Source of the DNA: Nitrospiraceae bacterium
GTDB lineage: Bacteria; Nitrospirota; Thermodesulfovibrionia; Thermodesulfovibrionales; Dissulfurispiraceae
Assembly (NCBI GenBank): GCA_012517735.1
Contig: JAAYUK010000216.1
Span: forward strand, 1 to 41,410
Reading direction: 5' to 3'
DNA: 41,410 bases
The position numbers were made by a program, and so were the translations under genes. The notes under the pieces were generated by a model. It was not told the DNA's origin, searched no databases, and saw nothing but the letters and a program-made list of their open reading frames with translations. Below, piece by piece: positions 1 to 41,410 of this stretch; position 1 is the stretch's first letter; every line of letters starts with the position of its first letter.

Positions 1-2612
1 CCTTCCTCCGCCAGCAGAATCAGCAAGGCGAACGGCAGCAGCGCAAGCCATATCCAGCCGTCCACAGGAGCCGTGCCGAACAAGGCATTGCCCGGCCTGC
101 TGTAAATAATGAGGGCTGCCAGAAGAATCTCCATCGCTACACCGCTGAGGACAAGACGATTGGAAAAGATGCCGATCGAGAAAACGGATTCCCTGAATGA
201 GCGGCAGGCAAACACATTGCCGATCTGGGATATGATGACCGCTCCGAGACAGACTGTCGTCGCCTGAATATAAACCGCGCTGTCGGGCGGCAGCATCTCT
301 CCGTAATGCCATCCCGACATGTTCAGGAAAAAGAAAAAACCGAACAGACCTGCAAACGCCTCGATCGGACCCAAAAACAGATAGGCGCGCGCAAGCAGGC
401 CGGTGCTGAGGAGCCGTTCGTCCGGGTCTCTGGGCGGCTGCTTCATGACATCTGACGATGGGGCTTCAGCGCCCAGCGCAAGGGCCGGAAAGAGGTCTGT
501 GCCGAGGTCGATGGCCAGGATCTGGAGAATCGTCAGCGGCAGCGGAATACTGAAAAGCACATACGCAATATACGGAACGGCCTCCGGGATATTCGATGCA
601 AAAATATAGCTGATGAACTTCCGGATGTTTTCAAAGATCGCCCTGCCCTCTTCGACAGCATGCACGATGGACGCGAAATTGTCGTCCAGGAGGATCATGT
701 CAGCTGACTCTTTCGCCACGTCTGTTCCGGCGATGCCCATGGCTATGCCGATATCCGCCCGTCTGAGCGCTGGGGCGTCGTTGACGCCGTCGCCAGTAAC
801 GGCAACCCGTTCGCCCTCATCCTTCAGGACCGACACAATCCGCATCTTGTGACGGGGCGTCATTCGCGCAAACACGGCTGTGCCGGACTTTATACTGGTA
901 TACAGGTCACGGTCGTTCATGGCATCAAGCCCGTCAGCCTCAATAACCCGCGCTCCGCCGGTACTCAGGCCGATCTGGCGGGCGATTGCCGCCGCAGTGA
1001 GGCCGGCGTCTCCGGTAATCATGATGACTCTGATCCCGGCATCGCTGCATGTGGCAATCGCCTCTGCAACTTCAGGCCGCGGTGGGTCCTCCATACCGAT
1101 CAGTCCCGCACAGATCAGATCGGTTTCAAATTCTGCGGTATCCCCCGACTCAGGCTGGCTTCGGAACGCCAGGGCCATGACCCGCAGTCCTTCACCGGTC
1201 ATGCCGCGGTACGCCTGCATGAGCGCATTCCTGGCGGTATCGTCCATACGACGAACACCGTCCCGCGTTTCCAGCGCTCCGCATAAGGGGAGTATTTTCT
1301 CGACGGCGCCTTTGGTGAGAACCAGGGGGGCTCCGTCCACCATGGTCAGCGTGGTCATCATTTTCCGTTCCGGATCGAACGGAATTTCATTAAGACGTTC
1401 TGTTGTTTTGTCCGCAACGTGACGCCGTGCAGCCTTGAGAAGCGCAATCTCCGTTGGATCGCCGAGATACCGCCCCCGACCCGCAACAGCGTTGTTGCAG
1501 AAAGCGGCGACCGTCATGAACCGGCTGCCGGATTCCTCCTGGTATTCATCGATGCGCTGCACCCCGCGCCCGGCAGTCCATACGCTCCGGACTTCCATCG
1601 CGTTTTTGGTAAGCGTTCCGGTTTTGTCGGTACAGATATAGGTAACGGAGCCGAGGGTTTCGACAGCGGACAGCGTTTTGATCAAGGCATTGCGTTTCAC
1701 CATCCGCTGGCTGCCCATGGCGAGCGCGAGTGTGACGGTAGGGAGCAGTCCCTCCGGAACATTGGCGATGAGAATGCCGATCGCAAAGACAAAATTCTGC
1801 CAGAACCCTTTGCCGGCATACAAACCGATCGCAAAGAAGATGGTTCCGGTAACGAGGGCTACCGCCGCAACGATACGCGTCACCTTGACGATCTCTCTCT
1901 GAAGCGGGCTCAGCCCCGGATCGACGGTGCTCGTCAGATGTGCGATTTTCCCGAACTCGCTCGACATGCCGGTCGCAAAGACAACCGCCCTGCCGGTTCC
2001 GCTTACCACATGCGTTCCGGCAAAGACAATGTTGGGACTTTCCAGATAGTCGCCGGCGTATGGTTCAGCGGAACGGGTGCGTGCATCGGATTCGCCGGTA
2101 AGGGGCGCATTGTTCACGAGCATCCGGTTCGCATCAACCAGCCGGGCGTCGGCGGGAATCCGGTCGCCTTCGAGAAGGACCAGGATGTCTCCGGGAACAA
2201 CGTCACGGGCGGATATTTCACGTTGCTGCCCGTCACGGACGACTTTCACCCGAAAAGGCAGTTGTTTCTGCAATGCCTCGATCACCCGCTCCGCCCGGTA
2301 CTCCTGAACAAAGGTAAAAAACGCATTGATCACAACGACGGCGACGATCGCAATTCCAAGCGACAACATGCCCTCGCCGGGGCTGAAATATTCGGAAAGA
2401 AACGCCAGTCCTGCAGCGATCCAGAGAAGAATGGCAAGAAAGTGGGTGAACTGCGCCCCCAGTTTCAGAAGGAGCGATTTTTTCCGGATCTCGCGTATCG
2501 CATTGGGGCCATACTCTTTCAGGCGACGTCCTGCTTCCTCATCGCTCAGGCCATCGATGCCGGTCACAAGGCTCTGAAGGACTTCCTCTTTTGATTGGGT
2601 ATGAATTCTCAT
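1..2612 (-). CDS. Cation-transporting P-type (P2) ATPase, 3' end cut off by window
   Basis: Membrane ATPase that moves cations using a phospho-aspartate intermediate. The reading frame is open from the ATG at 2612 to the window edge (870 codons), so only a short C-terminal tail is missing. An N-terminal cation-ATPase domain comes first, then an actuator with TGES, PEGLLP in TM4 (about residue 285), the phosphorylation motif DKTGTLT with Asp329, KGA and MITGD in the nucleotide-binding region, and GDGVND near residue 608. TM5 reads SNIPE (Asn674, Glu677) and TM6 reads IDLGTD (Asp702, Asp706), the cation-ligand pattern of the Na,K-ATPase (P2C) branch rather than heavy-metal pumps. There is no clear ribosome binding site before the ATG. 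The gene lies 128 bp downstream of a universal stress protein on the same strand. The ion carried cannot be told from sequence; Na+, K+, H+ or Ca2+ are all possible. Confidence 0.93.
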   Translation of the reverse strand, partial: MRIHTQSKEEVLQSLVTGIDGLSDEEAGRRLKEYGPNAIREIRKKSLLLKLGAQFTHFLAILLWIAAGLAFLSEYFSPGEGMLSLGIAIVAVVVINAFFTFVQEYRAERVIEALQKQLPFRVKVVRDGQQREISARDVVPGDILVLLEGDRIPADARLVDANRMLVNNAPLTGESDARTRSAEPYAGDYLESPNIVFAGTHVVSGTGRAVVFATGMSSEFGKIAHLTSTVDPGLSPLQREIVKVTRIVAAVALVTGTIFFAIGLYAGKGFWQNFVFAIGILIANVPEGLLPTVTLALAMGSQRMVKRNALIKTLSAVETLGSVTYICTDKTGTLTKNAMEVRSVWTAGRGVQRIDEYQEESGSRFMTVAAFCNNAVAGRGRYLGDPTEIALLKAARRHVADKTTERLNEIPFDPERKMMTTLTMVDGAPLVLTKGAVEKILPLCGALETRDGVRRMDDTARNALMQAYRGMTGEGLRVMALAFRSQPESGDTAEFETDLICAGLIGMEDPPRPEVAEAIATCSDAGIRVIMITGDAGLTAAAIARQIGLSTGGARVIEADGLDAMNDRDLYTSIKSGTAVFARMTPRHKMRIVSVLKDEGERVAVTGDGVNDAPALRRADIGIAMGIAGTDVAKESADMILLDDNFASIVHAVEEGRAIFENIRKFISYIFASNIPEAVPYIAYVLFSIPLPLTILQILAIDLGTDLFPALALGAEAPSSDVMKQPPRDPDERLLSTGLLARAYLFLGPIEAFAGLFGFFFFLNMSGWHYGEMLPPDSAVYIQATTVCLGAVIISQIGNVFACRSFRESVFSIGIFSNRLVLSGVAMEILLAALIIYSRPGNALFGTAPVDGWIWLALLPFALLILLAEE

Positions 2613-2740
2613 TGAATTCGTGATGCGTGATCAGGAATGCGTACTAAGTAACAACACGAATGACGGTTCCTTCACTTCGACGGGAAATACATACCTTTGC
2701 CATTACGGGTCACCCATCCCTGTCTTTGGTTTTTTACGCA

Positions 2741-3598
2741 TTACCCATTACTCATCACAGTCTTTAGCCTGCCTGCCTTGAATATGATCAGGTTGCAGGG
2801 GGTTTCGCACAGCACATCTTCGACCGGATTGCCGAAGAGCATGCTTTTCAGAAGCCCCCGTTCGCTTGCCCCCATAATGATCAGGTCGTTCCGGCGGATC
2901 ATCGCCTCAACGGCTATCGAGCGGGAGACCCTGCCATGTCCGGTACGCTTCTCATGGCGGATGCCGTAGCGCCCCAACTGCCGTACAAACGATTCGATAT
3001 CGGCCGGAATCCGGCCTTCGCGCTGGAGCGGTGTGAGATGGAGTTCTCCGTGGAAAAACCGTGACACACTCCCGGCACTGTGAAAGAGTGTTACCGACGA
3101 TCCAAATGCCCCGGCAAGCCGCGATACGAAAAAAACCCGTTCGTCCGCATGCGTAATCTTTCCCCGTAGCGGCACCAGAATCCTTTTGGGCGCAATTCTG
3201 CCGGCATGAACGATTCTCACCATGGCGACAGCGCAGGGAAGTTTCAGCAGCAGTTGTCTGGAAAGCGTCTTTGCGAAATACCGCCTGCTTGCATCGTCCC
3301 TGCGGCTGGAGGTGAAGACGATATCGATCTTTTCGCGATTGACCACCTCGCCGATTTTTTTCAGGGGATCCCCCCTCTCGGTCAGTATTTCGACATCGAC
3401 CCCCCGCGATTCGGCATACAGAAACAGCCGTCTGAGTGCTGCCTCCGCACGGTTGAACGTCTCCACGGGAGAACCGGCCTGATAGACATGGAGCAGAGAG
3501 AGTGACGCATGACACGCCTGCGCAAAAGCGACGGCATAGCGCGCCGCGATCTCGGCGTTCGAGAATTCGTTGACGGCGGCAAGCACCCGCGTGTACAT
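2741..3598 (-). CDS. Universal stress protein, two tandem UspA domains
   Basis: A 285-residue cytoplasmic protein made of two UspA-like Rossmann domains, roughly residues 1-145 and 146-275. The first opens with MYTRVLAAVNEF and ends in a PCAVAMVRI strand. The second carries the family's ATP-binding signature, seen as IIMGASERG followed by GNPVEDVL and a final PCNLIIF strand. The first domain lacks a clean G-2x-G-9x-G(S/T) loop (it reads FTSSRRDD), so only the C-terminal domain is likely to bind ATP. The ATG at 3598 is preceded by a weak GGGA. It is the last gene before the P-type ATPase on the same strand; Usp proteins often sit beside ion pumps, so a stress-coupled role is a reasonable inference, not shown here. 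Confidence 0.88.
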   Translation of the reverse strand: MYTRVLAAVNEFSNAEIAARYAVAFAQACHASLSLLHVYQAGSPVETFNRAEAALRRLFLYAESRGVDVEILTERGDPLKKIGEVVNREKIDIVFTSSRRDDASRRYFAKTLSRQLLLKLPCAVAMVRIVHAGRIAPKRILVPLRGKITHADERVFFVSRLAGAFGSSVTLFHSAGSVSRFFHGELHLTPLQREGRIPADIESFVRQLGRYGIRHEKRTGHGRVSRSIAVEAMIRRNDLIIMGASERGLLKSMLFGNPVEDVLCETPCNLIIFKAGRLKTVMSNG

Positions 3599-3682
3599 AT
3601 CCCAATTATAGTGGATGTTCCAGCGTGAAGCTATGCCTGCGCAGGCAGGGGCGGCAACAGCGAAAAACGCCTTGAACGGAAA

Positions 3683-4783
3683 TCAGCCGAGCAGAACGAG
3701 GTTGTCGCGGTGAATTACTTCGTCGGAATACTTGAAGCCGAGCAGTGACTCGATGTCGGAGGTCTTTTTGCCTTTAATGCGGTCAATATCTTCGGCAGCA
3801 TAGTTGACGATGCCCTTTGCCACTTTCCTGCCGGCCTGATCAAGACACACGACCGCATCACCCGCACGAAAATGGCCTTTCACGCGGACGATTCCGGAAG
3901 GCAGCAGGCTTTTGCCGCCGTTTTTCAGCGCCTTTACGGCACCGTCGTCCAGCAGCATCTCTCCGGCGGACTTGACCGCATAGGCGATCCAGCCCTTGCG
4001 GGAGGAAATGCGATGCTCCTGCGGAAGAAAGGTGGTGCCGTGTTTTTTCCCCGCGAGCACAGCACTTGCGAGCCCGTACTTCCGTCCCGAAACGATATGC
4101 ACGCGTATGCCGTGCGCTGTCGCCCGCTTTGCCGCGAGGATCTTTGAGTACATGCCTCCCGTGCCGACAATGCTTCCGGCGCCGCCGGCGAGCTGCTCGA
4201 TATCAGGCGTGATTTCCTCGACAGTCGTGATGAGGCGCACCGATGGGTTTTTTTTCGGATCCTCGGGATAAAGGCCGTCAACATCGGAAAGAATGATCAG
4301 GCGGTCAGCTTCGATGAGACCGGCAACGAGCGCGGCCAGGCGGTCATTGTCGCCGAATTTGATCTCCTCAGTGGAGATGGTATCGTTTTCGTTGACAATC
4401 GGAACCACGCCAAACGACAGCAGCGCCTCCATCGTATTCTTCGAATTCAGGTAGGTTACGCGGTTGGAGAAAATGCCCTGCGTGAGCAGAATCTGGCCGA
4501 CCTTCCGGCCATGCCGGTTGAAGGACTTCCCGTATGAACGCATCAGGAGCGACTGGCCGACCGCCGCGCACGCCTGTTTCAGCTGAATATCGGTCGGCTT
4601 GCGGTCAAACCCAAGCTTGCCCATTCCGGCTGCAATGGCGCCGGACGAAACCAGCACCACCTCATGCCCTTCAGCAAAGAGCTCCGATATTTCCTTTGCG
4701 ATGGCCGCAACCCGCTTATGGTTCAGGCCGCCGTCCGAACGTGTCAGAATGTTGCTGCCGATCTTGATGACAATACGGCTCAT
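3683..4783 (-). CDS. proB: Glutamate 5-kinase with C-terminal PUA domain
   Basis: First enzyme of proline synthesis: phosphorylates the gamma-carboxylate of glutamate with ATP. The 366-residue length is usual for the two-domain form. The amino-acid kinase domain shows IVIKIGSN at the start, VVLVSSGAIAAGM at 43-54, the NENDTIS segment, ILSDVDGLY, and the GTGGMYSK loop. A PUA domain fills about residues 275-360, with SLLPSGI and FRAGDAV. The start codon overlaps the obgE stop in an ATGA, so the two are translationally coupled. The partner gene proA, which frequently follows proB, is not in the window; the next gene downstream is a universal stress protein. Confidence 0.96.
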   Translation of the reverse strand: MSRIVIKIGSNILTRSDGGLNHKRVAAIAKEISELFAEGHEVVLVSSGAIAAGMGKLGFDRKPTDIQLKQACAAVGQSLLMRSYGKSFNRHGRKVGQILLTQGIFSNRVTYLNSKNTMEALLSFGVVPIVNENDTISTEEIKFGDNDRLAALVAGLIEADRLIILSDVDGLYPEDPKKNPSVRLITTVEEITPDIEQLAGGAGSIVGTGGMYSKILAAKRATAHGIRVHIVSGRKYGLASAVLAGKKHGTTFLPQEHRISSRKGWIAYAVKSAGEMLLDDGAVKALKNGGKSLLPSGIVRVKGHFRAGDAVVCLDQAGRKVAKGIVNYAAEDIDRIKGKKTSDIESLLGFKYSDEVIHRDNLVLLG

Positions 4784-5790
4784 GCCTTCCGGGACTCCTC
4801 CACTCGCTGCGCGAGATAAGCGGCGAGCTCCTGCACGCCCTGACCGGTTGCCGCAGAAATCGCAAAAAACGGCAGGTTTCGCGCTTGGCAGTGCTGTTTC
4901 AACGCGGCAAGACGGCTGCCGTCGCCTGCAATATCCAGTTTTGTGGCAACCACGATCATCGGTTTTGCCGCCAGCTCAGGGTTATATAATACGAGCTCTT
5001 TATTGATCTTTTCAAACGTTTCTACCGGATCTTCCACAACCATCTCCGAAACATCCACCAGATGCAGGAGGAGATGGGTGCGCTCCACATGGCGGAGAAA
5101 CTGGAATCCGAGCCCGACGCCGCGATGGGCACCCTCGATCAGGCCCGGAATGTCCGCAACGACAAAGCTCTTGTAATCGCCCGTCTTGACAACTCCAAGG
5201 TTCGGCACCAGCGTCGTGAACGGATAATCCGCGATCTTGGGACGCGCGGCGGAAATAACCGATATGAGCGTCGACTTGCCCGCGTTCGGCATGCCGAGAA
5301 GTCCAACGTCGGCGAGCAGTTTCAGCTCGAAGATGACCCACCGCTCTTCACCCGGCTCGCCCGGCTGCGCAAAGCGCGGCACCTGCCGCGTGGAGGTCGC
5401 AAAATGCTGATTCCCGAGACCGCCCCGGCCGCCCTTTGCGACAATGACCTCAGCGCCGTCATGATCGAGGTCCGCAAGCACTTCTTCGGTCCCGGCATCC
5501 TTGACAATGGTGCCGACCGGCACCAGAATGATCTTGTCTTCGGCATCCCTGCCGCTCTTGTTGCTGCCCTTGCCGTGCTCGCCGCTGTCTGCCCGGTACT
5601 CGCGCCAGTACCGAAGATCGACCAGGGTATTCAGCTCGTGCGTTGCGCGGATGATGACATGGCCTCCACGACCGCCGTCACCGCCGTCCGGACCGCCTTT
5701 CGGGACATACTTCTCCCTGCGGAAACTGACACACCCGCGACCGCCGTCGCCCGACCTGACATAACTTTTTACATAGTCAACAAATTGCAT
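4780..5790 (-). CDS. obgE: Obg-family GTPase (ObgE/CgtA)
   Basis: Ribosome-associated GTPase acting in late 50S assembly and stress control. The glycine-rich Obg fold covers about residues 1-158 (GDGGRGCVSFRREKY, GGPDGGDGG). The G domain follows with G1 GMPNAGKST, switch and G3 DIPGLIEGA, G4 as TKLD (an accepted variant of NKxD) and G5 ISA. It is 336 residues and lacks the acidic C-terminal extension of E. coli ObgE. I placed the start at the ATG at 5790 because MQFVDYVKSYV lines up with the family N-terminus. A GTG at 5817 in the same frame would add nine residues and has the better Shine-Dalgarno (GAGGAAGG at 5825-5832), but lies inside a terminator-like hairpin. Order rplU-rpmA-obgE-proB is a common bacterial arrangement. 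Confidence 0.95.
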   Translation of the reverse strand: MQFVDYVKSYVRSGDGGRGCVSFRREKYVPKGGPDGGDGGRGGHVIIRATHELNTLVDLRYWREYRADSGEHGKGSNKSGRDAEDKIILVPVGTIVKDAGTEEVLADLDHDGAEVIVAKGGRGGLGNQHFATSTRQVPRFAQPGEPGEERWVIFELKLLADVGLLGMPNAGKSTLISVISAARPKIADYPFTTLVPNLGVVKTGDYKSFVVADIPGLIEGAHRGVGLGFQFLRHVERTHLLLHLVDVSEMVVEDPVETFEKINKELVLYNPELAAKPMIVVATKLDIAGDGSRLAALKQHCQARNLPFFAISAATGQGVQELAAYLAQRVEESRKA

Positions 5791-5828
5791 AAAAATAAAA
5801 AGGCAGCCCGGTTGCACCGGACTGCCTT
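5791..5828 (-). terminator. Intrinsic-terminator-like hairpin between rpmA and obgE
   Basis: On the minus strand GGCAGTCCGG (5826-5817), loop TGCAA, and CCGGGCTGCC (5811-5802) form a 10-bp stem with one G-U pair, followed by TTTTTATTTTT running straight into the ATG of obgE at 5790. This has the form of a rho-independent terminator after rpmA. The obgE GTG alternative start and its Shine-Dalgarno-like sequence lie in the 5' arm, so hairpin formation and initiation at that GTG would compete. Confidence 0.75.
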
Positions 5829-5856
5829 CCTCTCTGGTTCAGAGCGGTGCCGGAAA

Positions 5857-6123
5857 CTAGGCCGGTACCTGCACCGGATAGACGCTCACTTTCGTGCGGG
5901 TCTTGTCCTTGCGCTCGAATTTCACGATGCCGTCGATCAACGCAAAAAGCGTATAATCTTTCCCGCATCCGACGTTGTTGCCCGGATGCACCTTGGTGCC
6001 GCGCTGACGGATGAGGATGTTGCCGGCGGTAACAACCTGACCACCAAAGCGTTTTACGCCAAGACGTTTTGCCTTACTGTCACGACCGTTTTTTGAACTG
6101 CCAACGCCTTTTTTATGAGCCAT
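5857..6123 (-). CDS. rpmA: 50S ribosomal protein L27
   Basis: Large-subunit ribosomal protein whose N-terminal tail reaches toward the peptidyl transferase centre. The 88 residues match the family from [16 protein letters not shown] through [20 protein letters not shown] and HPGNNVG. The N-terminus starts directly with MAHKKG, so there is no sign of the cleaved N-terminal extension found in Firmicutes L27. It follows rplU by 2 bp on the same strand and is followed by a terminator-like hairpin, so rplU-rpmA is probably one transcription unit with variable readthrough to obgE. Confidence 0.98.
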
Positions 6124-6125
6124 GG

Positions 6126-6440
6126 CTAGCCTCCGATAATTTCCTTGATTTTGAGCGTCGTCATCAGCTGACGATGTCCCTTCAGCTTTCTGATTGCCTT
6201 TTTCGGCGCAGGACCAAAGACCAGAATCTTGTCGTCCTTCTCCGTCTTCACGATCTCGGCCTTTACACGTGCACCCGCGACGTACGGACGGCCGACAACA
6301 ACCTTGCCGTTGTCCGACACGAGCAGAACCTTGTCGAGCACGATATCCGTATTTGCTTCACCTTCAACCTTCTGCACAGCGATTTCGTCGCCCGGGGCTA
6401 CCCGGATCTGTTCGCTGCCAGTCTGGATTATTGCGTACAT
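6126..6440 (-). CDS. rplU: 50S ribosomal protein L21
   Basis: Large-subunit 23S rRNA-binding protein, 104 residues. [14 protein letters not shown] at the N-terminus and [11 protein letters not shown] near the C-terminus are family signatures. The ATG at 6440 has a strong GGAGGTG six bases upstream, which rules out the longer reading frame extending to 6641. The basic stretch that in most L21 proteins reads like KYKRRKxYRRKxGHRQ is here [16 protein letters not shown], so part of the usual RNA-binding lysine/arginine run is replaced. First gene of rplU-rpmA. Confidence 0.97.
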
Positions 6441-6471
6441 GAATTCACCTCCACACAAATTGACAGACTTG

Positions 6472-6502
6472 TATATAACCAGAAAAAGCCCGAAAAAGTC
6501 AA
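6472..6502 (-). promoter_or_regulatory. Putative sigma-70 promoter of rplU-rpmA
   Basis: On the minus strand TTGACT (6502-6497) is followed after 19 bp by TATATA (6477-6472). It lies 32 bp before the rplU ATG in the short gap after the upstream gene. The spacer is slightly long, so this is a moderate prediction. Confidence 0.45.
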
Positions 6503-6540
6503 TCATTCCCCGGAATTCTTCACCGGTTCCTGACAAAACC

Positions 6541-9117
6541 TCACCGGCTGATCGAAAACGGCCGGGGCGGATTTGAGGGGTCCGCCCCGTCGTTGTATTT
6601 CTGTTTGACCACAAGCTTGCCGTCGGTTCGGTTATAGACAACGTTGAAGGGATGGAGCATGCCGTCCAGGCGGTTGGGGTTCGACCCGACCGTAAAGGTC
6701 GCTTTTGCGGTAATGCCGACGATCGCCTGCGAAAGCTCCATGTCTCCCATATACTGGTTCAGGACGGCAGCATTGTTGAACGTAAACCGCAGTGTCACCG
6801 AGCCGCCCGATATGGAACCCGAAACCGGAACCCCGCCAGCAGGGGTCTGGAGCGTACCGCTCACAGCGGAACCCGATTGTGCGAGGGTCAGCTTGCCGTT
6901 GAATCGCCCCTTGCTGTCCGTCGCGGTCCAGGTTCCGGTGAGGGAAAACTCCTTTTTCGCCTCGGGTTTCGGAGGTTCAGGCTTCGTTTCAACCACCGGC
7001 GGTTGCGGTTTGGGCTTCTCAACAACCGGTTGCGGCACCGTCGGTTCAGGTTTCGGCTTCTCAACGACCGTCACCGCCTTTGACGCCCTCGCAAGAAGAA
7101 CCGGATTCGGTTTGTGCTTCATCCAGAGTTCGAGCGTCACCTGCATGACTCCCGGCCACACTGCCGGCAGGGTGAGACTGTCGGCGTAATTCACCCGTTT
7201 ACCATCGGCTATCCAGCTGAAATAGAGCGACTCCGCAGGCACGTTCGTTTCATCGATGGTTGCCCAAAGGTTCGCCGTATCGCCGACCGTCACCTGGTTA
7301 AATCCGTTGATCGAAACCTTCCCGAACGACTGCACCGCGGGCTTCACCGTCACCGGCATTTTCGTCTCTGCAGCCTTGATCCACTTTCCCTCGACCGCCT
7401 GCCAGACAACAACCCCGACCGTATGCTGCCCCGGCGCGCCAAACACTGTGCTCTGGCGGGCAGCGGCACCGGGAAGCTTGGCGCCATCAGCCATCCACGA
7501 GTAGCCGAAGGTAACCGGCCGCTCGTCGAGCGTTTTGGGAGCAACCGATACCTCATAGGTTCCTGACTGACCAGCCGTCAGTTCGGAAGGACCGGTCAGT
7601 GAGGCAACAAACGCCGCCTCCGTTACCGTGACCGTCTGAAGGGCTTCCCCCAGTTTGACGGTAGACTTCTTGTCTTCGGCGAGGGCGTACACCACGAGGG
7701 CAAAGCTCTGCCGGCCGGTCTGCACAGCCGTCTTCCTGAGTGTCGGCTGGGCGGAGATTACCTGCGAATCGGTTCCGGCACGCCATGCATACTTCAGGGC
7801 AGTCTTGACCGAATCCGGAACATCGACATTCGCCTGCAGCTCAATGACGCCGCCGACAACCGTCCGTTCGGTTCCCGAAATGGTTACCGATACCTTCGGC
7901 GTCAGCCGGATCTCGACACCGACCGGCTTCCCTGCATCTGCCTCATCGCTGGCAGGCGGCACCAGTACGTTTTTGCGTTCGGTTTTGAATCCGGAGGCTT
8001 CAATCGTTGCCACATAGGTAGCCGGCAGCACATTCCCAAAGCGGGCGATGCCGCGTTCATCGGTTGCTTCACTGCCGACTTCGGAGAGCGCAACGCTCAC
8101 ATCGCGAAGCGGCACTGAAAGGCCCTGCACCCGAATCAGCAGCGTGCGAAGCAATGGTTCGAGGGTGACCGAAACCGCATCTTCCCGCGAGGGACGCGCG
8201 CTGACCGCCGCCTGATGGGTTTTGTAGCCTTTTGCACGGACCGTCAGGGAGTAGTCGCTGTTTTTCACCCCCTTGAGAAAAGCGGTTCCCTGGGCGTCTG
8301 TCGATCCGGAGATGCGGGTCTCCCCGGTCAGCGACACCTGTGCCCCGGGAACCGGTTTGCCCGATGAGTCGGTTATCACATACCGGAGCACGCCCAATCC
8401 GGTCTGTGTCCGGTCGATCAGGTTGCGATGCACCTCGGAAAAGCGCTTGATGGTCGCGCCCTCGTCATCGGAGAATCCGGTGTACCCCTGATGCACCTCC
8501 ATCAGACGCCCCCACCCTTGGGTAGTAATGGCATTGTATGCGCTGTTTTCGAAGCCGCCGAACTTCCCCTGCGAACCGCCATGCATCCAGAGATCAAACG
8601 TGTATGGAACCCCATCGATAACAACGACCGGCGCGACATGGTTCAGGTTCACGTCGAACAGATATCCGCGGTTCAGCTGCTGCCAGCCCTCCTTGTAGCC
8701 GATAACCGAATAAATCTGTTTCTCCTGAAGCATTGCCCCTTTGAATGCCTCCGTAAGGGAATCGCTGAGATACCCGCAGGTACCGACTCCCTGATCGCCG
8801 AAACGATATCCGGCGACCGGCCGGGACAGATACGAAGTATTCGGCGAGATACCGAGTTCGTCGAGCTTCTTGCCGACTTCCGTCGCAATATAACGGGCGC
8901 GGTCAAGTTCATTGGCCGGAGCAGTGTTTTTGAGTTGGGCTCCGAACGACCTCCACCATGCCTTGTCTGGATAGGAAGACGTTGTTTCCGGCGTGTTCTG
9001 CCGGACCGGACCAGCATCGAAAGCAGACGAGCTGCCGGCAACAAGAATGACGATCAGGAGCGCAAGACATGACAGGATATGTCCGGAAAGCATCCGGTAA
9101 TGTGCCATCAATTTCAT
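6541..9117 (-). CDS. Secreted multidomain protein: putative Cys-His-Asp N-terminal domain, carboxypeptidase-regulatory-like and Ig/PKD-like repeats
   Basis: An 858-residue exported protein I cannot name. Residues 1-32 form a Sec signal peptide (hydrophobic 14-27, then GSSSAFDA). Residues about 50-215 contain VGTCGYLSDS (Cys114), LNHVAPVV (His160) and YTFDLW (Asp175), an order and spacing like transglutaminase/papain-fold enzymes; catalysis is inference. Two carboxypeptidase-regulatory-like beta domains follow (about 243-320 with GKPVPGAQVSL, and 323-390), then three Ig/PKD-like modules (about 408-500, 503-592, 597-685), each with a W in the core (YAWRAG, YSWMAD, FSWIAD). A KP/EP-rich linker (about 687-722) leads to a C-terminal beta domain (724-858) with GTWTA. 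The ATG at 9117 has GAGGAG upstream. It stands alone between fmdB (divergent) and rplU. Location is likely periplasm or surface. Confidence 0.8.
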   Translation of the reverse strand: MKLMAHYRMLSGHILSCLALLIVILVAGSSSAFDAGPVRQNTPETTSSYPDKAWWRSFGAQLKNTAPANELDRARYIATEVGKKLDELGISPNTSYLSRPVAGYRFGDQGVGTCGYLSDSLTEAFKGAMLQEKQIYSVIGYKEGWQQLNRGYLFDVNLNHVAPVVVIDGVPYTFDLWMHGGSQGKFGGFENSAYNAITTQGWGRLMEVHQGYTGFSDDEGATIKRFSEVHRNLIDRTQTGLGVLRYVITDSSGKPVPGAQVSLTGETRISGSTDAQGTAFLKGVKNSDYSLTVRAKGYKTHQAAVSARPSREDAVSVTLEPLLRTLLIRVQGLSVPLRDVSVALSEVGSEATDERGIARFGNVLPATYVATIEASGFKTERKNVLVPPASDEADAGKPVGVEIRLTPKVSVTISGTERTVVGGVIELQANVDVPDSVKTALKYAWRAGTDSQVISAQPTLRKTAVQTGRQSFALVVYALAEDKKSTVKLGEALQTVTVTEAAFVASLTGPSELTAGQSGTYEVSVAPKTLDERPVTFGYSWMADGAKLPGAAARQSTVFGAPGQHTVGVVVWQAVEGKWIKAAETKMPVTVKPAVQSFGKVSINGFNQVTVGDTANLWATIDETNVPAESLYFSWIADGKRVNYADSLTLPAVWPGVMQVTLELWMKHKPNPVLLARASKAVTVVEKPKPEPTVPQPVVEKPKPQPPVVETKPEPPKPEAKKEFSLTGTWTATDSKGRFNGKLTLAQSGSAVSGTLQTPAGGVPVSGSISGGSVTLRFTFNNAAVLNQYMGDMELSQAIVGITAKATFTVGSNPNRLDGMLHPFNVVYNRTDGKLVVKQKYNDGADPSNPPRPFSISR

Positions 9118-9193
9118 CGAAAGTCTCCTCTCGCGGGATTCCTTATTAATTTAGTATACGGCATTGCGAGCGTTGCATATGGGTTCCGGTTCC

Positions 9194-9223
9194 TTGACTG
9201 AAGGGCTCCGGGTCCGCTACATT
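9194..9223 (+). promoter_or_regulatory. Putative sigma-70 promoter of the fmdB unit
   Basis: TTGACT at 9194-9199 and TACATT at 9218-9223 are separated by 18 bp and sit 36 bp before the ATG at 9260. The -10 matches consensus at four of six positions. Confidence 0.45.
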
Positions 9224-9259
9224 AGAATTGGACATTTTTCATGCAGGAGGAGATACAGC

Positions 9260-9574
9260 ATGCCTATCTATGAGTACGGGTGTCAGAAATGCGGACATGA
9301 ACTCTCAAAAATGCAGAAGTTCAGCGACGCCCCGCTGACCGAATGTCCCCGGTGTGGCGGTGAACTGAGAAAGCTGATCTCGAACACATCGTTCGTGCTG
9401 AAAGGCGGCGGCTGGTATTCCGATGGATACGCATCAGCCGATGCCAAGGCACCGGCCTCGTCCGAAAAGGCGCCGGCGGCAGCATCGTGCGGAGCTTCCT
9501 GCTCCGGCGGCGGATGTGGTTCCGCTGCGGAAAAGGCCCAGACAACAGCTTCTCAAAAGGATGCGGCGGCATAA
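9260..9574 (+). CDS. FmdB-family zinc-ribbon regulatory protein
   Basis: Small 104-residue protein with the FmdB N-terminal zinc ribbon: MPIYEYGCQKCG, then TECPRCGGELRKLIS, giving two CxxC knuckles that would bind one zinc. The tail is alanine-rich and ends in a short Cys/Gly run (SCGASCSGGGCGS), typical for this family. The start at 9260 is fixed by AGGAGGAG nine bases upstream; a longer frame to 9164 has no such site. FmdB proteins were named from a putative regulator beside formamidase genes, but their biochemical role remains poorly known. The TIM-barrel gene begins 3 bp after its stop, so they are very likely co-transcribed. Confidence 0.9.
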   Translation: MPIYEYGCQKCGHELSKMQKFSDAPLTECPRCGGELRKLISNTSFVLKGGGWYSDGYASADAKAPASSEKAPAAASCGASCSGGGCGSAAEKAQTTASQKDAAA

Positions 9575-9577
9575 TCA

Positions 9578-10387
9578 ATGGCCGCCGCCCTCCCCTCGCC
9601 GCACGTCCACGTCCCGTTCCCCCGCATTGCCGAATTCAGCCATCTCATCCGTGAACGAAAACTCAACCTCGAAATCTACTTCAGCGCCGAATGCCTCGAC
9701 AGCCTGAGCGCCTGGGATATTTCCGATGTGCGCGACATCCTGTCATACCGTCCGTCGCTTTCGTTTCACGGCCCGTTCATGGATCTCAGCCCCGCCGCCA
9801 TGGACCTTCAGGTGCGGCAGGTTACCATCGACCGTTTTAGCCAGACCTTTGCGCTCGCCGAAATACTGCGCCCCCGCTGCATTGTTTTTCATTCCGGGTA
9901 CGAAAAATGGAAGTATTCACTCCGGATCGACACCTGGCTGGAGCGAAGCATCAACTTCTGGGAACCGTTTATCGAACGCGCCGCAAAACTGGGGACGACA
10001 ATCGCGATCGAAAATATCTTTGAGGATGAGCCGACGAATCTCCGCATGCTGATGGAAAAGATCGGCTCGGAGCATTTCGGCATCTGCTTCGATACCGGCC
10101 ATTTCGGCCTCTTTACCAGGGTTCCCCTCCAGACATGGATCGACGAGCTCGGAGCGTATTTCGTTGAACTCCATCTGCACGACAACGATACTACGGCGGA
10201 TCAGCATCTGCCGATCGGGGACGGCGTGTTTGATTTCCGCTCATTCTTTGCGGCAATTCACGGCAGGGAGCTTGTGCATACGATCGAAACCCATACCCCC
10301 GATCGCGTGATCAGGAGCATGGAGCAGTTCGCCCGTTTTATGCAAGATGTTTCACGAGATTCCGCAGGGCAAAACCGCGCAGGGTAG
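9578..10387 (+). CDS. Xylose isomerase-like TIM-barrel protein
   Basis: A 269-residue member of the sugar isomerase/AP endonuclease family (AP_endonuc_2 fold). Expected metal-ligand positions can be seen in order: FHSG (His), AIENIFE (Glu), CFDTGH (Asp/His), LHLHDND (His/Asp) and TIETHT (Glu), consistent with a divalent-metal site. The substrate cannot be deduced; sugar or sugar-phosphate isomerase/epimerase is most likely, and endonuclease IV activity is less likely. The ATG follows the fmdB stop by 3 bp, with a weak AAGGATG. Its last 50 bp overlap antisense with the end of the midA-like gene on the opposite strand. Confidence 0.85.
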   Translation: MAAALPSPHVHVPFPRIAEFSHLIRERKLNLEIYFSAECLDSLSAWDISDVRDILSYRPSLSFHGPFMDLSPAAMDLQVRQVTIDRFSQTFALAEILRPRCIVFHSGYEKWKYSLRIDTWLERSINFWEPFIERAAKLGTTIAIENIFEDEPTNLRMLMEKIGSEHFGICFDTGHFGLFTRVPLQTWIDELGAYFVELHLHDNDTTADQHLPIGDGVFDFRSFFAAIHGRELVHTIETHTPDRVIRSMEQFARFMQDVSRDSAGQNRAG

Positions 10388-11462
10388 GCAGCCGGTCGCC
10401 CTTGTACTGCATCAGCACTTTATGCGACTCTCCCAACCCGTCGGGCAGGATCAGGTTCTTGATGCGCGCTGAAGCAAACGCGTCCAGCTCCCCGAGCTCC
10501 TGCATCACCTCGTCGATGCCGAGCGATATCAGATAGGTGCCCTGAGGACAGTATCCGACCGTACGCAGTCCCGCCTCGTCGCCCTGCAGCCGGAGCGCCG
10601 TAAAATTCACATGCGCGGTGATGTCCTGCTCGCCAATGAGCTGGTAGGGATTGTCGTTGACCTCATGCTCATGATAGCAGAGCAGCGTTCCACGGTTGCG
10701 CTCGGCACAGTAATAGTCCGACGCAGGATACCCATAGTCGATCGTCAGCACAAAACCCTCGCGCAGTTTCGACGATACCGCATCAAGCCACGGACGGGTG
10801 CGCAGGTTCACTTCAGTGCGGTCGCCCGGGCGAAACACCGTCACGAGATCAGGGGCATAGGTATCAAGATAATCGATGACCTCAGGGCTGCACTGCCGGC
10901 CCTCTTCGACAAACTCTCCGTCATACTCTGCGACAAAAATCTCTTCAAACCCGTTGTCCATCTGGACAAGCCGGACCGGAAACGCGTCTACCAGCTCATT
11001 GGAAACGAAACAGCCCGTCACCGGCTCGATAATGGCATCCAGACTCTCGATCCAGCTGACGCACGACCCGAACACGCCCAGCCGTGACTGTTGCTCTGCC
11101 CGCGCAAAGGGATTCCGCTCAACGATGATATAGCGGAGCGCCTGCGAGACCAGGCGGCTGCTGAGGTAGGAAAGCAGGTCCTTTGCGCAATGCCCGGAAC
11201 CGGCGCCCATTTCGACGATCACAAAAGGGGAAGGATTGCCGAGCGCCAGCCAGCACTCCTCCATCTGCCTGCCGATCATGGCGCCAAATACCGGATGCAG
11301 ATGCGAACTGGTGTAAAAGTCGCCTGCGCGGCCGACCGGCATGACATCGCGCTGGTAGTAGCCAAATCCCGGTGCATAGAGCGCCGTTTCCATGAACTGC
11401 TCAAACGTGATCGGCCCGCTCCGGCGGATCTGATTTATCAGTCTGTCGCGCAGAATGCTCAC
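10338..11462 (-). CDS. SAM-dependent methyltransferase, MidA/NDUFAF7 family
   Basis: A 374-residue class I methyltransferase (formerly DUF185). Family marks include the N-terminal GPITFEQFMETALYAPGFGYY, the pocket GDFYTSSHLHPVFG, SAM motif I VEMGAGSGHCAKDLL, and SNELVDAFPV. The mitochondrial relative NDUFAF7 methylates a complex I subunit arginine; the bacterial target is not established. It starts with GTG overlapping the nadA stop (GTGA), with no separate ribosome binding site, so translation is probably coupled to nadA. The 3' end overlaps the convergent TIM-barrel gene by 50 bp. Confidence 0.9.
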   Translation of the reverse strand: MSILRDRLINQIRRSGPITFEQFMETALYAPGFGYYQRDVMPVGRAGDFYTSSHLHPVFGAMIGRQMEECWLALGNPSPFVIVEMGAGSGHCAKDLLSYLSSRLVSQALRYIIVERNPFARAEQQSRLGVFGSCVSWIESLDAIIEPVTGCFVSNELVDAFPVRLVQMDNGFEEIFVAEYDGEFVEEGRQCSPEVIDYLDTYAPDLVTVFRPGDRTEVNLRTRPWLDAVSSKLREGFVLTIDYGYPASDYYCAERNRGTLLCYHEHEVNDNPYQLIGEQDITAHVNFTALRLQGDEAGLRTVGYCPQGTYLISLGIDEVMQELGELDAFASARIKNLILPDGLGESHKVLMQYKGDRLPTLRGFALRNLVKHLA

Positions 11463-12448
11463 GACGGAATGGCGAGCATCCGGTCGAGCGCCTGCCTGGC
11501 CCGGATGCGGATGTCTTCCGGCACGGTAATAACATTGTCCATGTTCTTCAGTACGCGGAGGACGCTTTTCAGGGTAATCTTCTTCATGTTCGGGCAGATC
11601 ATGTCGCTGCGCAGCGGATGAAAAATCCTGTCCGGATTTTCCTTGCGGAGGCGATGCATCAGCCCGAGTTCGGTTCCGACGACGAACTCTTTTGCGCCGG
11701 ACTCCCGCGCATACCGGAGCATGCCGGAGGTACTCGTCACGCAGTCTGCGGCTTCAAGGACCTCAAGACGGCACTCGGGGTGCGCCATGACAACCGCATT
11801 CGGATGTTTTGCCCTCGCCTCGGCAACATGTTTTGCCGTAAGGCGGTCGTGGACATGACAGAACCCATCCCACGCGATAATCTGTTTGGAGGTGTGTTTC
11901 TGCGCCCAGGCGGAGAGATTCCGGTCAGGAATACAGATGATCCGCTCGTCCGGTAGCGATTCGACAACCTTTACCACATTGGCGGACGTGCAGCAGATAT
12001 CGCTCTCCGCCTTCACTGCAGCAGTGGTATTTACATAGGCGACCACCGGCGCTCCCGGATACTGTGCCTTGATGTCCCTGAGCGTAAAGTCATGCGGAAA
12101 AGCAAAGACCGGCTGCTGATCGTATCCGGGAAACGTGCGCCACACGGAACGTTCGTCGGAGACTTCAATCATGTCCGCCATCGGGCAGCCCGCATCCATG
12201 TCGGGAAGCAGGACGGTCTTGTCGGGTGACAGGATCGCCGCACTCTCCGCCATGAAATGAACGCCGCAAAAAACGATCACCGCGCAGTCGATTCCGGCGG
12301 CCGTGCGGGAAAGTTCGAGCGAATCACCGGTAAAATCAGCGATATCCTGCACTTCGTCGCGCTGATAGTTATGGGCAAGGATGATTGCACGTCGCTCCGT
12401 TTTGAGTTGCAGTATCTCGTCAATCAGTTCTTTCTGGTCCTGATTCAT
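11459..12448 (-). CDS. nadA: Quinolinate synthase A
   Basis: Condenses iminoaspartate with dihydroxyacetone phosphate to quinolinate in de novo NAD synthesis, using an oxygen-sensitive 4Fe-4S cluster. The 329 residues show the N-terminal IILAHNYQRDEVQDIADFTGDSLELS, AYVNTTAAVKAESD and HPEC motifs. Likely cluster ligands by comparison with the family are Cys88 (AGCPMADM), Cys197 (GFCHVH) and Cys285 (MICPNMKK). The ATG at 12448 has GAGGAG seven bases upstream. It lies 24 bp after the lytic transglycosylase gene and overlaps midA. No nadB or nadC is in the window. Confidence 0.96.
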   Translation of the reverse strand: MNQDQKELIDEILQLKTERRAIILAHNYQRDEVQDIADFTGDSLELSRTAAGIDCAVIVFCGVHFMAESAAILSPDKTVLLPDMDAGCPMADMIEVSDERSVWRTFPGYDQQPVFAFPHDFTLRDIKAQYPGAPVVAYVNTTAAVKAESDICCTSANVVKVVESLPDERIICIPDRNLSAWAQKHTSKQIIAWDGFCHVHDRLTAKHVAEARAKHPNAVVMAHPECRLEVLEAADCVTSTSGMLRYARESGAKEFVVGTELGLMHRLRKENPDRIFHPLRSDMICPNMKKITLKSVLRVLKNMDNVITVPEDIRIRARQALDRMLAIPS

Positions 12449-12472
12449 CTGTTCTCCTCGGAAATGTCTCGG

Positions 12473-13264
12473 CTATTGGGTTTTGCGCAATGATGGCAGA
12501 GAAGATGCAACATTTGTATAGGCAATGCTGCCGTCCCGGAGCACCACCTTGTATATCCTGGTCGTTGACTTCGGCCCGTTCATCAGGGGAAGAGACGCCA
12601 GCGGAGCCACGCCGGTATAGTCTCCGATAACCCGCTGCACGTACGTGACGGTTTCCGGAATCGAAGGCACGCCGCCCTTCCGCTCAACCCGCATCGGGCC
12701 GGCATTGTATGCGGCAATGGCGAGCGTCAGATTACCCTCAAACCGGTTGAGGAGGTGACGCAGATATTTCACGCCGCCTTCAATATTCTGCTCGGGATCA
12801 AATGGGTTATTGACGCCCATCAGGCTCGCCGTCTGCGGCATGAGCTGCATGAGTCCCATGGCACCTTTCGGCGAGACCGCCCGGTGGTTCCAGTTGGATT
12901 CCGCGCGGATTACCGACTTCACCAGTTTGGGATCGACATTATGTTTTTTCGCTTTTTCCTCAACAATGCCGGAGTATGCCGTCTTCCGGGCATGTACCGG
13001 CATCGGCTTGTCGTGAGGCGGTACGGCATATGACAGCTTGATGTCGGAGTCCTTTTTATCCGGTTTGGCCGGCTCCTTTGCCTGGGCGGCTTCCTGCGTC
13101 GGCTTCCGACGCTCCTTGATGATCAGCCGGTCCGTCTTCCGGTACGGCGTGTTGGTATACACGACGCTGCCGTCGGGAGCGATCGACCTGTAAATATCCG
13201 CTTCCGCGTTCCATACGGAAAAACAGAGACCCGCTGCAATCATCGCTACGAAATATCTCATCAT
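12473..13264 (-). CDS. Lytic transglycosylase (SLT family) with DUF4124-like flanks
   Basis: Periplasmic murein-cleaving enzyme, 263 residues from the ATG at 13264. A signal peptide (MMRYFVAMIAAGLCF, cleavage near NAEA) is followed by a DUF4124-type beta module (IYRSIAPDGSVVYTNTP), a charged linker, then the SLT domain: RAESNW with the catalytic Glu, SPKGAMGLMQLMP, GGVKYLRHLL and AIAAYNAGP. The extreme C-terminus repeats the N-terminal pattern as IYKVVLRDGSIAYTNV, so the catalytic domain is bracketed by two similar short motifs. A GTG at 13282 would add six residues; neither start has a good Shine-Dalgarno. First gene of an apparent LT-nadA-midA unit. Confidence 0.9.
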   Translation of the reverse strand: MMRYFVAMIAAGLCFSVWNAEADIYRSIAPDGSVVYTNTPYRKTDRLIIKERRKPTQEAAQAKEPAKPDKKDSDIKLSYAVPPHDKPMPVHARKTAYSGIVEEKAKKHNVDPKLVKSVIRAESNWNHRAVSPKGAMGLMQLMPQTASLMGVNNPFDPEQNIEGGVKYLRHLLNRFEGNLTLAIAAYNAGPMRVERKGGVPSIPETVTYVQRVIGDYTGVAPLASLPLMNGPKSTTRIYKVVLRDGSIAYTNVASSLPSLRKTQ

Positions 13265-13319
13265 TTGAGTGAATCTTATCACGCAAAGATGCTCAAATTC
13301 AAGCTTTTTGGGCTTTCGC

Positions 13320-13349
13320 TTGACAAAAAAAGCGGTTTTCAGGTTAAAT
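13320..13349 (+). promoter_or_regulatory. Sigma-70 promoter of tRNA-Val
   Basis: A perfect TTGACA at 13320-13325 and TTAAAT at 13344-13349 with an 18-bp spacer; the mature tRNA begins 11 bp later. Confidence 0.6.
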
Positions 13350-13360
13350 GTATGTCCTGA

Positions 13361-13435
<75 letters not shown>

Positions 13436-13449
13436 TTTGGAGAACGTTG

Positions 13450-13489
13450 AAGGGCAAGGCTTTGGAGGCTTTGCCCTTCTTCATTTTTT
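13450..13489 (+). terminator. Intrinsic terminator after tRNA-Val
   Basis: AAGGGCAAGGC (13450-13460) pairs with GCTTTGCCCTT (13468-13478) across a 7-nt loop, 11 bp with one G-U, followed by CTTCATTTTTT. Confidence 0.85.
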
Positions 13490-13747
13490 GCATCGTTCCC
13501 GTCGTGCGGAGTGGAATCGTAATGGTGATGGCACTGGTTTCGCCAGCATTTTTTTGCTTCTCATTCCTTCGTCAGATTCAGCAGAAAAATACCCCAAAAG
13601 CACTGTGAGCGGTCACGGTGCAATCAGCGCATTGCTGAAGTCCGTGCAGCGCCCGGGATACCCATGCGGCATCCGGTCTTCCGAACATCGCAAAACTGCG
13701 TCTTCATCCGTATTCACCGTTCGTTCCCGGCTGCCCTGAAAAGCTGG

Positions 13748-13753
13748 TATAAT
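13748..13753 (+). promoter_or_regulatory. Extended -10 promoter element before the P-loop-like gene
   Basis: TGGTATAAT (TG at 13745-13746, TATAAT at 13748-13753) is a perfect extended -10, 43 bp before the ATG at 13796. No good -35 is seen. The rest of 13490-13795 shows no coding or RNA feature I can support. Confidence 0.5.
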
Positions 13754-13795
13754 GGACTCGTCACCAATCAGAAGCGCTCCGGAGGGCAGTCAGGC

Positions 13796-14365
13796 ATGAC
13801 GACGGACCAGCAGCAACAGCATGGCACCAACGATGAACAGATCATCAGTGAGTTCCGGAACACCCTGGCACAATACAAAACCATTGTCGTCACCGGAGAT
13901 GAGGGCGTCGGCAAGATTGTTTTCTCGCTTGCGGCGATGAAGGATATGCCGAATGTATTGTATATCGGGAACCCTCTCGATTTTCGCGGCCAGAGCCGTC
14001 CCGGGGGATACGAACAATACCTCGACCATATAAAACCGCTCAAGCCCGATCTCTCAATTGTCGCCACCGAAACGGATACCCTCAGTCTCAAGCCTGAGCA
14101 ACTGATCGATTCTCATGCCATTCTGCTCATTGATGAAGTGTACGGCAGAAGTGAAACGCAGCGTGCAAAGCTGTATGAACTCATCGGCACCGAGGGGATC
14201 AAGACCGTTATTGTGACCGGCTGCATGAAGAATCTTCACAATCTCGTCTCCCTGGTCGATGCGGGCTTGATGCTCACCGGACGGTCCGCTCTTTTCATCG
14301 AGGGAGACTACATAAAAAAACTCTGCCCCCATCTGCAGCCCGAGTCGTTTACTCCGGAAAAATAG
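13796..14365 (+). CDS. Unrecognised P-loop NTPase-like protein
   Basis: A 189-residue soluble protein I do not recognise. A beta strand TIVVTGDEGVGKIVF (28-43) has the Walker A shape, but the usual Ser/Thr after Lys is Ile41, which would normally coordinate Mg2+. ILLIDEVYGRSE (109-120) looks like Walker B with an acidic pair. KTVIVTG at 136-142 could be a sensor strand. These suggest an AAA/RecA-type core with possibly impaired hydrolysis. The glutamine run QQQQ follows the start. The ATG at 13796 has GGAGGG upstream; the open frame back to 13664 lacks one. It is monocistronic between tRNA-Val and the convergent ACT gene. Confidence 0.7.
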   Translation: MTTDQQQQHGTNDEQIISEFRNTLAQYKTIVVTGDEGVGKIVFSLAAMKDMPNVLYIGNPLDFRGQSRPGGYEQYLDHIKPLKPDLSIVATETDTLSLKPEQLIDSHAILLIDEVYGRSETQRAKLYELIGTEGIKTVIVTGCMKNLHNLVSLVDAGLMLTGRSALFIEGDYIKKLCPHLQPESFTPEK

Positions 14366-14388
14366 GACTGCATCTCTGGGAACACCTG

Positions 14389-14421
14389 AAAAAAGACGGG
14401 GGCACGAGAATGTGCCCCCCG
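14389..14421 (-). terminator. Intrinsic terminator of the ACT-domain gene
   Basis: On the minus strand a GC-rich stem (CGGGGGGCAC with GTGCCCCCG, one bulged G; 14421-14397) closes a 6-nt loop and is followed by TCTTTTTT. It lies just past the stop at 14439. Confidence 0.8.
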
Positions 14422-14438
14422 TTGCATGATCGATCCAG

Positions 14439-14837
14439 CTATTTATTGATGACCTTGATTGCCTTCTTGTTGTCGGCAGTCTTGAAGATACAGGCAGAGG
14501 ATTTTCCGGTTCCGGTTGACCCGTAAAAATAGTGGATGTTCACGCCTGCGGCAGCGATTGCTTTGGAGACTTTCTCCAGCTCGCCGACCTTGTTCGGCAT
14601 CTCGACCAGAACGACCGCTTCATCGTGCATTTCGGCACCCATTTTCTTGAGAAGCTTTTTCGCCTTGGTCAGATCGTCTGCCATCAGCATGAACACCGCC
14701 CGGTCCTCCATCTCATACCCGCACATGGCGCTCACGTTCACTTTTGCTCCGGAAAGGGCTGCGCAGATCTCAGCAGTCAGACCAACCTTGTTCGGCATGA
14801 AAAAAACAACCTGTTTTGCTGCCTTTGCATTTGCCAT
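14439..14837 (-). CDS. Tandem ACT-domain protein
   Basis: A 132-residue stand-alone protein made of two ACT domains: about 8-65 (QVVFFMPNKVGLTAEICAAL) and 73-130 (AVVLVEMPNKVGELEKVSKA). ACT domains bind amino acids or similar small ligands and usually regulate an attached enzyme; here there is no enzymatic part, so it may be a free sensor or partner subunit. The repeated PNKVG turn is the typical ligand-site glycine loop. The ATG at 14837 has AAGGAG six bases upstream, excluding a longer frame to 14942. It sits between the rpsA-type terminator and its own terminator, so it is transcribed alone. Ligand unknown. Confidence 0.87.
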   Translation of the reverse strand: MANAKAAKQVVFFMPNKVGLTAEICAALSGAKVNVSAMCGYEMEDRAVFMLMADDLTKAKKLLKKMGAEMHDEAVVLVEMPNKVGELEKVSKAIAAAGVNIHYFYGSTGTGKSSACIFKTADNKKAIKVINK

Positions 14838-14919
14838 CGAGGATCTCCTTGCACAAAAAGTTTTCTGCTGAACTATAGAATAAATGGCAGCGTCATGACA
14901 AATAGCCGGACATCGCTCC

Positions 14920-14950
14920 AAAAAAAACGGCACGCTGTTCACGTGCCGTT
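14920..14950 (-). terminator. Intrinsic terminator of the S1 gene
   Basis: On the minus strand AACGGCACG (14950-14942) and CGTGCCGTT (14934-14926) form a perfect 9-bp stem with a 7-nt loop followed by eight T in a row. It lies 25 bp after the S1 stop codon. Confidence 0.93.
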
Positions 14951-14975
14951 TGTCTCGATTGCCGGAAAGGAGCGG

Positions 14976-16451
14976 TTACAGCTTCATGCCCTTCTCTTCC
15001 ATCTTTGCCTTCAGCAGCGCCCCGAGGCTGCCCATGCCGGAAGCATCTTCAGACTTAACCGAATCCTGATACTGCTTCAGTTCTTCACGCTCGGCCTTCT
15101 CAAACACTGCCTTGCGGCTGAGGCGCACCTTGCGCTGCTTCTTGTCTACATCAAGGACCAGCACCTGCATAGCGGTGCCGACCGGAAAGGCATGGCTGTG
15201 GTCAGTGCCGAACGGAGTGCCCATCTCGGCATTCGGGATCAGGCCGGTAACCCCGCTCTCCAGCTTGAGAAACACGCCGTACGGCATGATGCTCTCGACG
15301 GTCCCGTTCAGGATCTCGCCAGCCGCAGGCAGAGCCGCTTCTTCCTTCCTGGCCTGTTTGACCTGCGGCTGCAGGGAGAGCGAAATTCTCCGTTCTGCCG
15401 GATCTACGCCGATAATGTAGACTTCAACCGCCTGACCGACCGTGACGACTTCTTTCGGATGATTGATGCGTTTGCCGGTACCGAAGTTCGAAATATGGAT
15501 AAGGCCGTCGAGTCCGGGCTCGAGATTGACAAATGCGCCGAATGCCGTAAGACGGACAACCGTCCCCTCCACCCTGCCGCCGACCTGATATTTTTCGGCA
15601 ACAGCCGCCCACGGATCGGGCTGAAGCGCTTTCAGACTGAGGGAAAGACGATTCTTTTCCCAGTCGATCGAAATGATGCGCGCGGTCACTTCCTGCCCGA
15701 CGGCGAGAACATCGTCCGGCTTGTCGACGCGGTTCCACGACAGTTCGCTGACCGGGATCAGGCCATCGATGCCGCCGAGATCGATAAACGCACCGAATTT
15801 CTGGATCGAGCGGATTTTACCGGTTACATCCTTGCCCACTTCGAGCGTCGCCTTCAGTTCGGCCTGCTTCGCCTTCCGCTCCTCGTCAAGCAGTGCCCGG
15901 CGGGAAAGGATGATATTGCGGCCATCCTCGGAAAGCTCCAGAATGCGGAACGGAAACGCCTGGCCGACATACTGTCCCCCCTCTTTGCCGCCACGCAGAT
16001 CGATCTGGGATGCGGGACAGAATGCGCGGATTCCCTCAATCGAAACCTCAAAGCCGCCCTTCACTTCACGCTTCACATCGCCCGTGACCGGCAAACCGCC
16101 GTCAAAGGCGGCACGCAGCGTGCTCATCTTCACCGCGGAAATACCGCCGCGGATCTTCGTGGTCAGCTCCCGTACGCCATCGCGAACCGAAACAAACGCC
16201 GCCTCGACCTCATCACCCGGCTTCACGCAGACAGCGCCGGTTTCATCCCTGAATTCATCCAGCGCAATCGCGCCTTCGCTCTTTCCGCCCAAGGCGATAT
16301 AGACACGATCGCCCGAGATGCCGATAACGGTGGCTTTCACCTTCTGTCCCGGCTTCAGGCGGTCGGAAACACTCATGCTCTGTTCGAGCAGTTCGGCAAA
16401 ACTCTCTTCTGTCTTCGATTCCTGCTCGATGCTCTTGTTCTCTTCACTCAT
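14976..16451 (-). CDS. rpsA: S1 RNA-binding domain protein (30S ribosomal protein S1-like)
   Basis: A 491-residue protein with five S1/OB-fold repeats, against six in E. coli S1. From the N-terminus: GQKVKATVIGISGDRVYIALG (about 36), a shorter degenerate repeat TGDVKREVKGGFEVSIEGI (about 122), then three good repeats beginning VGKDVTGKIRSIQKFGAFIDLG, VGGRVEGTVVRLTAFGAFVNLE and AGEILNGTVESIMPYGVFLKLE. This matches the S1 family of translation initiation/mRNA-binding proteins, although a dedicated regulatory S1-domain protein cannot be excluded. The ATG at 16451 has GAGGGA nine bases upstream; the frame running to 16517 overlaps the predicted promoter/leader. Followed by a strong terminator. 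Confidence 0.85.
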   Translation of the reverse strand: MSEENKSIEQESKTEESFAELLEQSMSVSDRLKPGQKVKATVIGISGDRVYIALGGKSEGAIALDEFRDETGAVCVKPGDEVEAAFVSVRDGVRELTTKIRGGISAVKMSTLRAAFDGGLPVTGDVKREVKGGFEVSIEGIRAFCPASQIDLRGGKEGGQYVGQAFPFRILELSEDGRNIILSRRALLDEERKAKQAELKATLEVGKDVTGKIRSIQKFGAFIDLGGIDGLIPVSELSWNRVDKPDDVLAVGQEVTARIISIDWEKNRLSLSLKALQPDPWAAVAEKYQVGGRVEGTVVRLTAFGAFVNLEPGLDGLIHISNFGTGKRINHPKEVVTVGQAVEVYIIGVDPAERRISLSLQPQVKQARKEEAALPAAGEILNGTVESIMPYGVFLKLESGVTGLIPNAEMGTPFGTDHSHAFPVGTAMQVLVLDVDKKQRKVRLSRKAVFEKAEREELKQYQDSVKSEDASGMGSLGALLKAKMEEKGMKL

Positions 16452-16475
16452 TGTTCTTCCCTCACTTTTTACAGA

Positions 16476-16498
16476 GAACACCGCAGCATCCGGTGTTC
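16476..16498 (-). promoter_or_regulatory. Hairpin in the S1 mRNA leader
   Basis: CGGTGTTC and GAACACCG form a perfect 8-bp stem with a 7-nt loop (CAGCATC on plus), 25 bases before the S1 start codon and downstream of the predicted -10. S1 genes in other bacteria autoregulate through structured leaders; here that is inference. Confidence 0.45.
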
Positions 16499-16525
16499 CG
16501 TCGATCTTCACAGACAACCCTGTGA

Positions 16526-16534
16526 ATTATACCA
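16526..16534 (-). promoter_or_regulatory. Extended -10 promoter of the S1 gene
   Basis: On the minus strand TGGTATAAT (16534-16526) matches an extended -10 exactly. It lies just upstream of the rlmB stop codon's 3' side, giving a leader of about 68 nt. No strong -35. Confidence 0.5.
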
Positions 16535-16536
16535 TT

Positions 16537-17454
16537 TCAATGCGATAATCTCTTTTCCCGACCCCGCTGGCGAAGCACTTCATACAACAGAATACCGGTT
16601 GCAACCGAGACATTCAGCGACGAGACATGCCCCTTCACCGGCAGTGAGACGATCGTGTCACAGAGATCACGCACCGTCCGGCGGAGCCCTTCGCCCTCGG
16701 AGCCCATAACCACGGCAACCGGCCCGCTCAGGTCAAGATCCCACGGCTCGGTATCGGTGTCGGCCTCCGCACCGACGATTTTCACTCCCGCGTCTTTCAG
16801 GACACGCAGCGCATGCTTGATATTCACCGTCTCAATCAGCGACAGGTGCTCAAGGGCACCGGCAGATGCCTTCGATACCGCAGGGGATATCCCGGCGGAA
16901 CGTTGCTGCTGGAAAATCACGCCATGCACCCCGGCAACTTCCGCAGTGCGGAGCATCGCCCCGAAATTGCGCGGGTCCTCAATGCAGTCTGCCACCAGAA
17001 AAAACGCCCTGCGGCCGGCCTGGGCGAGAAGCTCGGGAAGATCGCTCACGGAGAGCATTTTCTTCCGCGCGACATGTGCAGCGATTCCCTGATGCCCCTT
17101 GCCGAAACGCTCCTCGAAAAAATCCTTCCCGGCATGACGGATGGTGATACGCTGCTTTTCCGCCTTGCGGATGAGGCCGAACACATTGCGGTGCGCTGAG
17201 TCCAGAACATAGATCGCAAACAGCGGCCGGCCGGAGCGCAACGCCTCGCTGACCGGATTGATCCCGTAAATGTATTCCGCGGTATCTTCGGAGCGCCGTC
17301 TCTGCCCGCTGAGCGGCTCTTCTTCGCGCCTGACCGGACGCTCGGGGCGTTCTTTCGGCTCCCGCCTTTTCTGGCGGTCCGGAGCCGGCCTCTGGCCGAA
17401 ACGCGATGTGCGTGAACCGTCAGGACCTCTTTTGCCCGGAGTCCCTTTTCTCAT
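16537..17454 (-). CDS. rlmB: 23S rRNA Gm2251 2'-O-methyltransferase (SpoU/TrmH family)
   Basis: SPOUT-class RNA ribose methyltransferase of 305 residues. A basic, low-complexity N-terminal tail (about 1-55, rich in R/P/E) precedes the substrate-binding domain (YIYGINPVSEALRSG) and the knotted catalytic domain with motif 1 EDPRNFGAMLRTAEVAG, motif 2 VVMGSEGEGLRR and motif 3 LPVKGHVSSLNVSVATGILLYE. RlmB is the best match for the NPVSEAL start; a tRNA or other rRNA target is possible. The ATG at 17454 overlaps the cysS stop in an ATGA; a GTG at 17472 would lie inside cysS. Confidence 0.9.
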   Translation of the reverse strand: MRKGTPGKRGPDGSRTSRFGQRPAPDRQKRREPKERPERPVRREEEPLSGQRRRSEDTAEYIYGINPVSEALRSGRPLFAIYVLDSAHRNVFGLIRKAEKQRITIRHAGKDFFEERFGKGHQGIAAHVARKKMLSVSDLPELLAQAGRRAFFLVADCIEDPRNFGAMLRTAEVAGVHGVIFQQQRSAGISPAVSKASAGALEHLSLIETVNIKHALRVLKDAGVKIVGAEADTDTEPWDLDLSGPVAVVMGSEGEGLRRTVRDLCDTIVSLPVKGHVSSLNVSVATGILLYEVLRQRGREKRLSH

Positions 17455-18923
17455 ACGATCTTGACGCGCCACCCGGTACCATCCTTTTTGTCTTCGAGCA
17501 GAATGCCTGCGGCGTCCAACTCCTGCCTGAGCGCATCGGCTGCTGCCCAGTCCCTGTTTTCACGGGCAACCCGGCGCTCCTGAATCTTGCGCAGGATAAC
17601 CTCCTCGGTCAGGGCAATCTGCTTTGCCCTGAGCAGGTCCACATTCCACTGGTGCGGCGTGCGGCCGAAAAGATTGAGCACTGCGCCGACCGAGCGGAGC
17701 ATCTCGCGCGCATCGGCAAGCAGACCCGCCGCCTCCGCCCCCGATGGTTTGGTATCGAGAAACCGGTTCAACTCGCGGATCATCTCGAAGAGGTGACCCA
17801 CTGCGATCGCGGTATTGAAGTCATCGTCCATCGCTTCAACAAACTGCGGCTGGAAACGCTCCATGACGTTCTTCAACGCTGCCGCTGCAGCAGGCTGCAT
17901 CTTCGGCGCGGCTCCGGCGCTTACTGCGATAAACTCCTCGATGCGAGCAATGGTGCTGTAGTAACGGTCGAGCGACGCCTCGGCATCGCGCAGCTGATCC
18001 TGCGAAAATTCGATCGGGCTCCGGTAGTGGCTCGAAAGCACAAAGAGCCTGATCACTTCCGCATCATAGCTCTTGAGGATTTCCCTGATCGTAAAAAAGT
18101 TGCCGAGCGACTTCGACATCTTCTCCTTGTCGATGGTGATGAACCCGTTATGCACCCAGTATCTGGCAAACGGCTTGCCGCTGAATGCCTCAGACTGTGC
18201 GATCTCGTTTTCGTGATGCGGAAAGATGAGATCGGCCCCGCCGCCATGAATATCGATCGTCTCGCCAAGATGACGCATCGACATGGCCGTGCATTCGATG
18301 TGCCAGCCGGGACGCCCTTTGCCCCACGGGCTTTCCCACCACGGTTCGCCCGCCTTCGACGCCTTCCAGAGCGCAAAATCCATCGGACTCTTCTTCCGCT
18401 CATCAACACCGACACGGGCGCCGGCCCGGAGATCCTCAAGGTCTTTTTTGGAAAGCTTGCCATATTCCGCAAACGTATCGACCGCAAAATACACGCTCTC
18501 GTTGTCGCCTTCGCGCACGGCGTACGCATGCCCCTTGGCAATCAGCGTGCGGATAACCTCAATCATCTCGGCGATATGGTCCGTCGCCTTCGGTTCGATA
18601 TCCGCCCGGGCGATGCCGAGCGCATCCATATCGCGATAATATTCTTCAATGAATTGTGCTGCCACCGCATCCCAGGTGGCTCCGGTTTCGTTCGCGCGGC
18701 GGATGATCTTGTCGTCGATATCGGTAAAATTGCGGACAAAGGTGGTCTGAAACCCCTTGTAGCGGAGATAGCGGCTGATTACGTCGAACACGATGGCAGA
18801 CCGCGCATGCCCGACATGGCAGTAATCGTACACCGTCACCCCGCAGGCATACATGCCGACCTTGCCCGGCTGGAGCGGAACAAACGCTTCTTTCATGCCG
18901 GTCATCGTGTTGTAAATCTTCAT
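17451..18923 (-). CDS. cysS: Cysteinyl-tRNA synthetase
   Basis: Class I aminoacyl-tRNA synthetase, 490 residues, attaching cysteine to tRNA-Cys. HVGHARS at 36-42 is the HIGH motif, KMSKSLGNF around residue 265 is the second signature. Zinc ligands are expected at Cys27 (ACGVTVYD), the Cys in HIECTAMS, and the His/Glu of FPHHENEIAQSE. The C-terminal DALR-type helical domain and the GWRVK end are intact. The ATG at 18923 is chosen because MKIYNTMTG is the family start and AAGGGAAG lies upstream; the open frame continues to 19022 without support. Coupled to rlmB. Confidence 0.97.
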   Translation of the reverse strand: MKIYNTMTGMKEAFVPLQPGKVGMYACGVTVYDYCHVGHARSAIVFDVISRYLRYKGFQTTFVRNFTDIDDKIIRRANETGATWDAVAAQFIEEYYRDMDALGIARADIEPKATDHIAEMIEVIRTLIAKGHAYAVREGDNESVYFAVDTFAEYGKLSKKDLEDLRAGARVGVDERKKSPMDFALWKASKAGEPWWESPWGKGRPGWHIECTAMSMRHLGETIDIHGGGADLIFPHHENEIAQSEAFSGKPFARYWVHNGFITIDKEKMSKSLGNFFTIREILKSYDAEVIRLFVLSSHYRSPIEFSQDQLRDAEASLDRYYSTIARIEEFIAVSAGAAPKMQPAAAAALKNVMERFQPQFVEAMDDDFNTAIAVGHLFEMIRELNRFLDTKPSGAEAAGLLADAREMLRSVGAVLNLFGRTPHQWNVDLLRAKQIALTEEVILRKIQERRVARENRDWAAADALRQELDAAGILLEDKKDGTGWRVKIV

Positions 18924-19211
18924 ACCGCTTCCCTTTCCATTACCGGTGCCGTCGACAGCTTCGCCGCCGGCCTGAAGTCTTCTGCCCTGACGATTCCTCG
19001 GGAACTCACACAATGATCGCATCGCATGGCACTTCTGATGAGGACTGCAGAGTTAGCTGTTAGTTTACCATAATTGCTGCCTTGGAGCGGTATTTCACCT
19101 GCCGTGGCGGCGTTCAGACATGGACTTTGTTCTTTGAGTCCCGATCGGGTATGATTACGAAAGCCGCCGGCGCCGCTGCAGGCGGCGAATCATGTGCGAT
19201 GGAGCGATCTC

Positions 19212-20594
19212 ATGAAAATACGTTTTTTTGGTGCTGCCCGAACGGTCACCGGATCAAGCACCCTGCTTTCCTTTGCCGACCAGCAGATTCTCGTTGACTG
19301 CGGCATGCATCAAGGCAAAAATGGCAGCGATCTGAACCGCGAGCCCTTCCCCTTCTCCCCGACGGAGATCGACCACGTGCTGCTGACGCATGCCCATATC
19401 GACCACTCCGGGCTCCTCCCGCTCCTCGTAAAACAGGGATATGCAGGCTCAATTACCGCAACCGAGGCGACGGCTGATCTTGTCGAAATACTGCTGCAGG
19501 ACACCGCGCGCATCCAGGAAAAAGACGCCGAATGGCTCACCAAAAAACTTTTGCGTTCCGGAAAGGAAGAGGAAGCCGAACCTCTTTACACAGTGGAAGA
19601 CGTCAGAACCACGCTCGACCGGTTCGAGCGGAAACGGTACCTGCAGGAAGAATTGCTGGTCAAGGGACTCCGATACCGCTATTTCGATGCCGGCCATATC
19701 CTCGGCTCCGGCTCGCTCGAACTCCGGTATCAGGACAGTGCAGCGGAAAAGAAGATCGTCTTTTCGGGCGACATCGGCAAGTTCGGCAATCCGATTGTAG
19801 CCGATCCGCAACACGCCGAGAGTGCCGACTATGTCGTCATGGAGGCTACCTACGGCAACCGGCTGCACAAGCCGGTCAAAGAGAGCCTCGACGAACTCGC
19901 CGACGCAATCACCGGCACCTTCCGTCGCGGCGGAAACGTGCTGATCCCGGCGTTTGCCGTCGGCCGTACCCAGGACATCCTGTATCTGATGAACCGGCTG
20001 GTCCGCCAAGGTCGGCTGAAACCGCTGGATGTATATGTCGACAGCCCGCTGGCGGAAGAGGCGACGCAGATATACCTGAGCCATCAGGAACTCTTTGACC
20101 GGGAAGCGGCCGCAGAGTTGCGTCATGGTATCGGATCGTCACTGAAGCTGCACTTCACCAAAACCGTCGAAGACTCCATGAAGCTCAATCGCATCCGCTC
20201 GGGAGCGGTCATCATCGCCGGAAGCGGCATGTGCGACGGCGGGCGCATCCGCCACCACTTCAAGCACAACCTCTGGCGGCCCCAGTGCTCCGTGGTCTTT
20301 GTCGGCTTTCAGGCAGAGGGAACGCTCGGCAGACAGATCGTCGATGGCGCACATCAGGTGACCCTTTTCGACGAAGAGGTTGCGGTCAAGGCAAAGATTT
20401 ATACCATCGGCGGTTTCTCGGCGCACGCAGACCAGAAGGAATTGCTCGACTGGCTCGGCACGTTTGCCAACAAACCGGAAGTCTTTGTCGTGCATGCGGA
20501 AGAAGCGGTGGCGCTGGAATTTGCCGATCTCGTCGGGTCAAAGCTCGGCTGCACGGTGCACGTTCCGACAAAAGGAGAAGCATTTACGATTTAA
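19212..20594 (+). CDS. Metallo-beta-lactamase fold RNase, beta-CASP family
   Basis: A 460-residue RNA-processing nuclease-like protein related to CPSF73/YSH1. Metal-binding motif HAHIDH lies at 60-65, then DAGHILGSGS and FSGDIG complete the MBL core; the beta-CASP insertion shows AFAVGRTQDILYL, VDSPLAEEAT, SGMCDGGRIRHH and VGFQAEGTLGRQI, ending FSAHADQKELLDWL. The family acts as endo/5' exonuclease on RNA. The ATG at 19212 has GGAG seven bases upstream. It is divergent from cysS; TATGAT at 19150-19155 is a possible weak -10. Convergent with the hemerythrin gene, 33 bp apart. Confidence 0.92.
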   Translation: MKIRFFGAARTVTGSSTLLSFADQQILVDCGMHQGKNGSDLNREPFPFSPTEIDHVLLTHAHIDHSGLLPLLVKQGYAGSITATEATADLVEILLQDTARIQEKDAEWLTKKLLRSGKEEEAEPLYTVEDVRTTLDRFERKRYLQEELLVKGLRYRYFDAGHILGSGSLELRYQDSAAEKKIVFSGDIGKFGNPIVADPQHAESADYVVMEATYGNRLHKPVKESLDELADAITGTFRRGGNVLIPAFAVGRTQDILYLMNRLVRQGRLKPLDVYVDSPLAEEATQIYLSHQELFDREAAAELRHGIGSSLKLHFTKTVEDSMKLNRIRSGAVIIAGSGMCDGGRIRHHFKHNLWRPQCSVVFVGFQAEGTLGRQIVDGAHQVTLFDEEVAVKAKIYTIGGFSAHADQKELLDWLGTFANKPEVFVVHAEEAVALEFADLVGSKLGCTVHVPTKGEAFTI

Positions 20595-20627
20595 CTCACT
20601 TGCAGGCTAATACTATGGCGATGTCAG

Positions 20628-21065
20628 CTAAAGCGGCTGCTTCCTGCCAAGCAGCGGAAACGCCGACTGGAGAAACCTGCCGAGGCCCTTGTCCACATGC
20701 TCTATGTGCATCATCCACCAGTTGTGCATCCAGCGTTTGAACTCTTCAATAAACAGTGCTCCGGGGTCGGTACCCTCAAGATCGATCTTGAATTCGCGCA
20801 GATCGCGGATGAAAGCGCGGTGCTCCGATTGGTGATGCTCGGCATCGGCATAGCCGTACATGGCATAATCCTGCATATACCGCTCTTCGTTGCCAAAGTG
20901 TTTGACCACGTATTCTTCCAGAAAGCTGAAAAGCGTTCGCAGCTCCACTTCAGCAGCACTGGCATCAAGAGCGCCAAACAGCCGGTTGATTCGCGCAAAG
21001 AGCTCCTTGTGCTGATCGTCAATTTCGACAACACTGACCGATAGTTCATCTGTCCAGACAAGCAT
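20628..21065 (-). CDS. Bacteriohemerythrin
   Basis: A 145-residue four-helix-bundle di-iron O2-binding protein. The ligand set is complete: His19 (DDQHKELF), His56 and Glu60 (HFGNEE), His78 and His82 (HHQSEH), His120 and Asp125 (HIEHVD). Such proteins deliver or sense O2 in microaerobic or chemotactic bacteria; this one has no fused signalling domain. I place the start at the ATG at 21065. An in-frame ATG at 21092 lies between the -35 and -10 of a near-consensus promoter, so it cannot be transcribed from it. With +1 expected at or next to the 21065 ATG, the mRNA would be leaderless; no Shine-Dalgarno is present. Confidence 0.93.
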   Translation of the reverse strand: MLVWTDELSVSVVEIDDQHKELFARINRLFGALDASAAEVELRTLFSFLEEYVVKHFGNEERYMQDYAMYGYADAEHHQSEHRAFIRDLREFKIDLEGTDPGALFIEEFKRWMHNWWMMHIEHVDKGLGRFLQSAFPLLGRKQPL

Positions 21066-21071
21066 ACTTTT

Positions 21072-21099
21072 AGTATAGGGATTGGCAGGCATTTGTCAA
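21072..21099 (-). promoter_or_regulatory. Strong sigma-70 promoter giving a leaderless hemerythrin mRNA
   Basis: On the minus strand TTGACA (21099-21094), 16-bp spacer, TATACT (21077-21072), then six bases (AAAAGT) and the ATG at 21065. Transcription normally begins about seven bases after the -10, which falls on the A of that ATG. Confidence 0.8.
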
Positions 21100-21106
21100 T
21101 CGGCAC

Positions 21107-21148
21107 ATGAAAAAAGGCCTTTCCGCGCTGCTCAGCGAAAAGGCCTTT
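21107..21148 (-). terminator. Intrinsic terminator of the mla operon
   Basis: On the minus strand AAAGGCCTTTTCGC (21148-21135) pairs with GCGGAAAGGCCTTT (21126-21113), 14 bp with one G-U and an 8-nt loop, then more T. It lies 20 bp after the mlaC stop and just upstream of the hemerythrin promoter, insulating the two. Confidence 0.88.
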
Positions 21149-21167
21149 CGATCGTACCCAAATGGCT

Positions 21168-21812
21168 TCAGCGCCCTTTTTCGTCGAACAGTTCTTCGGA
21201 CTGCTTGTTCTTCATCTTTTTGACCAGCTCCTGATACGAACTGGTCCGGATGATCTTGCTGAACTGGGTGCGGTAGTTGTTGACCAGGCTCACCCCTTCG
21301 ATGACTACGTCGTAGACAAGCCATTTCCCGTTTCTGTCGAGCAGACGATAGTCGATCGGTATTTCGACGTTTCGGTCCGTGATGATCTTTGTCCTGACCA
21401 CCGCATAGGTGCCGTCTATTTTCTCGTCGAGATACACAATCTTTTCGTTGCTGTATCCCTCGATTCTCTTCATGTAGGAGCGCTCCAGCAGATCGGTATA
21501 GAGTCCGACGAACTCTTTCCGCTCCTGTGGGGTTCGCTGCTGCCACGCCACCGCAAGGGAACGCCGCGCCATCTCCTCGAAATCGAAGCGCTGGGAAATC
21601 ACTTTTCTGATGGCAGCACGCCGCTCGGCAGCCTTGCCCGGTTTTTTCAGATTCTTGTCCTGCGACAGGGAGATCACCTTGTCGACGGTCTCCTTGACCT
21701 GAGCGGTCACCACACCGGCCGCCGCGCTCCCGGCCGCGCAGAACGGCGCCAGAATGAGCGATGCCGTCAGGCAGAACAGAATCCCCATATTACGAAAACT
21801 GCGACGGAACAT
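21168..21812 (-). CDS. mlaC: Periplasmic phospholipid-binding protein MlaC/Ttg2D
   Basis: A 214-residue periplasmic carrier that ferries phospholipids between MlaD in the inner membrane and an outer-membrane partner. A signal peptide (MGILFCLTASLILAPFCAAG) is followed by the MlaC fold: KKPGKAAERRAAIRKVISQRFDFEEM, SYMKRIEGYSNEKIVYLDE, and the WLVYDVVIEGVSLVNNYRTQF signature. The ATG at 21812 has AAGGAG five bases upstream; a GTG six bases earlier overlaps that site and is less likely. Last gene of the mlaE-F-D-tolC-C order, followed by a terminator. Confidence 0.93.
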   Translation of the reverse strand: MFRRSFRNMGILFCLTASLILAPFCAAGSAAAGVVTAQVKETVDKVISLSQDKNLKKPGKAAERRAAIRKVISQRFDFEEMARRSLAVAWQQRTPQERKEFVGLYTDLLERSYMKRIEGYSNEKIVYLDEKIDGTYAVVRTKIITDRNVEIPIDYRLLDRNGKWLVYDVVIEGVSLVNNYRTQFSKIIRTSSYQELVKKMKNKQSEELFDEKGR

Positions 21813-21824
21813 AGTCACTCCTTT

Positions 21825-23210
21825 TTACCTGCCCTGCTGGTCGAGACCAGTTGCATACAGAATATTCGCATACGACATGCGTTGATTGTATCGGGACTTG
21901 AGGTTGTTCATTTTGGTCATGGCGTATGCCTGTGCAGCATCGCCGATGTCCTTGGCATCGCCGATGCCGACATCGTAGTTTGCGACGGTCGAAACGAGCC
22001 ATTTCCGTGCATCAACCACTGCCCGATCGGTATCGGCAATCGACTTGGTCGCTTCCGAGTAGTCGAGATATGCCTTGCGCACCTGCAGCGGGATCGCCTC
22101 GTCGGCAAAACGCTTTTTCTCGACCAGTTTGTTGTATTCCGCCTCGGCCTCCTTGATACGTCCCTTGGTGATGCCGAAATCAAATCCCCACTTCAGGCCA
22201 AGAAACAGGGCTGCATAGTTGGACGAGAAAAAATAATCGTTGATATAGGGATTCCGGATACGGTCGCGATTGGTCGCGCCCGAAACGACACCCTGCAATC
22301 CTGCAAAGATCATGGGATACTGGCTGCTCTTTTCGGCGTCGACCAATGCCTGACGCGCCTTCAATCCTTCGTTCAGCTGCGTGATCTCCGCGCGGTACAG
22401 CGATGCATAGGTCATGAGTTCGGCAACCGTGCCGGGCTTGCGTTCCTCCAGAGCGATGGTCGTATCGGCAGGATCGATCACGGTGCCTCTCGGCAGTCCC
22501 ATGCTCGTTGCCAGTGCATCGCTCGCAAACGCCATGTTCTTTTCGATCTCATTGAGGTTGCGGTTGACTTCGCTCAGGTACGTCTGGAACTTGAAGAGCT
22601 GCACTTCGTCCGCATACGGCGAGCCGGTATCGACCTGCCGCTGGGCACGGCGGGCTGATTTTTCGAGTTCATCCTTGATCTCGAGCGCAAGTTTCTTGAG
22701 GTCCTTAGCCAGAACCAGCCCAAAATAAAGCTCCTTGGTCCGGAGGATAATGTCGGAGGCTTTTTTGACCGCTCCGGCTTCGGCCGCCTTCTTGCCGCTC
22801 TCAGCCGCAAGTTTGTACGACGAAATTTTCCCGAATGTGTAAATCGGCTGGATGAGCGTGATATCAGCAATACCGAAAATGCCGTTGATCTTGGTCGAGA
22901 CATCGGTTTTGATGAACGGGCTGATGTCCGTCTTCCGGGCTTCGGGAGACGGACCGGTCAGCGCAAGCATCGAGATTTCAGGATATGCGGCGCCATCGGC
23001 CTGATCCTTCTTTGCCGCATATACCGCCACATCCTGCTTCGCCTCCGCCACCTCGGGACTGAACTCAAGCGCCTTCTGGATGCAGGCATCAAGCGTATAC
23101 ACGTGTGCCTTGGGGGTCTCAGCCCAGCCAGTGCCACAGAGACCAAGGGCAAACCCGAGTGCAACAACTGCCACCAACCATACGGACTTCATACCTTTGT
23201 GTGCGTGCAT
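21825..23210 (-). CDS. TolC-family outer membrane protein inside the mla operon
   Basis: A 461-residue outer membrane efflux protein (OEP). A signal peptide (about 1-30, cleaved near GWAETP) precedes two OEP repeats with long amphipathic helices: the first contains YTLDACIQKALEFSPEVAEAKQD and LRTKELYFGLVLAKDL, the second KEAEAEYNKLVEKK and QVRKAYLDYSEATKSI. The strand regions (DITLIQPIYTFGK; LFLGLKWGFDFG) would build the barrel. The ATG at 23210 has AGGAGG seven bases upstream. It lies 9 bp after mlaD and 12 bp before mlaC, so it is part of the lipid-transport operon; a role as its outer-membrane conduit is inference. Confidence 0.9.
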   Translation of the reverse strand: MHAHKGMKSVWLVAVVALGFALGLCGTGWAETPKAHVYTLDACIQKALEFSPEVAEAKQDVAVYAAKKDQADGAAYPEISMLALTGPSPEARKTDISPFIKTDVSTKINGIFGIADITLIQPIYTFGKISSYKLAAESGKKAAEAGAVKKASDIILRTKELYFGLVLAKDLKKLALEIKDELEKSARRAQRQVDTGSPYADEVQLFKFQTYLSEVNRNLNEIEKNMAFASDALATSMGLPRGTVIDPADTTIALEERKPGTVAELMTYASLYRAEITQLNEGLKARQALVDAEKSSQYPMIFAGLQGVVSGATNRDRIRNPYINDYFFSSNYAALFLGLKWGFDFGITKGRIKEAEAEYNKLVEKKRFADEAIPLQVRKAYLDYSEATKSIADTDRAVVDARKWLVSTVANYDVGIGDAKDIGDAAQAYAMTKMNNLKSRYNQRMSYANILYATGLDQQGR

Positions 23211-23219
23211 GTGTTCCTC

Positions 23220-23666
23220 CTATTGCACCGTACCGAACGCGTATTTGGAAATCACTTCCTCAATATCGATCGCAGACTCCGTTTCCCTGATTTTACCACC
23301 TGCCGCGATGATTTTGTCGGATCCCCCCGGACTGATCTGAATATATTTTTCGCCGATCAACCCTTTGGTCCGGACGGAAGCGATGGCGTCTTCCTGAAGC
23401 TTCACATTCTGGTTGATCACGAGCTCGACCAATGCCTGGTAACTGTCATCGAGCCGGATGCTCTTTACCTTGCCGACCTCGACCCCCGCGATCTCGACTC
23501 CGGCACCCGCCTTGACCCCGCCGGCCTTGGCAAACGTGGCATAGACCGTGTAGCCCTCCTGCCCGATCACCTCCAGCTTGCCAAGCTTGATCGAGATATA
23601 CCCCATCGCGAGGATACCGATCACCAGGAAAAAACCGACCGCAAGCTCAAGATCAAACCGCTTCAT
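23220..23666 (-). CDS. mlaD: MlaD: MCE-domain inner-membrane lipid transport protein
   Basis: A 148-residue substrate-binding subunit of the MlaEFD phospholipid transporter. A single N-terminal membrane helix (LELAVGFFLVIGILAMGYISI, about 6-26) anchors one MCE domain (YTVYATFAKAGGVKAGAGVEIAGVEVGKV, about 39-115) with the RTKGLIGEKYIQI signature. It ends soon after the MCE domain, so there is one MCE ring and a short tail, without the long coiled coil of PqiB/YebT-type proteins. It overlaps mlaF by an ATGA. Confidence 0.95.
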   Translation of the reverse strand: MKRFDLELAVGFFLVIGILAMGYISIKLGKLEVIGQEGYTVYATFAKAGGVKAGAGVEIAGVEVGKVKSIRLDDSYQALVELVINQNVKLQEDAIASVRTKGLIGEKYIQISPGGSDKIIAAGGKIRETESAIDIEEVISKYAFGTVQ

Positions 23667-24460
23667 AAACGCCTCCTCTGAAACTGCTCCATTCGTTTCC
23701 GTGTATCCTTTTCACAGAGAACATCCTCATCCGTTTCAACGTGCCCGCTCAGGAAACTCCATACCACCGGGTCGGATGTGGAAAGAATCTCTTCCGGGGT
23801 GCCGACCGCCCGGATCTTCCCCTCATGGAGAAATGCAATGCGGTCGACGATATCGAAAATCTCCGGGATCTCATGGCTGATAATGATGCCGGTAAAGCCA
23901 TGCCCCTTGTGGGTGTCGCTGATCAGTTTGTGGGTGGCATGCAGCAGGATGGGATCAAGCCCGGTGGTCGGTTCATCAAAAAAGATCACCGAGGGGTTCG
24001 TCACCAATGCCCGTGCAAGCGCCACACGCTTTCTCATGCCGCCGCTCATCTCGGAGGGATACTTCCGCTCGACATTCGTCAGGCCGACATCTTCCAGGGC
24101 GAGCATGACCCTAGCATGAATATCGGCCGCCGGAAGCTTCGTCTTCTCCTCCAGCGGAAAGGCAACGTTTTCAAAAGCCGTCAGGGAGTCAAACAGCGCC
24201 CCCCCCTGAAACAGCACGCCGAGCTTCTCGCGAATGGCATCGCGCTCCCTGCCTTTTACCGAGACAATATCCACGCCGTCGATCAGGACGCTCCCGGAAT
24301 CCGGCTTCAGGAGACCGATGATGGTCTTGAGCAGAACGCTTTTGCCACCGCCGCTTCGGCCGATGATCGCCATCAGCTCGCCGTCGCGGATGGTAAGGTT
24401 GACGCCCGTCAGGACCGGTTGCGGACCGAATGACTTGGTGATATCGATGAGTTCGATCAT
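23663..24460 (-). CDS. mlaF: MlaF: ABC transporter ATP-binding protein
   Basis: Cytoplasmic ATPase of the Mla transporter, 265 residues. Walker A GRSGGGKS is at 34-41, the Q loop LGVLFQGGALFDSL follows, the signature SGGMRKRVALARAL, Walker B VIFFDEPTTGLDP and the switch histidine IIISHEIPE are all present, so it should be an active ATPase. The ATG at 24460 is the family start (MIELIDITKSFG); the open frame further upstream lies inside mlaE. It begins 2 bp after the mlaE stop and overlaps mlaD by four bases, indicating translational coupling. Confidence 0.95.
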   Translation of the reverse strand: MIELIDITKSFGPQPVLTGVNLTIRDGELMAIIGRSGGGKSVLLKTIIGLLKPDSGSVLIDGVDIVSVKGRERDAIREKLGVLFQGGALFDSLTAFENVAFPLEEKTKLPAADIHARVMLALEDVGLTNVERKYPSEMSGGMRKRVALARALVTNPSVIFFDEPTTGLDPILLHATHKLISDTHKGHGFTGIIISHEIPEIFDIVDRIAFLHEGKIRAVGTPEEILSTSDPVVWSFLSGHVETDEDVLCEKDTRKRMEQFQRRRL

Positions 24461-24462
24461 GG

Positions 24463-25242
24463 TTACAGGAGCACCGATCCGAGGAAATAGTCCCAGATCA
24501 GGATCAGGACCGATGAGGTGACAACGGCATCGGTCGTCGCCCGGCTGACGCCTTCGGCACCAAACCCGGTCTGCTCGGCATGATATCCCTTGTAGCAGCA
24601 TATCCAGGAGACGATGAGTCCGAAGCTGAGCGATTTGTAGATGCCGATACGGACATCGACCCAGTTGACGAGCCGGTCCATCTGCGAGAAATAGGTCCCT
24701 TCGCTCAGACCGAGCATTTTGACCGAAACAAGATAGCCGCCGTAGATGCCGATTACGTCAAACATGGCGGCCAGCAACGGAAAAACAAGAACTGCGGCAA
24801 GCAGATTCGGGACAACGAGATAGCGGAGCGGATTCAGTGCCATCGAATACAGGGCATCGATCTGCTCCGATATCCGCATGATGCCGATTTCCGCGGTCAG
24901 CGCCGATCCGGCGCGTCCGGTCACCATCAGGGCAGCGAGCACCGGCCCCAGTTCCCGAATGAGGCTCAGAGCAATCGCCGGACCGAGCAATGCCTCGGAG
25001 CCGAATTTGCGAAGCGTGTAATAGAGCTGCAGTGCAAGCACCATGCCGGTGAATGCACCGGTAAGGAGTACGACGATCATGGAGCGGGTGCCGAAGAACC
25101 GGATGCGCTGGATGAAAATCCTGAATTTGAAGGGAGGGGAAACCATCAGATACAGGGACTCAAGCAGAAACAGGAACATATGCCCCAGCCGGCGCTGCAG
25201 TCGGAGAAACCAATCACCCAGTAGACGAATCGCTGAAAGCAC
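24463..25242 (-). CDS. mlaE: MlaE: ABC transporter permease
   Basis: Inner-membrane permease of the phospholipid ABC transporter, 259 residues, with the usual five to six membrane helices: about 50-72 (MIVVLLTGAFTGMVLALQLYY), 85-105, 145-170, 195-220 and 238-258. The MlaE signature GPVLAALMVTGRAGSALTAEIG and the NPLRYLVVPN segment are clear. It starts with GTG at 25242, preceded by a modest AGGTG. First gene of mlaE-F-D-tolC-C; a perfect extended -10 lies about 55 bp upstream, 90 bp past the pyrD stop. Confidence 0.95.
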   Translation of the reverse strand: MLSAIRLLGDWFLRLQRRLGHMFLFLLESLYLMVSPPFKFRIFIQRIRFFGTRSMIVVLLTGAFTGMVLALQLYYTLRKFGSEALLGPAIALSLIRELGPVLAALMVTGRAGSALTAEIGIMRISEQIDALYSMALNPLRYLVVPNLLAAVLVFPLLAAMFDVIGIYGGYLVSVKMLGLSEGTYFSQMDRLVNWVDVRIGIYKSLSFGLIVSWICCYKGYHAEQTGFGAEGVSRATTDAVVTSSVLILIWDYFLGSVLL

Positions 25243-25296
25243 CTGGCACCTGAATCCTGTAGATTATTACTCGCTCATGTACGATAAATGCTATGT

Positions 25297-25305
25297 ATTA
25301 TACCA
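25297..25305 (-). promoter_or_regulatory. Extended -10 promoter of the mla operon
   Basis: On the minus strand TGGTATAAT (25305-25297) is a perfect extended -10, 55 bp before the mlaE GTG. No -35 match. Without a clear terminator after pyrD, readthrough from greA-pyrK-pyrD is also possible. Confidence 0.55.
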
Positions 25306-25391
25306 CAGGATTTCGGCGAACGAATTCGGCAGGAAAGGGAAATGAAAAGTCTTTGCAGCTTCACAAAACAGCAAAAAACCGCAGCTCCCGG

Positions 25392-26312
25392 CTAGGAACG
25401 ATGAAGGCTCCCGATCAAATCGTTGATGTCATTGATATTTTCAGCATCAAGAAACCGATGGAGCCCATCGATGATGTCAACGGTCGCCGACGGGTTCACA
25501 AAGTTGGCAGTGCCCACGGCAACGCCGCGCGCTCCGGCGATAAGAAACTCAAGGGCATCTTCAGCCGTGAAAATACCTCCCATGCCGATGATCGGAATCT
25601 TTACGGCGTTAAAGACTTCCCACACCATCCGCACTGCCACCGGTTTGATCGCAGGACCGGAAAGTCCGCCGATACGGTTGGCAAGCACCGGACGGCGGGT
25701 TTTGATGTCGACGGCCATGCCGGTAATGGTATTGATCAGCGATACGGCGTCAGCTCCGGCATCTTCGGCAACCCGCGCCATCTGGCTGATGCTGGTAACA
25801 TTCGGGGACAGTTTGACAATCAGCGGAACCGTACAGACCTTCCGCACCGAAGACACGACTTCCCCGAGGACCTTCGGATCGGTCCCGAATACGCACCATC
25901 CGGCCTGCTTGTTCGGGCAGGACACATTCATTTCAAGCGCATGAACACCGTCCGTCGCACTGAGCATTCCGGCGACTTCGACATATTCACCGACGGAATC
26001 ACCAAAGAAATTGCAGATCACCCTGGTATCAAAGCCGCGCAGAAAAGGCATCTTTTCCGCAATAAACCGCTTGACCCCGATATTCTGCAAGCCGATAGCA
26101 TTGAGCATGCCCGCCGGGGTCTCGACAATGCGGGGAACCGGATTGCCCTCCTTCGGCTGGCGTGAGAGTCCCTTGACAACCACGGCCCCGAGGCGGTTCA
26201 GATCGAGAAAATCAGCATATTCCTCGCCATATCCAAAGGTGCCCGAGGCGGTCATAACGGGATTTTTCAGTTCGAGTCCGGCAATATTCACCGTCAGGGA
26301 GTGCTTGCTCAT
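25392..26312 (-). CDS. pyrD: Dihydroorotate dehydrogenase, class 1B catalytic subunit
   Basis: Oxidises dihydroorotate to orotate in pyrimidine synthesis, using FMN. The 306 residues are class 1: N-terminal NPVMTASGTFGYG, VVVKGLS, NAIGLQN, and the catalytic base Cys132 in NVSCPN, which distinguishes class 1 from class 2 (Ser). IGGLSGPAIKP and IGMGGI are the FMN phosphate-binding loops. Its neighbour pyrK makes this the NAD+-linked 1B type. The ATG at 26312 overlaps the pyrK stop in an ATGA and has AAGGAG upstream; an earlier start at 26330 would lie within pyrK. Confidence 0.96.
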   Translation of the reverse strand: MSKHSLTVNIAGLELKNPVMTASGTFGYGEEYADFLDLNRLGAVVVKGLSRQPKEGNPVPRIVETPAGMLNAIGLQNIGVKRFIAEKMPFLRGFDTRVICNFFGDSVGEYVEVAGMLSATDGVHALEMNVSCPNKQAGWCVFGTDPKVLGEVVSSVRKVCTVPLIVKLSPNVTSISQMARVAEDAGADAVSLINTITGMAVDIKTRRPVLANRIGGLSGPAIKPVAVRMVWEVFNAVKIPIIGMGGIFTAEDALEFLIAGARGVAVGTANFVNPSATVDIIDGLHRFLDAENINDINDLIGSLHRS

Positions 26313-27094
26313 TCCCCAGCTCCTTCCCAAATGACCGCCGATGCGTCAAAGACCGGTCCATCCTTGCAGACACTCCGGAAGGTACCTTGCGGGTGCTCCT
26401 GGGTCCTGATCTTGACGACACAGCCGAGACAGGCACCCACGCCGCACGCCATATAGGTTTCGAGCGATACAAAGCATCGGGCTCCGGCTTCAGCACAGAC
26501 ATCGGCCACGGCCTTCATCATGGGGGTTGAGCCGCACGCATAGACCGGCAGATGGGCATGGTCGGCAAGAAACCTCTTTACGGGGACCGAAACGAGTGCC
26601 TGCTCGCCGACCGACCCGTCATCGGTCGTCATCACGACCGTTTTAACCAGCGGTTCGATGCGCTCAGGCATCAGGAGTTCATTGCGGTTCCGCGCGCCCC
26701 AGAAAAGGAGCGCCCTGCCGGGCACGGCGCCCAGGAGCGAATACAGGGAGGCGATGCCGATGCCGCCCGCAACAGCGATATAATCGCCTTCGGGAAGCGG
26801 ATAGGCATTGCCGAGCGGGCCGATCACCGACAGTTTTGCACCGGTATCGAGAGCAGCCAGCGCCCGGGTTCCCTTGCCGCGAATGCGGTAGAGAAACGAG
26901 ATCGTATTGTCGGCAGCGCTGAAAAAACTGAATGGACGTTTCAGCAGGGGATCGAACGTGGTATTTGCCTGAAGCATATAGAACTGGCCCGGTTCGGGCG
27001 GGAGCGCAGGCGTATCGGGACTCAGCGTCAGGAGCCGGAATCCGGCATTGACGTCATGATGTTCAACTACGGATGCCGCGAAATGCCTAGACAA
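26309..27094 (-). CDS. pyrK: Dihydroorotate dehydrogenase electron transfer subunit
   Basis: Passes electrons from PyrD through a 2Fe-2S cluster and FAD to NAD+. The 261 residues show the FAD-binding RPFSFFS (53-59), the NAD-domain GGIGIASLYSL (110-120), and four cluster cysteines Cys217, Cys222, Cys225 and Cys243 (ACGVGACLGC then SVCKDGPVF). The best start is a TTG at 27094 that overlaps the greA stop by eight bases; no ATG or GTG fits the family N-terminus, so translation is probably coupled to greA. Overlaps pyrD by four bases. Confidence 0.94.
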   Translation of the reverse strand: MSRHFAASVVEHHDVNAGFRLLTLSPDTPALPPEPGQFYMLQANTTFDPLLKRPFSFFSAADNTISFLYRIRGKGTRALAALDTGAKLSVIGPLGNAYPLPEGDYIAVAGGIGIASLYSLLGAVPGRALLFWGARNRNELLMPERIEPLVKTVVMTTDDGSVGEQALVSVPVKRFLADHAHLPVYACGSTPMMKAVADVCAEAGARCFVSLETYMACGVGACLGCVVKIRTQEHPQGTFRSVCKDGPVFDASAVIWEGAGE

Positions 27095-27560
27095 AGTTAA
27101 TCTCGAGAATCTCGTATTCGATCGTACGGGCCGGGGCTTTTACGACGGCAGTGTCGCCGACCTCCTTGCCGATGAGCGCCCTGCCCACAGGAGAGGTAAT
27201 CGAAATTTTGCCGCTCTTGATATCGGCCTCTTCCACCCCGACAAGCGTGAACACATACTCTTCATCAGCCTCGACATCAAGAACCTTGACCGTTGCTCCG
27301 AAAGCAATCCGGGACTGATTGATGCTGGCGGGATCGATGACATCGGCAACGGCGAGCTTCGCCTGGATTTCCTGGATCCTGCCCTCGATAAACGACTGGC
27401 GTTCTTTTGCCGCGTGATACTCGGCGTTCTCCGACAGATCGCCATGCGCGCGCGCTTCTTCAATATCCTTGATATTCTTGGGACGTTCAACGCGGGTAAG
27501 CCGGTCGAGCTCATCCTTGAGCTTCTGGAAACCGTCCGGGGTAAGGGGAATACGATTCAT
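27087..27560 (-). CDS. greA: Transcription elongation factor GreA
   Basis: Rescues backtracked RNA polymerase by stimulating transcript cleavage. The 157 residues have the N-terminal coiled coil (MNRIPLTPDGFQKLKDELDRL, then ARAHGDLSENAEYHAAKERQ with the acidic tip Asp/Glu pair) and the C-terminal FKBP-like domain (ISITSPVGRALIGKEVGD). The ATG at 27560 is the family start; AAGGAGG lies 11 bases upstream, which is rather far. First gene of greA-pyrK-pyrD, with its own promoter. Confidence 0.96.
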   Translation of the reverse strand: MNRIPLTPDGFQKLKDELDRLTRVERPKNIKDIEEARAHGDLSENAEYHAAKERQSFIEGRIQEIQAKLAVADVIDPASINQSRIAFGATVKVLDVEADEEYVFTLVGVEEADIKSGKISITSPVGRALIGKEVGDTAVVKAPARTIEYEILEINFV

Positions 27561-27598
27561 GCAGACAAAAGCCTCCTTGTTCAAAAAACACAAATATT

Positions 27599-27627
27599 AC
27601 GATACCACGACGAATCGCTTTTTTCAA
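27599..27627 (-). promoter_or_regulatory. Sigma-70 promoter of greA-pyrK-pyrD
   Basis: On the minus strand TTGAAA (27627-27622), 17-bp spacer, TATCGT (27604-27599), with TGG just before the -10 as an extended element; 38 bp before the greA ATG. Confidence 0.55.
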
Positions 27628-27650
27628 AAAAACCGGAAACAGACGGGGTA

Positions 27651-28070
27651 TTATTCCTTGGGTTTGGGAAAAGCGGTCTTGAAGGCATACCGGTCGTCAT
27701 CGACCAGAACCTGCACGCCGACAAATGCTGAGGAATTGATGACAATCGGAGCCTTGAGGTTCGCCGTCACCTCGTTCTGCCCGACAGTCAGAATGACGAG
27801 CACGACCACGCTCGCCGGATCGGACACTTCGAGAAACCGCTCCGTCTCGTCATCAACGACAAACGAATAATCGGGAAAGAAGGCGAACGGATCGGTCACA
27901 ATGAAGGCGAGATCCGCATTATCGAGCGACTGGAGCCACTTGATATGGTCCCGGTACTCGAGCAGCACAAAACGCTGCGCCTTCGGAAATCCGGGGATTC
28001 CCAGCGGGAAGCGGATGGCACGCGATTCATCGACATCAAGTTCGCCGAAACGGGTTGTCTGAAATTTCAT
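27651..28070 (-). CDS. fliW: Flagellar assembly factor FliW
   Basis: Cytoplasmic protein that binds flagellin and, when free of it, allosterically blocks CsrA, linking flagellin export to its translation. The 139 residues carry the family pattern: TTRFGELDV, IRFPLGIPGF, FVLLEYRD, WLQSLDNADLAFIVTDPF, VVLVILTVGQ and NLKAPIVINSSAFVGVQVL. It is 18 bp after csrA, the usual pairing. The gap contains two GGA triplets (AGGAGTACAGGAACG) near the start codon, which could be CsrA contacts, though this is weak evidence. Last gene of the flagellar block. Confidence 0.96.
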   Translation of the reverse strand: MKFQTTRFGELDVDESRAIRFPLGIPGFPKAQRFVLLEYRDHIKWLQSLDNADLAFIVTDPFAFFPDYSFVVDDETERFLEVSDPASVVVLVILTVGQNEVTANLKAPIVINSSAFVGVQVLVDDDRYAFKTAFPKPKE

Positions 28071-28088
28071 GATAGCGTTCCTGTACTC

Positions 28089-28310
28089 CTACCGGATTTC
28101 GAGAAAATCCTTCAATCGTTCCATATCCAGTTTTGCCGCCTCGACATTCAGCTGCTTGAGCTTCTCGTAGAGCTCCGCGCGATGGATCGGCATGTCACGG
28201 GGCGCGTCGATGCCCAGCTTGACATAGCCGTTGCCGATCTCCAGTATCCTGATTTTGATCTCATCGCCGATCGCAATCGTCTGATCGGCCTTCCTGGTCA
28301 GGACAAGCAT
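28089..28310 (-). CDS. csrA: Carbon storage/translational regulator CsrA
   Basis: Homodimeric RNA-binding protein that represses translation by covering GGA sites in leaders, typically that of flagellin. The 73 residues match from MLVLTRKADQTIAIGDEIKI through VKLGIDAPRDMPIHRAELYE; the RNA-contact residues Leu4/Arg6 and the Arg in the PIHRAE segment are present. GGAGCG lies before the ATG. Ten bp after flgL and 18 bp before fliW, so it is co-expressed with late flagellar genes. Confidence 0.97.
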   Translation of the reverse strand: MLVLTRKADQTIAIGDEIKIRILEIGNGYVKLGIDAPRDMPIHRAELYEKLKQLNVEAAKLDMERLKDFLEIR

Positions 28311-28320
28311 ATACGCTCCA

Positions 28321-29742
28321 CTATTTCAAGAAGTCGAACAGGCTCGCCTGGAATATTCCCGACGAAACCGTCCTGAGGCTCTGCAAAGCCGTCTGTCGCT
28401 GCTGCATCTCGGTCACCACCGTCGCCAGGTCCGCATCCTGATCATGACTGAGATCGGTCCTGACATTGGTATCCCGGTCGTCGATATAGGTACTCTCGGC
28501 ATCAAGCTTGTTGAGCCGCGCACCGACCTCCGCATGCAGCTGATCAACCTTGCTCGATACACTGTTAATATACCCGATTGCCTTCTGTATCCGCCCGGTG
28601 TCGGCATTTTCGAGCGCGGTTTTCAGGAAGTGCAGCGCCCGCAGGATATTACTGCCGTTCAGATAATTGTTGTTGAAGCTGTAAAAATTCGGGTTGGTGG
28701 TATCCGTAATGTAGTTATAGTTCGTGATATCCGTTCCCAGCGTCATGTTCTTGCCGTTCGTATCGTACTGCAGACGCTGGAGGTTCGCATCGCCTCCGGC
28801 AACGGAAATGCTGATCTGGTCCGATTTCCCGACCGGCTTCGACGAAATGACCAGCCGGTAATCGTTTGGGCCGAAGCTCACGATGTTCGCCTTGACCTTG
28901 TTTCCCGCTCCGGTGGCGGTATCGTTGATCAGGTCGCGCAAACCATTGAGCGTTGTTCCGGCAGGAACATTGAACGTTACCGGGGTATCGTTTGCGCCGA
29001 CGGCAATGGTGAGAGTACCCCCCGCACCGACAAACGCCGCGGTGGGATCCGCCACTGCTGCCGACAGATGCAGGGCTGAAACCGGGTCTGCATCGGCCGG
29101 GGTTTCAGTTTCGCCGGTCACCGGAGAGACAGTCGCATCAAAATTGAAGTTATACGGCGGCAGAATCGCAATCTGGGGATCGGTTGCGTTGATCCTCCTG
29201 AAGCTGAAGATCGACCCGCCCGGAATGTTGACAGCAACTTTCACATGATGGCTGATATCAAGTTCAAAAACATTCGAATCGCCGACAAATTCACCGGTAT
29301 TCTGATCGATCGGAATCTGGTTGGAGGTATACCCGGAAAACAGGTACCGGTCACCCACCTTGGTATTCGCGATACCACGAACGCTTTCGACCAATCCTGC
29401 CACTTCCTTGGCAATCATTTTTTTGGAAGCGGAATCGACCGTCCCTGATGCTCCATTGATAGCCAGTTCATGCGCACGCGTAAGCATGTCGCCGAGGTTG
29501 ACGAAGCTCGAATCGATCGAGTTCAGATAACTTTTTGCGGTATCGATCGAACGGGTATACTCGCTGAGCGTCATAAGCGTTGCCTTGTAGCCGACAATGC
29601 GCGTCATGGCCGCCGGGTCATCGGATGGACGGTTTACCCGTTTGCCGCTCGACAGCTGCTCGTTCGCTTTATACAGGGCATCGAGATTGCTCTGCATATC
29701 GACCAGGAAACGGTCATAAAACATCTTGTTCGTGACTCTCAT
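28321..29742 (-). CDS. flgL: Flagellar hook-filament junction protein 3 (HAP3)
   Basis: Junction protein between FlgK and the filament, 473 residues, well above the roughly 317 of E. coli. Ends are flagellin-like: MRVTNKMFYDRFLVDMQSN and SGKRVNRPSDDPAAMTR at the N-terminus, and LQSLRTVSSGIFQASLFDFL at the C-terminus, both forming the D0/D1 coiled coils. The extra length is a central surface domain (about 200-345) whose TPVTFNVPAGTTLNGLRDLIN stretch resembles the flagellin hook IN motif found in FliD and some flagellins. Starts 2 bp after flgK with GGGGAG upstream. Confidence 0.94.
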   Translation of the reverse strand: MRVTNKMFYDRFLVDMQSNLDALYKANEQLSSGKRVNRPSDDPAAMTRIVGYKATLMTLSEYTRSIDTAKSYLNSIDSSFVNLGDMLTRAHELAINGASGTVDSASKKMIAKEVAGLVESVRGIANTKVGDRYLFSGYTSNQIPIDQNTGEFVGDSNVFELDISHHVKVAVNIPGGSIFSFRRINATDPQIAILPPYNFNFDATVSPVTGETETPADADPVSALHLSAAVADPTAAFVGAGGTLTIAVGANDTPVTFNVPAGTTLNGLRDLINDTATGAGNKVKANIVSFGPNDYRLVISSKPVGKSDQISISVAGGDANLQRLQYDTNGKNMTLGTDITNYNYITDTTNPNFYSFNNNYLNGSNILRALHFLKTALENADTGRIQKAIGYINSVSSKVDQLHAEVGARLNKLDAESTYIDDRDTNVRTDLSHDQDADLATVVTEMQQRQTALQSLRTVSSGIFQASLFDFLK

Positions 29743-29744
29743 GG

Positions 29745-31784
29745 CTATCTCCCCGTCATGTTCAGCAAGGTCGTCAGCATCTCATCGGCAACCGAAATCA
29801 TTTTGGCCGCAGCCTGATACGACTTCTGATACTTGATCATGTTCGCCGCCTCTTCATCCATATTCACGCCCGAGATCTCCTGGCGCCGCACTTCCAGCTG
29901 CTGCACCAACGTTTCCTGAAACTTGCTGCTGGTCTTTGCGGAGGATGTCTGCACACCGATATCCGACACGATTGACTGATAATAGTCCGCCGGCTTTGCG
30001 CCGCCGACTATGGCCTGATTGAACAGTCCGCCCAGAATGGCTGCATTGGCGTTGTCGCCGGGAATGAGGGGATAAACGGGCTGAGCGCTCGTGGCCGGCG
30101 TGAGGGACGTGACGTTCGTGAGCGCGTTGAATCCGAAGAGACCGCTCGCCGTGGTAATAATACTGGTCCAGTCGAAAACCGTCGTGGACCCCGCCGCTGT
30201 CTTGCCGATCGTATATCGCTGGGTAGCCGGGTTATAGGTAACCGTATATCCCTGTGTGCTCGCCGGGTCGGCATTCTCCAGCGCAGTCTGGAGTGCTGCG
30301 GCAAGCTGCTGCCGGGTATAGGTGCCGGTCTGGATACTCGCACTGATAAAGGAGGTTCCGCCGTTTTCACTCAGCCGGATCACGTTGTTGCCGGATGAGA
30401 CAACGACATAATCGCCGCCCGCAGCAGCGATCTTCTGCGGATCGCTGAATGCGAGGGAAATCTCCCGGGCCGCATTCGCATTCAGCTGATAAACATAGGT
30501 ATCTTTCGGAACATTCGCGATCAGGGTGGTCTGGTTGGCATCGACCCGCATCGTCATTCCATTAAAAGTAATATTCCGGTAGGTCGGATCGGCGACTCCC
30601 GCTTCGGCGGTCACCACCGCCGTAGCACTGATATCGTTCCATGTGGCGCCATCGTCTGAGGACTGCTCAATCCGCCAGAAAAGCCCTGACACGCCTTCCT
30701 GCTGCCCCGGCCCGCCGACATTGTAGGTAATCCGGTACTGATCAAAGGTCCCGGCATTGACCGTATCGATGCTCACTGACACCCGGCCGTCTGCAAACGG
30801 GTCAATGTTGTTTATGGTATTGTTGAAAAACGTGTTGTTCGTCGATCCGTCAAGTCCGTATCCGATGCGGTGATAATAGTTCACCTGGGCAGCGAGATCG
30901 ATGGCAAACATGTTCAGCTTGTTCTGGATTGACACAACATCGCGCTCTCTCAGATCAAGACTCGCCTTCAGCTCGCCCGACTGTATCAGCGAAGTCACAT
31001 CATGCGGTCCGCTCGGAAGCTCAATGGCAAAGCGCATTGCATCGTTCTGGAGCGACACGGACAGATTGTAGTGATTCCCCCCGTCAACGAGCGGTGTTCC
31101 GCCGACCAGAATGTTATACCGGCCCTGATTGTCCGTAAATGTGGACACCTTTACGATTTCATTCAGCTGCTCAAGCAGCTGATCGCGCTGGTCCTTGAGA
31201 TCAAGGGCGCCAGGGTTGGACGCGATCTTTTCATTGAGATTCGCAATGCGGGATATGTATTCGTTCGCTTGCCGCACGGATGTCTGAACATTGGCGTACA
31301 CTTCGGCCCGCAAATCGTACAATGCAATCGAAGCCCGATTCAGGCGGTCGGCCAGATAGTCCGCCTTGCTGAGCAGAAGAGTGCGCTGGGCATAGCCCTC
31401 AGGATTCTGGGAGACTTCCTGCCACGCATTGAAGAAGTCGGCAATCGCCGGATACACTCCGGTATCGGATGCCTCATTGAATATATTCTCCATCTTGACA
31501 CTGCCGGACTGATAGGCGTTCCAGTAGGCAAGATTCGATTTCTCGGTAATCAGCTGAAGACTGGTGAATGAATCATACATGCGCTGCACCGAGCCGACGG
31601 TCACCCCGCGGCCGATGGAGCCGATATTGGAATAATCACTGCCGGGAATGCTCGAAAGCGTAACATCCTGACGGGTATAGCCGGGAGTCGCCGAATTGGC
31701 GACATTATGCGCGGTTGCATCCAGCGCACGCCGGGTCGTCAGGAGCGTGGTTCTTCCGATATCAAAAAGACTGAGGATTGACAT
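29745..31784 (-). CDS. flgK: Flagellar hook-associated protein 1 (HAP1)
   Basis: First junction protein on the hook, 679 residues (E. coli about 547). The N-terminus has the rod/hook signature SLFDIGRTTLLTTRRALDATAHNVANSATPGYTRQ and the C-terminus SGVNMDEEAANMIKYQKSYQAAAKMISVADEMLTTLLNM. A large middle region (about 300-600) carries beta-rich surface domains; one module with TYTRQQLAAALQTALENA and YTVTYNPATQRYTIG looks like a repeat known from other long FlgK/flagellin inserts. The ATG overlaps the flgN stop by one base (TAATG). Confidence 0.95.
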   Translation of the reverse strand: MSILSLFDIGRTTLLTTRRALDATAHNVANSATPGYTRQDVTLSSIPGSDYSNIGSIGRGVTVGSVQRMYDSFTSLQLITEKSNLAYWNAYQSGSVKMENIFNEASDTGVYPAIADFFNAWQEVSQNPEGYAQRTLLLSKADYLADRLNRASIALYDLRAEVYANVQTSVRQANEYISRIANLNEKIASNPGALDLKDQRDQLLEQLNEIVKVSTFTDNQGRYNILVGGTPLVDGGNHYNLSVSLQNDAMRFAIELPSGPHDVTSLIQSGELKASLDLRERDVVSIQNKLNMFAIDLAAQVNYYHRIGYGLDGSTNNTFFNNTINNIDPFADGRVSVSIDTVNAGTFDQYRITYNVGGPGQQEGVSGLFWRIEQSSDDGATWNDISATAVVTAEAGVADPTYRNITFNGMTMRVDANQTTLIANVPKDTYVYQLNANAAREISLAFSDPQKIAAAGGDYVVVSSGNNVIRLSENGGTSFISASIQTGTYTRQQLAAALQTALENADPASTQGYTVTYNPATQRYTIGKTAAGSTTVFDWTSIITTASGLFGFNALTNVTSLTPATSAQPVYPLIPGDNANAAILGGLFNQAIVGGAKPADYYQSIVSDIGVQTSSAKTSSKFQETLVQQLEVRRQEISGVNMDEEAANMIKYQKSYQAAAKMISVADEMLTTLLNMTGR

Positions 31785-32221
31785 TATGCCTCCACGGAAA
31801 CTTTCCGCTGCGGCTGAATCCCAAGGGAGTCCAGAAAATTGAATGACGTCTTCACATACTGAAGAGACTTGTCGATCAGCATGCTGTTGAAACGGTTCAG
31901 TTCGGAGATGCTGCTCACGATCGCCCTGAACTTTGAAGCCAGGCCGGTCAACTGCTCGCGGTAGTCGTCTTCTGCAACCTGTGCGACTTCTGAAAGGGTT
32001 CTGTCAGCAAAACCGAGTGAAGCAAGGATGCGCTCACGGCTCTCGTCGCAGAACCGAATGCCCGAGATGACCATTTCCTTTTCACGCAGCAACTGCTCCA
32101 GAGATTCCGGATCAAGACTGACAATGACATCCTTTTCCTTCTGCAGCAGAGCCACCATTTGTGTGCAGAGCTCAAATTCCTTCTCCAGAACCGCAATCAG
32201 TTCATCATACTGTGGTGTCAA
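31784..32221 (-). CDS. flgN: FlgN-like export chaperone for FlgK/FlgL
   Basis: A 145-residue, mostly helical protein (YDELIAVLEKEFELCTQMVALLQKEKDVIVS, then LEQLLREKEMVISGI and the C-terminal FNSMLIDKSLQYVKTSFNFLDSL) typical of FlgN, which holds FlgK and FlgL for export. The start is a TTG at 32221, not an ATG: GGGAGG lies six bases upstream and TPQYDELIAVL is where similarity begins. The TTG lies 17 bp inside the end of flgM. The longer frame to 32293 would overlap more of flgM and has no binding site. Confidence 0.85.
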   Translation of the reverse strand: MTPQYDELIAVLEKEFELCTQMVALLQKEKDVIVSLDPESLEQLLREKEMVISGIRFCDESRERILASLGFADRTLSEVAQVAEDDYREQLTGLASKFRAIVSSISELNRFNSMLIDKSLQYVKTSFNFLDSLGIQPQRKVSVEA

Positions 32222-32501
32222 CGATAACCTCCCTGAGCAGCTTTTCCGCCACCTGCGCCCCCTGAACCTGATACGTCCCGGATCCGATGGCATCCTGCAG
32301 TGCCGCTACTTTTTCACTTCTGACATCAGGCAGGATGTTCGCCGCTGCTGCCAGCCGTGCAATATCCTGCGCGCCTCCGGAAAGGGTAACCGCATCTCCG
32401 CTGTCGGGAATTGCCTTTCCGCTCTTGCGTGCCTGTCCGGCAACGGCTTCCGTTCTGCCGAATTCAGGCCCCTTCACTCCCCGGGTTTTGCCGACTTCCA
32501 T
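32205..32501 (-). CDS. flgM: Anti-sigma-28 factor FlgM
   Basis: Binds the flagellar sigma factor FliA until exported through the completed hook. The 98 residues are disordered and polar at the N-terminus, with the FlgM C-terminal sigma-binding pattern VRSEKVAALQDAIGSGTYQ, VQGAQVAEKLLREVI. The ATG at 32501 has GGAGGTG four to five bases upstream. It heads the flgM-flgN-flgK-flgL-csrA-fliW unit behind a sigma-28-type promoter, an autogenous arrangement also seen elsewhere. Confidence 0.93.
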   Translation of the reverse strand: MEVGKTRGVKGPEFGRTEAVAGQARKSGKAIPDSGDAVTLSGGAQDIARLAAAANILPDVRSEKVAALQDAIGSGTYQVQGAQVAEKLLREVIVDTTV

Positions 32502-32538
32502 GTTCCACCTCCATATAAGTAATAAGGCGTATACTACT

Positions 32539-32565
32539 ATATCGGAGGAAGTGCGGAAACCTTAA
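32539..32565 (-). promoter_or_regulatory. Sigma-28 (FliA)-type promoter of flgMNKL-csrA-fliW
   Basis: On the minus strand TTAA (32565-32562), exactly 15 bp, then TCCGATAT (32546-32539). Consensus is TAAA-N15-GCCGATAA, so six of eight bases of the -10 and three of four of the -35 agree. The -35 overlaps the flgJ stop codon. It is 38 bp before flgM. Confidence 0.65.
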
Positions 32566-33266
32566 CCGATATGGGTGGCCAAAAGAGCCGGATCCAACGG
32601 GGAACCATCCTTTCTTACCTCGAAATGTATATGCGGTCCTGTCGCCCGCCCTGTTGATCCTGATAATGCAAGCGCGGTGCCAGCTTCGACGGCATCACCG
32701 ACTTTGACCAGATTTTTGGCATTGTGCCCGTACAGGGAGGTAATGCCGCCGCCGTGATCCAGAATGACGCAGTTCCCGTATCCCTCTGAAAAACCGCTAA
32801 AAACAACCTTTCCACCGGCTGCAGGTCGCACCGGGGTATTCTCGGGCACGGCAATATCGATCCCGTTGTGCTGTCTGATACGCCCCGTAAACGGATCGAG
32901 CCGGGGACCAAAACCTGATGAAATTCTGCCGGCAGGATGCATGACTGGTCCTTTTTTTACCGGTTTTGCCGGTTCCTGAACCGGGGTGGCAGGCAATTCT
33001 TGCCGCACCGGATAGTTTTTCAGGAGGAGATCGCTGAATCCGAGCCCGGGGTCGGCGAGCGAATCGGCAATCTGCCCGGTGACAACCGGCAAAAATGTTG
33101 AAACTGTTCGGTTTTTTGCAAACGATGTCTGCTCAAACATTGCCTTCAGAAATTCGGTCAGAAAGACCGTCTCGATCTGTTTTGCCATTTTGACGACATC
33201 GCGCTGGGCCACCGGCGGACTGTTCGCAGCATTCGCCGGTACTCCTATGGAAGACGGCGTTTTCAT
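32562..33266 (-). CDS. flgJ: FlgJ rod-binding domain fused to M23 metallopeptidase
   Basis: A 234-residue two-domain protein. Residues about 20-90 are the FlgJ N-terminal rod-cap domain (QIETVFLTEFLKAMFEQTSF, GFSDLLLKNY). After a Pro/Lys linker, residues 112-228 form an M23/LytM peptidase: HNGIDIAV with zinc ligands His133 and Asp137, SLYGHN (His181), and GPHIHFEVR with His212 and His214. All catalytic residues are present. The second domain would cut peptide cross-links in murein to let the rod through, in the place of the glucosaminidase in enteric FlgJ. There is no signal peptide, as expected for export by the flagellar apparatus. The ATG overlaps the flgI stop (TAATG). Confidence 0.93.
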   Translation of the reverse strand: MKTPSSIGVPANAANSPPVAQRDVVKMAKQIETVFLTEFLKAMFEQTSFAKNRTVSTFLPVVTGQIADSLADPGLGFSDLLLKNYPVRQELPATPVQEPAKPVKKGPVMHPAGRISSGFGPRLDPFTGRIRQHNGIDIAVPENTPVRPAAGGKVVFSGFSEGYGNCVILDHGGGITSLYGHNAKNLVKVGDAVEAGTALALSGSTGRATGPHIHFEVRKDGSPLDPALLATHIG

Positions 33267-34399
33267 TACATCAGTACGAGGTCGGCCTTCAGGCTCCCGG
33301 CCGCCTTGATCGCCTGCATGATCGCCACCATATCCTTCGGCGTAACGCCGAGCGTATTCAATGCCTTGACCAGTTCCCCGATTGTCGGTCCCTTCACCTC
33401 GGTCAGATAGGCCTTTTTCTCCTCGGCCTTCACTTCCGTCTGGGGAGCGACCACCGTGGCGGCCCCACGGGGGGCCAGCGGGGCCGGCTGAGACACCTGG
33501 ATATCGGTCTTGATCTCGATCGTCAGGCCACCGTGGGCAAGCGCGATCGGGTTGATAATGACGTTTTCTCCGATTACGACCGTTCCGGTACGCTCATTGA
33601 CCACGACCCGCGCAATCCCATCCACATCGACCTGCATTTGCTCGATAACCGCCATGAGATCGACAGCCCGCTCACGATAGGAGGCAGGCACCATGATGCT
33701 CACGGAAGAGGGTCCATCGGCCTTCGCAACTGACTTGCCAAGCTGTTCGTTGATCTTTTCCGCAACCCGGCGTGCGGTCGTCATATCCTGAGCTGCAAGC
33801 AAAAAGGTGAGTTGCTCCTTGTTGTTCAGCTGAACCGGGACATCACGCTCAACAAGGGCTCCGTTCGGGACCGTGCCCACATTCGGGTGGTTCTTGATTG
33901 TCGTGTTGCCGCCGCCTCCGGCAACGAATCCGCCGATCGAGATGGGGCCTTGCGCCAAGGCATAGACATTATTGTCCGGTCCGCGAAGTTGCGTCATGAG
34001 CAGTGTTCCCCCCTGCAGACTCTTCGCATCGCCGATCGAAGAGACCACAACATCGATCTTCGAGCCAGGCTTGGTGTTGGTGACCAGTTTTGCCGTAACC
34101 ATGACTGCTGCGATATTCTTGGTTTTTGATTTGAGATCAGCCTGCGAAACATTAATGCCCATCTTTCGGAGCATGTTTGCAAATGGCTGATAAATATAGG
34201 TTCCATCCTTGTCGCCGGTCCCGTTCAGCCCCACGACTATGCCGTAACCGACCAGTTCGTTTTCGCGGATGCCGGCAAAGGTGCCGATGTCCTTGATGCG
34301 CTCGGCAGAAACCTCTGAAAGCAGTATCAGCTGGAGCAGGGCTGCTGCCAGACACCAAAAGAAGATCGTCTTCGCCCGGAATGCACTGTTTGTTGTCAT
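33266..34399 (-). CDS. flgI: Flagellar P-ring protein
   Basis: Periplasmic P-ring subunit, 377 residues. A signal peptide (FFWCLAAALLQLILLSEVSA, about 13-32) is followed by the highly conserved ERIKDIGTFAGIRENELVGYGIVVGLNGTGD and NIAAVMVTAKL, GTLLMTQLRGPDNNVYALAQG, and VVVNERTGTVVIGENVII. GGGAGG precedes the ATG. The C-terminus KALNTLGVTPKDMVAIMQAIKAAG is intact. Its presence indicates a flagellum crossing peptidoglycan in a diderm cell. Confidence 0.97.
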   Translation of the reverse strand: MTTNSAFRAKTIFFWCLAAALLQLILLSEVSAERIKDIGTFAGIRENELVGYGIVVGLNGTGDKDGTYIYQPFANMLRKMGINVSQADLKSKTKNIAAVMVTAKLVTNTKPGSKIDVVVSSIGDAKSLQGGTLLMTQLRGPDNNVYALAQGPISIGGFVAGGGGNTTIKNHPNVGTVPNGALVERDVPVQLNNKEQLTFLLAAQDMTTARRVAEKINEQLGKSVAKADGPSSVSIMVPASYRERAVDLMAVIEQMQVDVDGIARVVVNERTGTVVIGENVIINPIALAHGGLTIEIKTDIQVSQPAPLAPRGAATVVAPQTEVKAEEKKAYLTEVKGPTIGELVKALNTLGVTPKDMVAIMQAIKAAGSLKADLVLM

Positions 34400-34426
34400 G
34401 CCGTCATCCTCCCTTTCCCCTCAGTG

Positions 34427-35161
34427 TCAGAATGGCCACACACTGTCGAGGAAGCGTACCAGCCACCCCTGCGACTGCTTGTCGTTGATCGCGCCGTCGC
34501 CGACCATATAGATCTGGGCGTCAGCCACATATTGGGAATTCACCGTATTGTTCGTCGAGATGTCATCGGGCCTGACAATGCCGCGAAGAACGATGATATC
34601 CTTTTCATTGTTGACCAGAATCTCTTTTCTCGATTCAAGCACGAGATTATCGTTCGGCAGGACTTCAACGACCTTGGCGGTTATGGTTGCGGTCAAGGTC
34701 CCCTGACGTGCAGTGTCGCCGCTCCCCTTATAGGACGAAGTGCTGCTGCCGGAAGCGCTCGGCACGAACTTCGTCCCTTTGTTGTACAGGGCAGCGCCGA
34801 GCAGCGGCAGGTTCTGGATGCCGAAATCCTTTTTGTCGATATTGAATACATTCGGCTCGGGATAGGTAGCCGTCGAATTCGCACCCGTATTCGTCGAGGC
34901 CTTTTTCGTCGCCGTCGTGGTTTCGGTAATGAGAATGGTCACCAGGTCGTTTATCCGGCGGGCCTTGCGGTCTTCATAAAATGAGGCGGTGTCCTTCCAG
35001 AGAGAGCCTTCGGTGGTCTTCGCATCACGCTCTTTGGTCTCGATATGCCGTGCCGGCATGGGAGCATCGCGAATTTCGCGCGCCTCACGTAATCCGTTAC
35101 ATCCGAAGAGACTGGGCACTACTGCAGCCATGCAAGTGAAAACCAGAATGAACTTTTTCAC
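34427..35161 (-). CDS. flgH: Flagellar L-ring lipoprotein
   Basis: Outer-membrane L-ring subunit, 244 residues. A lipoprotein signal ends in the lipobox LFGC (Cys21). The mature part has GSLWKDTASFYEDRKARRINDLVTILITETTTATKKA, the KGSGDTARQGTLTATITAKVVEVLPNDNLVLESRKEI core, and GIVRPDDISTNNTVNSQYVADAQI near the C-terminus, all strongly conserved in FlgH. The start overlaps the flgA stop by four bases (ATGA). Confidence 0.97.
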   Translation of the reverse strand: MKKFILVFTCMAAVVPSLFGCNGLREAREIRDAPMPARHIETKERDAKTTEGSLWKDTASFYEDRKARRINDLVTILITETTTATKKASTNTGANSTATYPEPNVFNIDKKDFGIQNLPLLGAALYNKGTKFVPSASGSSTSSYKGSGDTARQGTLTATITAKVVEVLPNDNLVLESRKEILVNNEKDIIVLRGIVRPDDISTNNTVNSQYVADAQIYMVGDGAINDKQSQGWLVRFLDSVWPF

Positions 35162-35880
35162 GATTTTACCCTCACCGTATCAGGCGCTATCAGGATACCC
35201 TGCAGCTCCCGTTTTGATGTTTCGCAATAGACACGAACAGAACTTCCTACACTGCCGCCATGCCGGAGCACCCCCTGGGCGGACACGACAATCGCTCCGC
35301 TTTCGATCTCCACACGGACTTTCTGTCCGCGCTTCACCTGTCCGGCTCCGAGAAGGTGATCACGCCTCAGCACGAGCCCCTCTGCCAGAGATATCTTTAT
35401 GACCTTTCCGTTCAGTTCCTCCGGGGAAACAATCGTCCCCGGCGCAAGGCGGGAGGAACGCTGCCGCACCCGATAATAGTCGTCAGGATTGATCTGGTCA
35501 CCCTTCAGGAGCGATCTGGAGGTCACAAAGATATCGACCAGGACATCATAGGTAACCTCGGCAAGCAGGGAAAACGAGCGCCCCGCGGGGTTCCTGAGCG
35601 TGACCAGATAGGTAATCCGGTTCCTGCCGCTGTACCCGCTCTGGACTGCATCGGTGACCACGGACCCTTCCAGCGAAGGCGGAAGCTCCATCACATTCTG
35701 GAAATGGACCTCCAGGAGCTCAACATCTCCCGGCACGCTCTTTTTGAGTTCGAGCGAAAGCCTATCGCGGATCGCGTCAGCAAAGGGAGGAGCTGCATCG
35801 GCAATATCATACATCGTACAGGCAAGCGCTGCTGAAATGATCAGCACGCCGATCAGGGTCATGAATATCCGCGTACCCAT
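35158..35880 (-). CDS. flgA: Flagellar P-ring assembly chaperone FlgA
   Basis: Periplasmic chaperone for FlgI, 240 residues. A signal peptide (about 1-29) leads to a divergent N-terminal domain and the C-terminal SAF/FlgA domain (about 113-238): VVTSRSLLKGDQINPDDYYRV, GKVIKISLAEGLVLRRDHL and KRGQKVRVEIESGAIVVSAQG. The ATG follows the flgG stop by 6 bp with a weak GGCAGGT, so translation may depend on flgG. Confidence 0.93.
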   Translation of the reverse strand: MGTRIFMTLIGVLIISAALACTMYDIADAAPPFADAIRDRLSLELKKSVPGDVELLEVHFQNVMELPPSLEGSVVTDAVQSGYSGRNRITYLVTLRNPAGRSFSLLAEVTYDVLVDIFVTSRSLLKGDQINPDDYYRVRQRSSRLAPGTIVSPEELNGKVIKISLAEGLVLRRDHLLGAGQVKRGQKVRVEIESGAIVVSAQGVLRHGGSVGSSVRVYCETSKRELQGILIAPDTVRVKS

Positions 35881-35886
35881 ACCTGC

Positions 35887-36675
35887 CTACCGTTTGAGGG
35901 CGATCGTCGTCTGGAGCATCTCGTCCGATGTCGTAACCGCCTTGGAGTTCAGATCAAATGCACGCTGGGCAACAATCAGGTTCGCAAGCTCCTCGACCAC
36001 ATTCACGTTGGAGCTTTCGAGAAACCCCTGAAGCAATGTCCCCCGGCCTTCGAGTCCAGGGATGCCGGTCTGCGGATCGCCCGATGCATCGGTAGGAATC
36101 AGAAGGTTTTTCCCGATGGCAAGGAGTCCCGCCGGATTGATGAAGCGGGCGATTTCAATGGTTCCCACCTGCGTTGGGATGGGATTGGAACCCTGCAGTA
36201 CCGTTACCTTTCCATCGGTGCTGATCGAGATGCTGATCGTGTCGGACGGAATGGAAATGGCGGGCTCCATCGGGTACCCATCGGAGTTGACGATACGGCC
36301 GTCCTTGTCGATCTTGAACGCACCCGCCCGCGTGTAGGCGATGGTGCCATCGGGACGGGTCACCTGAAAAAACCCTTCTCCCTCGATAACGATATCGAGC
36401 GGATTCCCCGTCGAAATAAAATCGCCCTGGGTGAATATCTTCGTAACAGCTGCCGGGCGGACGCCGAGACCCACCTGAATGCCGGTCGGAATCTGGTTTC
36501 CCTCCGACGAGGGCGCGCCCGGAACGCGCAGTGACTGATACAGCAAGTCCTGGAAATCAGCACGGCTCTTCTTGTAGCCGGTGGTATTGACGTTTGCCAG
36601 GTTATTGGATATCACATCAACGTTGATTGACTGTGCCTGCATGCCCGATGCAGCTGAAAAAAGCGATCTCAGCAT
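35887..36675 (-). CDS. flgG: Flagellar distal rod protein
   Basis: Builds the distal rod, 262 residues, the usual length. The N-terminal rod signature [36 protein letters not shown], the [35 protein letters not shown] core and the C-terminal [36 protein letters not shown] are near consensus. AGGAGG lies before the ATG. It follows flgF by 10 bp. Confidence 0.97.
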
Positions 36676-36685
36676 ACTCTTCCTC

Positions 36686-37435
36686 CTATGCCTTCATGCT
36701 CGCGATATCGGTGACTGAACGCTGCGCGAGATCACTGAAGTTCTGGATTACCTTCTGTGCAAGTTCGTACTGCCGGGACGCCTCGATCATGCCGACCAGT
36801 TCCCTGACCGGATTGACATTGGAACGTTCGATGCTTCCCTGGATGACCTCAAAATCGGTCGCCTCTTCTTCCGTGCCGGTATACAGCGATCCACCGGCAT
36901 TTTGTATGTTTCGCAAGTTGCTCACTTTCAGCTCACCGACAAGGGTATTGGTATTCGTATCCTGATTGATCAGATACATATTGCCGTCATACGAAACACT
37001 GAGCTTGCCCTCGGTCGTGTCGATGGTGATCGGCTGATTGCCCCGGTCAAGGACCCGGTAGCCGTCCGGAGTCACCAGCGTGCCGTCGCGATCGAGCGCA
37101 AACGAACCGTTGCGCGTGTAAAACAACTGTCCGTTTTTTTCCACCGTAAAAAATCCGCTCCCGCTGATCGCAAAATCAAACGCATTCCCTGTTGTCTGCA
37201 TGACACCGGCCGAATGGTCAATGGAGGCTTTTCCGAAAAAGGTCATCGCCCGGGCGTCAGGATAGATGGTTTGAGGCTGCTGAGCAAGCCCCTCGAGAAT
37301 CGGGTAGGTGCGGGAGGAAAATGTCGTCCTCTTGTATCCGGACGTGCTCACATTCGCCAAATTATTGGCAACACTGTCCAGTTCGTTGCTTCTCATGACG
37401 GCGCCCGTAGCCGCTACATACATACCCTTATACAT
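36686..37435 (-). CDS. flgF: Flagellar proximal rod protein FlgF
   Basis: A 249-residue rod protein of the flgE/F/G family. [36 protein letters not shown] at the N-terminus and [34 protein letters not shown] at the C-terminus identify it; the middle lacks the FlgG-specific linker. The ATG at 37435 has GGAGGG seven bases upstream and lies 38 bp after a sigma-54-type element. The longer frame to 37741 runs through that promoter and is rejected. First gene of flgF-G-A-H-I-J. Confidence 0.93.
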
Positions 37436-37472
37436 TTGCAGCCCTCCAGCAAAGTCAGTATGGAACAATGCA

Positions 37473-37488
37473 TGCAATATTAATGCCA
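37473..37488 (-). promoter_or_regulatory. Sigma-54 (RpoN) -24/-12 promoter of flgFGAHIJ
   Basis: On the minus strand TGGCATTAATATTGCA (37488-37473): GG and GC are separated by exactly 10 bp, as required, and both boxes match TGGCAY-N5-TTGCW. Transcription should begin near 37462, 27 bases before the flgF ATG. Such a promoter needs an activator of the FlrC/FlgR type, not in this window. Confidence 0.8.
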
Positions 37489-37814
37489 TAAAAAAACTGA
37501 TGCATCGTATTTCCCGAGCAGGCAACAAAGGCAGTGTTCGGTGAGGTGATCCGGCAGAACACAATTGACCATGCATGCCGGAAGATGCGTTTTCGGGGAG
37601 GGGGATGTTCGCAACGCCTGATAACTGACATTTACCGCAAATGCCCACCGCAAAAGGCTCCGGGCCACCGGACCTCGATTCGTGACCTGCCGTGCGTCCT
37701 GAAGAGAACGCGCAAAGGCATCGCCGCACAGGGCGGAACACCTGTTCAACAGAATCATCGGTCAGATCATGGGTGCGACGGAGGGAAGGACGGAAAAAAC
37801 GCCGACTGGGAAAA
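37489..37814 (-). other. Non-coding gap upstream of the flgF promoter
   Basis: About 325 bp between the small charged gene and the sigma-54 element. Reading frames here (for example 37480-37758, minus) have no family features and poor starts. I see no RNA gene or clear terminator. It is the natural place for activator-binding sites for the sigma-54 promoter, but I cannot point to one. Confidence 0.4.
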
Positions 37815-38018
37815 TTATGCCTCTACATCGATATGCTTTTCTGAATCTTTTTCCGGTCCGGGGCTTTGTTCTTCGGGACGCTCCCGGGAATGCTCCTCCC
37901 GGCCCTGATGACCCGACTGTTTTCTCCGCGTCCGCAGCCGCGAAAAGGCATAGCCGCTCGCCGCTTCTCCGACGCCCCGGATCCGATATACATCGCGAAT
38001 GCCGTCAGTCAGTGCCAT
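37815..38018 (-). CDS. Small charged protein, 67 residues, in the che-flg junction
   Basis: A short frame starting at ATG 38018, 37 bp after the HDOD stop on the same strand. MALTDGIRDVYRIRGVGEAA at the N-terminus is followed by a basic SRLRTRRKQ and a strongly acidic/polar tail ending KHIDVEA. The composition (basic middle, Glu-rich tail, terminal HIDV) resembles small conserved proteins I recall from flagellar clusters of deltaproteobacteria, but that is memory rather than a match I can test. No good Shine-Dalgarno is seen. Function unknown; it may be spurious. Confidence 0.45.
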   Translation of the reverse strand: MALTDGIRDVYRIRGVGEAASGYAFSRLRTRRKQSGHQGREEHSRERPEEQSPGPEKDSEKHIDVEA

Positions 38019-38055
38019 GACATATTATCTATCGACCCCACGACAGAAATCTTTA

Positions 38056-38901
38056 CTATTCGAGCAAATGTGCCTTCTGCTCGGCATACGTTTTCTTGAA
38101 CGTCTCCTCAAGCTCGGCAAACCGTCCGGAAGACAGCCCAATGCTTGCGTAATTGACGACATATCCCTCCAGCGGCGCCCGCAATCCGATTCCCAACACC
38201 GCACACATGGCATCAGCGACATTGACCACCTTGCAGAGATTGACGTGCGACGGGTCTTCCATGCCGGAAAAGTCCGTTGCGTGATGGAATTCGGTGACAG
38301 ACTCAAGATTCTTGGGCAGTTTCCACTTTCGCGAAATAAGGCCGCCGACGTGGCAGTGGTTGAACCCCAGCATCTCATTTTCGACATCAAGGAAAGGCTG
38401 CCCCGCCTCGTAGACCCGCTCCACTATGACCGAATACGATTCCGGCATGCTGTTATTGAGGATCGTCTTGCCGACATCATGAATGAGTCCGCCAATCATC
38501 GCCTCTTCCGGGGTCATCAATTTTGTTTCGATCGCAAGCAGTGACGCCGCAATGGAAACACCGAGGCTATGCTCCCACAGGCGCTGCTCGAAGAGACCGA
38601 ACTTGCGGTGCAGATCCTTCAACGAGGCTGCAACAACCAGCGACTTCATCGTATTGAATCCGATCAGGAGAATGCCGGTCGATATGGTGTCGATACTGCG
38701 ATCGCGGCCGTAATACGGTGAGTTGGCAATACGCAACAGGCGCGCGGAAAAAGACTGGTCGCGTCCAATCAGCTTTTCCAGCTCCTTGATGGAAGAATAA
38801 TCATCGTTGATCAACTGCAGAACCTTCATGGCAATCGGCGGCAGACTGGGGATATCAACGGTTTCAAGAATGATTTTTTCGAGCACTTCCTCTTTCATCA
38901 T
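38056..38901 (-). CDS. HDOD domain signalling protein
   Basis: A 281-residue single-domain HDOD protein. HDOD (about 12-215) shows IPSLPPIAMKVLQLINDD, SFSARLLRIANSPYYG, the GLIHDVGKTIL HD pair, and FNHCHVGGLISRKWKLP followed by FHH. HDOD proteins are usually catalytically silent relatives of HD-GYP and act in regulation, often of motility, cyclic-di-GMP or growth phase. GAGGAGG lies before the ATG pair at 38901. It follows cheB by 72 bp, so a link to chemotaxis control is likely but unproven. Confidence 0.9.
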   Translation of the reverse strand: MMKEEVLEKIILETVDIPSLPPIAMKVLQLINDDYSSIKELEKLIGRDQSFSARLLRIANSPYYGRDRSIDTISTGILLIGFNTMKSLVVAASLKDLHRKFGLFEQRLWEHSLGVSIAASLLAIETKLMTPEEAMIGGLIHDVGKTILNNSMPESYSVIVERVYEAGQPFLDVENEMLGFNHCHVGGLISRKWKLPKNLESVTEFHHATDFSGMEDPSHVNLCKVVNVADAMCAVLGIGLRAPLEGYVVNYASIGLSSGRFAELEETFKKTYAEQKAHLLE

Positions 38902-38973
38902 ACATGCCTCCTCGGGCCATCATGTCGCAATAGGATTCTAGCGCAACTGGCAATGAAAATCCAGCTCCAGCAA

Positions 38974-40026
38974 TCAGACAGAGTTCACAATTTCACCCGC
39001 AATTTCCTCGATCGACAGAACCTTGTCCGCAATGCCTGCATCGACAACCGCCTTCGGCATGCCGTACACAACACAGCTCTCCTCGTTCTGGGCAAAAATG
39101 CGGCCGCCGGTTTTTTTCAGCTCGATCATGCCTTTCATGCCGTCGTTGCCCATGCCGGTCAGGATGACCCCGAGCGCACGGCCGGGAAAGAACTCCGCAA
39201 CGGATGCCATGAGCGCATCAACCGAGGGTCGGTAAATAAAGTTCTCGCGGTCTTCGGAAATCGTTACCGTTGTCTCAATCCCGCGTTTTCGGGCTACCCG
39301 CATATGACCGCCGCCGGGCGCGATCAGGATCAGGCCGGGTTTAAGCACATCACCCTCTTTCGCTTCGCGAACCTCCAGTTTGCAGAGCTGATTGAGCCGC
39401 TCCGCAAACGGACCGGTAAAATTCGGCGGCATATGCTGCGCAATGACGATCGGCACGGGAAACTCCTTCGGCAGCGAAGGGAGAACTTCCTGCAGTGCCT
39501 TGGGGCCGCCGGTTGAAGTTCCGATGGCGACCAGCCCGACACGGCGCTCGCCGGTTGTACGCAAAACCGGGGCAGCCGCCACCGGTGCGGTCGCAGGGCG
39601 CGCCGCCGGACGCACTATGCGCCGGGGAACGCCTTTTCGTGCGAGCTGCTTGATCTTGTCAACGAGTACCTCTTTGAGGCGGAGGATGTTCAGGGAAAGA
39701 TCGGACAGGTTTTTTGGAATAAAATCAACCGCTCCATGCTCAAGCGCTTCCAGAGTGATATGCGCTCCTTCCACGGTCAGGGAACTGACCATGATAACCG
39801 GAACGGGCGTGTTCGCCATGATATGTTTGAGGGCCGAAATCCCGTCCATGCGGGGCATTTCAACATCCATGGTCACAATGTCAGGTTTCAGTTGGGCTAC
39901 TTTTTCGATTGCCTCCAAACCGTCCCGGGCGGATCCGGCGATCTGGATTTCCGGATCGGATGAAAGCATGTTTGAGAGCGCGCTCCTCATGAACGCGGAA
40001 TCATCAACAATAAGGACTCTAACCAT
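38974..40026 (-). CDS. cheB: Chemotaxis response regulator protein-glutamate methylesterase
   Basis: Demethylates (and deamidates) receptor glutamates to reset sensitivity. Residues 1-120 are a receiver domain with the acidic pair DD at 8-9, phosphoacceptor Asp54 (VTMDVEMPRMDG) and VSSLT. An Ala/Pro/Arg linker (about 130-160) leads to the methylesterase with the Ser171-His198-Asp295 triad in GTSTGG, AQHMP and GMGNDG. The 350-residue length is standard. GGGGAG precedes the ATG. It lies 49 bp after the CheW-CheZ gene; no cheR is in the window. Confidence 0.97.
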   Translation of the reverse strand: MVRVLIVDDSAFMRSALSNMLSSDPEIQIAGSARDGLEAIEKVAQLKPDIVTMDVEMPRMDGISALKHIMANTPVPVIMVSSLTVEGAHITLEALEHGAVDFIPKNLSDLSLNILRLKEVLVDKIKQLARKGVPRRIVRPAARPATAPVAAAPVLRTTGERRVGLVAIGTSTGGPKALQEVLPSLPKEFPVPIVIAQHMPPNFTGPFAERLNQLCKLEVREAKEGDVLKPGLILIAPGGGHMRVARKRGIETTVTISEDRENFIYRPSVDALMASVAEFFPGRALGVILTGMGNDGMKGMIELKKTGGRIFAQNEESCVVYGMPKAVVDAGIADKVLSIEEIAGEIVNSV

Positions 40027-40075
40027 TCGCTCCCCTCTGTGTCCTCAAGAACTCGTGCGGCAATAACAATTCCGG

Positions 40076-41275
40076 CTAGAAGCCGAAATCCTTCAGAAGG
40101 TCATCGACGCCCTCCTGCGAAACTTTGTCCCCGGATGTGCCGGGCCCGTAATACACCGCTTCCTTGGCCGGTTCCATCTTGACGCCGAACGTCGTGATAA
40201 GGCGAACCAGTTCACTCTCGATATCGCCGACGAGACTGATGACCTTCTTGATTGTCTGGCCCGTAAGGTCCTGGAATGACTGGGTTGTCAGGATCTCGGT
40301 CAGATCGTCTTCGAGCCCGCTTTTATATGCCTTCAGGAATTCGACAGACTCCTCCGGTCCCGTTATGTTCCGGATATGCGCAGAGAGATCGTCCATGGTC
40401 AGAATATACTTTTCCACGATGCCCATCGTCTTGTTCGCGGCTGCCTCGGTCCGCTCGATCACCATCTGGAGCTGATCCACCGCATTCGGCATCTCCGAAA
40501 CCGCCATATCCTTCAACTTGGGATCCAGCGCCTCCTTGAAGCTCCGGATCGAGTCGTGCAGCTTGCGCGTCACCTTGCCGACTTCCTTGAAAAGACTGGC
40601 GTCGCTCGACGCCATGATCTGCTGGATCGCCTCATCCGCCTTGTCGTAATCCTGATTGGATATTGCATTCATGAAATCGACCAGCCGTTCGAAAACAACC
40701 TGCTTGCCGCCCTGTGCAGCGGTGGCCTGCTTTTCAAAATACTGTCTGGCATCGACGACTTCCTTTACCGCCACCTCACCGCCCATGGTCTGGATATGCC
40801 TGACCACCTCAACATTTCCCTCCCCGGTCTCGGTTACATTGAGTACCTGGTCTTCGAACATGGCGGCATCTTCCACCGGCACGAGCTTTTTGGTATCGAT
40901 CAGCACAACGAGGCGGTCATCAACACGGGCGACTCCCTGCACCTGATCGATATGCCCTTTAAGAAAATTCTCTGCAGGCTCGATCTGGTCATCCTCAATG
41001 GTTATGACGCCCGTAATGCCGTCAATCAGCACGCCGAAGGTCAGACGGCCACTCGAAACCACAATGACCTTCTGTCCCGGCTCCTGATCGTTCAGGCCGA
41101 CCAGTCTCTTGAGGTTGATGATGGGTATGATGCGGCCGCGGAGATTGGCAATGCCGTCAATGTAGCTTGGAGCCTGCGGCAGCTTGGTCAGCTGCGGACG
41201 GTTGATGATCTCCTGCACCTTGAGTATCGGAATGGTATACTCGCATCCGTTCATGATAAATCCGATATGTTGCAT
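40076..41275 (-). CDS. CheW-CheZ fusion: receptor-coupling domain joined to CheY-P phosphatase
   Basis: A 399-residue chemotaxis protein with two functions. Residues 1-135 are a CheW domain (FIMNGCEYTIPILKVQEII, SYIDGIANLRGRIIPIINLKRL, FGVLIDGITGVI), which would dock on receptors and CheA. Residues about 180-399 are CheZ: a long helical hairpin, the catalytic signature SFQDLTGQTIKKVI in which Asp336 and Gln340 correspond to E. coli Asp143 and Gln147, and the extreme C-terminal GVDDLLKDFGF matching the CheY-P-binding tail of CheZ. All the key phosphatase residues are kept. The ATG at 41275 has GGAGGAG directly upstream. It follows cheA and precedes cheB. Confidence 0.92.
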   Translation of the reverse strand: MQHIGFIMNGCEYTIPILKVQEIINRPQLTKLPQAPSYIDGIANLRGRIIPIINLKRLVGLNDQEPGQKVIVVSSGRLTFGVLIDGITGVITIEDDQIEPAENFLKGHIDQVQGVARVDDRLVVLIDTKKLVPVEDAAMFEDQVLNVTETGEGNVEVVRHIQTMGGEVAVKEVVDARQYFEKQATAAQGGKQVVFERLVDFMNAISNQDYDKADEAIQQIMASSDASLFKEVGKVTRKLHDSIRSFKEALDPKLKDMAVSEMPNAVDQLQMVIERTEAAANKTMGIVEKYILTMDDLSAHIRNITGPEESVEFLKAYKSGLEDDLTEILTTQSFQDLTGQTIKKVISLVGDIESELVRLITTFGVKMEPAKEAVYYGPGTSGDKVSQEGVDDLLKDFGF

Positions 41276-41321
41276 GGCTCCTCCATTCGATGGTGTCAGG
41301 CCCGGAACACCGCACAATCCC

Positions 41322-41410
41322 TTATTTTACGCCCGCGAGAAAGATCCGGCGGGCTATGACTGCAAGGTCAAGAATCAGCACAACCCGACCGTCGCCGGTA
41401 ATGGTTGCGC
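41322..41410 (-). CDS. cheA: C-terminal end of chemotaxis kinase CheA (cut by window edge)
   Basis: The last 28 codons of a gene entering from the window edge, ending TAA at 41322. They read ATITGDGRVVLILDLAVIAR..., the pattern that ends the CheW-like P5 domain of CheA (GA-T-I-x-GDG-V-LILD). Upstream of the CheW-CheZ gene, 46 bp away, this fits cheA. Only the tail is visible, so kinase integrity cannot be judged. Confidence 0.8.
   Translation of the reverse strand, partial: ATITGDGRVVLILDLAVIARRIFLAGVK

Follow-up and report, generated by a model that had tools for sequence, protein, structure and literature searches.

CheWZ, a 399-residue protein encoded in the 41,410-nucleotide stretch of DNA analyzed here (the window), is composed of a CheW domain, a linker and a CheZ domain read in one uninterrupted frame. 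Fusion of CheW to CheZ is the standard, near-fixed form of CheZ in the class to which the window belongs. On the evidence of its sequence, CheWZ is likely to be the CheY-P phosphatase of flagellar chemotaxis and to be anchored in the receptor array by its own CheW domain. Because CheZ is here built onto the CheW adaptor, the sensor array of this class probably includes the off-switch of the swimming signal.

Domain Architecture of CheWZ

The cheWZ gene starts with an ATG at 41275, 5′ of which lies a Shine-Dalgarno sequence (GGAGGAG), and its stop codon occupies positions 40078-40076. Pfam profile searches assigned residues 3-132 to CheW (PF01584; E = 5.5e-32, 110.7 bits versus a cut-off of 23.5) and two stretches extending up to residue 399 to CheZ (PF04344; E = 1.9e-35, 123.1 bits versus a curated cut-off of 30.7). 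The first-pass annotation had placed both domains in a single frame and had set the presence of CheZ within residues 180-399 as a test of that proposal; the 399 codons run without interruption, and CheZ was located in that region by the profile search. The N-terminal half matched solved CheW structures in sequence (E = 1.4e-20) and the C-terminal half matched E. coli CheZ (1KMI; E = 2.2e-12), with an alignment to P. aeruginosa CheZ that reached back to approximately residue 192. The CheW and CheZ parts were each recognized by NCBI models, among which there is none dedicated to the CheW-CheZ fusion. No receiver domain was detected in CheWZ by Pfam, the arrangement that defines CheV being a CheW domain followed by a receiver. 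An AlphaFold2 model of CheWZ with three full-length relatives (four sequences only) had a mean pLDDT of 38 and was uninformative.

Orthologues of the same extent, with 54-80% identity, are present in dozens of genomes. Misassembly or a chance match was considered as the source of the fusion and rejected, since many other genomes have the same protein in the same order of genes. The features of the locus are collected in Table 1.

Table 1. Positions of cheWZ, its parts and its immediate neighbors in the window
Feature	Position	Strand	Basis or remark
cheA, C-terminal end (ATITGDGRVVLILDLAVIARRIFLAGVK, stop)	41322..41408	-	Read from sequence; adjoins cheWZ upstream
cheWZ, whole gene, 399 residues	40076..41275	-	Frame and Shine-Dalgarno; both domains by Pfam; orthologues
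CheW domain (adaptor), residues 1-135; contains E22/R46	40871..41275	-	PF01584; alignment to E. coli CheW
Interdomain linker, residues 136-191	40703..40870	-	No Pfam family; moderate conservation (0.56)
CheZ domain, residues 192-399, N-terminal helix included	40076..40702	-	PF04344; 1KMI; alignment to P. aeruginosa CheZ
Catalytic D336 to Q340 (DLTGQ)	40256..40270	-	Aligned with the catalytic Asp and Gln of E. coli CheZ
CheY-P-binding tail (putative), residues 385-399 (VSQEGVDDLLKDFGF)	40079..40123	-	Matches E. coli CheZ tail VASQDQVDDLLDSLGF
cheB	38974..40026	-	Directly downstream of cheWZ; CheB_methylest E = 1.7e-68, receiver E = 5e-23

Conservation of Residues in Both Halves of the Fused Proteins

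Conservation was counted over 55 distinct CheWZ fusions of the window's class. Two residues of the CheW half, E22 and R46, are present in all 55; alignment to E. coli CheW identifies them as the counterparts of E38 and R62, which form the conserved salt bridge discussed in PMC3828127. In its fold and in the E38/R62 residues, the CheW half of CheWZ agrees with CheW (PF01584) as well as with CheA P5. As a whole it is conserved to the same degree as the remainder of the protein (0.66), and the best-conserved segment of CheWZ is the tail spanning residues 385-399 (0.82), in which L394 and G398 are present in 55/55.

In the CheZ half, the catalytic D336 is kept in every one of the 55 fusions and Q340 in 52. 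The numbering that the first-pass annotation had given to these residues (SFQDLTGQ) and to the tail (GVDDLLKDFGF) proved correct, as did its view that both elements are intact: the pair aligns with that of E. coli CheZ, and the tail is conserved across the fused proteins. All three exceptions at Q340 have Arg (EFQDLTGR) and are second copies lying outside the che operon, in genomes G005, G015 and G024 (L063:10054-11238, L064:8903-10081 and L078:9627-10817); in each, both the CheW residues and the tail that binds CheY-P are retained. The copy inside the che operon keeps D336 and Q340 throughout. The Arg-bearing copies are good candidates for adaptors that bind CheY-P without catalyzing its dephosphorylation, and the loss of the catalytic Gln from three second copies suggests that at least some members of the CheWZ family have a non-catalytic role.

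Gene Neighborhood of cheWZ

The end of the contig at 41410 cuts the cheA gene of the window. The same place is occupied by cheA in relatives (L003, L060, L061 and L097), and the remaining cheA end resembles the CheA end of L096. With the last bases of the contig read as the C-terminal end of cheA, the gene order is cheA-cheWZ-cheB. On the 3′ side of cheB lie an HDOD gene and then the flagellar genes flgF, flgG, flgH, flgI and others. Two arrangements were observed in relatives, namely flhA-flhF-flhG-fliA-HEAT repeat protein-cheR-receiver-cheY-cheA-cheWZ-cheB and cheY-cheWZ-cheA-cheB-cheW. In the second of these, cheWZ occupies the position that unfused cheZ holds in P. aeruginosa, where the matching order is flhA-flhF-fleN-fliA-cheY-cheZ-cheA, and in G086, a genome of family f20. 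A separate cheW is absent from many cheWZ-bearing clusters (L060, L061, L097 and L003).

Almost all clusters of the class encode, between fliA and cheR, the HEAT-repeat protein of ∼620 residues (L059:13210-15075; counterpart, for example, L066:5553-7427), which is possibly a scaffold. In G006, two related 108-residue coiled-coil proteins are encoded on either side of cheWZ (L059:9311-9637 and L059:7765-8091). Elsewhere in the window, two long plus-strand frames without Pfam matches (14532-16709 and 17406-19016; 725 and 536 residues) lie antisense to ribosomal-S1-like and cysteinyl-tRNA synthetase genes and are most likely spurious products of a GC-rich genome.

Distribution of the Fusion in Nitrospirota

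The taxonomic spread of the architecture, which the first-pass annotation had singled out for checking, was surveyed within Nitrospirota by a CheZ profile search over 296 genomes and a search with whole CheWZ, with inspection of doubtful cases. CheW and CheZ were fused in 60 of the 62 genomes of the window's class that have CheZ over the Pfam cut-off. The two exceptions are a contig-edge fragment in G300 and an unfused CheZ on a 3.7-kb contig of G206, the latter a probable contaminant.

Outside the class, CheZ of Nitrospirota is mostly a separate protein of ∼200-280 residues (for example, in families f27 and f33). Family f20 has the fusion in three genomes (two by Pfam and the third, L112, by reading), and in another of its genomes, G086, the gene between cheY and cheA encodes a 203-residue CheZ that is not fused. 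In family f28 (L085, L086, L088 and L115), the ∼150-190 residues N-terminal to CheZ resemble a decayed CheW domain, for which the CheW profile gave E = 2.7e-4, below the cut-off, in one member and no score in two; these proteins may represent a third fusion or a degenerate fusion. A CheWZ that is 58% identical to that of the window was found in G111, which belongs to family f23 of another class (L096:5436-6635). Its 10.8-kb contig carries a matching che cluster, and its presence there is a case of horizontal transfer or contamination. G045, G009 and G189 (contig C26) gave weak CheZ matches that did not reach the cut-off and were set aside; that in G045 falls on an MCP-like protein, and that in G009 adjoins a receiver protein. 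A search for fusions outside Nitrospirota in 72,556 plasmid records, a set that includes chromosome-sized entries, gave no match spanning 80% of the CheWZ protein.

Evolutionary Origins of the Fusion

In a tree of CheZ halves, the fusions of the window's class group with gammaproteobacterial CheZ, apart from the other CheZ proteins of Nitrospirota, and those of family f20 group with the unfused CheZ of f20. A single origin of the two sets of fusions, imposed on the CheZ halves, was rejected (log-likelihood 76 lower, p-AU 1.35e-91), in a comparison that involves long branches. The unfused CheZ of G086 within f20 agrees with a separate origin there. Given that the constrained tree was rejected and that an unfused member lies inside f20, the phylogeny indicates that the CheW-CheZ fusion arose at least twice.

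In the CheW tree, most fused CheW domains of the class fall into one group, the exceptions being the two from family f14. This group stands apart from CheV and CheA P5 domains and from the separate CheW proteins of the same lineages; the deepest fork has limited support. The class fusions may share one origin, support at that depth being weak.

Probable Independence from CheA-short

In E. coli, CheZ is brought to the array by the D(D/E)WF motif at the tip of its hairpin, which binds CheA-short, the form of CheA starting at Met98 (PMC7750401). This tip motif is absent from the CheWZ of the window and from the class fusions inspected. In class fusions of the window's type, the GxxTR anchor and the catalytic motif lie 99-101 residues apart, compared with 119-121 in CheZ of E. 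coli, Aeromonas and P. aeruginosa and with 110-118 in the remaining class fusions measured. The hairpin of the window's protein, with 101 residues between the anchors, is 18-20 residues shorter than those of E. coli and P. aeruginosa. A crude scan for internal starts was applied to 18 cognate cheA genes, a set that excludes the truncated gene of the window. In 15 of the 18, no ATG or GTG with a ribosome-site-like sequence upstream was found in codons 76-135, and the same scan of E. coli cheA returned Met98 and one more start. The combination of aromatic tip and internal cheA start that characterizes localization by CheA-short in E. coli was therefore not observed. The absent tip, the shortened hairpin and the scan of cognate cheA genes together support the earlier proposal that the fused protein is independent of CheA-short.

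Unfused CheZ proteins of alpha- and deltaproteobacteria also have a short hairpin without a CheA-short site (PMC7750401). Given that the same loss occurs in these unfused proteins, the loss alone fits, but does not prove, replacement of CheA-short by CheW. One such protein, CheZ of Azorhizobium caulinodans, has a short hairpin and no CheA-short motif, yet is polar, and localizes via an N-terminal helical region and unknown partners (PMC7750401); unlike CheWZ, it has no CheW domain. Replacement of CheA-short by the CheW domain as the anchor of CheZ is the best reading of the features of CheWZ.

The first-pass annotation had overlooked that E. coli CheZ is already localized to the array, so the novelty of CheWZ lies in the means of anchoring. 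No published description of the CheW-CheZ architecture was found in a literature search that was thin on subscription journals. As the architecture may already be listed in public domain databases, novelty is claimed for the description only.

Proposed Function of CheWZ

CheWZ shares the catalytic Asp and Gln, the hairpin bundle and the C-terminal CheY-P tail with the CheZ proteins of E. coli and P. aeruginosa, both of which, by contrast, stand alone and lack CheW. E. coli CheZ (1KMI) is a homodimer. By analogy, the CheZ half of CheWZ would form a dimeric helical hairpin whose C-terminal tail binds CheY-P, and the CheW half would occupy positions like those of CheW and CheA P5 in the rings at the receptor tips. 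Insertion of Q340 would then accelerate dephosphorylation of CheY-P, as judged from residue conservation and from the mechanism known for E. coli CheZ. The outcome would be a phosphatase located at the kinase without the use of CheA-short. Such a placement might create the spatially confined CheY-P sink that the first-pass annotation had proposed.

In its presumed mode of action, CheWZ is like CheV, in which a CheW domain brings a partner controlling the CheY-P level into the array; a role as phosphate sink has been suggested for CheV (PMC4742279). The partner in CheV is a receiver that takes phosphate, whereas in CheWZ it is the CheZ phosphatase, and the CheW domains of the two proteins occupy separate regions of the CheW tree.

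Both the gradient of CheY-P and the speed of chemotactic responses depend on where the CheY-P phosphatase is located. Placement at the array may be of functional benefit. Covalent fusion appears to be the solution of one bacterial class, reached independently in a second lineage. The unfused CheZ of a sister genome, at the same operon position, would allow the purpose of anchoring to be tested by cutting and swapping domains.

Three other readings were weighed against anchoring. In the first, the CheW half is a regulatory input through which the state of the ring tunes the phosphatase, so that signal termination depends on the stimulus. This is unlikely given that anchoring alone accounts for the data and no sign of allostery is apparent in the sequence, although the linker is moderately conserved rather than free-running and recurrence of the fusion suggests more than proximity.

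In the second, which we consider slightly less probable, CheWZ is mainly a structural adaptor that bridges two array positions or rings in the manner of the CheA dimer, with dephosphorylation secondary. Since CheZ is dimeric, each CheWZ molecule would offer two linked CheW domains, and both the clusters that have cheWZ and no separate cheW and the Arg-bearing second copies are in keeping with such a role. Against it stand the invariable D336/Q340 of the operon copy, the exceptional conservation of the CheY-P tail and the lack of any other recognized CheY-P phosphatase in the genome of the window. Elements of these two readings would combine if CheWZ were a stimulus-gated, dimeric array component, its CheW pair bridging ring positions and the signaling state controlling the phosphatase. 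Kinase and phosphatase would then be switched together in one lattice, and the Gln-to-Arg copies would be non-catalytic adaptors that bind CheY-P; such an arrangement is improbable.

The third, that the CheW half no longer docks and is a leftover or merely stabilizes the protein, has its parallel in the f28 domain decayed to near or beyond the Pfam threshold but is very improbable for the class, where the CheW half is conserved like the rest of the protein and neither E22 nor R46 is ever replaced.

Other Chemotaxis Components of the Genome

A search for another CheY-P phosphatase in the genome of the window recognized neither CheX nor CheC, and this candidate source of dephosphorylation was rejected; CheWZ is therefore the only CheY-P phosphatase recognized there. 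Of the seven other fused genomes tested, six likewise lack CheX. Two further CheW genes are found at contig ends (C11 and C155), together with a CheV-like protein (C133), a second CheA accompanied by a CheW of its own (C4) and seven receptors. Given these separate CheW proteins, CheWZ is not the sole adaptor and might enter arrays rarely. The second chemosensory cluster (L069, G000:C4, 9068-13508) encodes, in order, a receiver-DUF4388 protein, a receiver, CheW and CheA.
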